Shown: positions 1 to 64,000 of the stretch, piece by piece
Numbering within the stretch: the first letter of the stretch is position 1
Layout of the letters: the number at the start of each line of letters is the position of its first letter
Assembly: GCF_001894925.1 (NCBI RefSeq)
Contig: NZ_BCXD01000005.1
Span: 124,001-188,000, forward strand
Origin: Rhodococcus rhodnii NBRC 100604
Lineage (GTDB): Bacteria > Actinomycetota > Actinomycetes > Mycobacteriales > Mycobacteriaceae
DNA: 64,000 bases
Direction: 5' to 3'
Made by a program: the position numbers and the translations under genes
The notes under the pieces: generated by a model
Databases searched by the model: none
What the model was told of the DNA's origin: nothing
Seen by the model: only the letters and a program-made list of their open reading frames with translations

Positions 1-245
1 GTCACGACGGCTCCGCCCGCGGTGACGGGCCCGGGCACGTCGCTCGTCGCCGACCACACGGGCTGCAGGGTCTCGGGGACCGACAGCGGCGTGTGGGGAT
101 CGGCGACGGGAGGTGACGCCGTCACCGACGTCGTGCCGCGGGCGTCGCTGCGCAGCCACACGACCGTGAGGGTCAGGGCGACGACGACGGCGAGCCCGAC
201 CGCGACGACGACGTCGATGCGCGAGCGGCGTTCGGGTGCGGGCAC
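1..245 (-). CDS. Rv3212-like membrane-anchored protein (N-terminal part, runs off the window)
   Basis: Only the first 81 codons are present; the gene runs off the left edge. A GTG start at 245 lies about 9 bases after the stop of the upstream helicase gene, so the two probably form one transcript. The protein opens with a short basic segment (VPAPERRSRID), then one membrane helix (residues about 10-27, VVVAVGLAVVVALTLTVVW), then an extracytoplasmic stretch ending in SDVPGPVTAGGAVV. Helix position and placement after the RhlE-type helicase match M. tuberculosis Rv3212, a conserved protein of unknown function. The family call rests mainly on gene order. Confidence 0.6.
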   Translation of the reverse strand, partial: MPAPERRSRIDVVVAVGLAVVVALTLTVVWLRSDARGTTSVTASPPVADPHTPLSVPETLQPVWSATSDVPGPVTAGGAVV

Positions 246-254
246 CCCCGAATG

Positions 255-1904
255 CTATTCGGTCGGTGCCGAGGCGTCGGGAGTCGCGGTGGGTGTGCCG
301 TTCGCGCCGCCACGCGATCCGCCGCGACGGCGACGGCGACGCTTCGGTGCGCCGGTGGCGTTCTCGGCGGGTGCCGCGGTGTCGGTGGCCTGCTCGGCCG
401 GCTGCTCGGTCGCTCCGGCCTTCGCGGTGTCGCCACCGTCCGTCCGGCCGCCGCGCGTGCGCCGGCGGCTGCGCGTGCGTGCGGGGCGTTCCCCGCGCTC
501 GACGCGTTCGCCCCTGTCGCTGCGGTCGCTCGACGCGCCGCGGTCGCCCGCGGACGTGCGCGCTGCGGCGATCCGCCCCGTCGCGTCGTCGGGGATGCCC
601 AGCTCGGCGAACAGATGCGGCGAGCTGCAGTAGGTCTCGACGGGGTCCGCGACGCCGAGCTCGAGCGCCTTGTCGATGAGCTGCCAGCGCGGCACGTCGT
701 CCCAGTCGACCAGCGTCACGGCGATACCCGTGCGGCCGGCGCGGCCGGTGCGGCCGATGCGATGGACGTAGGTCTTCTCGTCCTCGGGGCACTGGTAGTT
801 CACGACGTGGGTCACGTCGTCGATGTCGATACCGCGGGCGGCGACGTCCGTCGCGACGAGGACGTCCGTCTTGCCGTTCCGGAACGAGGTGAGCGCCTTC
901 TCGCGCGCACCCTGGCCGAGGTCGCCGTGGACGGCGCCGACCTTGAAGCCGCGCTCGGCGAGATCGTCGGCGACCTTCTGCGCGGTGCGCTTGGTGCGCG
1001 TGAAGATCATCGTCGCGCCGCGGCCCTCCGCCTGCAGCACGCGGGCGACCAGCTCGGGCTTGTCGAGCGCGTGAGCACGGTAGACGTGCTGCGTCGTGCG
1101 TTCGTGCACGGCCGAGGTCTCGGCGTGCTCGGCGCGGATGTGCGTCGGCTGCGTCAGGAAGCGGCGGGCCAGCGTGAGGATCGGGCCGGGCATGGTCGCC
1201 GAGAAGAGCATCGTCTGGCGTGCGGCCGGAACGCTGGAGAGGATCCGCTCGATGTCCGGCAGGAAGCCGAGGTCGAGCATCTCGTCGGCCTCGTCGAGGA
1301 CGAGAACCGCGACCTTGCCGAGGATCAGGTGGTTCTGGTTCGCAAGATCGAGGAGCCGGCCGGGCGTGCCGACGACGACGTCCGCACCCGCGCGCAGTGC
1401 GTCGATCTGGGCCTCGTAGGGGCGGCCACCGTAGATCGAGACGACCGAGAGCTTGCCCTTCTTGCCGCTGCCGGCGAGGTTCTTCGCGGCGCTCTCGAGG
1501 TCCTCGGTGACCTGGATGCACAGCTCGCGCGTCGGGACGACGACGAGGGCGCGCGGAGTTCCGTCGAGCGGGGTCGCGCTGCCGTCGGTGGCGCGCTGGA
1601 GCAGCGGAACGCCGAAGCCGAACGTCTTGCCCATACCGGTGCGGGCCTGGCCGATGAGATCGTCGCCGGCGAGTGCGAGCGGCAGGGTCAGTTCCTGGAT
1701 CGCGAAGGTGCGATGGATCCCGGCGTCGGCGAGCGCGTCGACGATCTCGGAGCTGACGCCGAGTTCGGCGAACGTGGGAGCGACGTGCTCGGCGGGAACC
1801 TGTGCGGTCACGTCGGGCTCGGGATCTCCGGTGCCGGGTGTGCTGATGTCGGGATTGCTGATGGTGGTCAGGGTGATGCCTTCCTCGTAGCGGCACGCAC
1901 GCAC
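255..1904 (-). CDS. rhlE: DEAD-box ATP-dependent RNA helicase (RhlE/Rv3211-like)
   Basis: An ATP-driven RNA-remodelling enzyme of the cytoplasm, probably acting in ribosome assembly or RNA decay. All helicase motifs are present in order: Q-motif region (FAIQELTLPLALAG), Walker A ARTGMGKT, DEAD in VLVLDEADEMLDLGF, SAT in LFSATMP, and HRIGRTGRAGRTG. The C-terminal 110 residues form a low-complexity Arg/Gly tail (RRRRTRGG, RRRRRRGG) suited to RNA binding. The start is uncertain. GTG at 1904 is the nearest conventional codon and is used here, but it has no Shine-Dalgarno, while a strong AGGAAGG lies 7 bases before an in-frame CTG at 1871 that would give a 538-residue protein. Equivalent to M. tuberculosis Rv3211 by gene order. 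Confidence 0.9.
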   Translation of the reverse strand: MRACRYEEGITLTTISNPDISTPGTGDPEPDVTAQVPAEHVAPTFAELGVSSEIVDALADAGIHRTFAIQELTLPLALAGDDLIGQARTGMGKTFGFGVPLLQRATDGSATPLDGTPRALVVVPTRELCIQVTEDLESAAKNLAGSGKKGKLSVVSIYGGRPYEAQIDALRAGADVVVGTPGRLLDLANQNHLILGKVAVLVLDEADEMLDLGFLPDIERILSSVPAARQTMLFSATMPGPILTLARRFLTQPTHIRAEHAETSAVHERTTQHVYRAHALDKPELVARVLQAEGRGATMIFTRTKRTAQKVADDLAERGFKVGAVHGDLGQGAREKALTSFRNGKTDVLVATDVAARGIDIDDVTHVVNYQCPEDEKTYVHRIGRTGRAGRTGIAVTLVDWDDVPRWQLIDKALELGVADPVETYCSSPHLFAELGIPDDATGRIAAARTSAGDRGASSDRSDRGERVERGERPARTRSRRRTRGGRTDGGDTAKAGATEQPAEQATDTAAPAENATGAPKRRRRRRGGSRGGANGTPTATPDASAPTE

Positions 1905-2209
1905 GAGGTGAGTCGGGACACGGACTCGTTCGGTCCGGGCCGGCCGTCGTCGGACGGCTCGAGTGCCTCTCCGAGGCGGTTCGCGTGAACTCTCGCTGCT
2001 GCGCCGGTTTCGGGACGGGCGAGCGGGCTCGCGAGCGAACCGTCGGTCGGTGCGCGCACATTTCCTTGCGGAAACCGGCGCGATGTCTGCGCTTCGTCGG
2101 TTCGACCGTGACCGCCGCATCGGGCGAGCGGCTGGGCGACCTGTCGGTTTCCGTCGCCCATTGTAAACGCCGCGCGGGGGTAGGACGATTCCGCACTAGA
2201 GTTCGGCGC

Positions 2210-2923
2210 ATGGATTCCGACACGACTCCCGATCCCTCGCACGCGACTCCCGAGGCCCCGCAGCGGCCCGTGTCGGCGATTCCGCCGGACCATCCAGGGG
2301 TCGGGGAACTGCTCGCGGTGCTCGCCTACGGCGAGATCTCGGCGTTCTACCGGCTCGCCGACGACGCGAGGATGGCGCGCACGCTCGAGGGCAAGGTCGC
2401 GCTCGCCGCGATGGCGTCGGCCGAGATGCGTCACTTCGAGGTGCTGGAATCCGCGCTCGTGGCACGGGGTTTCGACGTCTATGAGGCGATGGATCCGTTC
2501 GTCCGGCCACTCGACGACTATCACGCGTCGACGCATCCCGCGACGTGGCTCGAGGCGCTCGTGAAGGCCCACGTGGGCGACGGGCTCGCGGCGGACTTCT
2601 ATCGGGAGATCGCCCACCGGCTGCCCGCCGAGGTCGCCGAGATCGTCGAGGAGGTGCTCGCCACGACGGGGCACTCCGAGTTCGTCGTGCACGAGGTGCG
2701 TGCCGCGGTCTCCGCGAGCACGCGCGACAAGGATCGGCTGATGCTGTGGGGACGGCGGCTGCTCGGCGAGGCGATCACGCAGGCCCAGCTCGTCATGTCG
2801 CGGCGCGATGCGCTCACGGATCTCGTACTCGGTGCTGCCGGCGATCTCAACGGGCTCGCCGAGCTGGTGGGCGGCATGCAGGCCAAGCACGGCGAGCGGA
2901 TGGCGACCCTCGGTCTCGTCTGA
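2210..2923 (+). CDS. Ferritin-like-fold protein (Rv3210c family)
   Basis: A 237-residue, mostly helical protein of the ferritin-like superfamily related to tRNA-(MS[2]IO[6]A)-hydroxylase-like proteins. Helix-borne Glu/His patterns (GEISAFYRLADDA near residue 41, SAEMRHFEVLE near 70) resemble di-iron ligand sites, but iron binding is an inference. The ATG is 7 bases after TAGAGT (2197-2202) with no Shine-Dalgarno, so the transcript is probably leaderless. It is divergent from the RNA helicase, as Rv3210c is from Rv3211. Function is not established. Confidence 0.8.
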   Translation: MDSDTTPDPSHATPEAPQRPVSAIPPDHPGVGELLAVLAYGEISAFYRLADDARMARTLEGKVALAAMASAEMRHFEVLESALVARGFDVYEAMDPFVRPLDDYHASTHPATWLEALVKAHVGDGLAADFYREIAHRLPAEVAEIVEEVLATTGHSEFVVHEVRAAVSASTRDKDRLMLWGRRLLGEAITQAQLVMSRRDALTDLVLGAAGDLNGLAELVGGMQAKHGERMATLGLV

Positions 2924-3054
2924 CGCCGCGGCAGGGAGACACTCGCCTGCTGTGCGTGTTCGCTCTGGGCACAGCGCGGGCGGCGGCGCGGGGACTCGCG
3001 CCTGCACTAGCCTGACGAGGACAGCCGCAGTTTCGCAGATATCGGAGGTTGGTC

Positions 3055-3282
3055 GTGGAGGTCAAGATCGGGCTGGTCGACAGCCCGCGTGAACTGGTCG
3101 TGTCGAGCTCGCAGACCTCCGAGGAGGTCGAGAAGCTCGTGTCCGGAGCACTCGAGAACGGTGCGGGCGTGATCTCGCTCGTCGACGACAAGGGACGCAA
3201 GTACCTCATCCAGGCCTCGAAGATCGGCTACGTCGAGATCGGCGCGACCGACTCCCGCAAGGTCGGTTTCGGCGCCTCCTGA
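3055..3282 (+). CDS. DUF3107 small protein (Rv3208A/TB9.4-like)
   Basis: A 75-residue soluble protein (VEVKIGLVDSPRELVVSS...) of the actinobacterial DUF3107 family; function unknown. I place the start at the GTG at 3055 because GGAGG (3044-3048) precedes it at ideal distance; a TTG at 3049 is too close to that site. A TAGCCT box about 40 bases upstream could serve as promoter -10. It converges with the TetR gene across a long palindrome. Position next to the FasR-like regulator matches Rv3208A/Rv3208. Confidence 0.85.
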   Translation: MEVKIGLVDSPRELVVSSSQTSEEVEKLVSGALENGAGVISLVDDKGRKYLIQASKIGYVEIGATDSRKVGFGAS

Positions 3283-3328
3283 CGCAGGGAATCCGAACCC
3301 GCAGGACACCGAACGAGCGACGGGCCCC

Positions 3329-3376
3329 AACGAGCGACGGCCCCGGATGCGATCGCATCCGGGGCCGTCGCTCGTT
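3329..3376. terminator. Perfect 48-bp palindrome, bidirectional terminator
   Basis: Bases 3329-3352 are exactly the reverse complement of 3353-3376, giving 24-base arms with no spacer. It lies between two convergent genes, so it probably terminates both. A near copy of the outer arm (GAACGAGCGACGGG) also starts at 3311. There is no T tract, as is common for actinobacterial terminators. Confidence 0.75.
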
Positions 3377-3394
3377 CGGTCGTGTGGGGGCGAC

Positions 3395-4388
<994 letters not shown>

Positions 4389-5498
4389 GTGACCGACCGG
4401 CAGAACGGCCTCGGCGACCGCGATCGCCGGGAACGCTACCTCCCGCCCTCCTACCCGCCTCGCATGCGCGGCGGTGCGGGCACCGGTCTCCACGAGGGGC
4501 CGTACGAGCGCGACCCGTACGCGCGGGGGAGCAGGGATCCCGCGCCGTACGGCGACGGCACTCGCCAGCCGCTCCGGGCCCGCTGGGATCCGACGGCGCC
4601 CGACACGCAGCGCGCGAGCCGGCGACCCACGCGCAACGTCCGCAAGCAGACCAGGCTCGGCCGGTTCGTCTCCACCTACGGCTGGCGCGCGTACGCGATT
4701 CCGGTGCTCGCCGTCGTCACGATGCTCGTGGTGGCGGATGCCGTGCGAGGACAGCCCGACGTCGTCGCGGGGCCCGATGCGGGCATCACGCAGGAGGCCG
4801 AGCCCGCGCTCGATCCCGGGACACCGCCCGCGGCCGACGGCGACTTCGCCGCGAGCCTGCCCTCCGGTGTGCTTCCGGACGGCGGGCCGTTCACCGAGCG
4901 CGGCGCCGGCACGTGGCGCGTCGTCCCGGGCACGACCGAGCGGATCGGCCAGGGCACCGAACGCGAGTTCACCTACACCGTCGAGATCGAGGACGGCGTC
5001 GACACCTCGGGCTTCGGCGGCGACGACTCCGTTGCGCGGATGGTCGATCAGACGCTCGCGAATCCGAAGAGCTGGATCGGAGACGAGCGGTTCGCGTTCT
5101 CGCGCGTCGACACCGGTGAACCCGACTTCCGCGTCTCGCTCACCTCGCACCTCACGGTGCGCGACACGTGCGGCTACGCCATCCCGCTCGAGACGTCCTG
5201 CTACGACCCGGACATCTCGCGGGTCGTGCTCAACGAGGCCCGCTGGGTGCGCGGCGCGGTCGCCTTCCAGGGCGACATCGGCTCGTACCGGCAGTACCTC
5301 GTGAACCACGAGATCGGCCACGCGATCGGGTACGCGGCGCATCAGCCGTGCGAGACGCAGGACGGCCTCGCGCCGATCATGATGCAGCAGTCCTTCGGGA
5401 CGGCGAACGACGCGATCGCCGACCTCGACCCGGGCGGCGTCGTCCCGCGGGACGGCCTGGTGTGCCGGTTCAACCCGTGGCCGTATCCCCGTGCATGA
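4389..5498 (+). CDS. DUF3152 membrane-anchored, metalloprotease-like protein (Rv3207c-like)
   Basis: A 369-residue protein with a long charged cytoplasmic N-terminus, one membrane helix at about residues 98-118 (AYAIPVLAVVTMLVVADAV) and an extracytoplasmic DUF3152 domain. Near residue 304 it carries NHEIGHAIGYAAH, an HEXXH-X6-H zinc-site pattern typical of metzincin-like folds, so peptidase activity is plausible but unproven. Two cysteine pairs in the outer domain (CGYAIPLETSC and C...C near the end) could form disulfides. GTG start at 4389. Equivalent to Rv3207c upstream of moeZ. Confidence 0.82.
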   Translation: MTDRQNGLGDRDRRERYLPPSYPPRMRGGAGTGLHEGPYERDPYARGSRDPAPYGDGTRQPLRARWDPTAPDTQRASRRPTRNVRKQTRLGRFVSTYGWRAYAIPVLAVVTMLVVADAVRGQPDVVAGPDAGITQEAEPALDPGTPPAADGDFAASLPSGVLPDGGPFTERGAGTWRVVPGTTERIGQGTEREFTYTVEIEDGVDTSGFGGDDSVARMVDQTLANPKSWIGDERFAFSRVDTGEPDFRVSLTSHLTVRDTCGYAIPLETSCYDPDISRVVLNEARWVRGAVAFQGDIGSYRQYLVNHEIGHAIGYAAHQPCETQDGLAPIMMQQSFGTANDAIADLDPGGVVPRDGLVCRFNPWPYPRA

Positions 5499-5570
5499 GC
5501 GACCCCACGGGAACGAATCCGGTCGTACGGGTGTTGACTTCGTGCACGTACGTCTGTGAAGGAGCCGACC

Positions 5571-6761
5571 GTGCCTGACGCGCCGAACACCACGCTGCCG
5601 CCGCTCGTCGAACCGGCCGCCGAACTGAGCCGCGAGGAGGTCGAGCGCTACAGCCGCCACCTCATCATTCCCGACGTGGGGACGGTGGGGCAGCGACGAC
5701 TGAAGAACGCGAAGGTCCTCGTCATCGGTGCCGGCGGGCTCGGTTCGCCCGCGCTGATGTATCTCGCCGCCGCGGGCGTCGGGACACTGGGGATCGTCGA
5801 GTTCGACGAGGTCGACACGTCGAATCTGCAGCGCCAGATCATCCACGGGAGCTCCGACGTCGGCCGCCCGAAGGCCGAGAGCGCGCGCGACTCGATCCGC
5901 GAGATCAACGAGTTCGTCGACGTGCGGCTGCACGAGTTCCGGCTGGAACCGGACAACGCCGTCGAGCTGTTCGAGCAGTACGACCTCATCCTCGACGGGA
6001 CCGACAACTTCGCGACCCGTTATCTCGTCAACGACGCCGCCGTCCTCGCGCACAAGCCGTACGTCTGGGGCTCGATCTTCCGGTTCGAGGGTCAGGCGTC
6101 GGTGTTCTGGGAGGACGCCCCCGACGGCCGTGGCCTCAACTACCGTGATCTCTACCCCGAGGCGCCGCCGCCGGGGATGGTCCCGTCGTGCGCCGAGGGC
6201 GGCGTGCTGGGTGTCCTGTGCGCGTCGATCGGGTCGATCATGGTCACCGAGGCGGTGAAGCTGATCACCGGGATCGGGGAGACGCTGCTGGGTCGGCTCA
6301 TGGTGTACGACGCACTCGAGATGAGCTACCGCACGATCCGCATCCGGCGTGATCCCGAACGCGAGCCGATCACCGGCCTCATCGACTACGACGCGTTCTG
6401 CGGTGTCGTCTCCGAGGAGGGCACCGAGGCCGCGATCGGATCGACGATCACGGCGACCGAACTGTCCGAGATGCTGTCGTCCGGCCGCGACATCGCCGTC
6501 GTGGACGTCCGCGAACCCGTCGAGTGGGACATCGTGCGGATTCCCGGGGCGACTCTCGTGCCGAAGGACCGCATCCTCTCCGGCGATGCGCTCGCGGAAC
6601 TGCCGCAGGACCGGCCGATCACGTTCTACTGCAAGACGGGGATCCGCTCCGCCGAGGTGCTGGCCGCGGCCAAGAAAGCGGGCTTCTCCGATGCGACCCA
6701 CCTGCAGGGTGGCGTCGTCGCGTGGGCCAAGCAGGTCGATCCCGCACTGCCCGTCTACTGA
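5571..6761 (+). CDS. moeZ: MoeZ: adenylyltransferase/sulfurtransferase (MoeB + rhodanese)
   Basis: Activates small ubiquitin-like sulfur carriers (MoaD, ThiS or CysO type) by C-terminal adenylation and then sulfurates them, serving molybdopterin and other sulfur pathways. The N-terminal ThiF/MoeB domain has the nucleotide loop GAGGLGSPAL (about residue 47), DNFATRY and the cysteine in CAEGGVLGVL. The C-terminal rhodanese domain (about 290-395) has the active loop CKTGIR. Start chosen at GTG 5571, 6 bases after AAGGAG; the in-frame GTG at 5556 would contain that site. 396 residues, normal for MoeZ (Rv3206c). Confidence 0.93.
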   Translation: MPDAPNTTLPPLVEPAAELSREEVERYSRHLIIPDVGTVGQRRLKNAKVLVIGAGGLGSPALMYLAAAGVGTLGIVEFDEVDTSNLQRQIIHGSSDVGRPKAESARDSIREINEFVDVRLHEFRLEPDNAVELFEQYDLILDGTDNFATRYLVNDAAVLAHKPYVWGSIFRFEGQASVFWEDAPDGRGLNYRDLYPEAPPPGMVPSCAEGGVLGVLCASIGSIMVTEAVKLITGIGETLLGRLMVYDALEMSYRTIRIRRDPEREPITGLIDYDAFCGVVSEEGTEAAIGSTITATELSEMLSSGRDIAVVDVREPVEWDIVRIPGATLVPKDRILSGDALAELPQDRPITFYCKTGIRSAEVLAAAKKAGFSDATHLQGGVVAWAKQVDPALPVY

Positions 6762-6819
6762 CGTCGCCCCCCGCGGGTCTGCACCCGATCGGCGTGTCGT
6801 GGGCGGTAGCGTGTCGCTC

Positions 6820-7674
6820 GTGAGCACAGGTCAACCTCCCGAGCACGTGTGCTCCACGTTCGGCCTCAAAGGCGTCGAGCCCGTTCCCCTCGGAGCGGAC
6901 TGGGACGGCGGCTGGCTGTGTGGAGACGTCGTCCTCTCGCCGGTGGCGGATCACGCCCGTGCGGCGTGGTCGGCGAAGGTCCGCGAGACGCTCGCCGTCG
7001 ACGGTGTCCGCCTCGCACGTCCGGTGCGCTCGACCGACGGCAGGTACGTCGCGTCGGGGTGGCGGTGCGACACCTTCATCGAGGGATCGCCCGAACCCAG
7101 GTACGACGAGGTCGTGTCGATGGCGGGCCGGCTGCACGCGGCGACCGCGCAACTCGAGCGGCCGCGGTTCCTCACCGCCGCGCCCGTCGCGCCGTGGGCG
7201 GAGGTCGATCTGTTCGCCGCCGCCGATCGCGCGGCCTGGGAGACGACGCCCCTGCGCAGCGCGCGCGGCGCGCCCGAACTCGACGATCCGTCGCCGGATC
7301 GGCGCACGAGCCTCGATCTGATCGGTTCGCTCGCGACGCTCCGGACGCCCGTCGCGTCCCCGGATCAGCTCGTCCACGGAGACCTGTTCGGGACGGTGCT
7401 GTTCTCGGGTGCGCTCGCCCCGGGGATCACCGACATCACGCCGTACTGGCGTCCCGCTGGGTGGGCCGCGGCGGTCGCCGTCGTCGACGCGATCTCGTGG
7501 GGCGGTGCCGACGACGAACTCATTCGCCGCTGGGAGGATCTGCCCGAGTGGCCGCAGATGCTGCTGCGCGCGGTGCTGTTCCGCCTCGCCGTCCACGCGT
7601 TGCATCCACGATCCACCGAGGACGCGCTCCCGGGCCTGACCCACACGGCCGACGTCGTGCGGCTCATGCTCTAG
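6820..7674 (+). CDS. Conserved actinobacterial protein, Rv3205c-like (TIGR02569 type)
   Basis: A 284-residue protein with faint resemblance to aminoglycoside phosphotransferase folds: LVHGDLFGTVLF near residue 185 recalls the HGD catalytic loop and ITDITPYW the following metal-binding segment. Kinase activity is not shown. GTG start lies 7 bases after TAGCGT (6807-6812), so it is probably leaderless. Gene order equals Rv3205c next to moeZ. After this gene the mycobacterial order breaks and resumes only at 20242. Confidence 0.75.
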   Translation: MSTGQPPEHVCSTFGLKGVEPVPLGADWDGGWLCGDVVLSPVADHARAAWSAKVRETLAVDGVRLARPVRSTDGRYVASGWRCDTFIEGSPEPRYDEVVSMAGRLHAATAQLERPRFLTAAPVAPWAEVDLFAAADRAAWETTPLRSARGAPELDDPSPDRRTSLDLIGSLATLRTPVASPDQLVHGDLFGTVLFSGALAPGITDITPYWRPAGWAAAVAVVDAISWGGADDELIRRWEDLPEWPQMLLRAVLFRLAVHALHPRSTEDALPGLTHTADVVRLML

Positions 7675-7677
7675 CAG

Positions 7678-8349
7678 TTACAGATCGCCCCACAGTTCGT
7701 CGAAGAGCGAGCGTGCCGCAGCGACGGCGGCCACGGGGTCGCCCGCGGCGACGGCCTCGACGAGCGCGGCGTGATCGCCGTGGAAGCCGCGGTGCGTCGC
7801 CGCGACGTGCTGGGTGATCACGTCCTCGATCGTCGGCAACAGCGAGTCGTAGAACTCCAGGTAGACGGCGTTGTGGCTCGCCTCGACGATGCCGCGGTGC
7901 AGTGCGACGTCGGCGGTGACCGCGTCGTCCCACCGCTCCGCCTCCCACTGCGCCGCGCGCTCGTCGAGCCGTGCCCGGAGCATCGCGATGTCGTCGTCGG
8001 TGCGGCGCCTCGCCGCGAGTTCGGCGGCGGTGAGGTCGAGTGCGGTGCGGAGTTCGAGCACGTCGCGGCTGTACGACGTCGCGAAGAACCGGGCGAGGGT
8101 GATGCCGACGTCGGACGTCCCGACGACGTAGGTGCCGGAGCCTTGGCGGCGCTCGAGCAGCCCCGCGTGGACGAGGCCCTGGACGGCCTCGCGCACGGTG
8201 TTGCGGCCGGTGCCGGTCAGTTCGGCGAGTTCGGGTTCGGTCGGGATGCGCGTCCCGACCGACCACCGTCCGCTCCGGATCTCCTCGCGCAGTTGTTCTG
8301 CGACCTGACTCACCAGGCCGCTGCGACGGACCCTCTTCACATCTGTCAT
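7678..8349 (-). CDS. GntR/FadR-family regulator with FCD domain
   Basis: A 223-residue regulator. The winged helix-turn-helix occupies residues about 8-75 (VSQVAEQLREEI..., GTGRNTVREAVQGLVHAGLLERRQGSGTYV), followed by an all-helical FCD ligand-binding domain with the usual His/Asp metal-ligand pattern (VALHRGIVEASHN). Such proteins repress nearby transport or catabolic genes until a small carboxylate or similar ligand binds. It is divergent from the MFS gene at 8372, 22 bases away, with a dyad between them, so local repression is the likely role. Ligand unknown. Confidence 0.88.
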   Translation of the reverse strand: MTDVKRVRRSGLVSQVAEQLREEIRSGRWSVGTRIPTEPELAELTGTGRNTVREAVQGLVHAGLLERRQGSGTYVVGTSDVGITLARFFATSYSRDVLELRTALDLTAAELAARRRTDDDIAMLRARLDERAAQWEAERWDDAVTADVALHRGIVEASHNAVYLEFYDSLLPTIEDVITQHVAATHRGFHGDHAALVEAVAAGDPVAAVAAARSLFDELWGDL

Positions 8350-8353
8350 CCGG

Positions 8354-8364
8354 TCATCCTATGA
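8354..8364. promoter_or_regulatory. Candidate GntR operator over the MFS promoter
   Basis: TCAT-CCT-ATGA forms a dyad between the regulator and the transporter. It overlaps TATGAT (8360-8365), the -10 box of the leaderless transporter mRNA, so binding would block transcription. Short arms keep confidence low. Confidence 0.4.
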
Positions 8365-8371
8365 TTTCTTC

Positions 8372-9613
8372 GTGAGTGTCGTACGTGGTCGTCTGCTGGT
8401 GTTCGTCGCGATCGCGGTGTCCGCACTCGTTCTCCGTCTGGCCGTCACGTCGTTCAGCCCGCTCGCCGCGGAGATCCGCGACGACCTCGGCTTCTCCACG
8501 ACCGTAACCGGTGTCTTCGGGATGCTGCCGACCGTGATGTTCGCGGTGTTCGGGCTCGCGACGCCCGCCCTCGGTCGCAGGATCGGGCTCGAGTACACCG
8601 CGCTCGTGGCGATGACGGCGGCAGCGCTCGGCCTCGTCGGCCGCGCCCTGGCGCCCGAGACGGCGTCCGTGCTCGGGTTCGCGGCGCTCGCCTTCGCGGG
8701 GATGGGAATCGGCAACGTCGTCGTTCCGCCGCTCGTCAAACGGTACTTCTCGCACCGTCTCGCGGTGATGAGCACCGTCTACATCGTCGGCGTGCAGATC
8801 GGGACGATCGTTCCCGCGTTCGCGGCGGTCCCGCTCGCGGAGGCCGCGGGCTGGCGCGTGTCCCTCGGGCTCTGGGCCGTCGTCGCGATCGTCGCGGCCC
8901 TGCCGTGGATCCCGCTCGCACTGCGCGCGTCGCGCACGGCCGTCCCCGTCCCGCAGCATGCGGAGCGCACGTCCGGACGCGCGTGGCGGTCGCCGGTCGG
9001 GCGGTCGCTCATGACGATGTTCGCCGGGACGGCGCTCGTGTCGTACACGATGTTCGCGTGGATTCCGGAGGTCTTCGCGGACGCGGGCGCCTCGGCGGCG
9101 TTCGGCGGCGCGATGGTCGGGCTCTTCTCTGCGCTCGGACTCGTGTCGGCGTTCGCGGCGCCGAGCGTGTGCGTGCGGCTGCGCAACCCGTTTCCCGTCG
9201 TGGCGGTGTGCGCGGCCCTGTTCGTCGTCGCGTTCGCCGGGCTCCTGTTCGCGCCGATGGCCGCGCCCGTGCTCTGGATCGTGCTCGCCGGACTCGGGCC
9301 CAGTACGTTCCCGATGTCGCTCACGCTCATCAACCTGCGTGCGCGGACGCACGACGGCGCGGCCGCACTCAGCGGATTCACCCAGGGCGTGGGGTACGTC
9401 GTCGCGAGCACCGGGCCGCTGCTCTTCGGTGTCCTGCACGACGCGACCGGCGGATGGATCGCGCCGTTCGGCTTCCTGACCGCTGCGGTCGCCCTCGTCG
9501 TGATCGGCGGCTGGGGAGCGTGCAAGCCCCGCATGCTCGAGGATTCGTGGGGCACCGGCGACGCCGACCGTGCGTCTCACACCGAGTCCGCGTCCACGGT
9601 GAGCACAAAGTGA
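8372..9613 (+). CDS. MFS transporter, CynX/NimT-like
   Basis: A 413-residue major facilitator with about 12 membrane helices and the loop pattern of the CynX/NimT group (PLAAEIRDDLGFSTTVTGVFGMLPTVMFAVFG; GMGIGNVVVPPLVKRYF). Members export or import small anions and drugs such as cyanate or 2-nitroimidazole; the substrate here is unknown. GTG start 6 bases after TATGAT indicates a leaderless mRNA. Divergent from, and probably controlled by, the FCD regulator. Confidence 0.85.
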   Translation: MSVVRGRLLVFVAIAVSALVLRLAVTSFSPLAAEIRDDLGFSTTVTGVFGMLPTVMFAVFGLATPALGRRIGLEYTALVAMTAAALGLVGRALAPETASVLGFAALAFAGMGIGNVVVPPLVKRYFSHRLAVMSTVYIVGVQIGTIVPAFAAVPLAEAAGWRVSLGLWAVVAIVAALPWIPLALRASRTAVPVPQHAERTSGRAWRSPVGRSLMTMFAGTALVSYTMFAWIPEVFADAGASAAFGGAMVGLFSALGLVSAFAAPSVCVRLRNPFPVVAVCAALFVVAFAGLLFAPMAAPVLWIVLAGLGPSTFPMSLTLINLRARTHDGAAALSGFTQGVGYVVASTGPLLFGVLHDATGGWIAPFGFLTAAVALVVIGGWGACKPRMLEDSWGTGDADRASHTESASTVSTK

Positions 9614-9668
9614 TGCCGCGATAATCCGGCGCAGCGTCGGCGCAACACCCGCTTTCTACGGTGGCCTC

Positions 9669-11099
9669 ATGACGCCGACACGTACGACGCCCCTGCGACG
9701 CGAGCATCACATCACCCACTGGGATCCCGAGGACACCGAGGCGTGGGAGGCCGGCGGCAAGAACGTCGCCCGCCGCAACCTCGTGTGGTCGATCGTCGCC
9801 GAGCACGTCGGGTTCTCCGTGTGGTCGGTGTGGTCGGTCATGGTGCTGTTCATGCCGACCGAGGTGTACGGCATCGACGCGGCAGGCAAGTTCTTCCTCG
9901 TCGCTGTCCCGACGCTGGTCGGATCGCTCCTGCGTATCCCGTACACCGCCGCGACGGCACGCTTCGGCGGCCGGAACTGGACGATCTTCAGCGCCCTCGT
10001 GCTGCTGGTGCCGACGATCGCGACGCTCGTGCTCATGGCGAACCCGGGCGCGTCGTACACGACGTTCCTGCTCGTCGCCGCGCTCGCGGGTGTCGGCGGC
10101 GGCAACTTCGCCTCGTCGATGACGAACATCAACGCGTTCTACCCGCAGCGGCTCAAGGGATGGGCGCTCGGACTCAACGCGGGTGGCGGCAACATCGGTG
10201 TTCCCGTCGTGCAGATCATCGGCCTGCTCGTGATCGCGACGGTCGGCAACACCGCGCCGTGGATCGTGTGCGCCGTGTACCTCGTCTTCATCGCGGTCGC
10301 CGCGCTCGGTGCCGCGCTGTTCATGGACAACCTCGACAACCAGCGCGCCGACCTCCGTGCGATGGGAACCGCGCTGCGCTACCGCGATTCGTGGATCATC
10401 AGCTTCCTGTACATCGGGACGTTCGGGTCGTTCATCGGCTTCGGTTTCGCCTTCGGGCAGATTCTGCAGATCAACTTCCTCGCGGGCGGCGACACCGCAG
10501 CGCAGGCTGCGCTGCACGCGGCGCAGATCGCGTTCCTCGGCCCGCTCCTCGGATCGCTGTCGCGGCCGCTCGGCGGACGGCTCGCCGACAAGCTCGGCGG
10601 CGGCTCGATCACGACGTGGACGTTCGTCGGAATGTCCTTCGCTGCAGGTGTTCTCGTCGTCACAGGCACGATCGACGACGGCCGTGACGGCGCCGCGAGC
10701 ACCGGCATCATGACGGCCTACGTGCTCGGCTTCATCGCGCTGTTCCTGCTGTCGGGCATCGGCAACGGTTCGGTGTACAAGATCATCCCGCAGGTGTTCG
10801 TCGAGCACTCGCGGCGGATCCCAGGCGCGACCGACGACGAGCGCGCGCAGTGGGCACGGTCGATGTCCGGTGCGCTCATGGGATTCGCCGGCGCGATCGG
10901 TGGTCTCGGCGGCGTCGGCATCAACATGGTCCTCCGTGCGTCGTACGCCGGTGAGGCCGCGTCCGCGACGATGGCGTTCTGGGTGTTCCTCGCGTTCTAC
11001 CTGGTCTCCATCGCCGTCACGTGGACGGTCTACGTGCGCAGGCGCCCGCGCTCGCCGGAGGTCCCGGCAGAGCCCGCGCCCGTGCCGGCAGCAGTGTGA
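9669..11099 (+). CDS. narK: Nitrate/nitrite transporter, NarK/NasA type
   Basis: A 476-residue MFS protein of the nitrate/nitrite porter family. It has the glycine-rich nitrate signature twice (ALAGVGGGNFASSMTNINAFYPQRLKGWALGLNAGGGNIGV, and SGIGNGSVYKIIPQVF) and about 12 membrane helices. It feeds the nitrite reductase genes that follow on the same strand. ATG is 6 bases after TACGGT (9657-9662) with no Shine-Dalgarno, so it is probably leaderless and marks the operon promoter. Regulation by GlnR would be expected from related species, but I could not recognise a GlnR box. Confidence 0.92.
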   Translation: MTPTRTTPLRREHHITHWDPEDTEAWEAGGKNVARRNLVWSIVAEHVGFSVWSVWSVMVLFMPTEVYGIDAAGKFFLVAVPTLVGSLLRIPYTAATARFGGRNWTIFSALVLLVPTIATLVLMANPGASYTTFLLVAALAGVGGGNFASSMTNINAFYPQRLKGWALGLNAGGGNIGVPVVQIIGLLVIATVGNTAPWIVCAVYLVFIAVAALGAALFMDNLDNQRADLRAMGTALRYRDSWIISFLYIGTFGSFIGFGFAFGQILQINFLAGGDTAAQAALHAAQIAFLGPLLGSLSRPLGGRLADKLGGGSITTWTFVGMSFAAGVLVVTGTIDDGRDGAASTGIMTAYVLGFIALFLLSGIGNGSVYKIIPQVFVEHSRRIPGATDDERAQWARSMSGALMGFAGAIGGLGGVGINMVLRASYAGEAASATMAFWVFLAFYLVSIAVTWTVYVRRRPRSPEVPAEPAPVPAAV

Positions 11100-11128
11100 A
11101 CGAGATCGACGTGGCAGGAGTGTGTGAG

Positions 11129-13669
11129 ATGAGCACGGTGGAAACGAGTACCCCGGATACGAACACGTCGGTGGTCGTGGTGGGGCACGGCATGGTCGCG
11201 CACCGCTTCGTCGAAGCGCTGCGGGCCCGCGACCCCGAGGGAACCCGCACGATCACCGTCCTCGCGGAAGAAGCGGTCCCGGCGTACGACCGCGTCGGGC
11301 TGTCGGGATACGTCGGCGCGTGGGATCTCGGCGCCCTCGCGCTCGCGGGCAACGACTACGCGGGCGACACCCACGTCGACCTGCGTCTCGGTGACGCCGC
11401 GACCCACATCGACCGCGAGGCCCGCACCGTCACGACGGCGCGCGGCGACGTCGTGCACTACGACGAACTCGTCCTCGCAACCGGCTCGTATCCCTTCGTT
11501 CCGCCGGTGCCCGGGCGGGAGGATCCGCGGTGCTTCGTCTACCGCACGCCGGGCGATCTCGACGGCATCCGCTCGGCGGCCGAGGCCGCGGAGCCGGGCG
11601 CACACGGCGTCGTCGTCGGCGGCGGACTGCTCGGTCTCGAGGCAGCCAATGCGCTCGTGAAACTCGGAATGACGGCGCACGTCGTCGAATTCGCGCCGCG
11701 GCTCATGCCGCTGCAGGTCGACGTCGGGGGCGGCGCTCTGCTGCGGCGGCTGGTCGAGGAACTCGGCGTCCACGTCCACACCGGCGTCGGCACGAGCGCG
11801 ATCATCCCTGCGGGCGACGGCATCTCGGTGGAGTTGTCCGACGGCAGCGTTGTCGACGCGGCCCTGCTCGTCTTCTCGACGGGGGTGCGACCGCAGGACG
11901 CGCTCGCACGCGAGTGCGGACTCCCGGTGGGCGAGCGCGGTGGCGTCGTCACGGACGAGACGTGCCGCACCGAGGACCCGCACGTGTGGGCGATCGGGGA
12001 GTGCGCCGCCGTCGCGGGGACCTGCTACGGGCTCGTCGCGCCCGGCTACCAGACGGCCGAGATCGTCGTCGACCGGATCCTCGGCGGCAGCGGGGCGTTC
12101 GAGGGTGCGGACACCTCCACCAAGCTCAAGCTCATGGGTGTCGACGTCGCGAGTTTCGGTGACGCGCAGGGGGAGACGCCCGGTGCGCTCGACGTCGTGA
12201 TCGACGACGCCGCGCGCGGCACGTACGCGAAGATCGTCGTCTCCGACGACGCGTCGACGCTGCTCGGCGGCGTCCTGGTCGGCGACGCGTCGGCCTACGC
12301 GATGTTGCGTCCGCTCGTCGGCCATCCGCTGCCGGGCGATCCGGTCGCGCTCATCGCGCCGATGGGTGAGGCGCCGGGCGCGGGCTCGCTGCCGGGAGAC
12401 GCGCAGATCTGTTCGTGCAACGCCGTCGACAAGGCGACGATCTGCGGGGCCATCGCGGACGGCGCCACCGACGTCGCGGCGATCAAGAGCTGCACGAACG
12501 CGGGGACGACGTGCGGCGGCTGCATCCCGTCGATCACGCAGCTGCTCGCGGAATCGGGCGTCGAGCTCTCCACGGCGCTGTGCGAGCACTTCACCGTCTC
12601 CCGCGCCGAACTCTTCGAGATCGTGCAGGCGACGGGGATCCGCACGTTCTCCGAGCTCGTCCGGCGCTACGGAACGGGCAGCGGATGCGCGGTGTGCAAG
12701 CCCGTCGTCGCATCGATCCTCGCCTCGACGGGGCCGGACCACATCCTCAGTGCCGAGCAGGTGGGCTTGCAGGACACCAACGATCGCTTCCTGGCGAACA
12801 TGCAGCGCAACGGCACCTACTCGGTGGTGCCGAGAATGCCCGGCGGCGAGTGCACGCCGGAGCAGCTCATCGTGATCGGTGAGGTCGCGCGCGATTTCGG
12901 GCTGTACGTGAAGATGACGGGCGGTCAGCGGATCGACATGTTCGGCGCGAGAGTCGAACAGCTGCCGGCGATCTGGAAGCGGCTCGTCGATGCCGGAATG
13001 GAATCCGGGCAGGCGTACGGCAAGTCGCTGCGTACCGTGAAGAGCTGTGTCGGTTCGACGTGGTGCCGCTTCGGCGTCCAGGACTCCGTGGGGATGGCCG
13101 TGCGGCTCGAGATGCGGTACCGCGGCCTGCGGTCGCCCCACAAGCTCAAGTTCGGTGTCTCCGGCTGTGCGCGCGAATGCGCCGAGGCCCGCGGCAAGGA
13201 CGTCGGCGTCATCGCGACGGAGAACGGCTGGAATCTCTACGTGTGCGGCAACGGCGGGCAGACCCCGCGGCACGCGCAGCTGCTCGTGAGCGGACTCGAC
13301 GACGAGACGCTCGTCCGGTACATCGACCGCTTCCTCATGTACTACGTGCGTACCGCCGATCGTCTGCAGCGGACGGCGCCGTGGCTCGAAGGGCTGACGG
13401 GCGGGCTCGACCGCGTCCGCGAGGTGGTGTGCGAGGACGCCCTCGGTATCGGGGCCGATCTCGAGGACGCGATGGACCGTCACGTCGCCGGTTACCGCGA
13501 CGAGTGGTCGGGTGTGCTCGAGGATCCGGAGAAGCTGGCGCGGTTCGTGTCGTTCGTCAACGCACCCGACCAGGAGGATCCGACCGTCCGGTTCGACGAG
13601 GGCGGCCCACGCAAGACGCCGGTGTCGCCGGATCCCGTCCTGCTCGGCCTCCCCGCTACGTCCCGGTAA
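11129..13669 (+). CDS. nirB: Assimilatory nitrite reductase [NAD(P)H] large subunit
   Basis: Reduces nitrite to ammonium with six electrons from NAD(P)H in the cytoplasm. Domains in order: FAD/NAD-binding oxidoreductase (about 1-410, with VVVVGHGMVAHRF and HGVVVGGGLLGLEAA), a BFD-like [2Fe-2S] domain (CSCNAVDK near 429 and CGGC near 466), then the ferredoxin-like and siroheme-[4Fe-4S] domain, whose ligand pattern C-X5-C (CVGSTWC) and C-X3-C (CAREC) is intact near residues 639-684. The ATG at 11129 follows AGGAG by 8 bases. 846 residues, normal for NirB. Confidence 0.95.
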   Translation: MSTVETSTPDTNTSVVVVGHGMVAHRFVEALRARDPEGTRTITVLAEEAVPAYDRVGLSGYVGAWDLGALALAGNDYAGDTHVDLRLGDAATHIDREARTVTTARGDVVHYDELVLATGSYPFVPPVPGREDPRCFVYRTPGDLDGIRSAAEAAEPGAHGVVVGGGLLGLEAANALVKLGMTAHVVEFAPRLMPLQVDVGGGALLRRLVEELGVHVHTGVGTSAIIPAGDGISVELSDGSVVDAALLVFSTGVRPQDALARECGLPVGERGGVVTDETCRTEDPHVWAIGECAAVAGTCYGLVAPGYQTAEIVVDRILGGSGAFEGADTSTKLKLMGVDVASFGDAQGETPGALDVVIDDAARGTYAKIVVSDDASTLLGGVLVGDASAYAMLRPLVGHPLPGDPVALIAPMGEAPGAGSLPGDAQICSCNAVDKATICGAIADGATDVAAIKSCTNAGTTCGGCIPSITQLLAESGVELSTALCEHFTVSRAELFEIVQATGIRTFSELVRRYGTGSGCAVCKPVVASILASTGPDHILSAEQVGLQDTNDRFLANMQRNGTYSVVPRMPGGECTPEQLIVIGEVARDFGLYVKMTGGQRIDMFGARVEQLPAIWKRLVDAGMESGQAYGKSLRTVKSCVGSTWCRFGVQDSVGMAVRLEMRYRGLRSPHKLKFGVSGCARECAEARGKDVGVIATENGWNLYVCGNGGQTPRHAQLLVSGLDDETLVRYIDRFLMYYVRTADRLQRTAPWLEGLTGGLDRVREVVCEDALGIGADLEDAMDRHVAGYRDEWSGVLEDPEKLARFVSFVNAPDQEDPTVRFDEGGPRKTPVSPDPVLLGLPATSR

Positions 13670-13746
13670 CAACGACGACATCGCCTGGAAACCCGGGCTG
13701 ACGACCATGACAACCAGACAGCAGCCCGACACCGACGGAGGACGCC

Positions 13747-14160
13747 ATGACCGTGACCGACAGCCGCCCTGTGGATCCCTCTCGTTCCGGTCTCGGCGAC
13801 GGCGGACGCTGGACCACCGCATGCTCGCTGGCCCGGCTCGCGCCGGGCGCGGGCGTCACCGTGCTGCTGCCGGGCGGTGAGCAGGTGGCGCTCTTCCTGC
13901 TGCCGGACGGCACGCTCCGCGCGGTCGGCAACATCGATCCCTACGGCCGGGCGGCGGTGATGTCGCGTGGCATCGTCGGCGACCGCGCCGGTGAGCCGAT
14001 CGTCGCGTCACCGCTGCTCAAACAGGTCTTCTCGCTCGTCGACGGCCGCTGCGTCGACGACCCCGCGGTGAGCCTTCCGGTGTACGACGTGCGGACGTGG
14101 GCGGGCCTGGTCCAGGTGCGGCCCACCGAGCACAGCCGCTCGCCGGGTGACGACCGGTGA
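13747..14160 (+). CDS. nirD: Nitrite reductase small subunit
   Basis: A 137-residue Rieske-fold partner of NirB. As usual for NirD it lacks the Cys/His pairs that bind the Rieske cluster. The ATG follows GGAGG by 5 bases. Its stop overlaps the next gene's GTG (GTGA), so translation of the HemD-like gene is coupled to it. It belongs to the narK-nirB-nirD-hemD-cbiX transcription unit. Confidence 0.93.
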   Translation: MTVTDSRPVDPSRSGLGDGGRWTTACSLARLAPGAGVTVLLPGGEQVALFLLPDGTLRAVGNIDPYGRAAVMSRGIVGDRAGEPIVASPLLKQVFSLVDGRCVDDPAVSLPVYDVRTWAGLVQVRPTEHSRSPGDDR

Positions 14161-15320
14161 CCCTCGCTGAGACCCCGCGGGCGGTCGCGGAGAAGCCGCT
14201 GCTGGGCTTCACGATCGGGATCACCGCCGCGCGGCGCGCCGAGGAGTTCGCGACGCTGCTCGAGCGCCGCGGCGCGGGCGTCGTCCACGCACCCGCGATC
14301 CGCATCGTCCCGCTTGCCGACGACACCGAACTCGAGCGCGTCACACGCGAACTCGTCGCGGATCCGCCGAGCATCGTCGTCGCGACGACGGGAATCGGAT
14401 TCCGCGGCTGGATCGAGGCCGCCGACGGGTGGGGACTCGCCGAGAAGCTGGGATCGGCCCTCTCCTCGGCGCGTCTGCTCGCGCGCGGACCCAAGGCGAA
14501 GGGCGCCATCCGCGCGGCCGACCTGCGCGAGGAGTGGTCGCCACCGTCGGAGTCGTCCGCCGAGGTCCTCGACAGACTGCTCGACGAGGGCGTCGACGGC
14601 GTCCGGGTCGCGGTGCAGCTGCACGGCGCGACGGCCGAGTGGGAGCCCATCGCCGACTTCTGCGAGGTGCTGCGCTGCGCGGGCGCGCAGGTCGTCCCCG
14701 TCCCGGTCTACCGTTGGACGCCGGCGTGCGATCCCACGCCGATGGATCATCTCGTCGGGCTCGTCGCGTCGCGCGGCGTCGACTGCGTGAGCTTCACGAG
14801 CGCGCCCGCGGTCGTCGCGATGCTCACCCGCGCGCGGGAGACGGGCATGTTCGACGCGCTCGTGCAGTCGCTGCGGCAACGCGTCGTCGTGGCGTGCGTC
14901 GGGCCAGTGACGGCAGCGCCGTTCGAGGAACTCGACATCCCGACCACCACACCGGCGCGCTACCGGCTCGGCGCGCTCGCGCGGCACATCGCCGACGAAC
15001 TCCCGCGCCGCGACCGCGTGTTCAGCGCCGGCGGCCACGAGATCGCGGTACGCGGCGGCGGCGCGGTGGTCGACGGCGAGGTGCGGGTCCTCCCGCCGGC
15101 GGCACTGTCGTTGCTGCGGGCGCTCGCGCAGCGTCCCGGTCGCGTCGTCTCGCGTGAGGCACTGCTCGCGGCGCTGCCCGGCGGGGGAGACGACACGCAC
15201 GCCGTCGAGACCGCCGTCGCGCGGCTGCGCAGCGCGCTCGGCGCCCCGAAGGTCGTGCAGACCGTCGTCAAACGCGGGTATCGGCTCGCGATCGACCCGT
15301 CCGAGTGCGGTGACGTGTGA
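14157..15320 (+). CDS. Uroporphyrinogen-III synthase fused to a winged-helix DNA-binding domain
   Basis: The first about 265 residues are HemD-like, the enzyme that cyclises hydroxymethylbilane to uroporphyrinogen III, the siroheme precursor. Residues about 285-380 form an OmpR/PhoB-type winged helix (VLPPAALSLLRALAQRPGRVVSREALLAALPGG ... VETAVARLRSALG ... VVKRGYRLAI). The same fusion is known in mycobacteria (Rv0260c) next to nitrite reductase. It may make tetrapyrrole, regulate the operon, or both. Whether the HemD half is catalytically active cannot be read from sequence. Starts on GTG inside the nirD stop. Confidence 0.88.
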   Translation: MTLAETPRAVAEKPLLGFTIGITAARRAEEFATLLERRGAGVVHAPAIRIVPLADDTELERVTRELVADPPSIVVATTGIGFRGWIEAADGWGLAEKLGSALSSARLLARGPKAKGAIRAADLREEWSPPSESSAEVLDRLLDEGVDGVRVAVQLHGATAEWEPIADFCEVLRCAGAQVVPVPVYRWTPACDPTPMDHLVGLVASRGVDCVSFTSAPAVVAMLTRARETGMFDALVQSLRQRVVVACVGPVTAAPFEELDIPTTTPARYRLGALARHIADELPRRDRVFSAGGHEIAVRGGGAVVDGEVRVLPPAALSLLRALAQRPGRVVSREALLAALPGGGDDTHAVETAVARLRSALGAPKVVQTVVKRGYRLAIDPSECGDV

Positions 15321-16036
15321 TGGCGCCGTCCTCGAACTCCGGTGCACCGACGGTGTTGCTCGTCGCGCACGGCACCCGTGATCCCCGCGGCGTCGCCGCG
15401 ATCGGCGACCTGGCCGATGCCGCGGCGTCGCGCACGGGAGCGCCCGTGCGCGTCGCGTTCGTGGACGTCCTCGGCCCGACACCCGACGAGGTCCTCGCCG
15501 ACGCCCCGGGCCCAGTCCTCGTGGTGCCGGTCTTCCTGGCGTCGGGCTTCCACGTCCACACGGACGTGCGGGGCGCCGCGGAACGAAGCGGCAGGGCGGA
15601 CGTCGTCGTCGCGCCCGCCCTCGGGCCCGATCCGGCACTGGCACGCCTGCTCGCCGATCGGGTGGCGGAGGCAGGTCCGTGCGACGCCGTGATCCTCGCG
15701 GCAGCGGGATCGTCGGATCTCCGGGCGATCGCCGACATCGAGACGGCGGCAACGCAACTCGCGGAGCACACGGGCGCAGCCGTGAGTACGGCATACGTCG
15801 CGACCGGAACGCCGCGAGTGCCCGACGCCGTGCAGAGGGCCCGCGCCGCAGGCGCCGACCGCGTTGTCGTCGCCACCTATCTGCTCGCACCGGGGCTCTT
15901 CCATTCCCGGCTCGCCGACGCGGGCGCCGACGTCGTGACGGCGCCGCTGCTGAGCGCGGGCGGGACGGCGCGCGTCGCCGACCTCGTCGCGGAGCGCCAC
16001 GCCGCCCATCTCGATTCGGCGCGATCGACCCGGTAG
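15317..16036 (+). CDS. Sirohydrochlorin chelatase family protein (CbiX/SirB-like)
   Basis: A 239-residue, two-lobed class II chelatase. Each lobe starts with the family pattern: VLLVAHGTRDPRG (with the metal-site His) and VILAAAGSSDL in the second lobe. VPVFLASGFHVHTDV supplies the second conserved His. It probably inserts Fe2+ into sirohydrochlorin to give the siroheme of NirB, which fits its place at the end of the nitrite operon. GTG at 15317 overlaps the previous stop; ATG at 15320 is an alternative. Equivalent to Rv0259c. Confidence 0.87.
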   Translation: MMAPSSNSGAPTVLLVAHGTRDPRGVAAIGDLADAAASRTGAPVRVAFVDVLGPTPDEVLADAPGPVLVVPVFLASGFHVHTDVRGAAERSGRADVVVAPALGPDPALARLLADRVAEAGPCDAVILAAAGSSDLRAIADIETAATQLAEHTGAAVSTAYVATGTPRVPDAVQRARAAGADRVVVATYLLAPGLFHSRLADAGADVVTAPLLSAGGTARVADLVAERHAAHLDSARSTR

Positions 16037-16041
16037 CGACC

Positions 16042-17766
16042 TCAGGGCAGCGGGACGATCTCGCACACGACGTCGCCGCGGGCGAGCGGCGGCACCACGG
16101 CGAACGCGGCTGCGCCGACGAGCCCCACGAGCGTCGCCGTCCCGTGCCCGCGGCGCACGTGCCACGTGCCGTCGGGCAGCGCGTCGACGGCGACGATCCT
16201 GGCGCCGTCCGCGGCGTCGTCGACGTGGACGATGCCGCGGCGTCGCGACGGTTCGGCGGCGAGCGCGGCATCGACGACGGCGGGCAGGATCGTCACGAGC
16301 GTCGCGATCGCGGCGAACGGATTCCCGGGCAGTCCGAGGACGACGCGCCCGTCGGGCAGGACGGCCGTCAGCTGTGAGCCGCCGGGACGGCACCGCACTC
16401 GCCCGACGACGATCTCGCCACCCGCACGGGTGATCGCGTCGCGCAGGCGATCGGCCGCGCCGCCGCCCGTTCCGCCGACGACGGCGAGGACGTCCGCGTC
16501 GCACGGGCCCGAGAAGAGCGCATCGACGTCGGCTGCGGTGTCGCGCAGGTGCGTGACCTCGAGTGCCTCGGCGCCGCACGCCCGCACGAAGGACGCGACG
16601 ACCGGGCCGACGGCGTCGCGGGTCTCGCCGCGGGCGAGCGGCCCCGACGTGCGGATCTCGTCGCCGGACAGAATCGTCCGGACGCGGAGCGGGCCGCGCA
16701 CCGCGAGGCTCGGCACCTCCGCGGAGAGCGCCGTCGAGAGGACCGCCGGGGAGACGACCGTGCCCGCCGGAGCGAGGTGCGCGCCTGCGTGCCAGTCCTC
16801 GCCGATGCGCCGGGTGTCGTCGCCGTCGGCGTTCCCCGGCAGCGGCGTCACGAGCGAGTCGGTGACGTCGAGGTGCTCGTCGCGGACGACGCGTTCGGCG
16901 CCGTCCGGCAGCACCGCGCCCGTCGCGATGCGCACGGCGTCGCCGGGTTCGAGGACGACGGTGCTCGCACCACCGGCCGTCACGACGTCGGCGAGCGGGC
17001 GCCACGGCGGCGCGCCCGCGACGGCGTAGCCGTCCATCGCGGACCGGTCGGCGGGCGGGTGCGCCGCGGCCGCCACGAGCGGCGTGGCGAGGACGCAGCC
17101 GAGCGCGTCGACCGTTGCCCGCTCGGTGGGCTCGAGCGGAGCGACCGCGCGCGCGATCGCGGCGCGGGCGGCCCCGAGGTCCCAGCGAGCGGCGGCGCGG
17201 GCCCGGTCGAGGTCCTCGCGCGTGTCGAGGTCGCCGCAGTTCGGTACGCGCACCGCCGCGAACGAGTGCGGGAGAAGCTGTTTCATCGCGGCGTCGGTGA
17301 CGTCGACGGAGTCGAGTGCGTCGCGCAGTGCGTCCGCACGCCAGGCCGCGAGCAGGAACTGGAGTCGGCCGTCGTCGTCGATGGCGACGGCGGCGGGTGC
17401 GTCGGTCTCGACGACTCGGGCGACCAGGGCGTCGATCGTGGCCGCGGTGACGTCCGGAAGGTCCGCGGCGAGCAGAACGACGATGTCGGCGTCGTCGGGC
17501 GCCGTCGCCAGGAGACCGGCCGCGACGGCGGCGACCGGTCCCGCGCCGGCGGGACTCTCGCGTACCTGCATGATCGACTCGGGCAGTTCGCCGCGTGGCG
17601 GGCCGACCACCACGACGCGGTCGGCGGACGCGACGGCCTCGAGCGCCGTGTCGAGGAGGCGGCGTCCGGCGACCTCGAGCGCGGGTTTGTCGACGCCGCC
17701 CATCCGCGAGCCGCGACCGCCGGCGGCGACGACGGCGAAGGTGCGGGGGAGTTGCCGGGCCGTCAT
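16042..17766 (-). CDS. MobA-MoeA fusion: molybdenum cofactor nucleotidyltransferase plus molybdopterin molybdotransferase
   Basis: A 574-residue bifunctional protein. The N-terminal half is MobA-like (NTP loop AAGGRGSRMGGVDKPAL near residue 13; VVLLAADLPDV metal site), joining a nucleotide to molybdopterin-type cofactor. From about residue 195 it is MoeA-like (PPADRSAMDGYAV, VGGTGGGAADRL, GLPGNPFAAI), inserting molybdate. The two halves are separate genes in most bacteria. It faces the nitrite operon tail to tail, 5 bases apart. Molybdenum cofactor is needed by nitrate reductase, which must be encoded elsewhere. Confidence 0.87.
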   Translation of the reverse strand: MTARQLPRTFAVVAAGGRGSRMGGVDKPALEVAGRRLLDTALEAVASADRVVVVGPPRGELPESIMQVRESPAGAGPVAAVAAGLLATAPDDADIVVLLAADLPDVTAATIDALVARVVETDAPAAVAIDDDGRLQFLLAAWRADALRDALDSVDVTDAAMKQLLPHSFAAVRVPNCGDLDTREDLDRARAAARWDLGAARAAIARAVAPLEPTERATVDALGCVLATPLVAAAAHPPADRSAMDGYAVAGAPPWRPLADVVTAGGASTVVLEPGDAVRIATGAVLPDGAERVVRDEHLDVTDSLVTPLPGNADGDDTRRIGEDWHAGAHLAPAGTVVSPAVLSTALSAEVPSLAVRGPLRVRTILSGDEIRTSGPLARGETRDAVGPVVASFVRACGAEALEVTHLRDTAADVDALFSGPCDADVLAVVGGTGGGAADRLRDAITRAGGEIVVGRVRCRPGGSQLTAVLPDGRVVLGLPGNPFAAIATLVTILPAVVDAALAAEPSRRRGIVHVDDAADGARIVAVDALPDGTWHVRRGHGTATLVGLVGAAAFAVVPPLARGDVVCEIVPLP

Positions 17767-17848
17767 GACACCGATCGTGCCGTACGGGGCGGCGGGCACG
17801 CTCGCGACCCGCGGGGGAGGGGCGGAGGACGGCGAGTCCACGTGAGGA

Positions 17849-17880
17849 TTGCGCAGAATGCAAACTTGCACATGATGCAA
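17849..17880. promoter_or_regulatory. Two tandem 15-bp TetR-type operators
   Basis: Two copies of an inverted repeat of the form TTGCR-N5-TGCAA lie at 17849-17863 and 17866-17880, with centres 17 bases apart. The second is a perfect dyad (TTGCA/TGCAA); the first has one mismatch. They sit just upstream of the TetR gene at 17902 and between it and the divergent MobA-MoeA gene, so autoregulation, possibly of both directions, is likely. Confidence 0.6.
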
Positions 17881-17901
17881 CAGCGAGCGCATACTTTCCC
17901 C

Positions 17902-20206
<2,305 letters not shown>

Positions 20207-20241
20207 GAGCAGCGAGCACACGACCGCCGGCGCGGGCGGGT

Positions 20242-20542
20242 TCAGGCGAGCGGAAAGCGTGCCGAGGCGAGATCGATGCGGCCGTCGTGGACGGCGACGC
20301 CTTCCGCGACGAGCCGTTCGAGCTGCCGGCGCCGCAGGTGCGGCGCCGGCCTGCCCGACGCCGGGACCACCCGGTGCCACGGCAGGTCGGCGCTGTCGGT
20401 CCGCATGATCCACCCGACGGTGCGTGCGCTCGAGAGCTCGGCGGCGTGCGCGACGTCGCCGTACGTCACCACCCGGCCGGGGGGGAACCGAGCCCACGAG
20501 CTCGCGGACCCGCTCGACGTCCGCCTCGGTCGTCGCCGCCAC
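20242..20542 (-). pseudogene. MGMT/Atl-like alkylated-DNA-binding protein, interrupted by a frameshift
   Basis: The protein splits across two frames: VAATTEADVERVRELVGSVPP (GTG start at 20542), then VVTYGDVAHAAELSSARTVGWIMR ... LPWHRVVPASGRPAP in the next frame. The join is a G7 tract at 20479-20485; six Gs would restore PPGRVVTYGDV exactly. The PWHRVV motif, with W where alkyltransferases have the active Cys, marks an alkyltransferase-like (Atl) protein that flags O6-alkylguanine for repair. It starts right after the hydrolase stop, so the two are coupled. Matches Rv3204. Could be a sequencing error rather than a dead gene. Confidence 0.7.
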
Positions 20543-20544
20543 CG

Positions 20545-21384
20545 TCAGAGCACCGACCGGACGAGCGCGGCGACGTCCTCGGGGCGCGCCTGCGGCACCA
20601 TGTGATCGCAGTCGAGGTCGACCTCGCGCAGGTGATCTCCCAGCCGCTCGCGGAGCGCGCCGCGCAGCGCGTCCGTGACGTACGGGGGCTCGACGCGTGC
20701 GGCCCGGACGAGGATCGTCGGCACCGGCTCCGCGGGCACGACCAGGTCGCGGGAGAGCTCGCCCCACGCGGCGACGAGCGCCGGGACCGAGTACCGCCAG
20801 TGGGCGCGGCCGCTCGGCTCGACCACGAGATGCTCCGCGATCTCCGCATCGAGGATCTCGGGCGCGACGTCGGCCCACGCACCGTGGATCTTCTCCGAGC
20901 GGGCCTGCTCGGCGTCGTCGTAGTCGGGCGAGGCGATCGTCGCGTCGGCGACGGCGCGCATCCGCGACGGTGCCTGACCGATCGCCGGATCGAGCAGGAC
21001 GAGCGCGCGCACCGCGTCGGGACGATCGTGCGCGAGGTGCAGGGCGAGGGCGCCGCCGAACGAGTGCCCGACGACGACCGCGGGCCGGTCGGTCCGCTCG
21101 CGCAGCGCCGCGAGTGCGGACGCGACGTGGCTCTCGATGTGCCACGGCGGCTCGTACGTCGAGTGGCCGTGGCCGCGCAGATCGGGCGCGATCCATCGGG
21201 CCTCGGGCACGTGGTTCTCGGCGAGGTTCGCCCACCTGCGGCCGTGGCCGGTCACACCGTGCAGGGCGAGGACGACCGGGCCGTCCTCGGGACCGTGGAC
21301 GTAGGTGTTCAGCGGATCTCCCGACGCCGGCTCCGGTGCGGCGAGATCGGGCGACGGGCGTGCGGACGAGGCGGCGGAGGACAT
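20545..21384 (-). CDS. lipV: Alpha/beta-hydrolase, LipV/Rv3203-like
   Basis: A 279-residue alpha/beta-fold hydrolase. Visible motifs are the oxyanion strand VVLALHGVTGHGRRW, the nucleophile elbow VVGHSFGGALAL (Ser near residue 98), and a C-terminal DCDHMVPQARP carrying the catalytic His. It probably cleaves carboxyl esters. I chose the ATG at 21384 because CATAGT lies 6 bases before it, the leaderless pattern seen throughout; the ATG at 21402 is an alternative. It is divergent from adnA. Confidence 0.85.
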   Translation of the reverse strand: MSSAASSARPSPDLAAPEPASGDPLNTYVHGPEDGPVVLALHGVTGHGRRWANLAENHVPEARWIAPDLRGHGHSTYEPPWHIESHVASALAALRERTDRPAVVVGHSFGGALALHLAHDRPDAVRALVLLDPAIGQAPSRMRAVADATIASPDYDDAEQARSEKIHGAWADVAPEILDAEIAEHLVVEPSGRAHWRYSVPALVAAWGELSRDLVVPAEPVPTILVRAARVEPPYVTDALRGALRERLGDHLREVDLDCDHMVPQARPEDVAALVRSVL

Positions 21385-21461
21385 TCGCTCACTATGCCGC
21401 ATTCGTCACGTACCGCCGCGGGGTGCACGGGCTGTCGGTGAGGTCTGCTGGAATGGGTGCC

Positions 21462-24400
21462 ATGATCGACGCCGCGCCGACCCGCGCACGTGTGGGACTG
21501 CGCGCCCGGCGCGCCTCGGCGCGCGCCGTCCGTGAGTGGCCGGCCGCCGTCCGTCCCGTTCTCGACGGGCCCGCGCCGTCAGGTGGGCCGTGGCAGGTGC
21601 TCGGCGGGCCCGGCACGGGAAAGACCTCGCTCGTGATCGACGCCGCCGTCGCGCGGATCGCGTCGGGCGTGGACCCGGAGTCCGTCCTCGTCCTCACGGG
21701 CTCGCGCCGTTCGGCGCAGTTCGTCCGGGGTGAGATCACCGCGGCGCTGCACGCGTCCGGGACCGCGCACGGGGACGTGCGAGCCGCCGCCGTGACACGG
21801 GAACCGCTCGTGCGGACTCTCCACTCGTATGCGTTCGCGGTGCTGCGCGTGCAGGCGTCGCGCGACGGAATGCCGCCCCCGCGGCTGCTCACGGGCGCCG
21901 AACAGGACGCCGTCGTCCGGGAGATGCTGCGCGGCGAACTCGAGGACGGCGCGCAGCAGTGGCCGCCGTCGCTGCGGTCGGCGCTGGGCCTCGCCGGGTT
22001 CGCCGCGCAGGTTCGCGAGCTCATGTTGCGCTGTGCCGAACGCGGACTCGGCCCCGAGGACCTCGACCGGCTCGCCCACGAGCACGACCGGCCGGAGTGG
22101 GCCGCGGTCGCGCGGTTCGCGGTGCGATACGAGCAGACGATGCTGCTGCGCGCCGCGGTCGGTGCGGCGGCGCCCGAGGCCACCGCACCGGCGCTCGACG
22201 CCGCCGAACTCGTGTCCGCGGCCGTGGGTGCACTGCTCGGTGATCCCGGTCTGCTGCGCGCCGAGCGCGCACGGATCCGTCACGTCCTCGTCGACGACGC
22301 ACAGCATCTCGACCCGCAGGCCGCGCACCTCGTCGGGCTGCTCACGAGCGCGGCCGAGTCGAGCGTCGTGACGGGAGATCCCGATCAGGCGGTGTTCGGG
22401 TTCCGCGGCGCCGATCCGTCCCACCTCGTGGCGATCGCCGATCGCGGCGACACCGACCGCGTCGTGCTGCGGACCGGGTACCGATGCGCGCCGGAGATCG
22501 CGGGCGTCGCACACGCCCTCGTCCGGCGGCTTCCCGGCGCGTCCGAGCATCGCGGCTGGGCACCCTCGGAATCCGAACCGGACGCGTCCGAGCCCGGCGC
22601 CGGGGGAGTCTCGGTCCGGGTGTTCGCGAGTCAGGCGAAAGAAGCTGCGGCGGTGGCAGATCTGCTGCGGCGTGCCCACATCCACGACGGCATCGCGTGG
22701 TCCGACATGGCCGTCGTCGTGCGCTCGGTGCCCGCGGTGTCGCCGCCGCTGCGGCGGGCGCTGCTCACGGCGGGTGTGCCGATGGTGACACCGGCCGCCG
22801 AGACGTCGCTCGCACGTCGCCGCGGCGTGGCCGCCCTGCTCGGCGTGCTGCGGATCGTCGGGGGAACGGACTTCACCGCCGACGACGCGCTCGCGCTCCT
22901 GTCGGGCCCCATCGGTGGCGCCGATCCGGTGTCGTTGCGCAGGCTGCGCCGCGGCGTCCGGCGCGCCGAGCTCGCCGCGGACCGGGCCGGAGCCGACGGC
23001 GAACGCGACTCCGCCGAGCTGCTGCGACTTCTCGTGCTGGGCCACGATCTGCCCGAGATCTCGCGCGCGCTCACCGATGTCGAGCGTCGCCCACTCGACC
23101 GCGTGCTGTCGGTCGTCGCCCGCGCACGGACGGCAGCCGAGCGCGGCGACGGCGTCGAGGACGTCCTGTGGGCGGCGTGGCAGGCGACGGGGCTCGAACG
23201 ACGGTGGGCCGCCACCGCGGCACGCGGCGGCTCGCTCGGGGCCCAGGCGGATCGCGATCTCGACGGCATCGTCGCGCTGTTCGACGCCGCGGCGGGGTAC
23301 GTCGACCGGCTGCCGGGCGCGCGGATCGCGGGATTCACGGCCTACCTCGAAGGACAGGAACTCGCGACCGCCCCGCGCGGCACGCGCGCCGAGCCCGACG
23401 CCGTGACGCTCCTCTCGGCGCACGCCGCCGCGGGGCGCGAATGGGACGTCGTCGCGGTGTGCGGAGTGCAGGAGGGCAGCTGGCCGTCGGTGCGCGCGAG
23501 CGCGAGCGTGCTGCGCACCGAACTTCTCGTCGATCTCTGGGACGGCGTCCCCGCGGGGGCGACCGTCTCGCGCACGGCGCCACAGGTCGTCGACGAACGC
23601 CGCCTGCTGCTCGTCGCGTGCTCGCGCGCGCGCCGCGGGCTGCTGGTGAGCGGCGTCGACTCCACGGGCGGCGACGCGGACCTCGTGCGGTCGCGGTTCG
23701 TCGACGAACTCGCTACGGACATCGGTGCGGTCACCGACGAACCGCTCGCGCCCGAGCCCGGGCCGCGCCGCGTCCTCGCACTCCCGTCGCTCGTCGCCGA
23801 ACTGCGCTCGGTCGTGTGCGATCCCGGCGCCACCGAGGAGCGCCGCGATCGCGCGGCACGCCACCTCGCGCGGCTCGCCCGCGAAGGCGTGCGCGGGGCA
23901 CACCCCGACGAGTGGTACGGGCTCGCCGCGCTGTCCACCGACGCGCCGCTGTGGCAGCCCGACGACGGCCCGGTCCCGTTGTCACCCTCCACGATCGAGC
24001 TGCTGTCGAACTGCCCGCTGCGGTGGATGCTCGAACGGCACGGCGGCGCCACCCCCGACGATCCGCGCGCCGTGACGGGCACGCTCGTCCACACCCTCGT
24101 GCAGGCGCTCGCCGGCAACATCCCGCCCGATCGCGTCGAACACGAACTCGCCGAGGCGTGGACGGGAATCGACTTCGGGTCGCCGTGGTTCTCGCGCCGC
24201 GAACTCGAACGCACGCGCACGATGCTCGAGACCTTCGCCGAGTGGCTGCGGCGCACGCGCACCGAACTCACCGAGGTGGGCGTCGAGGTCGAGGTCGACG
24301 CCGTCGTGCCGCCCGACGACCCGGACGCGCCGTCGATCCGGATCCGTGGCCGGGTCGACCGGCTCGAACAGGACGCGCAGGGCCGTCCCGTCGTGATCGA

Positions 24401-24761
24401 CGTCAAGACCGCGAAGACGCCCGTGAGCAAGGCCGCCGCCGCCGAGCACGCCCAGCTCGCGGCCTACCAGCTGGCGGCGGCGCTCGGCGCGATCGACGGC
24501 GTCCCGGCGGGCGATCCCGGGGGAGCGCGGCTCGTCTTCGTCGCCAAGCCGAGCGCGAAGGAGGGTGCGACGCAACGGCTCCAGCCGCCGCTCGGGCCCG
24601 AAGGGCTCGACCACTGGCTCGACGTCGTGCGCGAGGCCGCGGAAGCGACACGGGGACCGGAGTTCACGGCCCGGCTCGGCGACGGCTGCCGGCACTGCCC
24701 GGTGCGGTCGAGCTGCCCCGTGCACGACGAGGGCCGTCAGGTCGGAGGAGAGGTCGGATGA
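21462..24761 (+). CDS. adnA: AdnA-like subunit of the AdnAB helicase-nuclease
   Basis: One half of the AdnAB motor that resects DNA double-strand breaks in mycobacteria and relatives. The UvrD-like helicase region has Walker A GGPGTGKTS near residue 48, but motif II reads DDAQ (VLVDDAQHLDP) in place of the DE-box, consistent with a weak motor as in mycobacterial AdnA. The C-terminal RecB-type nuclease has GRVDRL and VIDVKTAK, the catalytic Asp and Lys. Four closely spaced Cys near the end (CRHCPVRSSCP) may hold an Fe-S cluster. ATG 21462 chosen (TGGAAT 7 bases upstream); 21453 is possible. ATGA overlap with adnB. Confidence 0.9.
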   Translation: MIDAAPTRARVGLRARRASARAVREWPAAVRPVLDGPAPSGGPWQVLGGPGTGKTSLVIDAAVARIASGVDPESVLVLTGSRRSAQFVRGEITAALHASGTAHGDVRAAAVTREPLVRTLHSYAFAVLRVQASRDGMPPPRLLTGAEQDAVVREMLRGELEDGAQQWPPSLRSALGLAGFAAQVRELMLRCAERGLGPEDLDRLAHEHDRPEWAAVARFAVRYEQTMLLRAAVGAAAPEATAPALDAAELVSAAVGALLGDPGLLRAERARIRHVLVDDAQHLDPQAAHLVGLLTSAAESSVVTGDPDQAVFGFRGADPSHLVAIADRGDTDRVVLRTGYRCAPEIAGVAHALVRRLPGASEHRGWAPSESEPDASEPGAGGVSVRVFASQAKEAAAVADLLRRAHIHDGIAWSDMAVVVRSVPAVSPPLRRALLTAGVPMVTPAAETSLARRRGVAALLGVLRIVGGTDFTADDALALLSGPIGGADPVSLRRLRRGVRRAELAADRAGADGERDSAELLRLLVLGHDLPEISRALTDVERRPLDRVLSVVARARTAAERGDGVEDVLWAAWQATGLERRWAATAARGGSLGAQADRDLDGIVALFDAAAGYVDRLPGARIAGFTAYLEGQELATAPRGTRAEPDAVTLLSAHAAAGREWDVVAVCGVQEGSWPSVRASASVLRTELLVDLWDGVPAGATVSRTAPQVVDERRLLLVACSRARRGLLVSGVDSTGGDADLVRSRFVDELATDIGAVTDEPLAPEPGPRRVLALPSLVAELRSVVCDPGATEERRDRAARHLARLAREGVRGAHPDEWYGLAALSTDAPLWQPDDGPVPLSPSTIELLSNCPLRWMLERHGGATPDDPRAVTGTLVHTLVQALAGNIPPDRVEHELAEAWTGIDFGSPWFSRRELERTRTMLETFAEWLRRTRTELTEVGVEVEVDAVVPPDDPDAPSIRIRGRVDRLEQDAQGRPVVIDVKTAKTPVSKAAAAEHAQLAAYQLAAALGAIDGVPAGDPGGARLVFVAKPSAKEGATQRLQPPLGPEGLDHWLDVVREAAEATRGPEFTARLGDGCRHCPVRSSCPVHDEGRQVGGEVG

Positions 24762-27700
24762 CGAGCATGCGCACCCCGGCGAACCCGATGGAGATGGCGA
24801 ACCCGGTCGAGACGGTGGACCCGATCGAGCTCGCCGCCGGGCTGGGCCAGAACCCGCCGACGCCCGAGCAGGCCGCCGTCATCGCCTCGCCGCTCGAACC
24901 CGTGCTCGTCGTCGCGGGCGCGGGAGCGGGCAAGACCGAGACGATGGCGGCGCGTGTCGTGTGGCTCGTCGCGAACGGGATCGTCGCGCCGGGCGAGGTG
25001 CTGGGACTGACCTTCACACGCAAGGCCGCCCAGCAGTTGACGTCCCGGATCCGGCAGCGGCTCGCGCGGCTCGCGGGCTCGCCGGTGCTGCGCGAACTCG
25101 ACCCGTCGGGAGAGATCCGCGAGCGGATCCTCGGTACCGAACCCGAGATCGGCACGTATCACTCGTACGCAGGCCGGTTGCTCTCCGAACACGGGCTGCT
25201 GCTGCCGATGGAGCCGAGCGCGGCGCTGCTCTCGGAGACGGAGCTGTGGCAGCTCGCGCATCGCGTCGTGAGCACGTGGGACGGCGAACTCGACACCGAG
25301 TCCGGGCCGCCCGCCGTGACGGAAGCCGTGCTCGCGCTGTCGTCCCAGATCGCCGAGCATCTCGTCGATCCCGACGATCTGCGTTCCGCCGCGGACGAGT
25401 TCGCGACACTCGCCGAGTCGCTGCCGCCCGGGCCGAAGCAACGCGCCGATCCGTCGCAGACGTTGCGTGGGTACGTGTCGGCGCAGCGCCGCCGCGTCGC
25501 GCTGCTCCCGCTCGTCGCCGCACTCGGTGACGCCCTGCGACGCGACAACGCCCTCGACTTCGGAGCCCAGATGTCGCTCGCGGCACGGCTCGCCGCCGAG
25601 CATCCGGAGGTCGGTGCCGCCGAGCGCGAACGCGTCCGGGTCGTGCTGCTCGACGAGTACCAGGACACGGGGCACTCGCAGCGCGTCCTGCTCTCGGCGC
25701 TGTTCGGGCGAGGCGCCGGTACGGGTGCCACGGCGGTCACGGCCGTGGGCGATCCGATGCAGTCGATCTACGGCTGGCGTGGTGCGTCCGCCGCGAACCT
25801 GCCCCGATTCACGACCGACTTCCCCCGCACCGACGGCACACCCGCCGGTGTGCTCGAACTCTCGACGAGCTGGCGCAATCCCCGCGAGGCGCTCGCGCTC
25901 GCGAACGCCGTCGCCGAGCCGCTGCGGTCCGGCGCCGTCGCGGTGGGCGAGTTGAGGTCGCGTCCAGGTGCGGGCGCGGGCGACGTGCGCCTCGCCCTGC
26001 ACACCGACGTCACTGCCGAACGGGAGTGGGTCGCCGCCGCGATCGCGCGCGAGTACCGGGCGGCACACGAGCGCGGCGAGGCGCCCCCGACGGCCGCGGT
26101 ACTCGTGCGCCGCAACGCCGACTCCGCACCGATCGCGGAAGCCCTTCGGGCTCGAGGACTTCCGGTCGAGGTCGTCGGGCTCGGCGGGCTGCTCCACACC
26201 CCCGAGGTCGCCGACGTCGTCGCGATGCTGCGGGTGATCGCCGACCCGCTCGCAGGCGGTGCCGCGCTCCGCCTGCTCACGGGCGCGCGGTGGCGGCTCG
26301 GGGCCGCCGACATCCGGGCGTTGTGGCGGCGTGCCTCCGATCTCGGTGTGCGCGCGGCGCGCGGCGTCGGTGGTGCCGTCACGGACGCCGATGCACTCGC
26401 CGACGCCGTGGGGGCCGCGATGCCCGGCGACATCGCCGAGCGCGCCGGCCTCGTGGACGCGATCTCCGACCCCGGGCCGGAACGCGCGTATTCGCCCGCG
26501 GGATACGAGCGGATCGTCGACCTCGGGCGCGAACTCGCCTCGCTGCGCGATCATCTCGGCCAGCCGCTCACCGAACTCGTCGCCGAGGTCGAGCGCGTGC
26601 TCGGTGTCGGGATCGAGGCCGGCGCACGCGCCACGGCGGGTTCCGGTCGCGAGAACCTCGACGCGTTCGCGGACGTCGTCGCCGGGTACGCGGCCAGGGG
26701 TGCGGCGACGACGAGCGGACTGCTGTCGTTCCTCTCCGCCGCCGAGACCGTCGAGGACGGGCTCGAGCCCGGCGAGGTGCAGGTCGATCCGGATCGCGTC
26801 CAGGTCCTCACTGTGCACTCGGCCAAGGGGCTCGAGTGGCAGGTCGTCGCGGTGCCGCACGTCACCGCGAAGGTCTTTCCGTCGGGCGCCGCGTCGGCGA
26901 CCTGGCTCGGCTCGCCGGCGGAGCTCCCGCCGCAGCTGCGTGGCGATCGCCGCAGGCCCGACGCCCCCGACGGCATCCCGATCCTCGATCTCACCGGCCT
27001 CGAGGACCGCAAGGAACTCGAGAGCGAGATCACCGCGCACCGAGGCGAACTCGCTGACCGGCGGCTCGACGAGGAGCGTCGGCTGTTCTACGTCGCCCTC
27101 ACGCGGACCGAGGGGACGCTGCTCGTGTCCGGGCACCACTGGGCGGAGACGGGCGATGCGCCGAAGGGGCCGTCACCGTTCCTGACCGAGCTCCGCGAAC
27201 TGGTCGACCACAGGGCCGAGCGCGGCGACGGCGATGCCGTCGTCGAGGTCTGGGAGCCGGCGCCCGAACTCGATGCGAGCAACCCCCTCACCGCATCGCC
27301 CGTGACGGCGACGTGGCCGCCGGATCCGCTCGGTGTTCGCCGTGAACGCGTCGAGGAGGGAGCGGCGCTGGTACGCGCCGCACTCGACGCTCCGCCCGCC
27401 CCCGAACCGGTCGACGAGGGCGCGGAACCCGGACAGGAGGACGATCCCGACGACGTGTGGGCGGCCGACGTCGAGGCACTGCTCGCCGAACGCGCGGCAC
27501 TGCGCACGCGAGGTGAGCGCACCGTCGCGTTGCCGTCGCAGCTCTCGGTGAGCGCGCTCGTCGAACTCGGTGCCGATCCCGGCGCGTTCGCCGCCCGGCT
27601 GCAGCGACCGCTGCCGATGAAGCCCAGCCCGCTCGCGCGCCGCGGCACCGCGTTCCACGCCTGGCTCGAACGGCGTTTCGGCGGCGAGCGGCTCCTCGAC

Positions 27701-28144
27701 TTCGACGAGCTGCCGGGCGCGGCCGACGACGACGCCGCCCCCGACGCGGATCTGGCCGTGCTGCAGAGCGCGTTCCTCCGCAGCGAGTGGGCCGAGCGTG
27801 AGCCGCACGAGGTCGAGGTGCCGTTCGAGACCTCGATCGCGGGCATCGCGCTGCGCGGCAGGATCGACGCAGTGTTCGCCGACCGCGACGGGGGCTGGAC
27901 CGTCGTCGACTGGAAGACCGGCGCCGAACCGTCGGCGGAACGGGAAGCCGCCGTCGCGGTGCAGCTCGCGGTGTACCGGCTGGCGTGGGCGGAACTCGCC
28001 CACGTCGACCCGCAGCGTGTGCGGGCCGCGTTCCACTACGTGAGGTCCGGGCGCACGATCGCGCCGGAGACACTGCCCGGCGTCGCCGAACTCGCGGGCC
28101 TGCTCAGTCCCGAGGACCCCGCCGGGCCGCGAGAGCCTGCGTGA
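24758..28144 (+). CDS. adnB: AdnB-like subunit of the AdnAB helicase-nuclease
   Basis: The lead motor partner of AdnA. 1128 residues: UvrD-type helicase with Walker A AGAGAGKTET (near residue 52), motif II VLLDEYQDTGHSQ, motif III GDPMQSIYGWRGA and motif VI FYVALTRTEG, all intact, then a C-terminal RecB-family nuclease with GRIDAVF and VVDWKTG. GGAGGAGAG precedes the ATG, which overlaps the adnA stop as ATGA, so the subunits are made together. Its 3' end overlaps the convergent DoxX gene by 41 bases. Matches Rv3201c. Confidence 0.92.
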   Translation: MTSMRTPANPMEMANPVETVDPIELAAGLGQNPPTPEQAAVIASPLEPVLVVAGAGAGKTETMAARVVWLVANGIVAPGEVLGLTFTRKAAQQLTSRIRQRLARLAGSPVLRELDPSGEIRERILGTEPEIGTYHSYAGRLLSEHGLLLPMEPSAALLSETELWQLAHRVVSTWDGELDTESGPPAVTEAVLALSSQIAEHLVDPDDLRSAADEFATLAESLPPGPKQRADPSQTLRGYVSAQRRRVALLPLVAALGDALRRDNALDFGAQMSLAARLAAEHPEVGAAERERVRVVLLDEYQDTGHSQRVLLSALFGRGAGTGATAVTAVGDPMQSIYGWRGASAANLPRFTTDFPRTDGTPAGVLELSTSWRNPREALALANAVAEPLRSGAVAVGELRSRPGAGAGDVRLALHTDVTAEREWVAAAIAREYRAAHERGEAPPTAAVLVRRNADSAPIAEALRARGLPVEVVGLGGLLHTPEVADVVAMLRVIADPLAGGAALRLLTGARWRLGAADIRALWRRASDLGVRAARGVGGAVTDADALADAVGAAMPGDIAERAGLVDAISDPGPERAYSPAGYERIVDLGRELASLRDHLGQPLTELVAEVERVLGVGIEAGARATAGSGRENLDAFADVVAGYAARGAATTSGLLSFLSAAETVEDGLEPGEVQVDPDRVQVLTVHSAKGLEWQVVAVPHVTAKVFPSGAASATWLGSPAELPPQLRGDRRRPDAPDGIPILDLTGLEDRKELESEITAHRGELADRRLDEERRLFYVALTRTEGTLLVSGHHWAETGDAPKGPSPFLTELRELVDHRAERGDGDAVVEVWEPAPELDASNPLTASPVTATWPPDPLGVRRERVEEGAALVRAALDAPPAPEPVDEGAEPGQEDDPDDVWAADVEALLAERAALRTRGERTVALPSQLSVSALVELGADPGAFAARLQRPLPMKPSPLARRGTAFHAWLERRFGGERLLDFDELPGAADDDAAPDADLAVLQSAFLRSEWAEREPHEVEVPFETSIAGIALRGRIDAVFADRDGGWTVVDWKTGAEPSAEREAAVAVQLAVYRLAWAELAHVDPQRVRAAFHYVRSGRTIAPETLPGVAELAGLLSPEDPAGPREPA

Positions 28145-28505
28145 CGAGCGGAATCTGAACGGGCAGCCGGGCGACGACGAGCACCTTCTCGATAGGTGAG
28201 CGCCGGGAACTGCGCAGCCAGTCGACGGTCATCTGGGCGTTCGCGGGGAACACGGCGACGAACAGCGCCGCGGCGAGCGTTCCGCCGAGCCGGCGGGTCC
28301 GCGGCACGGCCAGGGCGGTGCCGACGGCGATCTCGGCCGCCCCGGACACGTACGTGTACGTCCGCGCTTCGCCGGGAAGCGAGCGCGGGACGATGGAGTC
28401 GAAGGGGCGTGGCGCGGCGAAATGCGTGACGCCCGCACCGATCAGGAGCGCGGACAGGCGCAGCGCCGCGGCGCGTGCCGCCCGGTCGGATGCTTTCGGA
28501 GTCAT
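28104..28505 (-). CDS. DoxX-family small membrane protein
   Basis: A 133-residue protein with four predicted helices (for example ALRLSALLIGAGVTHFA, VSGAAEIAVGTALAV, GGTLAAALFVAVFPANAQM) and the DoxX core (FDSIVPRSLPG ... TYVSGAAEI). DoxX proteins are linked to thiol redox and quinone chemistry, but no specific role is known here. It sits between adnB and the K+ channel gene, where M. tuberculosis has none. ATG 28505 chosen (CATTGT 7 bases before); a GTG at 28514 is possible. Overlaps adnB antisense. Confidence 0.78.
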   Translation of the reverse strand: MTPKASDRAARAAALRLSALLIGAGVTHFAAPRPFDSIVPRSLPGEARTYTYVSGAAEIAVGTALAVPRTRRLGGTLAAALFVAVFPANAQMTVDWLRSSRRSPIEKVLVVARLPVQIPLVTQALAARRGPRD

Positions 28506-28633
28506 GCCTCCCACAATGCCGTACGGACGGCCCGCCCGCGCGGCGCGGTCACGCAGGGACGCCCGGCGGGGTTAGGCTCCCGGAGGCAGCAGCGGTAGCG
28601 GGACCACACGGACGGGCAGGGCGGACACAAGCG

Positions 28634-29701
28634 ATGGCGACGAGGTTCCGCGATCGGTTCCGCCGATCGGAGAGCTTGACCGATCGGCCGGACTTCGCGC
28701 TCGTGGGTGTGCTGAAGATCCCGCAGGATCCGGTGAATCCGGCCGCGGCGATCTGGAAACGCGTCGTGCTCGCGATCAGCCTGCTCGCGCTCGCGGTCGT
28801 CATCGTCTACATCGGCCGCGACGGATACCGGGACGCGCAGGGCAACGACCTGTCGCTGCTCGACTGCATCTACTACGCGACGGTCTCGCTCTCGACGACG
28901 GGCTACGGCGACATCACGCCGATCACGCCGACCGCACGTGTGGTCAACGTCGTCGTCATCACCCCGCTTCGTATCCTCTTCCTCATCGTGCTGGTCGGCA
29001 CGACCCTCGCGGCGCTCACCGAATCGTCGCGCCAGGCACTGAAGATTCAACGTTGGAGGCGTCGCGTGCGTAACCACACCGTCGTGATCGGCTACGGCAC
29101 GAAGGGACGGACGGCGGTCGACGCGATGCTCGGCGACGACGTCCCGCCGAACGAGATCGTCGTGGTCGACACCGATCAGACGGTGCTCGACGTCGCGGCC
29201 GCGCAGGGCCTCGTCACCGTGTTCGGCTCGGCGACGAAGTCCGACGTGCTGCGGCTCGCGGGCGTCCAGCACGCGGCGGCCGTCGTCGTGGCGACGAACC
29301 GCGACGACACGTCGGTGCTCGTGACGCTCACCGCGCGGGAGATCGCACCGAACGCGAAGATCGTCGCCGCGATCCGGGAATCGGAGAACACACATCTGGT
29401 CCGGCAGTCGGGCGCGGATTCTGTCGTCGTCTCGTCCGAGACGGCGGGGCGGCTGCTCGGACTCGCGACGACGACGCCGAACGTCGTGGAGATGATGGAG
29501 GACCTGCTGACGCCGGAGGCGGGCTTCGCCATCGCGGAGCGTGTCGTCGAACGCGAGGAGGTGGGCGGCTCGCCGCGTCACCTCTCCGACATCGTGCTCG
29601 GTGTGGTCCGGGACGGCAGGCTCGTGCGGGTCGGTTCGCCCGAGGTGGACGCCCTCGAGAGCGACGATCGCCTGTTGTACGTCCGCGTCGTCGGGCACTG
29701 A
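28634..29701 (+). CDS. Potassium channel with RCK (TrkA-N) domain, Rv3200c-like
   Basis: A 355-residue two-helix K+ channel. Helix 1 (VVLAISLLALAVVIVYIG), pore loop with the selectivity filter TTGYGD (near residue 94), helix 2 (VVVITPLRILFLIVLVGTTLAAL), then a cytoplasmic RCK/TrkA-N domain starting VVIGYGTKGRTAV that binds nucleotide or ions to gate the pore, and a TrkA-C-like end. It probably controls membrane potential or K+ release. Separated from nudC by 4 bases and likely co-transcribed with it, as in Rv3200c-Rv3199c. Confidence 0.9.
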   Translation: MATRFRDRFRRSESLTDRPDFALVGVLKIPQDPVNPAAAIWKRVVLAISLLALAVVIVYIGRDGYRDAQGNDLSLLDCIYYATVSLSTTGYGDITPITPTARVVNVVVITPLRILFLIVLVGTTLAALTESSRQALKIQRWRRRVRNHTVVIGYGTKGRTAVDAMLGDDVPPNEIVVVDTDQTVLDVAAAQGLVTVFGSATKSDVLRLAGVQHAAAVVVATNRDDTSVLVTLTAREIAPNAKIVAAIRESENTHLVRQSGADSVVVSSETAGRLLGLATTTPNVVEMMEDLLTPEAGFAIAERVVEREEVGGSPRHLSDIVLGVVRDGRLVRVGSPEVDALESDDRLLYVRVVGH

Positions 29702-29705
29702 CGGG

Positions 29706-30620
29706 GTGGGTGGCGTGCACTTCGGGCTGGAGCGCATTCCGTCGCTGTCACGATCGGGGGTCGGCAGGGCCGAGGAACTCCGCTCCGATCACGACGCGCT
29801 GCGCGCCGGATGGGCGGGCGCGCTGCTGCTGTACGTCGACCGCACCGGCAGGTTCCGCGCGACGGCGGAGGGCGCGCTCGACTTCGCCGAGCCGTCGTCC
29901 GCCGAGCCCGAACCCGGCGCCGTCTTCATGGGGACCCGTGACGGCAGGCACGTGTGGGCGGCGCGCCGGCCGGCGCTGTCCGGTGACCTCGCCGATCTGA
30001 TGTCCGTGGGTGCGGCCCTGTCCGACGACGACGCGGGCCTGGTGACGGGCGCCGTCGCCGTCCTCGGCTGGCACGATCGCGCGCGGTACAGCGCACTCGA
30101 CGGTTCGGAGACCGAGCCCAGCCTGTCGGGGTGGTCGCGGATCTCCGCCACGAGCGGACACGAGGAGTTCCCGCGCACCGATCCCGCCGTCATCTGTCTC
30201 GTCCACGACGGCGCCGATCGCGTCCTGCTCGCGCGGCAGCCGACGTGGCCGCAGCGCCGCTTCTCGGTGCTCGCGGGGTTCGTCGAGGCGGGGGAATCGC
30301 TGGAAGCGTGTGTCGCGCGGGAGATCGCCGAGGAGGTCGGCGTGACGGTGCACGACATCCGTTATCTCGGGAGCCAGCCGTGGCCGTTCCCGCGGTCGGT
30401 GATGATCGCGTTCGCGGCGGTCGGCGATCCGTCGCAGCCGCTGCGCTTCCAGGACGGCGAGATCGCGGAGGCCGCGTGGTTCACGCGGGACGAGGTGCGC
30501 CGCGCGCTCGGCTCCGGTGACTGGGCGAGCAGCGCGGACGCACCTCTGTTGCTGCCGGGATCGATCTCGATCGCCCGGGTGATGCTCGAATCCTGGGCGA
30601 GCGAGTCGGTAGCGGACTGA
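29706..30620 (+). CDS. nudC: NADH pyrophosphatase NudC
   Basis: Hydrolyses NADH to NMNH and AMP, and in related enzymes removes NAD caps from RNA. The Nudix box is complete (GFVEAGESLEACVAREIAEEVGV, near residue 195), followed by the NADH-specific SQPWPFPRS. The N-terminal zinc ribbon cysteines of E. coli NudC are absent, as in mycobacterial NudC (Rv3199c). Start is GTG at 29706 or 29715; both fit the Rv3199c N-terminus. About 304 residues. Confidence 0.92.
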   Translation: MGGVHFGLERIPSLSRSGVGRAEELRSDHDALRAGWAGALLLYVDRTGRFRATAEGALDFAEPSSAEPEPGAVFMGTRDGRHVWAARRPALSGDLADLMSVGAALSDDDAGLVTGAVAVLGWHDRARYSALDGSETEPSLSGWSRISATSGHEEFPRTDPAVICLVHDGADRVLLARQPTWPQRRFSVLAGFVEAGESLEACVAREIAEEVGVTVHDIRYLGSQPWPFPRSVMIAFAAVGDPSQPLRFQDGEIAEAAWFTRDEVRRALGSGDWASSADAPLLLPGSISIARVMLESWASESVAD

Positions 30621-30890
30621 TCAGGCGCCGAGCGCCTGCTTGACCTGCGCGAGAGTCGGATTCGTCGCGGTCGATCCGTCCGGATAGCGGACGGTGGGGA
30701 CGACGTGATTGCCGCCGTTGACCTTGCCGACGAAGTCGGCCGATTCGGGGTCCTGCTCGATGTCGATCTCGACGTACGAGATGCCGTTCTCCTCGAGCTG
30801 CTTCTTGAGTCTGCGGCAGTACCCACACCACGTCGTGGAGTACATGACCATCGTGTCGCTGTTGCTGTCGGTGCTCGTCACGGTGTTCAT
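30621..30890 (-). CDS. mrx1: Mycoredoxin-1 (glutaredoxin-like, Rv3198A)
   Basis: An 89-residue glutaredoxin-fold protein with active site CGYC ([11 protein letters not shown] near residue 21) and the cis-Pro segment VVPTV plus DGS. In mycothiol-producing actinobacteria Mrx1 reduces S-mycothiolated proteins. Divergent from uvrD2 across about 85 bases, and convergent with nudC with no gap. Exact match in context to Rv3198A. Confidence 0.92.
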
Positions 30891-30974
30891 AACATCACGA
30901 CCGCGCGGGCTGTTCCCACACGCCGCTCGCCGGGCGTTCGGGCACCGTCGGCGGTGGCTGCCATGATGGAGGCC

Positions 30975-33113
30975 ATGTCCGTCGACGTTCCCGCCGAGTC
31001 CGGCTCTCGTTCCCGAACCCTCGAGGGCCTCGATCCGCAGCAGTCCGCCGCCGTCCTCGCGCCACGGGGACCGGTGTGCGTGCTGGCCGGTGCCGGCACG
31101 GGCAAGACGCGCACCATCACGCGGCGGATCGCTCACCTCGTCGCGGCGGGGCACGTCGCACCCGGGCAGGTTCTCGCGGTCACCTTCACGGCGCGTGCCG
31201 CGGGGGAGATGCGCGGACGCCTGCGGTCGCTCGGCATCGGGGAAACCGGTGCCGCGGTCCAGGCCCGCACCTTCCACGCCGCCGCGCTGCGGCAGTTGCG
31301 CTACTTCTGGCCCCAGGTGGTGGGGGACACGCCGTGGCAGCTGCTCGACCGCAAGTTCCAGGCCGTCGGCAACGCCGCGAACCGGGTGGGTCTCGCGACC
31401 GACCGCGACACCGTCCGCGATCTCGCGAGCGAGATCGAATGGGCCAAGGCGTCGCTCGTCGGGCCCGAGGACTACCCGAGTGCCGCGGCGCGGTTCCATC
31501 GCGACTCACCCGACGATCCCGAGAAGGTCGCGCAGGTCTACGCCGCGTACGAGCAGCTCAAGACCCGCGGCGAGGACGGCATGCTCCTCGACTTCGACGA
31601 TCTGCTGCTCCACACCGCCGCGGCACTCGAGAACTCGCCGGCCGTCGCGGAGGAGTTCCGCGACCGCTACCGCTGCTTCGTCGTCGACGAGTACCAGGAC
31701 GTCACGCCGCTGCAGCAGCGCGTGCTGGATGCCTGGCTCGGCGAGCGCGACGACCTCACCGTCGTCGGCGACGCGAACCAGACGATCTACTCGTTCACGG
31801 GAGCGACGCCGAAGTTCCTGCTCGACTTCTCGCGCACTTATCCGGACGCCACCGTCGTGCGGCTCGAGCGCGACTACCGCTCGACGCCCGAGGTGGTCTC
31901 GCTCGCGAACCGTGTCATCGGCGCCGCACGCGGCCGGATCGCCGGTACGCGGCTGCAGCTCGTCGGCCAGCGTGCGAGCGGGCCCGAGCCGTCGTTCGCG
32001 GAGTACGACGACGAGCCCACCGAGGCCGCGGCCGTCGCCCGCGCGATCGAACGGCTGATCGCCGGGGGAGTGCCCGCCGCCGAGATCGCGGTGCTCTACC
32101 GCATCAACGCGCAGTCGGAGGCGTTCGAAGAGGCGCTGACGCAGCGCGAGATTCCGTATCAGGTCCGCGGCGGTGAGGGCTTCTTCCAGCGCACCGAGGT
32201 ACGCCAGGCGATCTCGGCGCTGCAGCAGGCGGCACGCCGCGACGATCTGCCCGACGCCGTGGGCACCGAACTGGTCACCCTCGTGCGAGCGGTGCTCGCG
32301 CCGCTCGGTCTCTCGGACACCGAACCGGCGGGTGCCCAGGCCCGCGAACGCTGGGCGTCGCTGCGGGCCCTCGTCGAACTCACCGTCGAGCTGGCCGACC
32401 GCGACACGACGCTCGGTGTCGCGGAGCTGCTGCGTGAGCTCTCGGCACGCGCGGAGGCGCGGCACCCTCCCGTCGTGCAGGGCGTCACGCTCGCGTCGTT
32501 GCACGCCGCGAAGGGTCTCGAATGGGACGCGGTGTTCCTCGTCGGCGCCGTCGACGGCACCCTGCCGATCGCACACGTGCTCGGCGACGCGTCCTCCGGT
32601 CCCGACGAGGCCGGGATCGAGGAGGAGCGGCGCCTGCTCTACGTCGGCGTCACGCGTGCGCGCGAGCACCTGCAGCTCTCGTGGGCGCTCGCGCGCAATC
32701 CCGGTGGCCGTCGCGGCCGGCGCCGCTCCCGGTTCCTCGCCGGGCTCGTCCCCGAAGACTCGCCGGCGTCGCTCGTCGCCGCACCGAAGAAGGCGAGCCG
32801 GTCGCGGCCACGCTGCCGGGTGTGCGGGAAGGCCCTCATCGGGTCGACGGCGACGATGCTCGGCCGGTGCGAGTCGTGCCCGTCGAACGTCGACGACGCA
32901 CTGCTCGTGGACCTCAAGGAATGGCGGCGCGAGACCTCGCGTGAGCTGAAGGTGCCGGCGTACGTCGTCTTCAGCGACAACACGCTGCTCGCGATCGCCG
33001 AGCAGTGCCCGCGCGACGACGCCGCGCTCGTCGCGATTCCCGGGATCGGCCCCAAGAAACTCGCCACGTACGGCGAGGCGGTCCTCGACATCACTCGCCG
33101 CAGAGCCGACTGA
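30975..33113 (+). CDS. uvrD2: DNA helicase UvrD2 with HRDC domain
   Basis: A superfamily 1 helicase essential in mycobacteria. Walker [11 protein letters not shown] (near residue 37), motif [14 protein letters not shown], motif [16 protein letters not shown], motif [13 protein letters not shown]. After the motor it has a tetracysteine zinc module (CRVCGK ... CESC, near residue 616) and a C-terminal HRDC domain ending [16 protein letters not shown], the layout of UvrD2 (Rv3198c). ATG at 30975 chosen because CATGAT lies 7 bases upstream and the resulting N-terminus aligns with Rv3198c; ATGs at 30963 and 30966 are alternatives. Confidence 0.93.
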
Positions 33114-33164
33114 CCCTTCGGCGACGATCGGAAGAATCCGTCGTGCGGCGACGAAACCGCAGGT

Positions 33165-33203
33165 AGAAAAATGGTTGTGCCCGCCGGGGGCGGTCCGTAC
33201 TGT
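33165..33203 (+). promoter_or_regulatory. whiB7 promoter with A/T-rich WhiB7-binding element
   Basis: TTGTGC (33175-33180) and TACTGT (33198-33203) are spaced by 17 bases. Immediately upstream of the -35 is an A-rich run, AGAAAAAT (33166-33173), in otherwise GC-rich DNA. WhiB7-activated promoters in mycobacteria and Streptomyces carry just such an A/T-rich block beside the -35, bound by the WhiB7 AT-hook, so this indicates autoactivation. Confidence 0.7.
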
Positions 33204-33324
33204 AGTCGGAGTTGCCGGCGGACATTCGGCACGACGTCGCTCGCGGCCCGATCTTCGGCCTCGGGCACACGAGGACGGTCCGCAGGACACGAACCAGCCC
33301 GGCACAACGACCGCCGGGCCGCAA

Positions 33325-33353
33325 CACGATCGAAGACGATCGAAGACGATCGA
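33325..33353 (+). repeat. Tandem 10-base repeats in the whiB7 leader
   Basis: CACGATCGAA, GACGATCGAA and GACGATCGAG follow each other, and a further CACGATCGAG occurs at about 33369. They lie in the untranslated leader upstream of the leader ORF. Each unit contains the dyad CGATCG, so they may fold in RNA. Confidence 0.55.
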
Positions 33354-33396
33354 GCACGAACACCCGACACGATCGAGCGAGAGGAGGCACGAAGCG

Positions 33397-33612
33397 ATGT
33401 TCACCACGCAGTCGACCACGACACAGCTGTTCGCAGTCGCAGCGCCGCTCCACGCACGCGGCACCCTTCGCGCCCCCGCGGTCCTCGTCGATCGCGACCG
33501 TCGCGCAGGGGCTCCCGCGTCGGCGCTGCCGATCGCAGCAGCGTGGAATGCGCTCCCCGCAGGGTTCGTGCCCAGGTGTCGAGGAACGGTGTCACACCAC
33601 CCACCTCGATAG
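33397..33612 (+). CDS. whiB7 leader ORF (uORF), 71 codons
   Basis: ATG at 33397 follows AGGAGG by 9 bases. The peptide (MFTTQSTTTQLFAVAAPL...) has no known family. It lies between the whiB7 promoter and the attenuator hairpin, and its stop is 22 bases before the stem. In mycobacteria and Streptomyces, whiB7 leaders carry a uORF whose interrupted translation by ribosome-targeting antibiotics prevents termination; the same is inferred here. The peptide length and sequence need not be conserved for that role. Confidence 0.6.
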   Translation: MFTTQSTTTQLFAVAAPLHARGTLRAPAVLVDRDRRAGAPASALPIAAAWNALPAGFVPRCRGTVSHHPPR

Positions 33613-33634
33613 CTCGGTATCTCGGTTTCTCACG

Positions 33635-33677
33635 AGGCCACGGACCCGCACCAGCGCGGACCGTGGCCTTCGTCGTT
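33635..33677 (+). terminator. whiB7 leader attenuator hairpin
   Basis: AGGCCACGG (33635-33643) pairs perfectly with CCGTGGCCT (33661-33669) across a 17-base loop, followed by TCGTCGTTT. Being upstream of whiB7 and just after the leader ORF, it should act as a conditional Rho-independent terminator. Confidence 0.7.
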
Positions 33678-33770
33678 TCCCGGCGACGGCGTCGGTTCGC
33701 CATCACGACCGAATCCGGTTTCACGAGAACTGGATTCACGAACCAGCATCACGAGAACCGAGGAGGACGC

Positions 33771-34079
33771 ATGTCGACGACGACGTGTCGAGGGGCTACT
33801 CACCACCACCGCGCCGTACACGCGGTGCGCGTGGCACGAGAACTGCCGTGCCGGAGCGGCGACGCCGATCTGTGGTTCGCGGAGGCACCCGCAGATCTCG
33901 AGCACGCCAAGCAGTTGTGCGGGTCGTGCCCGATCCGGCGACGCTGCCTCGAGAAGGCGCTCGATCGCGCCGAGCCGTGGGGCGTCTGGGGCGGTGAGAT
34001 CCTCGATCAGGGCAGGATCGTCGCCCGCAAGCGCGGCCGTGGCCGTCCGCGCAAGCACCCCGTCCCGGCATGTGCATGA
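33771..34079 (+). CDS. whiB7: WhiB7, redox-sensitive transcription factor of antibiotic resistance
   Basis: A 102-residue WhiB protein. Cys27, Cys50, Cys53 and Cys59 (C-X22-C-X2-C-X5-C) hold the [4Fe-4S] cluster. GVWGGE is the sigma-factor-binding turn, and the C-terminal RGRGRPRKHP is the AT-hook special to WhiB7. It binds SigA and activates resistance genes (efflux, ribosome modification) after ribosome inhibition. GAGGAGG precedes the ATG. Follows uvrD2 as in Rv3197A/Rv3198c. Confidence 0.95.
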   Translation: MSTTTCRGATHHHRAVHAVRVARELPCRSGDADLWFAEAPADLEHAKQLCGSCPIRRRCLEKALDRAEPWGVWGGEILDQGRIVARKRGRGRPRKHPVPACA

Positions 34080-34101
34080 TGGCCGGGACCGCACACACGC
34101 G

Positions 34102-34142
34102 ACCCCGCACCGCCGACGGCATCGTCCGTCGGGGTGCGGGGT
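34102..34142. terminator. Terminator between whiB7 and the ABC1 kinase gene
   Basis: ACCCCGCACC-G-CCGACGG pairs with CCGTCGG-GGTGCGGGGT across a 6-base loop, with a single bulged base in the left arm. It separates two convergent genes, so it may work in both directions. Confidence 0.65.
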
Positions 34143-34156
34143 GCGGGGTGCGGGGT
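34131..34156. repeat. GGGGTGC heptamer tandem repeat
   Basis: Three full copies of GGGGTGC (34131-34151) and a fourth partial copy. The first copies form the right arm of the terminator, so extra copies could be slippage products that offer alternative pairings. Confidence 0.6.
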
Positions 34157-34182
34157 CGCGGCGGCGTGAGGGGGCGCGAACG

Positions 34183-35515
34183 CTACTCGGCGGCGCTGTC
34201 GGTGTCGTCGAAGCCCGGGAGCCACTCGGTGAGGATGCGCATGTACGGCGCGTACGCGTCGAGTTGCGCGCAGATCCCGACCGAGCCCATGAGCACGCGG
34301 AAGATCATGAGGTACTCGGGCGGCAGGTTGAGGGACCGGCCCGTCCGAAACTGCGGGCTGCCCCACTCGGCGGCGACGCCCGCGGCGCTCTGCAGCCACT
34401 CGCGCGTGAAGTGGAACGAGTCCGCGTGGATCGGATCGGTGAAAGGTCGTAGATAGTCGGCGATCTCGTCGTCGGACACCGTGTGGCCGGGCAGCACGAA
34501 TCCGTTCTCGTGGAGCAGTGCCGTGAGGCGGTCGAAATTCTCGTCGACTGCGAGCCGCACCATCTCGCCCATCACGGGGGGGGGGCAGCCCGTCCGGGAA
34601 GGGCGCCGCCGCACCGAAGTCGATGACGCCGAGCCTGCCGTCGTCGCACAGCATGAAGTTGCCCGGGTGCGGGTCGCAGTGCAGCATGCCGACGAGTGCG
34701 GGCGATGCGAGATGGAACTCGGCGAGTCTGCTGCCCGCGATGTTGCGCTGCTCACGGGTGCCGTCGGCGATGATCGCCGCGAGCGGCGTCGCGGTCATCC
34801 ACTCGGTGACCACGACCTTCGGCGCGCTCGCGACGACGCGGGGGATCACGAACCGCTCGTCGTCGGCGTAGACGCGGGCGAATGCCCGCTGATTGTCCGC
34901 CTCGATCCGGTAGTCGAGTTCGTCCTCGGTGCGCGCGTTGAACTCCTCGATGACGGGGCGTGTGTCGACGCCCGGCATCACCGTGGAGATCAGTCCCGTG
35001 AAGCGCGAGAGGGTTTTGAGATCGGCCCGCAGTGCTTCGTCGGCGCCCGGGTACTGGACCTTGACGGCGACGTCGCGGCCGTCGTGCCACACCGCGCGAT
35101 GCACCTGACCGATGCTCGCCGAGGCCGCGGGATCGTCGTCGAACTCGCGGAACCGCGATCGCCAGTCGGAGCCGAGTTGGCGTGTCAGCATCCGGTGGAC
35201 GTCCCGCGTCGGCATGGGCGGGGCTGCCGACTGGAGTTTGGCGAGCGCTTCGCGATACGGCTCGGCGAGATCCTCGGGAACCGCGGCCTCCATGACGCTC
35301 AGTGCCTGCCCGAGCTTCATCGCGCCGCCCTTGAGTTCACCGAGTACGGCGAAGAGCTGTTCGGCGGCCCTGGCGCTGTTGCGGGCCTCGATTTCGGCGC
35401 GGTCGCCGCCGGTGAGCCTGCGGCCGAGGCCCACGGCCGCGCGGCCCGCCATCCCGAGCGGCAGACTTGCGAGTTTCGCGGTTCGGGACGAGCTTCTGCG
35501 GGGAATCTCTGACAC
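34183..35515 (-). pseudogene. ABC1/UbiB-family kinase-like protein (Rv3197-like), frameshifted at a G10 tract
   Basis: N-terminal 310 residues read in one frame from GTG 35515, which follows CATGAT by 6 bases: KGGAMKLGQALS (ABC1 KxGQ motif), SASIGQVHRAVWHDGRDVAVKVQYPG (Ala/Ser loop and catalytic Lys), HCDPHPGNFMLCDDGRLGVIDFGAA (catalytic and DFG Asp). The rest (VMGEMVRLAVDENFD ... DSAAE) is in the next frame. The join is a run of ten Gs at 34576-34585; nine would restore a continuous protein of about 443 residues, the Rv3197 length. Probably an atypical kinase; in M. tuberculosis it lies beside whiB7. Sequence error or phase variation are both possible. Confidence 0.8.
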
Positions 35516-35522
35516 CACACCA

Positions 35523-36446
35523 TCATGGCGGAGAAAACGTCCCGATGCTCTGATCGGACAGGGCGTGGCTCCGACCGGGCAGCGCGCGCGCCCATGCGCA
35601 GGAACAGTCGTCGCGACGGGCCCAGTGGCGCGTGTCGATCCGCTGTCCGCCGTCGTCGATCTCGAGGGTCGCGTCGAAGGATGCGGGCGGGCGATCCGCG
35701 GCGCCGCGGAATGCGAGATCGAGTTGCGCGAGTGCGACGGCGACCGTGGTCGTGACCACCGGTGGAGTCGCGCGTCCGGATCGGTCGACCAGCTGTGCGG
35801 CGAGGTGTGGCCAGCCGGTGTCGAGTTCCGCGCGGACGAGTTCGACGCAGCGCAGGCACGCCGTGCGTCCCGGCAGTACGAACGGCCCGACGAGGCCGCC
35901 GCCGTCGCGTAGCCGCACGTGCAGGTGCGGAATGCCGGCGGCGACGAGATCGTGGACGAGCCGGGGATCGACGACGGACGCGTCGGTGAGCACGACGCAC
36001 CGCTCCCGCCACCGGCGTGCGTCACGGTCGATCGGATAGCGCGTCGAACGGCTGACGATCGTCCCCGTGGCGGTGAGTGCCGCGGCGATCGCGTCCGACA
36101 GCGGACCACGACCGTGGACGCGGACGGTGGGGCACTCGCGCGGCGGGGCGGGAGCGAGAAGTGCGCCGGCGCGGGTGAGGACGTCGAGCAGTCGCGCGGT
36201 GGCGCGCGGATCGAAGCCGAGTCGTGCGGCGTCCCACACCAGTTGCGGCCTGGTGCGCGCGCCGTCGATCGTGCGCAAGAAGTCCGCGAAGCCTGTCGGT
36301 GTGGCGCCGTGTGGCGGCGCGACGAGGATCGCGCGCTCGGGACTCCAGCCGAGCTGGATCCGGCCGTCGGGCCGGACGAGGACGTCGAGACGGGGGTCGA
36401 GCGACGGCGCGCCGACGCGGCGCCGAGCGGGTGCGACGATCTCCAT
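35523..36446 (-). CDS. TOMM leader-binding / E1-like protein without neighbours (Rv3196-like)
   Basis: A 307-residue protein resembling the N-terminal leader-binding and ThiF/E1-like part of TOMM (thiazole/oxazole-modified microcin) cyclodehydratases. LDPRLDVLVRPDGRIQLGW is the typical opening; TVRVHGRGPLSDAIAAALTATG looks like a nucleotide-binding start; PGRTACLRCVELVRAELDTGWPHLAAQL carries a CxxC zinc-type pair, with a possible second pair in CSC near the C-terminus. No YcaO gene or precursor peptide is nearby, so its substrate is unknown. Close downstream of it lies the ABC1 kinase gene, as Rv3197 near Rv3196. Confidence 0.7.
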   Translation of the reverse strand: MEIVAPARRRVGAPSLDPRLDVLVRPDGRIQLGWSPERAILVAPPHGATPTGFADFLRTIDGARTRPQLVWDAARLGFDPRATARLLDVLTRAGALLAPAPPRECPTVRVHGRGPLSDAIAAALTATGTIVSRSTRYPIDRDARRWRERCVVLTDASVVDPRLVHDLVAAGIPHLHVRLRDGGGLVGPFVLPGRTACLRCVELVRAELDTGWPHLAAQLVDRSGRATPPVVTTTVAVALAQLDLAFRGAADRPPASFDATLEIDDGGQRIDTRHWARRDDCSCAWARALPGRSHALSDQSIGTFSPP

Positions 36447-36540
36447 CGCCGCAGTGTGCCGGAGACGTCGGGCCCGACACTCCGGTCACGCCGGGTTGTC
36501 CACAGCCCGCCGTGCCTGTGGACAACCAGGAGAGTGCAGG

Positions 36541-37965
36541 TCAGGCCTTCGGATCCGGCCCGTCGTCGTCCGAATCGGAATCGCTGCCGGGTTCGGTGTC
36601 GTCGGCGGAACCGGCGTCGCCACCGCGGGCTTCCCGTTCCGCCCGCTCCCGCGCCTCGGTCTGCTCGAGCTGCGCGATCGGGTCGTCGAAGTCGCTCACC
36701 GTGCCACCGCCGACGACACGATCGATGAACGACGCGGGGGAGTCGAGGTCCGACGTGTCGGGAAGCAGGTCCGGGTGTGCCCAGACGCCGTCGCGCGCAT
36801 CGGTGCCCGCGCCCTCCGTGAGCCGGCGCCACAGCGTCGCCGCCTCGCGCAGCTTGCGCGGCCGGAGCTCGAGGCCGACGAGCGTCGCGAACGTCTGCTC
36901 GGCGGGACCGCCGCTCGCGCGGCGGCGGCGCATCGTCTCGGTGAGTGCCGCGACGCCGGGAAGCCGCTCGGACAGCGCGTCCGTGACGACGACCTCGACC
37001 CAGCCCTCGACCAGCGCGAGCAACGTCTCGAGACGTTCGAGCGCCTGCTTCTGCTCGGGCGTCGTCTGCGGCTCGAACGCGCCCTGCTGCATGAGTCCCT
37101 CGAGCTGCGAGGGATCGGTCAGTGCGCTCGGGTCGAGATTCTTGGCGAGGTCCTCGATGGCAGAGAAGTCGATCGTGATGCCGCGGGCGTACTGCTCGAC
37201 GCTCGCGAGCACCCGCTGCCGCAGCCAGGGGACGTGGGAGAAGAGCCGCTGGTGGGCGGCCTCGCGCGCCGCGAGGAACACGAGCACTTCGCGTTCGGGC
37301 TGCTCGAGGCCCTCGGAGAACGACGAGATCGCTGCGGGCAGCAGCGCCGCCGTGCCCTCGGGTCCGAGCGGAACGCCGATGTCGGTGGAGGTCAGGACCT
37401 CCTTGGCGAGCTGGCCGAGGGCCTGACCGAGCTGCGAGCCGAACGCGAGCCCGCCCATCTGGGTCATCATTCCCATCATCGGGCCCATCATCTGCTGGGC
37501 TTCCTCGGGCAGACCTTGCACCCACATGCCGGCCATCTTCTCGGCCACGGGATCGCACAGCCGCTTCCACGTGTCGAGCGTGCCGTCGAGCCAATCGTTC
37601 GGCGACCACGCGACCGTGCGCGTCGCACCGGCAGGGAGCGTCGTGACGGGGTCGAGCCACAGTTCGGCGAGCCGTGTCGCGTCCGCGGCGGCCTCCGCCG
37701 ACCCGCGCGTGACGGGCGAGGAGTTTCCGATCGCCTGGCGGGCGAGCTTCTTGGCGACGTCGTAGTTGACGGGGCCGCCCGAGGCGTCGCCCGACGCCAT
37801 CGCTCCGCCCATGCCGCTGAGCATCTGCCCGAACTGGCTGAGCATCTGACCGAGCGCCGACGGGTCGAACGCGCCGCCGAACGGATCACCCTGACCGGAG
37901 TTCTTGTTCTTGTCCCGGTCGGGGTCGTCGTCGGAATTCGAGAAGCCGAACGGCATGTTGCTCAT
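36541..37965 (-). CDS. Zincin-like DUF2342 protein (Rv3195-like)
   Basis: A 474-residue protein of the actinobacterial DUF2342 (zinc-dependent metalloprotease/hydrolase-like) family. The start is Gly/Met-rich (GQMLSQFGQMLSGMGGAM), followed by a Met-rich segment (QMMGPMMGMMTQMGG) and the conserved helical core with LVFLAAREAAHQRLFSHVPWLRQRV near residue 225, the zincin-like His/Glu helix. The C-terminus is acidic (Asp/Ser/Glu rich). ATG lies 6 bases after TACGCT (reverse strand, 37972-37977), leaderless. Substrate unknown. Confidence 0.83.
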   Translation of the reverse strand: MSNMPFGFSNSDDDPDRDKNKNSGQGDPFGGAFDPSALGQMLSQFGQMLSGMGGAMASGDASGGPVNYDVAKKLARQAIGNSSPVTRGSAEAAADATRLAELWLDPVTTLPAGATRTVAWSPNDWLDGTLDTWKRLCDPVAEKMAGMWVQGLPEEAQQMMGPMMGMMTQMGGLAFGSQLGQALGQLAKEVLTSTDIGVPLGPEGTAALLPAAISSFSEGLEQPEREVLVFLAAREAAHQRLFSHVPWLRQRVLASVEQYARGITIDFSAIEDLAKNLDPSALTDPSQLEGLMQQGAFEPQTTPEQKQALERLETLLALVEGWVEVVVTDALSERLPGVAALTETMRRRRASGGPAEQTFATLVGLELRPRKLREAATLWRRLTEGAGTDARDGVWAHPDLLPDTSDLDSPASFIDRVVGGGTVSDFDDPIAQLEQTEARERAEREARGGDAGSADDTEPGSDSDSDDDGPDPKA

Positions 37966-38090
37966 GTCTCGAGCGTACAAGCAAGTGCTGTCCGGTTCAG
38001 TCTCCCGATCACGCCGTCCGCGAACACGGACGGGGCGGCGGCCGGACGCGCCTGTCCGGGGCGATCCGTGGTGCGCTCTACGCTGGGCAC

Positions 38091-39131
38091 GTGACTCGAC
38101 GGATCGTGACGCTGGTGGCCGCCCTTCTGCCGATCGTGCTGATCGGGATCGTCGGCAGTTCCGTGACCGTCCCGTTCGTGGCGATGGGACCGGGGCCGAC
38201 CTTCGACACACTCGGCGAGGTGGAAGCCGGCGACGGCGAGGTCGTCGACGTCGTCGACATCGAAGGTGTCGACACCGATCCCACGACCGGCAACCTCAAC
38301 ATGACGACGGTCGCGGTACGCGATCAGCTCAACGTGTTCGAGGCCGTCGGGCTGTGGCTGAGCGGCAGGCAGGGCCTCGTTCCCCGTTCGGAGGTGTACC
38401 CGCCGGGACGCACGCGTGAGGAGATCACCCAGCGCAACACCGCGGAGTTCACACAGTCCGAGGTCGATGCGGAGGTCGCCGCGCTGCGCCAGCTCGGCGA
38501 GCCGACCGCCGTCGAGGTGGCGGCCGTCGCGGAGGACGGCCCGGCAGGGGACGCGCTGCGCGAGGGCGACCGCATCGTCGCGGTGGCGGGGACCCCTGTC
38601 GGCACCGCCGCCCAGGTGCAGGAGGCCGTAGCCGCACGCGCACCCGGCCAGTCGCTCACCGTCGACGTCGTCCGGGGCGACGAACCGGTCGCGGTCGACA
38701 TCGAGCTGGGAGCACGGCCGGACGATCCGGAGAGCGGCTTCCTGGGTGTCACGCCGCGGGAGGTGTCCGACGCGCCGTTCGACATCGAGTTCAACCTCGC
38801 CGACATCGGTGGTCCGTCCGCAGGGCTGATCTTCGCTCTCGCCGTGGTCGAGAAGCTGACGCCCGGCGATCTGAACAACGGTGACTTCGTCGCGGGGACG
38901 GGAACGATCAGGCCGGACGGCACGGTCGGTCCGATCGGCGGCATCCGTTACAAGCTCGTCGCGGCGAACGAGGCGGGCGCGACGAGCTTCCTCGTACCGT
39001 CCGCGAACTGCGACGAGGCTCGGCTCGACGCCCCCGACGGGCTCGAGCTGGTCCGCGTCGAGACCCTGCAGGGTGCGGTCGACGCGCTCGAGGCGCAGGG
39101 GCGCGGCGAGCCGGTGCCGACCTGCGGCTGA
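38091..39131 (+). CDS. PDZ-domain, Lon-like membrane-anchored serine protease (Rv3194c-like)
   Basis: A 346-residue protein with an N-terminal membrane anchor (LVAALLPIVLIGIVGSSV, residues 6-24), an extracytoplasmic PDZ domain (about 125-205) and a Lon-type proteolytic domain. The Ser-Lys dyad is visible: Ser243 in GGPSAGLIFAL and Lys288 in GGIRYKLVAANEAG, 45 residues apart as expected. It probably processes envelope proteins. GTG follows TACGCT by 6 bases, leaderless, divergent from the DUF2342 gene. Confidence 0.88.
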   Translation: MTRRIVTLVAALLPIVLIGIVGSSVTVPFVAMGPGPTFDTLGEVEAGDGEVVDVVDIEGVDTDPTTGNLNMTTVAVRDQLNVFEAVGLWLSGRQGLVPRSEVYPPGRTREEITQRNTAEFTQSEVDAEVAALRQLGEPTAVEVAAVAEDGPAGDALREGDRIVAVAGTPVGTAAQVQEAVAARAPGQSLTVDVVRGDEPVAVDIELGARPDDPESGFLGVTPREVSDAPFDIEFNLADIGGPSAGLIFALAVVEKLTPGDLNNGDFVAGTGTIRPDGTVGPIGGIRYKLVAANEAGATSFLVPSANCDEARLDAPDGLELVRVETLQGAVDALEAQGRGEPVPTCG

Positions 39132-39184
39132 CCGCGGGGAGCGCCGGTCGCCGGAGATGGCCGGCCGTCAGTAGCGGCCGGCTG

Positions 39185-39778
39185 TCAGTAATCGTCGGGA
39201 TCGGCGTCGAGCGTCGCGTACAGCGCATCGACGAGATCGGCACCCAGGCCCTCGTAGGTCACGAGTTCGCCCTCGCCGTACGGATCGTCGTCCTCGGGCT
39301 CGAGGTGCAGGAGCACGAGCGACGGACCGTTCCGCACCACGCCCACGGCCAGCCGCGCGCGGCGACCGTCGGGGTGGCTGTGGGCGGCGGCGCGTGCCTG
39401 CTGGTCGGTGGGCTCGGCGTCGACCGTCTCCGACGCCTCGGGGGGAAGGACGAGGATCTCCTCGACGAGCGCGCACCCCGCGACGGAGGCGGGCCAGCGC
39501 AACGTTCCCAGGTACTCGTCGAGCGCGGGAGAGCCGCCCTCGACGTCGTCCGGAACCGGCTGCTGCTCGATCGCCGTCAGCTCGACGCCGTCGTCGAGGC
39601 GGTCGGCCAGGTGAGGTTCGGCGACGGCGAGGGCTTCGGTGGGCACGAGTGCGAACAGCGCCGGCGGCTGGTCCCACCCGGATCCTTCGACATGGGTGAG
39701 GGCGTCCTGCAGGCTGTGCGACAGCGCACGCTCGGGATGCCGGACGGAGTAACCACCGAATTCGCTCACGCCGGACAT
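39185..39778 (-). CDS. PPA1309-family protein
   Basis: A 197-residue soluble acidic protein (MSGVSEFGGYSVRHPERALSHSLQDALTHVEGSGWDQPPALFALVPT...) of the actinobacterial PPA1309 family, common beside the UPF0182 gene. Function unknown. The ATG at 39778 has GAGAGA just upstream; ATG at 39790 is an alternative. Convergent with the protease gene and divergent from the UPF0182 gene. Confidence 0.78.
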   Translation of the reverse strand: MSGVSEFGGYSVRHPERALSHSLQDALTHVEGSGWDQPPALFALVPTEALAVAEPHLADRLDDGVELTAIEQQPVPDDVEGGSPALDEYLGTLRWPASVAGCALVEEILVLPPEASETVDAEPTDQQARAAAHSHPDGRRARLAVGVVRNGPSLVLLHLEPEDDDPYGEGELVTYEGLGADLVDALYATLDADPDDY

Positions 39779-39993
39779 TCTCTCATCCATTTCGGCGCCG
39801 ACTCGCCGTGTGCGGTCGTCTCGCGTGGGACGGGGCCGTAGGGTGAGAGCGCGGTCCAGCCCGCTCCCGGTCGTGTTCGCCGAAGTCGCGACCCGTACAG
39901 TGGGCGAAACGGACACGTCGGACAGCGGTCGGGTCCGAGCGAGAAGAGCCAGCCGCGGCGCCTGACGCCGCCGAACGTGATGGAGCGTGGCAC

Positions 39994-42984
39994 GTGGGCA
40001 TGCGGCCCCCCGCAAGTATCCCGTCCCTGTCGAGGCGGAATCGGGTGTTCGCCGGGATCGGCGCAGTGCTGCTGGTACTGCTGCTGCTCGGCCCGAGACT
40101 GATCACGACGTACACCGACTGGCTGTGGTTCGGCGAGACCGGTTTCCGCGGTGTGTTCACCACGGTCCTGCTCAGCCGGGTCGTGCTGTTCCTCGTCGTC
40201 GGCGTCGTCGTCGGCCTGATCGTGTGGGTGGGGCTCCTGCTCGCGTACCGGTCGCGGCCCGTCTTCGTGCCGACGGTGGGCCCGAACGATCCGGTCGCGC
40301 GGTACCGCACGACGGTGACCGGCCGACTGCGGCTGTTCGGCATCGGCATCCCTGCCGTGGTGGGTGTTCTCTCGGGTCTCGTCGCCCAGTCCAACTGGGT
40401 CACGGTCCAGATGTTCCTCAACGGCGGCGAGTTCGGGACCACCGACCCGCAGTTCGGCCTCGACGTCGGCTTCTACGCCTTCGACCTGCCGTTCTACCGC
40501 TTCGTGCTCAACTGGCTCTTCGTCGCGGTCGTCCTCGCGTTCATCGGAAACCTGATCACGCAGTACATCTTCGGCGGCATCCGCTTCGGTGGCGGCGCGT
40601 CGGGCAGCTCGATCAGCAACGCGGCCCGCATCCAGCTCGCGATCCTCGCCGGCGTCTTCGTCCTGCTCAAGGCCGTCGCGTACTGGCTCGACCGGTACGA
40701 GCTGCTGTCGAGCAGCCGTAAGGAACCCACGTTCACCGGTCTGTCCTACACCGACGCGAACGCCGTGCTCCCCGCCAAGCTCATCCTGCTCGCGATCGCC
40801 GTGGTCTGCGCGATCGCGTTCTTCGCCGCGATCTTCCTGCGCGACCTGCGGATCCCCGCGATGGCGACGGCGCTGCTCGTCCTGTCCTCCGTGCTCGTGG
40901 GTGCGGCGTGGCCGCTCGTCGTCGAGCAGTTCTCGGTGCGCCCGAACGCCGCCGACAAGGAGAGTCCGTACATCCAGCGCAACATCGAGGCGACGCGCGC
41001 GGCGTACGGGATCACCGACGACGACGTGACGTACGAGGACTATCCCGGTTTCAGCACGCAGGCCCCTCGCGACATCCCGGCGGACCAGACCACCATCGAG
41101 AACGCCCGACTGCTCGATCCCAACCTGCTGTCACCGACCTTCACGCAGCAGCAGCAGCTCAAGAACTTCTACGGCTTCCCGCAGTCGCTCGACATCGATC
41201 GCTACGAGATCGACGGCGAGACGCGCGACTACGTCGTCGCCGCTCGTGAGCTCTCGCCGCGCAGCCTCACCGGCAACCAGACCGACTGGATCAACCGCCA
41301 CACCGTCTACACGCACGGCAACGGCTTCATCTCGGCGCAGGCCAACCAGGTCAATGCCGCAGCGTCGGACTCCGCCGAGGAAGCCGCGAACAGCAACAGC
41401 GGTTACCCCGTCTACAACGTCTCCGACATCGCCTCGCAGCAGAGCGACCAGGATCAGCTGATCGAGGTCGACCAGCCCCGCATCTACTACGGCGAGGTCA
41501 TCGCGGACACCGACGCGGACTACGCGATCGTCGGTTCGGCCGAGGGCGAAGGCCCGCGCGAGTACGAGACCGACACGTCGCAGTACACGTACACCGGTGA
41601 GGGCGGCGTCCCGATCGGCAACTGGTTCAACCGGCTCGCTTTCGCGGCGAAGTACACCGAGCGCAACATCCTGTTCTCGAGCGCGATCGGCGAGAACTCG
41701 AAGCTGATCTTCGACCGCGATCCTCGCGACCGCGTCACGAAGGTCGCGCCGTGGCTGACCGCGGACGGCAACACCTACCCGGCGGTGATCGACGGCCGGA
41801 TCCAGTGGATCGTCGACGCCTACACGACGCTCGACAACTACCCCTACGCGCAGCGCAGCTCGCTCGACGGGCTGCTCGAGGACAGCATCGACCAGACGAC
41901 CGGTCGTCCGCTGCCCCGCAAGGAGGTCAGCTACATCCGCAACTCGGTCAAGGCGACCGTCGACGCGTACGACGGCTCCGTGACGCTGTACCAGGTCGAC
42001 CAGAACGACCCGGTGCTCGACGCCTGGATGAGCGTCTTCCCCGGCACCGTCCAGCCGGAGGAAGAGGTCTCCGACGAGCTCCGCTCGCACTTCCGTTACC
42101 CGGAGGACCTGTTCAAGGTCCAGCGCGAGATGCTCGCGAAGTACCACGTCGACGATCCGCGTGAGTTCTTCACGAACAACGCCTTCTGGTCGGTGCCCAG
42201 CGACCCGACGATCGACACGCAGGCGAACCAGCCGCCGTACTACGTCACGGTCGGTGAGCCGGAGACCGGGGAGCCGTCGTTCAACCTGACGAGCGCGATG
42301 GTGGGCTTCAACCGGCAGTTCCTGTCGGCGTACATCTCGGCGAAGTCCGACCCCGAGAACTACGGCGAGATCACGGTGTTCCAGCTGCCGACGGATTCGC
42401 AGACGCAGGGTCCGCAGCAGACGCAGAACTCGATGATCTCGGATCCGCGCGTGGCCTCGGAGCGGACACTGCTCGAACGCTCGAACCGGATCCAGTACGG
42501 CAACCTGCTGACGTTGCCGATCGGTGACGGCGGCATCCTGTACGTCGAGCCGATGTACACCGAGCGCAACTCGCAGAACCAGGACAGCTCGACGTTCCCG
42601 CAGCTCTCGCGCGTCCTCGTGAGCTACCGCGAGGGCCCGCCGAGCAACAGCATCCGCGTCGGGTACGCGCCGACGCTGTCCGAGGCGCTCGACCAGGTCT
42701 TCGGCGCCGGCACGGGTGCCGCGGCGACCGACCCGGTCACCGATGCTCCGGCCGAGGGAGGCACCCCGGCGGGCAGCGAGGGCGCTGCGCCGCAGCCGAC
42801 CGAGCCCGCGGAGCCGGCCGCGCCGGCTGCGCCGTCGGGTGACCGCGACTCCGCCGTCGCCGAACTCGACTCCTCGCTCGCTGCCCTACGCCAGGCACAG
42901 CAGTCGGGTGACTTCGGTGCCTACGGTGCGGCACTCGATCGCGTCCAGCGCGCGGTTGCCGCGTACGAGGCGCTGCCGAGGTAG
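39994..42984 (+). CDS. UPF0182 large membrane protein (Rv3193c-like)
   Basis: A 996-residue protein. The first about 320 residues contain seven predicted membrane helices (for example AGIGAVLLVLLLLGPRLITTYTDWLWF, VVLFLVVGVVVGLIVWVGLLLAY). The rest is a large extracytoplasmic domain rich in Tyr, Asp and Pro, ending in a Pro/Ala linker and a short helical tail. The family is widespread in actinobacteria and cyanobacteria, with no firm function. GTG 39994 has GGAG upstream; ATG 40000 is an alternative. Confidence 0.92.
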   Translation: MGMRPPASIPSLSRRNRVFAGIGAVLLVLLLLGPRLITTYTDWLWFGETGFRGVFTTVLLSRVVLFLVVGVVVGLIVWVGLLLAYRSRPVFVPTVGPNDPVARYRTTVTGRLRLFGIGIPAVVGVLSGLVAQSNWVTVQMFLNGGEFGTTDPQFGLDVGFYAFDLPFYRFVLNWLFVAVVLAFIGNLITQYIFGGIRFGGGASGSSISNAARIQLAILAGVFVLLKAVAYWLDRYELLSSSRKEPTFTGLSYTDANAVLPAKLILLAIAVVCAIAFFAAIFLRDLRIPAMATALLVLSSVLVGAAWPLVVEQFSVRPNAADKESPYIQRNIEATRAAYGITDDDVTYEDYPGFSTQAPRDIPADQTTIENARLLDPNLLSPTFTQQQQLKNFYGFPQSLDIDRYEIDGETRDYVVAARELSPRSLTGNQTDWINRHTVYTHGNGFISAQANQVNAAASDSAEEAANSNSGYPVYNVSDIASQQSDQDQLIEVDQPRIYYGEVIADTDADYAIVGSAEGEGPREYETDTSQYTYTGEGGVPIGNWFNRLAFAAKYTERNILFSSAIGENSKLIFDRDPRDRVTKVAPWLTADGNTYPAVIDGRIQWIVDAYTTLDNYPYAQRSSLDGLLEDSIDQTTGRPLPRKEVSYIRNSVKATVDAYDGSVTLYQVDQNDPVLDAWMSVFPGTVQPEEEVSDELRSHFRYPEDLFKVQREMLAKYHVDDPREFFTNNAFWSVPSDPTIDTQANQPPYYVTVGEPETGEPSFNLTSAMVGFNRQFLSAYISAKSDPENYGEITVFQLPTDSQTQGPQQTQNSMISDPRVASERTLLERSNRIQYGNLLTLPIGDGGILYVEPMYTERNSQNQDSSTFPQLSRVLVSYREGPPSNSIRVGYAPTLSEALDQVFGAGTGAAATDPVTDAPAEGGTPAGSEGAAPQPTEPAEPAAPAAPSGDRDSAVAELDSSLAALRQAQQSGDFGAYGAALDRVQRAVAAYEALPR

Positions 42985-43000
42985 CGGACGCGCTCACGGC

Positions 43001-43046
43001 AACGGCCTCGGGCTCGTCACCATCCGGTGACGGGCCCGAGGCCGTT
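43001..43046. terminator. Bidirectional terminator between UPF0182 and Rpf-like genes
   Basis: 21-base arms (43001-43021 and 43026-43046) with one mismatch and a 4-base loop, between convergent genes. Confidence 0.75.
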
Positions 43047-43064
43047 TCGCGTGAGAGAAGGCCG

Positions 43065-43931
<867 letters not shown>

Positions 43932-43950
43932 TCACGGCGTGCCAGGGGAG

Positions 43951-43988
43951 AGGTGTGGGAGGCACTCGTTCGAGTGCCTCCCACACCT
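43951..43988 (-). terminator. Terminator after the short Rpf-like gene
   Basis: 18-base perfect arms (43951-43968 and 43971-43988) separated by TT, just downstream of the gene at 44001. It should isolate the two Rpf-like genes transcriptionally. Confidence 0.75.
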
Positions 43989-44000
43989 TCTCTCACCCGG

Positions 44001-44810
<810 letters not shown>

Positions 44811-44840
44811 TTGCGATCTGCGACGGCGCATGTGTAGCGT
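44811..44840 (+). promoter_or_regulatory. Promoter of the initiator tRNA gene
   Basis: TTGCGA (44811-44816) and TAGCGT (44835-44840) with an 18-base spacer; the tRNA begins 11 bases later. Confidence 0.6.
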
Positions 44841-44851
44841 TGCCGACGCAA

Positions 44852-44928
44852 CGCGGGGTGGAGCAGCTCGGTAGCTCGCTGGGCTCATAACCCAGAGGTC
44901 GCAGGTTCGAATCCTGTCCCCGCTACCA
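44852..44928 (+). tRNA. Initiator tRNA-fMet (CAT)
   Basis: A complete 77-base cloverleaf with the CCA end encoded. Anticodon CAT sits in a stem with three G-C pairs (GGG/CCC) next to the loop, and the first acceptor pair is mismatched (C1 against T72). Both are marks of initiator tRNA. Confidence 0.95.
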
Positions 44929-44931
44929 AGT

Positions 44932-44971
44932 AACAGGCCCTGACCGGCAATCGCGCCGGTCAGGGCCTGTT
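44932..44971 (+). terminator. Terminator of the initiator tRNA
   Basis: Perfect 17-base arms (44932-44948 and 44955-44971) with a 6-base loop, followed by TTCGTTCG. Confidence 0.85.
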
Positions 44972-45000
44972 TCGTTCGCGGAACCGGCTTCGCGTGGCTG

Positions 45001-45377
45001 TCAGGTCTCGTGAGAGGTGCCGGAGTCCCACAGCGGTGTGTGCGCCGACCAGGGGAATTCGTCCGGTGTGGTGGTCATCGGGGGCACCGTGGCGTCTTCG
45101 GTGCGGGCATGTGGGCAGATCACGTCGAGAACTCGTTCGGCGAGGCTCTGGGCACTGTGTCCCGTGGTGTCGACGAGCACCTCCCGGCAACGACGGTCGG
45201 CGAGTTCGCCTCCGGAGTGTTCTGCCGCCCACTGAGCAGTCAACGACGGATCGTCCTCGGCGTCGACGAACACGAGGTGAGGTGTGTCCGGAAAGCGCTG
45301 CGCCCACCATATCGGCGACGCGCTGCTCGCCGGGGGGGCCGAATGAGGACCGTCAGGATGACTTCGGGTTCGGGCAC
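45001..45377 (-). pseudogene. Unrecognised small protein interrupted by a frameshift at a G7 tract
   Basis: GTG at 45377 lies 6 bases after TACTGT (reverse strand, 45384-45389), the local leaderless pattern, and reads VPEPEVILTVLIRPP. The rest (PIWWAQRFPDTPHLVFVDAEDDPSLTAQWAAEHSGGELADRRCREVLVDTTGHSAQSLAERVLDVI...) is in another frame. The break is at seven Gs, 45332-45338; eight would join the parts. REVLVDTTGHSAQSLAERVLDVI resembles the C-terminal part of small P-loop nucleotide kinases, but no Walker motif is seen, so I do not assign a function. Confidence 0.5.
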
Positions 45378-45449
45378 TGTGTGACAGTAGCGTTGGCGTG
45401 GTGGCGATCCCGTCGCGCGGCGATTCGGGCGTTCTGGTAAGAACAGCGC

Positions 45450-45854
45450 GTGAAGAAGACGCTCGCGGTCACCGCTGTCCTGTGCTCGTTCGCCCTCACC
45501 GCCTGCGGTGGTTCGGACTCGACGTCCGACGCCGAATCCGATGCGCCCGAGACCTCGTCGGCCGCAGAGCCCACCACGATGCCCGAACTCGGTTCGGACG
45601 CCGTCACGTTCGACACGTCCGCTGCGGGTGTGACGACCGCCGTCAACGGTGTCGAGGCGGACACCGCGTCGGCGAGCTACACCGAGGCGTGCGCCGACGC
45701 GACCGCGTGGCTCGGCTCGGCGGACGAGAAGTCGGCCGAGGCGTACCTCGCACAGCTGCAGCATGATCCGGAGTCGGCGTGGCACGACGCAACTCCCGAG
45801 AGCCAAGCAGCGACGATCGCCGCCGCAGAGGCCGCTGCAGCCGGAAGCTGCTGA
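45450..45854 (+). CDS. Small secreted lipoprotein
   Basis: A 134-residue protein with a lipoprotein signal: positively charged start, hydrophobic VTAVLCSFALTA and lipobox LTAC-G, giving lipidated Cys19. The mature part is acidic and Ala/Ser/Thr rich, with a helical C-terminus (YTEACADATAWLGSADEKSAEAYLAQLQ) that contains a second Cys and ends in Cys, possibly a disulfide. No family recognised. GTG start. Confidence 0.72.
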   Translation: MKKTLAVTAVLCSFALTACGGSDSTSDAESDAPETSSAAEPTTMPELGSDAVTFDTSAAGVTTAVNGVEADTASASYTEACADATAWLGSADEKSAEAYLAQLQHDPESAWHDATPESQAATIAAAEAAAAGSC

Positions 45855-46108
45855 CCGCACCCACGCACGGCAGTCGTATGCACTCGTGTGGATGAACTCA
45901 GCGACCCCAGCCGCTCGAATTGAAATCGAAGATGGGGGTGCGGGTGCCGTCCGGTCGTCGCGGAGAGACGGAAGCGTAGCGGCTAGGTCGCCGGTCACCC
46001 ATGAGCCCGAGAGCCCAGGAGTACAGCGCGCGAAGGCGCTCTCGAGCTGCACGGCGGCGAGATCGAGCTCCCTCGTCGCTCTGCTTTCTGCGTCGCGAGT
46101 CCGGCCAG
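45855..46108. other. Intergenic region without a recognisable gene
   Basis: No frame shows credible protein. It lies downstream of the lipoprotein gene and ends in a strong hairpin. No promoter signals were identified with confidence. Confidence 0.4.
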
Positions 46109-46143
46109 CGAAGGCCCCGAACGGAATCCGTTCGGGGCCTTCG
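46109..46143. terminator. Terminator between lipoprotein and acyl-CoA dehydrogenase genes
   Basis: Perfect 17-base arms (46109-46125 and 46127-46143) around a single base, lying between convergent genes. Confidence 0.8.
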
Positions 46144-46158
46144 CTGTGGGTGTGGTGC

Positions 46159-47376
46159 TTATTTGAGTTCGGCGGAGGAGAGGCCGAGCAGTCGCCGGGC
46201 GACGATGAGCTGCTGGATCTGCTGCGTCCCCTCGAAGATGTCGAGGATCTTGCTGTCGCGGCCCCACTTCTCGAGCAGTGTGTGCTGCGAGTAGCCCAGC
46301 GTGCCGGCGAGTTCGACCGCCTTGAGCGTGACGTCCGTGCCCGTACGGCCGGCCTTGGCCTTGGACATCGACGCCTCGAGCGAGTTCGGCTTCTTGTTGT
46401 CCGCCATCCACGCCGCGCGCAGCGCGAGCAGGTAGGCGGCCTCCCAATCGGCCTCCATCCGGAGGAACTCGGCTGCGGCAGCGTGCTGGTTCATCGCCGG
46501 TGTGTCGTAGGAGATCTCGACGCCCGCCCCGGTGAGGATCGAGCGCAGTTCCTCGAGTGCCGCACGGCCGACGCCGATCGCCATCGCGGCGACCATCGGG
46601 CGCGTGTTGTCGAAGGTCTGCATGACCCCGCCGAAGCCCTTCTTGACGTCCACCTCGGGGCTGCCGAGGATGTTGTCCTTCGGGATCCGGCAGTCCTGCA
46701 GCAGCAGAACGGCGGTGTCGGACGCCTTGATACCGAGCTTGTGCTCGAGGCGTGCAACCGACAGGCCCGGTGCGTCACGCGGGACGACGAACGACTTGAT
46801 CGCCGCGCGGCCCTTGCTCTTGTCGACGCTCGCCCACACGACGATGTGCGTCGACCGCTCACCCGCGGTGACGAAGATCTTCTCGCCGTTGAGGACCCAC
46901 TCGTCGCCGTCGAGCGTCGCCGTCGTGCCCACGGCTGCGGAGTCGGAGCCGAACGACGGCTCGGTGATGGCCATCGAGGCCCACACCTTGCCGAAGCGCT
47001 CGAGTTGCTCATCGGTCGCGACGGCTGCGATCGCGGCGTTGCCGAGACCCTGGTAGGGGATCGACAGCATGAGACCGACGTCGCCCCAGGAGGTTTCGAG
47101 GGCGTTGAGGAGGGCGGACATGTTGCCGCCGTTGCTGTTGGCGATCTCGGTCGACGGCGTGCCGTCGCCCGACGCACGGCCACCCGCGGCGCCACCGATC
47201 TCGCCGCCGGAGTCCTTGAGTCCCTCGACCATGGCGGCCATGGTGTCGAGTTCGACGGGGTACTCGTGCTCGGCGAGGTCGTATTTGCGCGAGACGGGTC
47301 GGAAGATCTCGGCCGCGACCTGGTGCGCCTGGTTCGCGGATGCCTTCAGCTTCTTGGGAAGTTCGAGGTTGTACAT
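46159..47376 (-). CDS. Acyl-CoA dehydrogenase (first of a pair)
   Basis: A 405-residue flavoprotein that oxidises acyl-CoA to enoyl-CoA. Visible family motifs: MAITEPSFGSDSAAV (FAD and substrate loop), WVLNGEKIFVTAGERS, and the C-terminal LLEKWGRDSKILDIFEGTQQIQQLIVARRLLG, whose IFEGTQQIQ includes the position of the catalytic Glu. It follows the second dehydrogenase gene by 63 bases and is probably co-transcribed, so the two may form a heteromeric complex, as known for several actinobacterial FadE pairs. Substrate unknown. Confidence 0.9.
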   Translation of the reverse strand: MYNLELPKKLKASANQAHQVAAEIFRPVSRKYDLAEHEYPVELDTMAAMVEGLKDSGGEIGGAAGGRASGDGTPSTEIANSNGGNMSALLNALETSWGDVGLMLSIPYQGLGNAAIAAVATDEQLERFGKVWASMAITEPSFGSDSAAVGTTATLDGDEWVLNGEKIFVTAGERSTHIVVWASVDKSKGRAAIKSFVVPRDAPGLSVARLEHKLGIKASDTAVLLLQDCRIPKDNILGSPEVDVKKGFGGVMQTFDNTRPMVAAMAIGVGRAALEELRSILTGAGVEISYDTPAMNQHAAAAEFLRMEADWEAAYLLALRAAWMADNKKPNSLEASMSKAKAGRTGTDVTLKAVELAGTLGYSQHTLLEKWGRDSKILDIFEGTQQIQQLIVARRLLGLSSAELK

Positions 47377-47439
47377 GGGATTTCGTTCCTCGGTTCTGGG
47401 ACGGAGGGCGGTGAGCGATCCACCGGGGATCGGGACGAC

Positions 47440-48834
47440 TCAGATGAGGACGACGCCCTCGGCGACGCCGATCGCACGAAGGTCGCGGTACCACCGTTCG
47501 ACGGGGTGCTCCTTCGTGTAGCCGTGGCCGCCGAGCAGCTGGACGCCGTCGAGGCCGATCTGCATGCCCTTGTCCGTGGCGAGCTTCTTGGCGAGAGCGG
47601 CTTCGCGAGCGAACGACTTGCCCTGCTCGGCGCGCGACGCGCCGCGGAGAGTGACGAGCCGCAGGCCGTCGAGTTCGATCCCGATGTTCGCGACCATGAA
47701 CGCGACCGCCTGACGGTGGCTGATCGGCTCGCCGAAGGCGACACGCTCGTTGACGTAGGGGATCACGTAGTCGAGGACTGCCTGGCCGGTGCCCACGGCG
47801 AGCGAGGCCCAGCCGAGGCGGGCGAGGCGCACGGCGTCGGCGTAGTCCTCGGTGCGCTGATCGCCGTCGATCTCGCCGAGCAGCGCCGACGTGGGGACGG
47901 CGACGTCGGTGAGGACGATCCGGCCGAGGCCCGCTGCACGCAGACCCATGCTCGGGTCCGCCTCGACGACGAGTCCCTTGCTGTCGGACTCGACGATGAA
48001 CAGCGACGGCCTGCCGTCGAGTTCGGCTGCGACGAGGAACAATTCGGCCGACGCCGCGGCGGGGACGAGGCTCTTGACGCCGTTGAGACGGTAGCCGCTC
48101 GGCGAGCGCGTCGCCTTCGTGTCGAGCGCGAACGGGTCGAACAGGGCCCGCGGCTCCGCGACGACGACGGCGGCACCGGGAACCTGCTCGCCCGTGAAAG
48201 CGGGGAGGTAGGTCTTCTGCTGGGCGTCGCTGCCCCACTGGGTGAGGGCGACCGCGACACCGCTGGGCGCGAGGATCGGCAACGCCAGTCCCATGTCGCC
48301 GTGGGCGAGTGCCTCGGCGACGAGCGAGTTGGTGACGGCGCCGCGTTCGGACGCCGCGCCCTCGAGCTCCTCGGGGACGTTGATGAGGGTGATGCCGAGT
48401 TCGGCGGCGCGCTTCGCGAGATCCTCGGGCGCACCGGCTGCTTCGTCGGCGTCGTGCGCGGCGGGACGCAGGATCTCCTCCGCGAACTCCTGCACCGTCT
48501 CGACGATCATCTTCTGGTCGTCGCTGGGGGTGATGTCGAAGTAGTCGGCGTTCTTCGCGGGGCTGTCGGGCAGCCGCGTGGGCTTGCTGCCGCCGGCGAC
48601 CTTCGAGAACGCGCGCGTCGCGGCCCCGAGCGTCTTGAAGCCCGTCTTGGTGCCCTCGTAGGTCACGCGGTCGACGGTGTCTCGCAGGTTGTACTTCCCG
48701 GCGAGCTCCGACCCGGTGATCTTGGTCAGCACGCGCATCGCGGCGCCCATCGCGTCGCGTTTGACCAAATTCAGTCCGACGGCGGAGGTGTCGCGCGGGG
48801 GGCGCTCGTGGGGGGCTGTGTCGTGCTTGCTCAT
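47440..48834 (-). CDS. Acyl-CoA dehydrogenase (second of a pair)
   Basis: A 464-residue protein with an N-terminal extension of about 90 residues (helical, with NLVKRDAMGAAMRVLTKITGSELAG) before the dehydrogenase fold (DQKMIVETVQEFAEEILRP ... QLLGGHGYTKEHPVERWYRDLRAI). The C-terminal GGHGYTKEHPVERWYRD is the family signature. ATG 48834 used; GTG 48840 is possible. Its promoter carries a palindromic operator at 48878. Probably the promoter-proximal gene of a two-gene lipid-degradation operon. Confidence 0.88.
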   Translation of the reverse strand: MSKHDTAPHERPPRDTSAVGLNLVKRDAMGAAMRVLTKITGSELAGKYNLRDTVDRVTYEGTKTGFKTLGAATRAFSKVAGGSKPTRLPDSPAKNADYFDITPSDDQKMIVETVQEFAEEILRPAAHDADEAAGAPEDLAKRAAELGITLINVPEELEGAASERGAVTNSLVAEALAHGDMGLALPILAPSGVAVALTQWGSDAQQKTYLPAFTGEQVPGAAVVVAEPRALFDPFALDTKATRSPSGYRLNGVKSLVPAAASAELFLVAAELDGRPSLFIVESDSKGLVVEADPSMGLRAAGLGRIVLTDVAVPTSALLGEIDGDQRTEDYADAVRLARLGWASLAVGTGQAVLDYVIPYVNERVAFGEPISHRQAVAFMVANIGIELDGLRLVTLRGASRAEQGKSFAREAALAKKLATDKGMQIGLDGVQLLGGHGYTKEHPVERWYRDLRAIGVAEGVVLI

Positions 48835-48877
48835 GATCACCAGCTGTTTCTCGAGGGACGGCCAGGAACTCCCGAGG

Positions 48878-48920
48878 ACCTTACTCCTGAGTAAGGTTTG
48901 GTGTCTACTTCCGAGTAAGT
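48878..48920 (-). promoter_or_regulatory. Palindromic operator and promoter of the acyl-CoA dehydrogenase operon
   Basis: A perfect dyad ACCTTACTC-CT-GAGTAAGGT (48878-48897) and a second, imperfect site with GAGTAAG at 48913-48919, 24 bases further. On the reverse strand TAGACA and TAAGGT, 18 bases apart, form the promoter, with the -10 inside the perfect dyad, so a repressor bound here would block the operon. The dyad looks like a TetR-type lipid-regulator site. Confidence 0.6.
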
Positions 48921-48936
48921 TCCCTGGCCGCGCGAG

Positions 48937-49654
48937 TCACGAAGTCTGGGTGAGGATGTCGTCGAGCGTGCGGCGGACGTCGTCGGTGTCGTCGCCCGGC
49001 GACGTCGCGTAGATCCCGAGTTGCGTGTCCAGTGGTCCGCCGGGCTCCGACGCGATGAACCGCGTGAGCTCGACGACCCACTGCCCCTCGGCGTCGGTCG
49101 TCTCGGTGTACGCGGTGCGCTCGTCGGGGAAGACCGCGCCGGCGGGCTCGGTGAGCCACGGCGGCGCGAAGTCGGCCGGTTGCGGCGCCGAGCAATCCGA
49201 CGGGCACGCGTGGACGATCACGTCGACACGGTGGACCACTCCGGGGTGAGCGGCAGGTCCAGCCGGAGGCATCCGGCAGCGCCTCGGGTGATCCCGCGAA
49301 GCAGTTCACGTCACCCTCCGTGCGAAAGGCGAAGGGCCAGTCGGCGAACGCCATCGTGTAGGTGTCGTCCGCATCGGTCCACGCGCCGCCGAAGAGCGTG
49401 CTCTCGGGCAGCTCCCGCAGGACCGGTTCGTTCGGTGCGGGGTCGTCGGTCGCGAACGGCTCGTCGTCCGGCAACGCGGGCGACTCGCTCTCCGCGGCCG
49501 TCGCCTCCCCGTCGATCCCGCCGAGCCGGAAGTCCGAGCGCGTCACGACGACGGCGGCGACCACGATCGCCGCGACGACGAGGACGACCGCGAGTCCGAT
49601 GACGACGAACGCGCCGCGATCGTGCTTGCTCGCGACCTCGGTGTGATCGTTCAC
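48937..49654 (-). pseudogene. Membrane-anchored protein of unknown function, broken by two frameshifts
   Basis: GTG at 49654 overlaps the hisN stop (GTGA). The first frame gives [46 protein letters not shown] (one helix) and an acidic ectodomain to ALPDASG; the last gives VDVIVHACPSDCSAPQPADFAPPWLTEP ... DDILTQTS. A short middle piece (LDLPLTPEWSTV) is in the third frame. One added base near 49262 and one near 49230 would give a continuous protein. No family recognised. Both breaks are in short GC-rich runs, not long G tracts. Confidence 0.6.
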
Positions 49655-50442
49655 GACGCTGCGAGGGCGTCGAGCGTTGCCGCGTGGAGTGCGCCGTTCG
49701 TCGCGACGGCACTGCCGCCGTGCGGGCCGGGGGTGCCGTCGAGCGAGGTGAACGTGCCGCCGGCCTCGCGGACGAGGACGTCGAGAGCCGCGAGATCCCA
49801 CAGCGAGACCTCGGGTTCGGCGGCGATGTCCACCGCTCCCTCGGCGACGAGGCAGTACGAGAAGAAGTCGCCGAGCCCGCGCACGCGCCACACGGTGTCG
49901 GTCAGGGCGAGGAAGCGGTCTCGGATGCCGAGTTCGGCCCAGCCGGTCAGGCTCGAGAACGACAGGCTCGCCGAGTCGAGGGCGTCGACACCCGAGACGG
50001 AGATCCGGCGGGGGGAGCGCTGCGCGAAGGTGGTCCATGCGCCCGCGCCACGCGCTGCCCACCAGCGGCGGCTCAGCGCGGGAGCGCTCACGACGCCGAC
50101 GACGGGCTCGCCGTCGTCGAGCAGCGCGACGAGCGTCGCCCACACGGGGACGCCGCGGACGAAGTTCTTGGTCCCGTCGATCGGGTCGATCACCCACTGC
50201 CGCCCCTGCACGGCGGCGGCGCCACCGAACTCCTCGCCGAGGATCGCGTCGCCGGGACGCTCCGAACCCAGGATCTCGCGCAGCGTTCGCTCGGTGGCGA
50301 GGTCCGCGTCAGAGACGGGCGTCAGATCGGGTTTGGCGTTGACCTTCAGATCGAGAGCACCGAAGCGCTCGAGCGTGACGGCGTCGGCGAGATCGGCGAG
50401 CCGCAGTGCGAGAGCGAGGTCGGCGTCGGTGTCGGTACTCAC
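49651..50442 (-). CDS. hisN: Histidinol-phosphatase, inositol-monophosphatase family
   Basis: A 263-residue Mg2+-dependent phosphatase. Metal-site motifs: GEEFGG (Glu near residue 70), [12 protein letters not shown] (near 88-99) and [15 protein letters not shown] (near 215). In mycobacteria and Corynebacterium the same family member is the histidinol-phosphate phosphatase of histidine biosynthesis (HisN, Rv3137), so that role is favoured over inositol-1-phosphatase. Its stop overlaps the start of the following broken gene. Divergent from prfB. Confidence 0.85.
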
Positions 50443-50515
50443 GAACAGAACCTAGTCCATCGCGGGGACCCGGCTCACGGTGCGGCACTCACCGCACCCG
50501 GTAATCTTGATCATC

Positions 50516-51631
50516 ATGCATCCCGATGTCTCCGCCGATCTCGCCGAACTCGACACGACCCTGCGCACCGTGGAGTCGGTGCTCGACATCGACGAGCTGC
50601 GACGCCGCATCGACGAGCTCGAGCATCAGGCCGCCGACCCGACCCTGTGGGACGACCAGGAGCACGCCCAGTCGGTGACGAGCGAGCTGTCGCACGCGCA
50701 GTCGGAGCTGCGCCGTGCCGAGGGGCTCCGCCAGCGGCTCGACGACCTGCCGACCCTCTACGAGCTCGCCGAGGAGGACGGTTCGAGCGACGCGCTCGCC
50801 GACGCCGACGCCGAACGTGCATCGCTGCGCACCGACATCGAGGCGATGGAAGTCAAGACGATGCTCTCGGGCGAGTACGACCAGCGCGACGCGCTCGTCA
50901 ACATCCGCGCGGGCGCCGGTGGCGTCGACGCCGCGGACTGGGCCGAGATGCTCATGCGCATGTACATCCGGTGGGCGGAGAAGCACGGCTACGGCGTCGA
51001 GGTCTACGACACCTCCTACGCCGAGGAGGCCGGCATCAAGAGCGTCACGTTCGCCGTGAAGGCCCCCTACATGTACGGCACGCTGTCGATCGAGCAGGGC
51101 ACGCACCGTCTCGTGCGCATCAGCCCGTTCGACAACCAGGGCCGGCGGCAGACGTCGTTCGCCGAGGTCGAGGTGCTCCCCGTCGTCGAGACGACCGACC
51201 ACATCGACATCGACGAGAACGACGTCCGCGTCGACGTCTACCGTTCGTCGGGCCCCGGCGGGCAGTCCGTCAACACGACCGACTCCGCGGTGCGCCTGAC
51301 ACACGTCCCGACGGGCCTCGTCGTCACGTGTCAGAACGAGAAGTCGCAGCTGCAGAACAAGGTCGCCGCGATGCGCGTCCTGCAGGCCAAGCTGCTCGAA
51401 CGCAAGCGGCTCGAGGAGCGTGCCGAGATGGACGCGCTCAAGGGCGACGGCGGCAGCTCGTGGGGCAATCAGATGCGCTCCTACGTGCTGCACCCGTACC
51501 AGATGGTCAAGGATCTGCGCACCGAGTTCGAGGTCAACAACCCCACCGCGGTGCTCGACGGCGACATCGACGGGTTCATCGAATCGGGCATCCGCTGGCG
51601 CATGCGGGAGAACCAGAAGACGCAGGCCTGA
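50516..51631 (+). CDS. prfB: Peptide chain release factor 2
   Basis: Recognises UGA/UAA stop codons and triggers peptidyl-tRNA hydrolysis. SPF tripeptide in [12 protein letters not shown] (stop-codon recognition) and the GGQ loop in [20 protein letters not shown] are intact. Unlike E. coli prfB, the reading frame is continuous; there is no internal UGA frameshift for autoregulation. ATG is 8 bases after TAATCT (50502-50507), leaderless. 371 residues. Heads the conserved prfB-mscS-...-ftsEX-smpB-ssrA order. Confidence 0.96.
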
Positions 51632-51703
51632 CCGCCTCGCATCGCGGGCCGACCGGCCCGGGCAGGCGTGAGCGTACGACAGTGCAGGCGGTGAGGAGGG
51701 CCG

Positions 51704-52591
51704 ATGGTCGTTTTTCAGCCGGTGTACCAGCTGATCAACTGGATCACCCACACGGGCGCCAATCTCGCGCTCATCGTCGTCGGCGGTGTGCTGGTGGCGC
51801 GATTCGTGCAGTGGGCCGGTGGGCGGATCACCGAGCGCATCGACGCCCAGTACCAGCACGGTGACGCACTCGTGCGGTCCGAGGCGGCGAAGCACCGTCA
51901 TTCGGTCGCACAGGTCATCACGTGGGTCGTGATCACGCTGGTGTGGATCGTCGTGATCCTGCGCGTGCTCGACGTGCTGAATCTGCCGATCGGCAGTCTC
52001 GTAGCTCCCGCGACGGTGCTCGGCGCCGCACTGGGTTTCGGCGCGCAGCGAGTCGTCCAGGACATCCTTGCCGGGTTCTTCATCATCACCGAGCGGCAGT
52101 ACGGCTTCGGTGACACCGTCCGGCTCGCGATCGTCGGTGCGAGCGAGGACGCCGAGGGCGTCATCGAGGACGTCACGCTGCGTGTCACGAGGATGCGCAA
52201 CTCCGACGGCGAGGTCATCACGGTCCCCAACGGGCAGATCGTCAAGGCGACCAACCTCTCGAAGGACTGGGCGCGGGCCGTCGTCGACGTCCCGGTGCCG
52301 TCGACCGTCGACATCAACAAGGTCAACGAGGTCCTGCACCAGGTCTGCATCGACGCCTACACCGACCGCAGCCTCAAGCGGCTGCTGCTCGACGAGCCGA
52401 CCGTGATGGGCATCGAGAAACTCGGTGTCGACGAGACGAGCGTGCGACTCGTCGCACGCACGCTGCCCGGAAAGCAGTTCCAGGTGGGCCGTGCGCTCCG
52501 CGTCCGGATCGCGACCGCGACCCGCCGGCAGGGCATCGTCGTCTCGCCCGACGTCCAGACCCAGAAGATCGACGAGGAGCACGAGACGTGA
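51704..52591 (+). CDS. MscS-family mechanosensitive channel
   Basis: A 295-residue small-conductance channel. Helices near residues 18-38 and 66-90, then the pore-lining TM3 glycine/alanine pattern (PATVLGAALGFGAQRVVQDILAGFFIITERQYGFGDTV) and the cytoplasmic vestibule domain (GVIEDVTLRVTRMRNSDGEVITVPNGQI). Releases solutes on osmotic downshock. GAGGAGGG precedes the ATG. Stop overlaps the next gene (GTGA). Equivalent to Rv3104c. Confidence 0.9.
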   Translation: MVVFQPVYQLINWITHTGANLALIVVGGVLVARFVQWAGGRITERIDAQYQHGDALVRSEAAKHRHSVAQVITWVVITLVWIVVILRVLDVLNLPIGSLVAPATVLGAALGFGAQRVVQDILAGFFIITERQYGFGDTVRLAIVGASEDAEGVIEDVTLRVTRMRNSDGEVITVPNGQIVKATNLSKDWARAVVDVPVPSTVDINKVNEVLHQVCIDAYTDRSLKRLLLDEPTVMGIEKLGVDETSVRLVARTLPGKQFQVGRALRVRIATATRRQGIVVSPDVQTQKIDEEHET

Positions 52592-53376
52592 CGTCGCCCG
52601 GTGACGGCAAGAACACTCCTCGCCGCGACGAGACGTCCGGCGAGGACGCCATGACGCGTCCTATCCGCGTCAGCGGCAGCGACGCCGGTTCGCGCGCGTC
52701 GTTCGAGCCGCAGCCCCCACCGCAGCCCAATCCGCCCCGTTCGGTCGGCGATGCCGAGCCCGAAGCGACGCGGCCGAGCACTCCACCGGATCCCGCGGCG
52801 GTCGACACCGGTCCACTGCGGACCGACACGGGCTCGCTCCGTAGGCCGGCGCGGGAGGACGACGGTCGGCTGATGCGCGCCTACCGTCGGGTGGCGGGGC
52901 TGATTCCGTCGAAGCTCTTCGGCAACCGGCTTCGGACGTCGACGGCCGCGCTGCTGGTGCTCTGGGTGATGCTCTACGTCGTCAACGGGATCTTCAATCC
53001 GCCCGAGGGCGACGGCCCCACCGGCATCCAGGGGCCGGGGCGGCCGATCACGACGCCGCCCGCAGCGACGAGCGAGGATCCGTCCTCCCCGACGGAGACG
53101 CCGACGACGACACCGGCCCCGCCCACGACGACGATCGCGCCGACATCGCCCACCGGGACCGACGAGCCGGGGCAGCAGGGCAATCAGCAGAGCCCGAGCA
53201 TCACGATCCCGCCGCAGGTGACCACCACGACACCGCCCGGTAACGGAGGTTTCCGCATCCCCAATCCCTTCGCGCCGCAGAACGAGCAGGACACGCAGCA
53301 GAACACCACGGGTCAGGAAGGGACGAGCCAGGGACTGGGCGTCGACGGGCCGACGTCGACGACCGCCGGTCCGTGA
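52588..53376 (+). CDS. Pro/Thr-rich single-pass membrane protein (Rv3103c-like)
   Basis: A 262-residue protein: a Pro-rich, hydrophilic cytoplasmic N-terminus (about 110 residues), one helix (TSTAALLVLWVMLYVVNGIF, about 113-132), and an extracellular Thr/Pro/Gln-rich tail with no fold visible (TPTTTPAPPTTTIAPTS...). Function unknown. Position between the MscS gene and ftsE is conserved with Rv3103c. GTG start overlaps the mscS stop. Confidence 0.75.
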   Translation: MTSPGDGKNTPRRDETSGEDAMTRPIRVSGSDAGSRASFEPQPPPQPNPPRSVGDAEPEATRPSTPPDPAAVDTGPLRTDTGSLRRPAREDDGRLMRAYRRVAGLIPSKLFGNRLRTSTAALLVLWVMLYVVNGIFNPPEGDGPTGIQGPGRPITTPPAATSEDPSSPTETPTTTPAPPTTTIAPTSPTGTDEPGQQGNQQSPSITIPPQVTTTTPPGNGGFRIPNPFAPQNEQDTQQNTTGQEGTSQGLGVDGPTSTTAGP

Positions 53377-53483
53377 TGCCCGGTCCGTGATCTGTGGTTC
53401 ACGATCGGCCGGTGTCGTGACGGTGGCGACGGCGGCGATGCGAAACCGAGATGTTCGCCCACGCGTGGCTACACTGGGGCACC

Positions 53484-54173
53484 GTGATCAGCGTCGAGCA
53501 TGTCTCGAAGTCCTACAAGGCTTCCACCCGGCCAGCATTGGACGACGTCAGCGTCGAGGTCGACAAGGGCGAATTCGTCTTCCTCATCGGTCCCTCGGGG
53601 TCGGGGAAATCGACGTTCATGCGGCTGTTGCTCAAGGAGGAGACGCCGACCTCCGGTGACATCCACGTGTCGCAGTTCCACGTCAACAAGCTCTCCGCGC
53701 GGCGCGTCCCGCGGCTGCGGCAGACGATGGGCGTGGTGTTCCAGAACTTCCGGCTGCTCCCCAACAAGACCGTCGCGCAGAACGTCGCGTTCGCGCTCGA
53801 GGTCATCGGCAAGCCGCGCGCCACGATCGAGCGGACCGTGCCCGACACCCTCGATCTCGTCGGGCTCGCGGGCAAGGCCGACCGCCTCCCGCACGAACTC
53901 TCCGGTGGCGAGCAGCAGCGTGTCGCGATCGCGCGTGCCTTCGTCAACCGCCCGCTCGTGATGCTGTGCGACGAGCCGACCGGCAACCTCGATCCCGAGA
54001 CGAGCCAGGACATCATGATGCTGCTCGAGCGGATCAACCGCACCGGCACCACCGTGGTGATGGCGACCCACGATCACCACATCGTCGACGCGATGCGCCG
54101 TCGCGTCGTCGAACTCGAACTCGGCCGCGTCGTGCGCGACGAATCCCGCGGCGTGTACGGCGTCGGTCGCTGA
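53484..54173 (+). CDS. ftsE: Cell-division ATP-binding protein FtsE
   Basis: ABC ATPase that with FtsX activates septal peptidoglycan hydrolases. Walker [10 protein letters not shown], signature LSGGEQQR, Walker [13 protein letters not shown] and the H-loop [10 protein letters not shown] are intact. 229 residues, normal length. GTG start 8 bases after TACACT (53470-53475), so probably leaderless and a transcription start inside the gene block. Confidence 0.95.
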
Positions 54174-54245
54174 CCGCAGCGACCACGAACCCCACGGGCG
54201 AACGCCGAGCCCGACCGACCGCCGAGAAGGACGAACCCGAAACCC

Positions 54246-55151
54246 ATGCGCGCCAGTTTTCTCTTCAGCGAGGTACTCACCGGCCTGCGCCGCAACGTCA
54301 CCATGACGATCGCGATGATCCTCACGACAGCGATCTCGCTCGGCCTGTTCGGCAGCGGACTGCTCGTCGTGCAGATGGCAGGCAAGACGCAGCAGATCTT
54401 CCTCGACCGCGTCGAGGTGCAGCTGTTCCTCACCGACGACATCTCGGCCGCCGACCCGAACTGCGAGCAGCAGCTGTGCTCGGAGCTGCGCAGCGACCTC
54501 GAGAACACGTCGTCGGTCGTCTCGGTGCAGTACCTCAACCGTGACGACGCCGTGCGCGACGCGACCGAACGCGTCTTCCGGGATCAGCCCGAGCTCGCGG
54601 CGCTCGTGAGCCCGGACACCTTCCCGGCGTCGTTCAAGGTCAAGCTCGGCGACCCCGACCGCTTCGAGCTGATCGAGCAGGACTTCGGCGCGAGACCCGG
54701 CGTCGAGAGCGTGCTCAATCAACGTGACCTCGTCGACCGGCTGTTCAGCGTGCTCGACGGCGTCCGCAACGCGGCGTTCGCGATCGCCGTCGTCCAGGCG
54801 CTCGCGGCGGTGCTGCTCATCGCGAACACGGTGCAGATCGCGGCGTTCACGCGGCGTACCGAGGTCGGCATCATGCGGCTCGTCGGCGCGTCTCGCTGGT
54901 ACACGCAGCTACCGTTCCTGCTGGAGGCGATCGCCGCGGCGGTCGTCGGTGCGGTGCTCGCGATCGGCGGGCTCTTCGTCGCCAAGAATCTGTTCGTCGA
55001 CAGCGTCCTGGACGAGGTGTACGCGGCGAACATCGTCGCGCCCATCACGAACGCCGACGTGCTGTTCGTCTCGCCGATCCTGGTGCTCGTCGGCGTCGGT
55101 ATGGCCGCGGTGACCTCCTACATCACCTTGCGGCTGTACGTTCGCGAGTGA
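54246..55151 (+). CDS. ftsX: Cell-division membrane protein FtsX
   Basis: A 301-residue, four-helix membrane partner of FtsE. N-terminal cytoplasmic region and TM1 ([25 protein letters not shown]), extracytoplasmic loop with two Cys ([13 protein letters not shown]) that may form a disulfide, then TM2-4 with the conserved [27 protein letters not shown]. Follows ftsE by 72 bases. Confidence 0.95.
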
Positions 55152-55216
55152 ACCGCGCCGCGAATTCGGTTGCGCCGGTCTCCTATGCTGGAATGGCCGA
55201 ATTGCTGGAGTACGAC

Positions 55217-55243
55217 ATGCGGACCGGAGGGCCCGGACAGTGA
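55217..55243 (+). CDS. Possible 8-codon minicistron before smpB
   Basis: ATG at 55217, 6 bases after GGAG, reads MRTGGPGQ and stops with TGA overlapping the smpB start as GTGA. A -10 box TATGCT (55184-55189) would place transcription start just upstream. It may only serve to load ribosomes for smpB, or may be chance. Confidence 0.25.
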
Positions 55244-55713
55244 AGGAAAAGGGCCGGAAGGTCATCGCGACGAACCGCAAGGCGCGTCACAACTACACCA
55301 TCCTCGACACCTACGAGGCGGGGATCGCGTTCGTGGGCACCGAGGTCAAGGCGCTGCGTGAGGGCAAGGCGTCGCTCGTCGACGCGTTCGCGACCGTCGA
55401 CGACGGCGAGGTGTGGCTGCGTGGCCTGCACATCCCGGAGTACGGGCACGGATCGTGGACGAACCACACGCCCCGGCGGACCCGGAAGCTGCTGCTGCAC
55501 AAGCGGGAGATCGAGCACCTCGTCGGCAAGTCGCGTGAGGGCAACCAGACCCTCGTGCCGCTCTCGATGTATTTCTCGGACGGCAAGGTGAAGGTCGAAC
55601 TCGCGCTCGCGAAGGGCAAGCAGGACTACGACAAGCGGCAGGACATCGCACGTCGCACCGCGCAGCGCGAGGTCGCTCGCGAGGTGGGCCGGCGTGTGAA
55701 GGGCATGCGCTGA
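55240..55713 (+). CDS. smpB: tmRNA-binding protein SmpB
   Basis: Binds tmRNA and delivers it to stalled ribosomes. Typical core: [39 protein letters not shown], with the basic C-terminal tail ([26 protein letters not shown]) that enters the empty mRNA channel. 157 residues. GTG start. The tmRNA gene lies 0.9 kb downstream beyond one transporter gene. Confidence 0.96.
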
Positions 55714-56564
55714 ACGTACTGCTCGCTCTCGTCGCCGCCGTCGCGTACGGGGTGAGCGATTTCGTCGGGGGCGTCGCGTCCCGCCGGGTGTCCGCATTGC
55801 GCGTCGTCATCGTCTCGTACCCCATCTCGGCGGTCGTCGTGCTCGCGCTCGCACCGATCGTCGGCGGCACCATCACGACGGGCGGCGTGATCTGGGGGAT
55901 CGTCTCCGGCCTCGCTGCGGGCGTCGCGGTGTGGTGGTTCTACCTCGCGCTCGCCGAGGGACCGATGTCGATCGTCTCGCCGGTGACGGCGGTCGTCGTC
56001 GCCGGCCTGCCGGTGATCGTGGGGCTCGCGATGGGGGAGCGGCCCGGCGTCGTCGCGATGACGGGAATCACGGTTGCCTTGATCGCCGTCGTGCTGGTGA
56101 GCCGGGAATCGCCCGACGACACGGCCGGTGAGGTGAGTGCGCGGACGCTGCGCTTCACCAAGCGCGTCGCGCTCCTCACGGTCGGCTCGGGCGTCGCGTT
56201 CGGCCTCACCTTCATCGCGCTGCACCGCATCGGCGACGAGGGCGGGCTGTGGCCGCTGGTCCTCTCGCGTGCCTCGGCGACCCTCGTGGTGTGGGCGGTG
56301 GCGCTCGCGGCGCACCAGTTCTCGGCGCCGCGAGGGCGGCCGCTGCGGCTCGCGATCTACGTCAGCGTGCTCGACGTCGTCGCGAACGCGGCCATGCTCT
56401 ACGCCTTCCACGGAGGCCTGCTCTCGCTCGTGAGCGTCATCGGTGCGTTGTATCCGGCGGCGACCGTTCTGCTCGCCATGGTGATGCTGGGCGAGCGCGT
56501 GGGCCGGTTGCAGCAGGCGGGCATGCTGTTGGCGCTCGCCGCCGTCGCCATGATCTCGATATGA
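55710..56564 (+). CDS. DMT-superfamily (EamA-type) transporter, probable CTG start
   Basis: A ten-helix drug/metabolite transporter with the two EamA repeats ([15 protein letters not shown] ... [73 protein letters not shown]). The first helix, [20 protein letters not shown], requires initiation upstream of the first conventional codon (GTG 55752). The only candidate is CTG at 55710, overlapping the smpB stop as CTGA, with GAAGGG 6 bases before it. Substrate unknown. Confidence 0.8.
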
Positions 56565-56626
56565 GGATGAAATCGTCGGGGGGACGCGTTACAGTGGGTG
56601 GCCCCGCGAGATTCGTGGGGACGTAC

Positions 56627-56998
56627 GGGGCTGAACGGTTTCGACTGCGTACGTAACGTCGAGGGAAGCGTGCCGGTGCAGGCAAGAGACCACCGTTAAG
56701 CGTCGCTGCAACCAATTAAGCGCCGATTCCAATCAGCGCGACTACGCCCTCGCTGCCTGATAGCAGCGACTGCGTGTCTGTCAGCCCGGGTTTGCTCTCG
56801 GCCCGGTGTCTGGCATCAGCTAGAGAGCTTCACCGTTCGGCTCGGTCGCGGAGTCGAACGGGACATCCAACAGCGACTGGGACCGTCATCTCGGCTTGTT
56901 CGCGTGACCGGGAGGTCCGAGTAGAGGCATAGCGGACTGCGCACGGAGAAGTCTCGGCAGTGCTGCGGAGGACCCGGGTTCGATTCCCGGCAGCTCCA
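56627..56998 (+). ncRNA. ssrA: Transfer-messenger RNA (tmRNA)
   Basis: The 5' GGGGCTG pairs with 3' CAGCTCC to form the tRNA-like acceptor stem, and a T-arm (GGACCCGGGTTCGATTCCCGG region) is present. The tag is encoded at 56722-56760: ADSNQRDYALAA followed by TGA. CCA is not encoded. TACAGT at 56590 is a plausible -10. It rescues stalled ribosomes with SmpB and marks proteins for proteolysis. Confidence 0.96.
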
Positions 56999-57003
56999 CT
57001 CCG

Positions 57004-57045
57004 AACCGGGTCGGACATCACACACGATGTCCGGCCCGGTTTTTT
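57004..57045 (+). terminator. Intrinsic terminator of ssrA
   Basis: 16-base arms (57004-57019 and 57026-57041) with one mismatch, a 6-base loop and a run of six Ts, one of the few classical T-tract terminators in the window. Confidence 0.92.
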
Positions 57046-57170
57046 CGTGCCGTCGTCGCCGGCACCACCGCGTGGCGACCCTCACTCGCGTCGACATCGA
57101 GCGGCGGCGTCTCTCGCGGGCGACAATGACAGGAGCACCGGAACATCGAGGTTCGCAGCGAGGAGTGGTC

Positions 57171-58802
<1,632 letters not shown>

Positions 58803-58835
58803 GTCTCGTGGGCCGCGGATAGGATCGTTCGCGGT

Positions 58836-58856
58836 ATGAACGAGCACACGCGATGA
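58836..58856 (+). CDS. Possible 6-codon minicistron before the MFS gene
   Basis: ATG at 58836 reads MNEHTR and its TGA overlaps the MFS start codon as ATGA. TAGGAT lies 10 bases upstream as a possible -10. If real it would couple translation of the transporter; chance cannot be excluded. Confidence 0.3.
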   Translation: MNEHTR

Positions 58857-60070
58857 CGGAAGAGGTCGAGCCGCGGGCCCGGCTCCCCAAGGAGATCTGG
58901 GTTCTCGTCAGCGCGGCGTTCCTCATCGCGCTCGGCTTCGGTCTCGTGGCGCCGGCCCTGCCGCAGTTCGCGCGCAGCTTCGATGTCAGCGTCACGGCCG
59001 CGAGCGTCGTCATCTCGTCGTTCGCGTTCATGCGTCTCGTGTTCGCGCCCGCGAGCGGACGGCTCGTGCAGCGGCTGGGGGAGCGGCCGATCTACATCAC
59101 CGGTGTGCTCGTCGTCGCGGCGTCGACGGGCGCGTGCGCGATCGCGGCGAACTACGGCCAGTTGCTCGTGTTCCGCGGGCTCGGTGGCATCGGGTCGACG
59201 ATGTTCACGGTGTCCGCGATGGGTCTGCTCATCCGCATCGCACCGCCGGGGATGCGGGGCCGCGTGTCCGGGCTCTACGCGACGAGCTTCCTCATGGGCA
59301 ACATCACCGGGCCGCTCTTCGGCGGTCTGCTCGTCGGATTCGGGCTGCGGGTGCCGTTCGTCATCTACGCGATCGCCCTCCTGATCGCGGCGGCGGTCGT
59401 GTTCTTCGCGCTCCGGGGTTCGCATCTCGCGGCCCCCGATCGCGGTGCCGACGTCCCCACGCTGACGTTGCGGGACGGGCTCGCCGCGCCGTCGTATCGC
59501 GCCGCCCTCGTGTCGAACTTCGCGTACGGCGGCGTCATCTTCGGTGTCCGCGTCGCGATGGTGCCGTTGTTCGTCGTCGAAGCGCTGAACCGCGACGCCG
59601 CCTTCGCGGGCATCGCGCTCATGGTGTTCGCGGTCGGCAACGCCGCCGTCCAGTCGATCGCGGGCCGCATGTCCGACCGGATCGGACGAAAACCCTTCGT
59701 GCTCGGCGGGCTGATCGTCTGCGGCGCGAGCACCGTCGCGATGGGCATCGGCGAGAACCTCGTGGTGTTCCTCGTCGCCTCCGTGACGGCAGGGCTCGGC
59801 TCGGGAGCGATGAACCCCGCGCAGCAGGCGGCGGTCGCGGACGTCATCGGGTCGAAGGCCCGCGGCGGGCCGGTGCTCGCGACCTTCCAGATGATGTCCG
59901 ACGTCGGCGGCGTCCTCGGGCCGATCATCGGTGGCCTCCTCGCGGAGACCTTCTCGTACGGGGTGGCGTTCGCCGTGACGGGTTCGGTCATGCTCGTCGC
60001 GGCGCTGGTATGGGCGAAAGTCCCTGCCGAACCGGTGCCGAAAGACGCGAACGAGGACACCCAACGATGA
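58853..60070 (+). CDS. DHA1-family MFS transporter
   Basis: A 405-residue, 12-helix transporter (FLIALGFGLVAPALPQFARSF in helix 1; LGGIGSTMFTVSAMGLLIRIAPPGMRGRVSGLYATSF in the helix 4-5 region; GRMSDRIGRKPFVLGG in the central loop). Substrate unknown; exporters of drugs or metabolites are typical. ATG at 58853. Confidence 0.87.
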   Translation: MTEEVEPRARLPKEIWVLVSAAFLIALGFGLVAPALPQFARSFDVSVTAASVVISSFAFMRLVFAPASGRLVQRLGERPIYITGVLVVAASTGACAIAANYGQLLVFRGLGGIGSTMFTVSAMGLLIRIAPPGMRGRVSGLYATSFLMGNITGPLFGGLLVGFGLRVPFVIYAIALLIAAAVVFFALRGSHLAAPDRGADVPTLTLRDGLAAPSYRAALVSNFAYGGVIFGVRVAMVPLFVVEALNRDAAFAGIALMVFAVGNAAVQSIAGRMSDRIGRKPFVLGGLIVCGASTVAMGIGENLVVFLVASVTAGLGSGAMNPAQQAAVADVIGSKARGGPVLATFQMMSDVGGVLGPIIGGLLAETFSYGVAFAVTGSVMLVAALVWAKVPAEPVPKDANEDTQR

Positions 60071-60107
60071 CGGCGCGGAGCGTCGCAGCCTGAGTACGCT
60101 CGACCGC

Positions 60108-60602
60108 GTGTGGATCACGCGGACCAGTGCGGTCGCCAGGCTCGTGCTCGCTGCCGTTCTTCTCGCGTCGGGCGTGCTCAAGGTGATCGATCCCGCGCAG
60201 ACCGTCGTCGCCGTGCGTGCCTACCGGCTGCTGCCGGAGGAACTCGTCCGGATCGTGGCCGTGACCCTGCCGTTCATGGAGATCGCACTCGCGGCGTTTC
60301 TGCTGCTCGGGCTCGCTGTGCGCGCCACTGCGATCGTCTCCGTCGTGCTGTTCGCGGGGCTGATCGGCGCCATCGCGTCGGTGTGGGCGCGCGGCCTGTC
60401 CATCGACTGCGGGTGCTTCGGAGGTGGCGGCGACGCCGCCGACGTCACGTGGACCGACTACGCCACCGAGATCGCCCGAGACCTGGGGTTCGTTGCGCTC
60501 GGATGCTGGCTCGCGGTGTTCCCCACGTCACCCTGGGCGCTCGGTGTCCGGTCCCGTAGGCGGACTATGGCGCCCGCCCGTGATGTCGTGATGGCAGAGT
60601 GA
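60108..60602 (+). CDS. MauE/DoxX-family redox-associated membrane protein
   Basis: A 164-residue, four-helix membrane protein of the MauE/DoxX group (LVLAAVLLASGVLKVIDPAQTVVAVRAYRLLPEELV; IEALAAFLLLGLAV region; SIDCGCFGG). The CGC pair in the last loop is typical of MauE-like partners of thioredoxin-fold proteins. The DsbA-like gene follows by 55 bases, so the two probably cooperate in disulfide chemistry at the membrane. GTG start at 60108. Confidence 0.83.
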   Translation: MWITRTSAVARLVLAAVLLASGVLKVIDPAQTVVAVRAYRLLPEELVRIVAVTLPFMEIALAAFLLLGLAVRATAIVSVVLFAGLIGAIASVWARGLSIDCGCFGGGGDAADVTWTDYATEIARDLGFVALGCWLAVFPTSPWALGVRSRRRTMAPARDVVMAE

Positions 60603-60657
60603 GAGAGATACGCCCCGACGTCCACCGTCCCACCGATCCAGAAGGAAGCATCGCCCC

Positions 60658-61395
60658 GTGAGTGCGAAGAACAAGTACACCGCGCAGCCGGAATCGAACA
60701 AGATGACGTACATCCTCGGCGGTATCGCCGTGGTGGTGATCGCGGTGCTGGTGATCGGTGGCGTGCTGTGGCAGAACCAGCGCAGCACCCCCCAGAACGA
60801 GGGGTACGGGTCCGTGCAGAACGCAGACGTGCAGGTGTCGATGGACGAGAACGGTGTCGTCGCGCTCGGGCTTCCCGGGGCGCCCGCGACGATCGACATC
60901 TACGAGGACCCGATGTGCCCCTACTGCTCCGAACTCGAGCATCAGAGCGGCCAGGCACTCGCGCAGCGCATCGACGACGGCGACGTGACCGTGCGGTACC
61001 ACATCCTCAACTTCCTCGACCGTCTGAGCGCGAGCGGCGACTACTCGACGCGCGCCGCTGCGGCGTCGCAGTGCGTCGCGGAGACCGGCGACGCCGTCGC
61101 GTACTCGGCGTTCCATGCGACGCTCTTCTCGCCCGACTTCCAGCCCGCCGAGAACGCCGGCAACGACCACTCGAACGAGGAACTCGCCCAGGCCGCGCGC
61201 GACGCGGGTGCGTCCGACGAGGCTGCGCAGTGCATCGCCGGTGGCACGAAGGTCGAGGCCGCCGCAGCAGCGGGCGAGGCCGGACGCCAGGCGCTCGCTG
61301 CTACCGGCTCCAACGGCACCCCGACCGTCGTCAAGGACGGCCAGCTCGTCGATGCGCTCGGTGACTCCGACTGGGTGTCCAAGGCCCTCGGCTGA
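60658..61395 (+). CDS. Membrane-anchored DsbA-like thiol oxidoreductase
   Basis: A 245-residue protein: signal anchor (YILGGIAVVVIAVLVIGGVLW, residues about 19-39) and an extracytoplasmic thioredoxin fold with a helical insert. Active site Cys87-Pro-Tyr-Cys90 (EDPMCPYCSELE) and cis-Pro segment GTPTVVKDG near the end. A further Cys pair (C in SQCVAE and AAQCIAG) lies in the helical insert. It probably forms disulfides in exported proteins, with the MauE-like protein as partner. GTG start after GGAAG. Confidence 0.9.
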   Translation: MSAKNKYTAQPESNKMTYILGGIAVVVIAVLVIGGVLWQNQRSTPQNEGYGSVQNADVQVSMDENGVVALGLPGAPATIDIYEDPMCPYCSELEHQSGQALAQRIDDGDVTVRYHILNFLDRLSASGDYSTRAAAASQCVAETGDAVAYSAFHATLFSPDFQPAENAGNDHSNEELAQAARDAGASDEAAQCIAGGTKVEAAAAAGEAGRQALAATGSNGTPTVVKDGQLVDALGDSDWVSKALG

Positions 61396-61401
61396 GCCGA
61401 C

Positions 61402-61434
61402 CGCGGTGGGCGCGACCGAGTCGCGCCCACCGCG
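61402..61434 (+). terminator. Terminator after the DsbA-like gene
   Basis: Perfect 15-base arms (61402-61416 and 61420-61434) with a 3-base loop. Confidence 0.85.
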
Positions 61435-61447
61435 TCCACCAGGGGAT

Positions 61448-61477
61448 TTGTAGCGTTCCTCGCGGATGGTGTAGTTT
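61448..61477 (+). promoter_or_regulatory. Probable promoter of the tRNA-Ala gene
   Basis: TTGTAG (61448-61453) and TAGTTT (61472-61477) with an 18-base spacer, about 50 bases before the tRNA. Confidence 0.5.
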
Positions 61478-61527
61478 TCTACAGGCACGTGAGAGAGCCT
61501 TCGGGCCTTCTCGCGACAACCGAATAC

Positions 61528-61600
61528 GGGGCTATGGCGCAGCTGGTAGCGCACCACACTGGCAGTGTGGGGGTCAGGGGTTCGAGTCCCCTTAGCTCCA
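61528..61600 (+). tRNA. tRNA-Ala (GGC)
   Basis: A 73-base cloverleaf: acceptor GGGGCTA/TAGCTCC with one G-T pair, anticodon loop CTGGCAG giving GGC, T-arm with GGTTCGAGTCC. CCA is not encoded. It borders the lower-GC tail of the window that carries recombinase remnants. Confidence 0.95.
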
Positions 61601-61611
61601 CCCCGCGCACA

Positions 61612-61657
61612 AGGCTCGAACCCTTGCCGATGGAATCGTTGGCAAGGGTTCGAGCCT
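61612..61657 (+). terminator. Terminator after tRNA-Ala
   Basis: Perfect 17-base arms (61612-61628 and 61641-61657) with a 12-base loop. The right arm contains GGTTCGAG, the same bases as the tRNA T-loop. Confidence 0.8.
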
Positions 61658-61673
61658 CGTTGCTGTTCTGGCC

Positions 61674-62040
61674 TCAATTGAGGGCGTTGGCGTTGACCTC
61701 GGGGTCGAGGAGCATCTCGAAGGGCCGGTTGTTCTCGACGCGTAGCTGGTCGTCTTCGTCGATGTAGACCTGATCTGCACGCGCGTGTAGTAGTCCTCGA
61801 TCAGTTTCTCCACGTCGTCGATGAGCATCGCTTGCCGGGTGCAGTCGGTGCGCTTGGAGTGCCTGCCTGAGCAAACGAAGTAGCAGTAGACGTTGCCGTG
61901 ACGGTTCTTGGCGGTGGACACGATGAGCCGGGACCCGCACTGGCCGCAGTGGATGGTGCCCTTGAGGTAGTGGTCGTGGATCTGGGTGGCCTCGGCAGCG
62001 CTCTTGTGCGCGGTGGGCGCTCGTCCCCGCCGAGGTCTCC
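61674..62040 (-). pseudogene. Serine recombinase remnant (zinc-ribbon part)
   Basis: Translating from about 62030 downward gives SAAEATQIHDHYLKGTIHCGQCGSRLIVSTAKNRHGNVYCYFVCSGRHSKRTDCTRQAMLIDDVEKLIEDYYTRVQI, clearly the zinc-ribbon and start of the coiled coil of a large serine recombinase. The catalytic and recombinase domains are missing. After TRVQI the frame changes; another frame then reads QVYIDEDDQLRVENNRPFEMLLDPEVNANALN to a stop at 61674, perhaps the true C-terminus after a frameshift or a second fragment. A decayed mobile-element enzyme beside a tRNA gene. Confidence 0.75.
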
Positions 62041-62059
62041 TACCATCTTGACGATGCTC

Positions 62060-62421
62060 GCGTCCCAGATGGCGCCGGCGGCGTTGTCGGACCACTTCTC
62101 CCGCGCACGGCTGACGGGCGCGGTATCCACCACGTAGTCACGGTCGAGTTGGATCGTCGTCACGGTGACGGCACCCTCGGGCTGGCTGCCGCAGAGAGTG
62201 TCAGCTGGGAGGACCACGACATCCCCGATTTTCACGGGCTTCTCGCCGAACTTGCTCAGTAGGACTGCCGACCCGTGGCGAACGACAATCAACTTCACGC
62301 AGTCGTAAGCGATAGGCGTACGTGGTGAGGAAACAGTCGCAGAATGGGCAAGGATGAGACCTTGGGCCGGGGCATAAAGTCCCGGCGCTCCACGGGCATC
62401 GACCGCACCACTCGGAAGCAT
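62060..62421 (-). pseudogene. AraC-type regulator, N-terminal cupin-domain fragment
   Basis: The readable part (GLILAHSATVSSPRTPIAYDCVKLIVVRHGSAVLLSKFGEKPVKIGDVVVLPADTLCGSQPEGAVTVTTIQLDRDYVVDTA) resembles the sensor domain of AraC-family regulators found on actinobacterial mobile DNA. No AraC DNA-binding domain follows; the frame runs into the recombinase remnant. Start not certain (ATG at 62421 possible). The cut points suggest insertion or deletion during mobile-element decay. Confidence 0.45.
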
Positions 62422-62539
62422 CTCTTAAGTGCTCGCGAACTGTACGTTCGAGAGCAGCCGTATCCCAGGGGCGCCATCGACCGTGGGCGGTGACATGGCC
62501 CCGCTGCGAGTTGTGGGTCATCGTTCCTCGCCCGTGCTG

Positions 62540-63718
62540 TCAGCCGGGAGGTGTCACCGTGCTGGTCCGGTGCGCAGAAGCTGACGCGGCACTCCATAGA
62601 ACGATGGCGAGGAGTACCAGCACGGCGCTGACGATGACAGGTCCGCGAACGCCGATGGACTCGATGGCGAGGCCGCCGATGACTGGTCCGATGACGGCGC
62701 CGACGTTCAGCGCCACGGTCGCGAAGGAGCCTCCCATTGTTGGGGCGTCGTGAGCGGTGGCGATGATTCGCGCGATGAGCGTGCTGCCCAGCGCGAAGGC
62801 CAGTGCTCCTTGGATCAGGGCGAGTGGCCAAAGGGCGAGCGGGCTGGTGACGGTCAGTGCGAGCAGCCCCCAACCGGTCATCAGTAAGGGCCCGGTCCCG
62901 AAGATGAGGCGCCGCCAGTGTCGGTCGCCGAACCTGCCGGCTGTGTTCACTCCGAGGAAGGCGCCGATGCCGAACACCGCTAGCAGGGCTGGTACGGCTC
63001 GTTCGGTGAGCCCTGCGGGGCCGGTGGCGATCGCCGCCAGGTAGATGAAGGTGCAGAAGGTGGCAGCGTTGATGAGTGCCGCCATGACGATGTTCAGCTG
63101 GACCGGACGGGTGCGCAGGCTCGCCAGTTCGCGACCGACGGTGCCAGGTGCGCCGCGCTCCGAGACTTCGGCAGGGCGGGTAGGTGTGGTGGCCAGCACT
63201 GCGACGAGAGCTGGCAGGCAGAGCACAGCGATGAGCCAGAGGGTCGAACGCCAACCGAGCAGTTCACCGACCAGGGCTCCGGCCGGGACTCCCGCGATCA
63301 GTGCGAGTGTGGTGCCTCCGAGGATGATCGCCAGGGCGCGAGTGTGGCGCTCTACGGGGACGATCCGAGTCACGGTGGAGAGTGCCACCGCGAGGAACCC
63401 CGCGTTCGCGAGTGCGGCGCCGACGCGGGAGATCAGCAGGACGGCGAAGCTGTCGGTGACAGCGCCAACGACGTGCGCGATGATGAATAGCGCGAGGAAG
63501 CCGGTCAAAGTCCAGCGCGGGGAGACTCGGCGAGCAGCACCAGCCATCACCGGTGCGCCGATCACCATCCCTAGGGCGAAACCAGAGGTGAGGAGCCCGG
63601 CCTGGCCGAGCGAGACCTCTAGCTCCATGGCGATGCCGGGCAGGAGTCCGGCCAAGACGAATTCAGAGGTTCCTTGGGCAAAAACGGCAACAGCAAGTAG
63701 GTAGAGAAGTGCGGGCAC
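62540..63718 (-). CDS. Cml/Cmx-like MFS chloramphenicol-type efflux protein
   Basis: A 392-residue, 12-helix exporter close by eye to the Cml/Cmx chloramphenicol efflux proteins of Streptomyces and Corynebacterium: FAQGTSEFVLAGLLPGIAMELEVSLGQAGLLTSGFALGMVIGAPVMA, RVGAALANAGFLAVALSTVT, and APTMGGSFATVALNVGAVIGPVIGG. GTG at 63718 follows GGAAGG by 7 bases; that site lies in a hairpin whose other arm is the end of a leader ORF. The region is visibly lower in GC than the flanks, and recombinase remnants lie on its other side, suggesting horizontal gain. Activity on chloramphenicol is inferred. Confidence 0.85.
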   Translation of the reverse strand: MPALLYLLAVAVFAQGTSEFVLAGLLPGIAMELEVSLGQAGLLTSGFALGMVIGAPVMAGAARRVSPRWTLTGFLALFIIAHVVGAVTDSFAVLLISRVGAALANAGFLAVALSTVTRIVPVERHTRALAIILGGTTLALIAGVPAGALVGELLGWRSTLWLIAVLCLPALVAVLATTPTRPAEVSERGAPGTVGRELASLRTRPVQLNIVMAALINAATFCTFIYLAAIATGPAGLTERAVPALLAVFGIGAFLGVNTAGRFGDRHWRRLIFGTGPLLMTGWGLLALTVTSPLALWPLALIQGALAFALGSTLIARIIATAHDAPTMGGSFATVALNVGAVIGPVIGGLAIESIGVRGPVIVSAVLVLLAIVLWSAASASAHRTSTVTPPG

Positions 63719-63728
63719 AGGTATGCCT

Positions 63729-63784
63729 TCCGAAGCAAGAGGGCCAGAGCGGGGGTGCGTATGGCACTACCGGGGTGCTTCGGA
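63729..63784 (-). promoter_or_regulatory. Ribosome-binding-site-masking hairpin of the efflux gene
   Basis: In the mRNA, TCCGAAGCA (63776-63784) pairs perfectly with TGCTTCGGA (63729-63737). The 3' arm overlaps the first bases of the efflux gene's GGAAGG (63726-63731); the 5' arm overlaps the final Ser-Glu-Ala codons of the leader ORF. A ribosome stalled near the leader's end would open the stem and free the ribosome binding site. Confidence 0.65.
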
Positions 63785-63940
63785 TGCGCAGGAAACAGAC
63801 GTCGCCACTGGCCGCAGCATGGGAGCGGCGGGAACCGTTAGGCGATGAGCTGGGGCATCTGGGGCTACCGGTAGACCGGTAGCCCTGGCGTGTCTGCTTC
63901 GGGTGACCTCATACGCCAAGCCTAGCAACCGATCGCGCAT
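63767..63940 (-). CDS. Leader ORF of the efflux gene (57 codons)
   Basis: ATG at 63940 follows GGAGGAG by 1-3 bases, and the frame reads MRDRLLGLAYEVTRSRHARATG ... CASEAPR, stopping with TAG at 63767, 48 bases before the efflux start. The peptide has no known family. Its end forms the 5' arm of the masking hairpin, so its translation, rather than its product, is probably what matters. The spacing to the Shine-Dalgarno is short, so a slightly different start is possible. Confidence 0.5.
   Translation of the reverse strand: MRDRLLGLAYEVTRSRHARATGLPVAPDAPAHRLTVPAAPMLRPVATSVSCASEAPR
63863..63884 (-). repeat. Perfect 10-bp inverted repeat inside the efflux leader
   Basis: GGCTACCGGT (63863-63872) and ACCGGTAGCC (63875-63884) with a 2-base loop, within the leader ORF. 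It may act as a pause or attenuator hairpin, or as an operator. Confidence 0.6.
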
Positions 63941-64000
63941 GCTCCTCCGAGCAACCAGGCGATGGCCCGCGGGGCCGCAGATTGACAACTCCGCGCGAGG

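Follow-up and report, generated by a model that had tools for sequence, protein, structure and literature searches.

A predicted drug-sensing translational attenuator with a probably leaderless leader ORF upstream of Cmx/CmrA-type exporter genes

How might the RNA in front of a chloramphenicol exporter gene of Rhodococcus rhodnii NBRC 100604 control the translation of that gene? The gene occupies positions 62540..63718 on the minus strand of the window, by which we mean the whole stretch of 64 000 nucleotides analyzed here. It starts with GTG and encodes a protein of 392 aa that matches both Pfam MFS_1 and NCBIfam NF033135, the latter with 449.2 bits, above the curated cut-off of 400. The efflux gene, originally predicted to be Cml/Cmx-like, can thus be assigned to the Cmx/CmrA-type chloramphenicol efflux MFS genes. 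The closest relatives found, at 79–73% identity, include proteins of Agrococcus, uncultured Microbacterium, Pseudactinotalea and Micromonospora, and only one of the 27 other genomes of the same genus that were searched (G016) contains a gene above the NF033135 cut-off. Such scarcity within the genus, together with close relatives in other genera, fits acquisition of the exporter from outside the genus. No att-type repeat of the tRNA-Ala end was found in L003. The host genome has a size of 4.46 Mb and its tmRNA tag is ADSNQRDYALAA.

In attenuators of the cat-86 type, a drug-stalled ribosome on a leader frees the Shine–Dalgarno (SD) sequence of a chloramphenicol resistance gene, and translational attenuation was also the original prediction for this locus. 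This idea is supported by covariation and by a conserved leader, although the leader ORF had been misidentified. Overall, we consider it likely that the region 63912–63719 is a translational attenuator which senses chloramphenicol, or a drug with the same context preference, by means of a leaderless leader ORF.

The conserved 15-codon leader ORF

The leader ORF, MRSPEADTPGLPVYR followed by a stop codon, comprises 15 codons at 63865..63912 (minus strand) and was identified through its conservation in the upstream regions of relatives. Entries of at least 44% identity were kept, namely 88 homologous loci and the window (89 in total), giving 80 non-identical upstream regions. One of these, L014, is the upstream region of L104 with a misplaced efflux start, which leaves 79 distinct Cmx/CmrA-type regions; near-identical ones, e.g. 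L037/L040 and L039/L041, were retained in this set. A scan for the peptide motif only, with no rule for the upstream hexamer TANNNT, recovered the leader in 77 of the 79 regions, the two others being L073, which is cut by a contig end, and L119, in which the gene has an in-frame stop. By contrast, no leader was found in the 32 loci below the 44% threshold (at most 42.4% identity). The leaders, which amount to 64 distinct natural peptides (69 of the 77 leaders are covered by alignment A1), fall into three classes: class A with 15 codons, including the window; class B, mostly 21 codons and Cmx-like; and class C, mostly 9 codons with a long UTR. The leader is likewise present in L037 and L040, which are Cmx plasmid copies, and the exporter gene of G016 has one of class C (L041).

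Most of the peptides begin with the consensus M-S-S-P-E-(A/S)-(D/S), and at residue 6 every one of the 77 leaders has Ala, Ser or Thr. A second scan left residues 5–8 free and required TANNNT 5–8 nt upstream, a Pro in position 4 and one of a few allowed residues in position 3; it was passed by 76 of the 80 regions (L014, a duplicate of L104, being among the 80), each of which gave a single ORF, with Ser (38), Ala (37) or Thr (1) at residue 6. The two leaders outside this set have Thr (L023) and Ala (L079). Moreover, codons of both the TCN and the AGY type are used for Ser2 and Ser3, which speaks for selection at the peptide level and thus for a sequence under coding selection. The leader codons CCC GAA GCA were also considered as a second anti-SD copy, since CCGAAGCA is present twice in the window sequence, in the leader and in segment 3 of the RNA (see below). 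This candidate was rejected, as the leader copy ignores changes in segment 4 (e.g. in L104), and because these changes are not tracked there we treat the leader CCGAAGCA as a by-product of coding for SPEA. This reading may not hold for L011, in which the middle arm is missing.

Upstream of the leader lies a −10-like element, TAGGCT, at 63919..63924 (minus strand), preceded by TGC and located 6 nt upstream of the leader ATG. Since there is no SD in front of the leader and the start codon follows TAGGCT by 6 nt, the leader at 63912–63865 is probably leaderless, and the −10 spacing places the putative transcript start at 63912, the A of its ATG. Indeed, TANNNT ends 6–8 nt before the start of each of the 77 leaders chosen by peptide alone, compared with 138 of 12145 ATG/GTG codons in the same loci. 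For ATG leaders, the spacing is 7 nt in 48 cases, 6 nt in 8 and 8 nt in one, and for GTG leaders 6 nt in 13 and 7 nt in 7. SD-like GGAG/GAGG/AGGA motifs precede 2 of the 77 leaders versus 57 of the 77 efflux starts; the finder behind these spacing and SD counts favored TANNNT starts and required A/S/T at residue 6. The claims on residue 6 and TANNNT rest instead on the residue-free and peptide-only scans. No sigma-70 consensus pair was found, and the promoter itself is a putative one. Many leaderless messages are present in mycobacteria, where leaderless uORFs have been proposed as attenuators, according to the part of PMC4633059 available to us.

The original prediction had assigned the leader role to a different ORF, one of 57 codons at 63767..63940 (minus strand), running from ATG 63940 to TAG 63769–63767 and ending 48 nt before the efflux start. 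It would be an SD-led leader whose last codons form the anti-SD arm, so that a ribosome stalled near its end would open the SD. The ORF does exist, with GGAGGA in front of its ATG and an overlap with the anti-SD arm, yet no ORF with this start and stop occurs in the 11 other class A sequences that were compared. In L012 alone does this frame also stop before the efflux gene, from a different start, and in the window sequence the stop hinges on two extra bases (CCCC for CC in alignment A2). Furthermore, ATG 63940 precedes the conserved −10-like element and lies 28 nt ahead of the predicted transcript start, and the ORF leaves the conserved 15-codon leader unexplained. We therefore rejected it as the leader, being not conserved and starting upstream of the putative transcript, and regard the corresponding mechanism as very improbable. 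Neither the leaderless start nor the alternative pairing of segments 2 and 3 figured in the original prediction.

RNA segments and their covariation

The RNA can be divided into four segments, all on the minus strand. The SD of the efflux gene, GGAAGG at 63731–63726, lies 7 nt before GTG 63718 and within a stem, exactly as proposed from the sequence: segment 4, TGCTTCGGA (63737–63729), is perfectly complementary over 9 bp to the anti-SD arm of segment 3, TCCGAAGCA (63784–63776), and would hide the SD, as suggested by both folding and pair counts. A perfect 10-bp inverted repeat, GGGCTACCGG (63885–63876) and CCGGTAGCCC (63871–63862), constitutes the 5′ arm (segment 1) and the 3′ arm (segment 2) of the leader hairpin, the latter including the leader stop codon. 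This second repeat, also part of the original prediction, is the first stem (1:2) of the attenuator; the transcriptional step that it had been suggested to add finds no terminator support in this sequence. Segment 2 can alternatively pair with segment 3 through a helix in two parts, as indicated by covariation. CTACCGG (63874–63868) pairs with CCGGTAG at 63773–63767, the 3′ flank of the anti-SD arm, in 89.3% of alignment cells, and GATGC (63859–63855) pairs with GCATC at 63787–63783, the 5′ flank, in 60 of 60 cells. The counterpart of GATGC:GCATC in L012 is GACAC:GTGTC, a compensatory change.

The structure is moderately beyond chance. The SD-covering segment of 101 nt folds with z = −2.25, 3 of 200 shuffles being as stable, and 40 of 20000 base shuffles produce a perfect stem of at least 9 bp that covers the SD. 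For the 261-nt segment whose folding had been proposed as a check, z is −1.76, with 11/200 shuffles as stable. The perfect SD stem measures 8–10 bp in 10 of 12 class A sequences, including the window, and 4 bp in the other two. Rfam 15 gave no match up to E = 1 in 63000–64000.

Pairing was scored in alignment A2, which consists of 12 class A sequences and excludes L011 (middle arm missing), L073 (cut by a contig end), L119 (gene with an in-frame stop) and L014, as well as the looser relatives L107, L074, L015, L108, L019, L026 and L116. In this alignment, 96.3% of the 3:4 cells are paired and 4 of 9 pairs have changed on both sides, a level reached by 0 of 500 shuffles. For 2:3, 93.8% of cells are paired and 3 of 12 pairs have changed on both sides; the covariation score is reached by 0 of 500 shuffles, whereas the number of both-side changes is reached by 14 and the number of further pair types by 410 (75 of 500 for 3:4). 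Slid controls on the same alignment are 19–52% paired. Because related sequences can exceed shuffles, the negative controls of a permutation test, in which cognate duplexes are compared with permuted ones, matter most. In class A (n = 13, i.e. the A2 set and L119), permuted duplexes are as good as cognate ones in 0 of 20000 permutations for 2:3 and in 3 for 3:4, compared with 4101 for 1:3, 2333 for 2:4 and 5466 for 1:4, so that 1:3, where cognate is no better than permuted, was rejected as an alternative pairing. In class B (33 of 36 sequences), 2:3 is matched in 4 of 20000 permutations and the controls 1:3, 2:4 and 1:4 in 8499, 14546 and 13007, respectively. The 3:4 pairing does not covary in class B (9978/20000), where segment 4 is nearly invariant. 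Hairpin 1:2 covaries weakly (1182/20000 in class A, 580/20000 in class B), and 6 of its 8 pairs show a both-side change somewhere.

Stalling, folding and alternative explanations

With A/S/T conserved at residue 6, the P-site codon of a stalled ribosome is expected to be codon 7. Chloramphenicol stalls ribosomes best with Ala as the penultimate residue and less with Ser or Thr, and linezolid behaves alike, according to the portion of PMC8987054 that we could consult; a similar context of the penultimate residue is found in the corresponding part of PMC10192921. On the cmlA leader, whose crb motif is KNAD, ribosomes stalled by the drug hold Asp8 in the P site, and Lys9 is in the A site (PMC11190716, in part). 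Among 76 of our leaders, 45 have Asp at residue 7, and residue 8 is Arg in 41 and Lys in 14 (55/76 together); in the window leader, Asp7 is followed by Thr8, not by Lys or Arg. Based on residue-6 conservation, folding and likeness to cmlA, we predict the stall site in the window at 63892..63897 (minus strand), where GCA (codon 6) encodes the penultimate Ala and GAC (codon 7) the P-site Asp.

This prediction meets the outcome of folding with and without a ribosome. Nascent RNA was folded up to a point before segment 4, a ribosome at codon 7 covering its first 34 nt; 12 sequences represented class A, and 33 of 36 class B (L028, L113 and L121 lack the segment 3 search pattern, here as in the permutation test). 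Helix 2:3, counted as formed with at least 6 expected pairs, appears in 1 of 12 free class A RNAs and in 12 of 12 with the ribosome at codon 7, and in class B it appears in 10 of 33 and 33 of 33, respectively. In the window sequence, the expected number of 2:3 pairs rises from 0.0 to 18.8. The P-site codons best suited for 2:3 are 6–8 with footprints of +14 and +16, and 5–7 with a footprint of +18, so the stall indicated by residue 6 coincides with the best range of codons 6–8. For full-length RNA, 2:3 wins in 27 of 33 stalled versus 6 of 33 free RNAs in class B, and in 3 of 12 stalled (the window sequence is not among them) versus 2 of 12 free RNAs in class A. At equilibrium, the complete leader of the window shows no release of the SD, its unpaired probability being 0.19 when free and 0.20 when stalled at codon 7, and mean SD accessibility is likewise unmoved by the stall (0.25 to 0.27 in class A, 0.32 to 0.31 in all 36 class B sequences); the unpaired probability more than doubles for one of the 12 class A sequences and for four of the 36 in class B. 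As a readout of the switch, equilibrium SD accessibility is thus negative. Since class A mostly does not switch in equilibrium folding, the model needs kinetic, co-transcriptional trapping of 2:3, which we infer for this class.

We propose the following mechanism. Transcription would start at 63912, and ribosomes would load on the 5′-terminal start codon of the message. When the drug is absent, they would traverse the leader and exit at the stop codon inside hairpin 1:2, which would then refold, and the efflux SD would be hidden by the pairing of segments 3 and 4. When the drug is present, a ribosome would stall once Asp7 occupies the P site and Ala6 is the penultimate residue, and the leading edge of this ribosome would open segment 1 and thereby free segment 2. 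The latter could then pair with both flanks of the anti-SD arm of segment 3 before segment 4 is made. With helix 2:3 in place, the SD would stay open, the exporter would be translated and its production thereby induced.

Three other readings of the element have to be weighed against this mechanism. Linezolid shares the penultimate Ala/Ser/Thr context in the consulted part of PMC8987054, so the element might sense another drug with this context, of oxazolidinone type, or general translation stress, chloramphenicol being incidental; given that strong matches go together with the Cmx/CmrA exporter clade (see below) and that Ala/Ser-Asp in the predicted stall matches the cmlA site, we regard this as unlikely. 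A stall could also act mainly on transcription, by blocking a terminator or a Rho-dependent stop before the gene, with the SD stem being secondary. Mixed mechanisms are known for cplR (PMC10201436) and vmlR (PMC9226507), as described in the available parts of these sources, Rho-dependent stops are invisible in sequence, and there is one weak terminator-like site at 63819–63803. Yet this site, the sole one in 63650–64000, is within the range expected from shuffles (0.3 ± 0.6), no U run follows 1:2 or 3:4 in the window sequence, and the conserved, covarying 3:4 stem covers the SD, which together make a mainly transcriptional effect rather improbable. Finally, CTACCGGTCTACCGGTAG is palindromic at the DNA level, and the 10-bp palindrome might be an operator for a transcription factor with RNA pairing as a by-product. 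This we find scarcely credible: the palindrome differs in sequence between classes while its pairing is kept, through the both-side changes at 6 of 8 pairs, the leader peptide is encoded across it, and segment 2 co-varies with segment 3, which starts 77–126 nt downstream. Translational attenuation through a stalled ribosome on the 15-codon leader is thus the reading that we prefer.

Distribution, known systems and implications

To follow the element beyond these loci, a covariance model (R1) built from the leader with its hairpin was run against 394 genomes of the class, using filters at the cost of some weak matches; 44 matches reached E ≤ 1e-5. Forty-one of them precede Cmx/CmrA-type exporters (40 before genes of the protein-match list and one before a further cmx-like gene, in G462), and three (G258, G394 and G384) are orphans, with no intact cmx-like gene after them. 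None of the 44 strong matches lies before another class of genes, and the weaker match in G199 sits at the start of an unrelated coding gene. Conversely, among the best 43 protein matches (at least 255 bits), 38 have a strong leader match at the right place, two (G249 and G329) have one at E of about 1e-4, and three have none (G122, where the upstream region is cut by a contig end, G269 and G204). On a protein tree of 108 proteins, 75 of them labelled with the element, the rows with the element form a single clade of 76 with a support of 100. The one unlabelled row in the clade, L079, had been scored as a loss but has a leader further upstream, MSSPEASRS at −423, with TAGCCT 7 nt before it. 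All rows with the element, L079 included, thus fall into one clade, which fits a single gain. Families named in this clade are Mycobacteriaceae, Nocardiaceae, Corynebacteriaceae, Micromonosporaceae, Glycomycetaceae, Nocardiopsidaceae, Thermomonosporaceae, Micrococcaceae, Brevibacteriaceae and Microbacteriaceae.

The element resembles several known systems and differs from each. Attenuators of the cat-86 type precede an acetyltransferase gene and hide its SD in a simple stem, whereas here a 1:2/2:3/3:4 switch precedes an exporter gene. The ermC attenuator has a four-segment scheme and an SD-led leader; it senses macrolides and precedes a methylase gene, whereas in our element the anti-SD arm would sit in an internal loop of helix 2:3. 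Stalling on the ermC leader lets an alternative structure form which frees the SD (PMC5418344, in part). The cmlA attenuator is similar to ours in that it controls export of the same drug and has a short leader with a stall at penultimate Ala and P-site Asp, as far as the accessible part of PMC11190716 goes. It was likened to ours by description, not by sequence, and differs in that here the leader looks leaderless, the hosts are actinobacterial and a helix flanks the anti-SD arm. The cysteine-rich uORFs of mycobacteria are also leaderless, actinobacterial and proposed as attenuators; however, the available portion of PMC4633059 presents them as responding to cysteine, with neither a drug nor an SD switch.

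The efflux gene downstream of the leader belongs to the same family as cmx of Corynebacterium plasmids and cmr/cmrA of Rhodococcus. The element is not described in the parts of PMC3350403, PMC1590026 and PMC4347946 that were available, and a literature search, whose scope lay outside the original cmr, cmx and Streptomyces cmlR papers, found neither the leader, nor its leaderless form, nor the two-part helix. Hence, mechanisms of this type are already known, and what looks new here is the leaderless sensor, how widely it is spread and the two-part helix. As 70S ribosomes load on a 5′ AUG independently of an SD, the leader could remain occupied even if the drug disturbs ordinary initiation. Tentatively, and with somewhat more doubt than confidence, we put forward a broader scenario: an old switch was gained once with the exporter clade and is now spread over at least 10 named actinobacterial families, its sensor being a leaderless ORF with a stall at the extreme 5′ end of the mRNA, where the leaderless start may aid sensing, and its two-part helix straddling the anti-SD arm.

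If this is true, an exporter family that includes the plasmid-borne corynebacterial Cmx would share a single old drug-responsive RNA switch, and exporter output would rise under low-level drug exposure. The element would also be a clear case of a leaderless ORF acting as a drug sensor, and its numerous distinct natural leader peptides would allow direct tests of the stall site and of the alternative helix.

Variant architectures of the leader region

The class B leader MSSPESDRSGVVGHTASPLNH precedes the Cmx genes of the Corynebacterium plasmids pTP10 and pXZ10145.1 (loci L037 and L040), where a -10-like TAGAGT lies 7 nt upstream of it; the leader is absent from the feature tables examined, which are incomplete by design. 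At another homologous locus, L028, a short CTGATCCACTGTTTGCAA-like unit is repeated in tandem and lengthens the leader ORF to 33 codons. The leader region upstream of the efflux start is shortened in L011 and is devoid of the middle, anti-SD arm. Inspection of the L011 sequence revealed that the leader codons CGAAGCAGA are themselves able to pair with TCTGCTTCG, which adjoins the SD; direct opening of the SD by a stalled ribosome would then be possible.

Orphan leaders

Three loci (L128, L129 and L131) match the covariance model of the leader and hairpin 1:2 and have no intact cmx-like gene downstream, as if that gene had been lost and the leader left behind.

Genomic neighborhood of the efflux gene

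In the window, a frame encoding a recombinase zinc-ribbon domain (PF13408; 61592-62095, reverse strand) is located between a tRNA-Ala gene (61528-61602, forward strand) and the efflux gene. A repeat copy of the tRNA-Ala end was looked for in the homologous locus L003 and was not found. The position of the recombinase frame between the two genes suggests that the efflux gene arrived on an integrative element.
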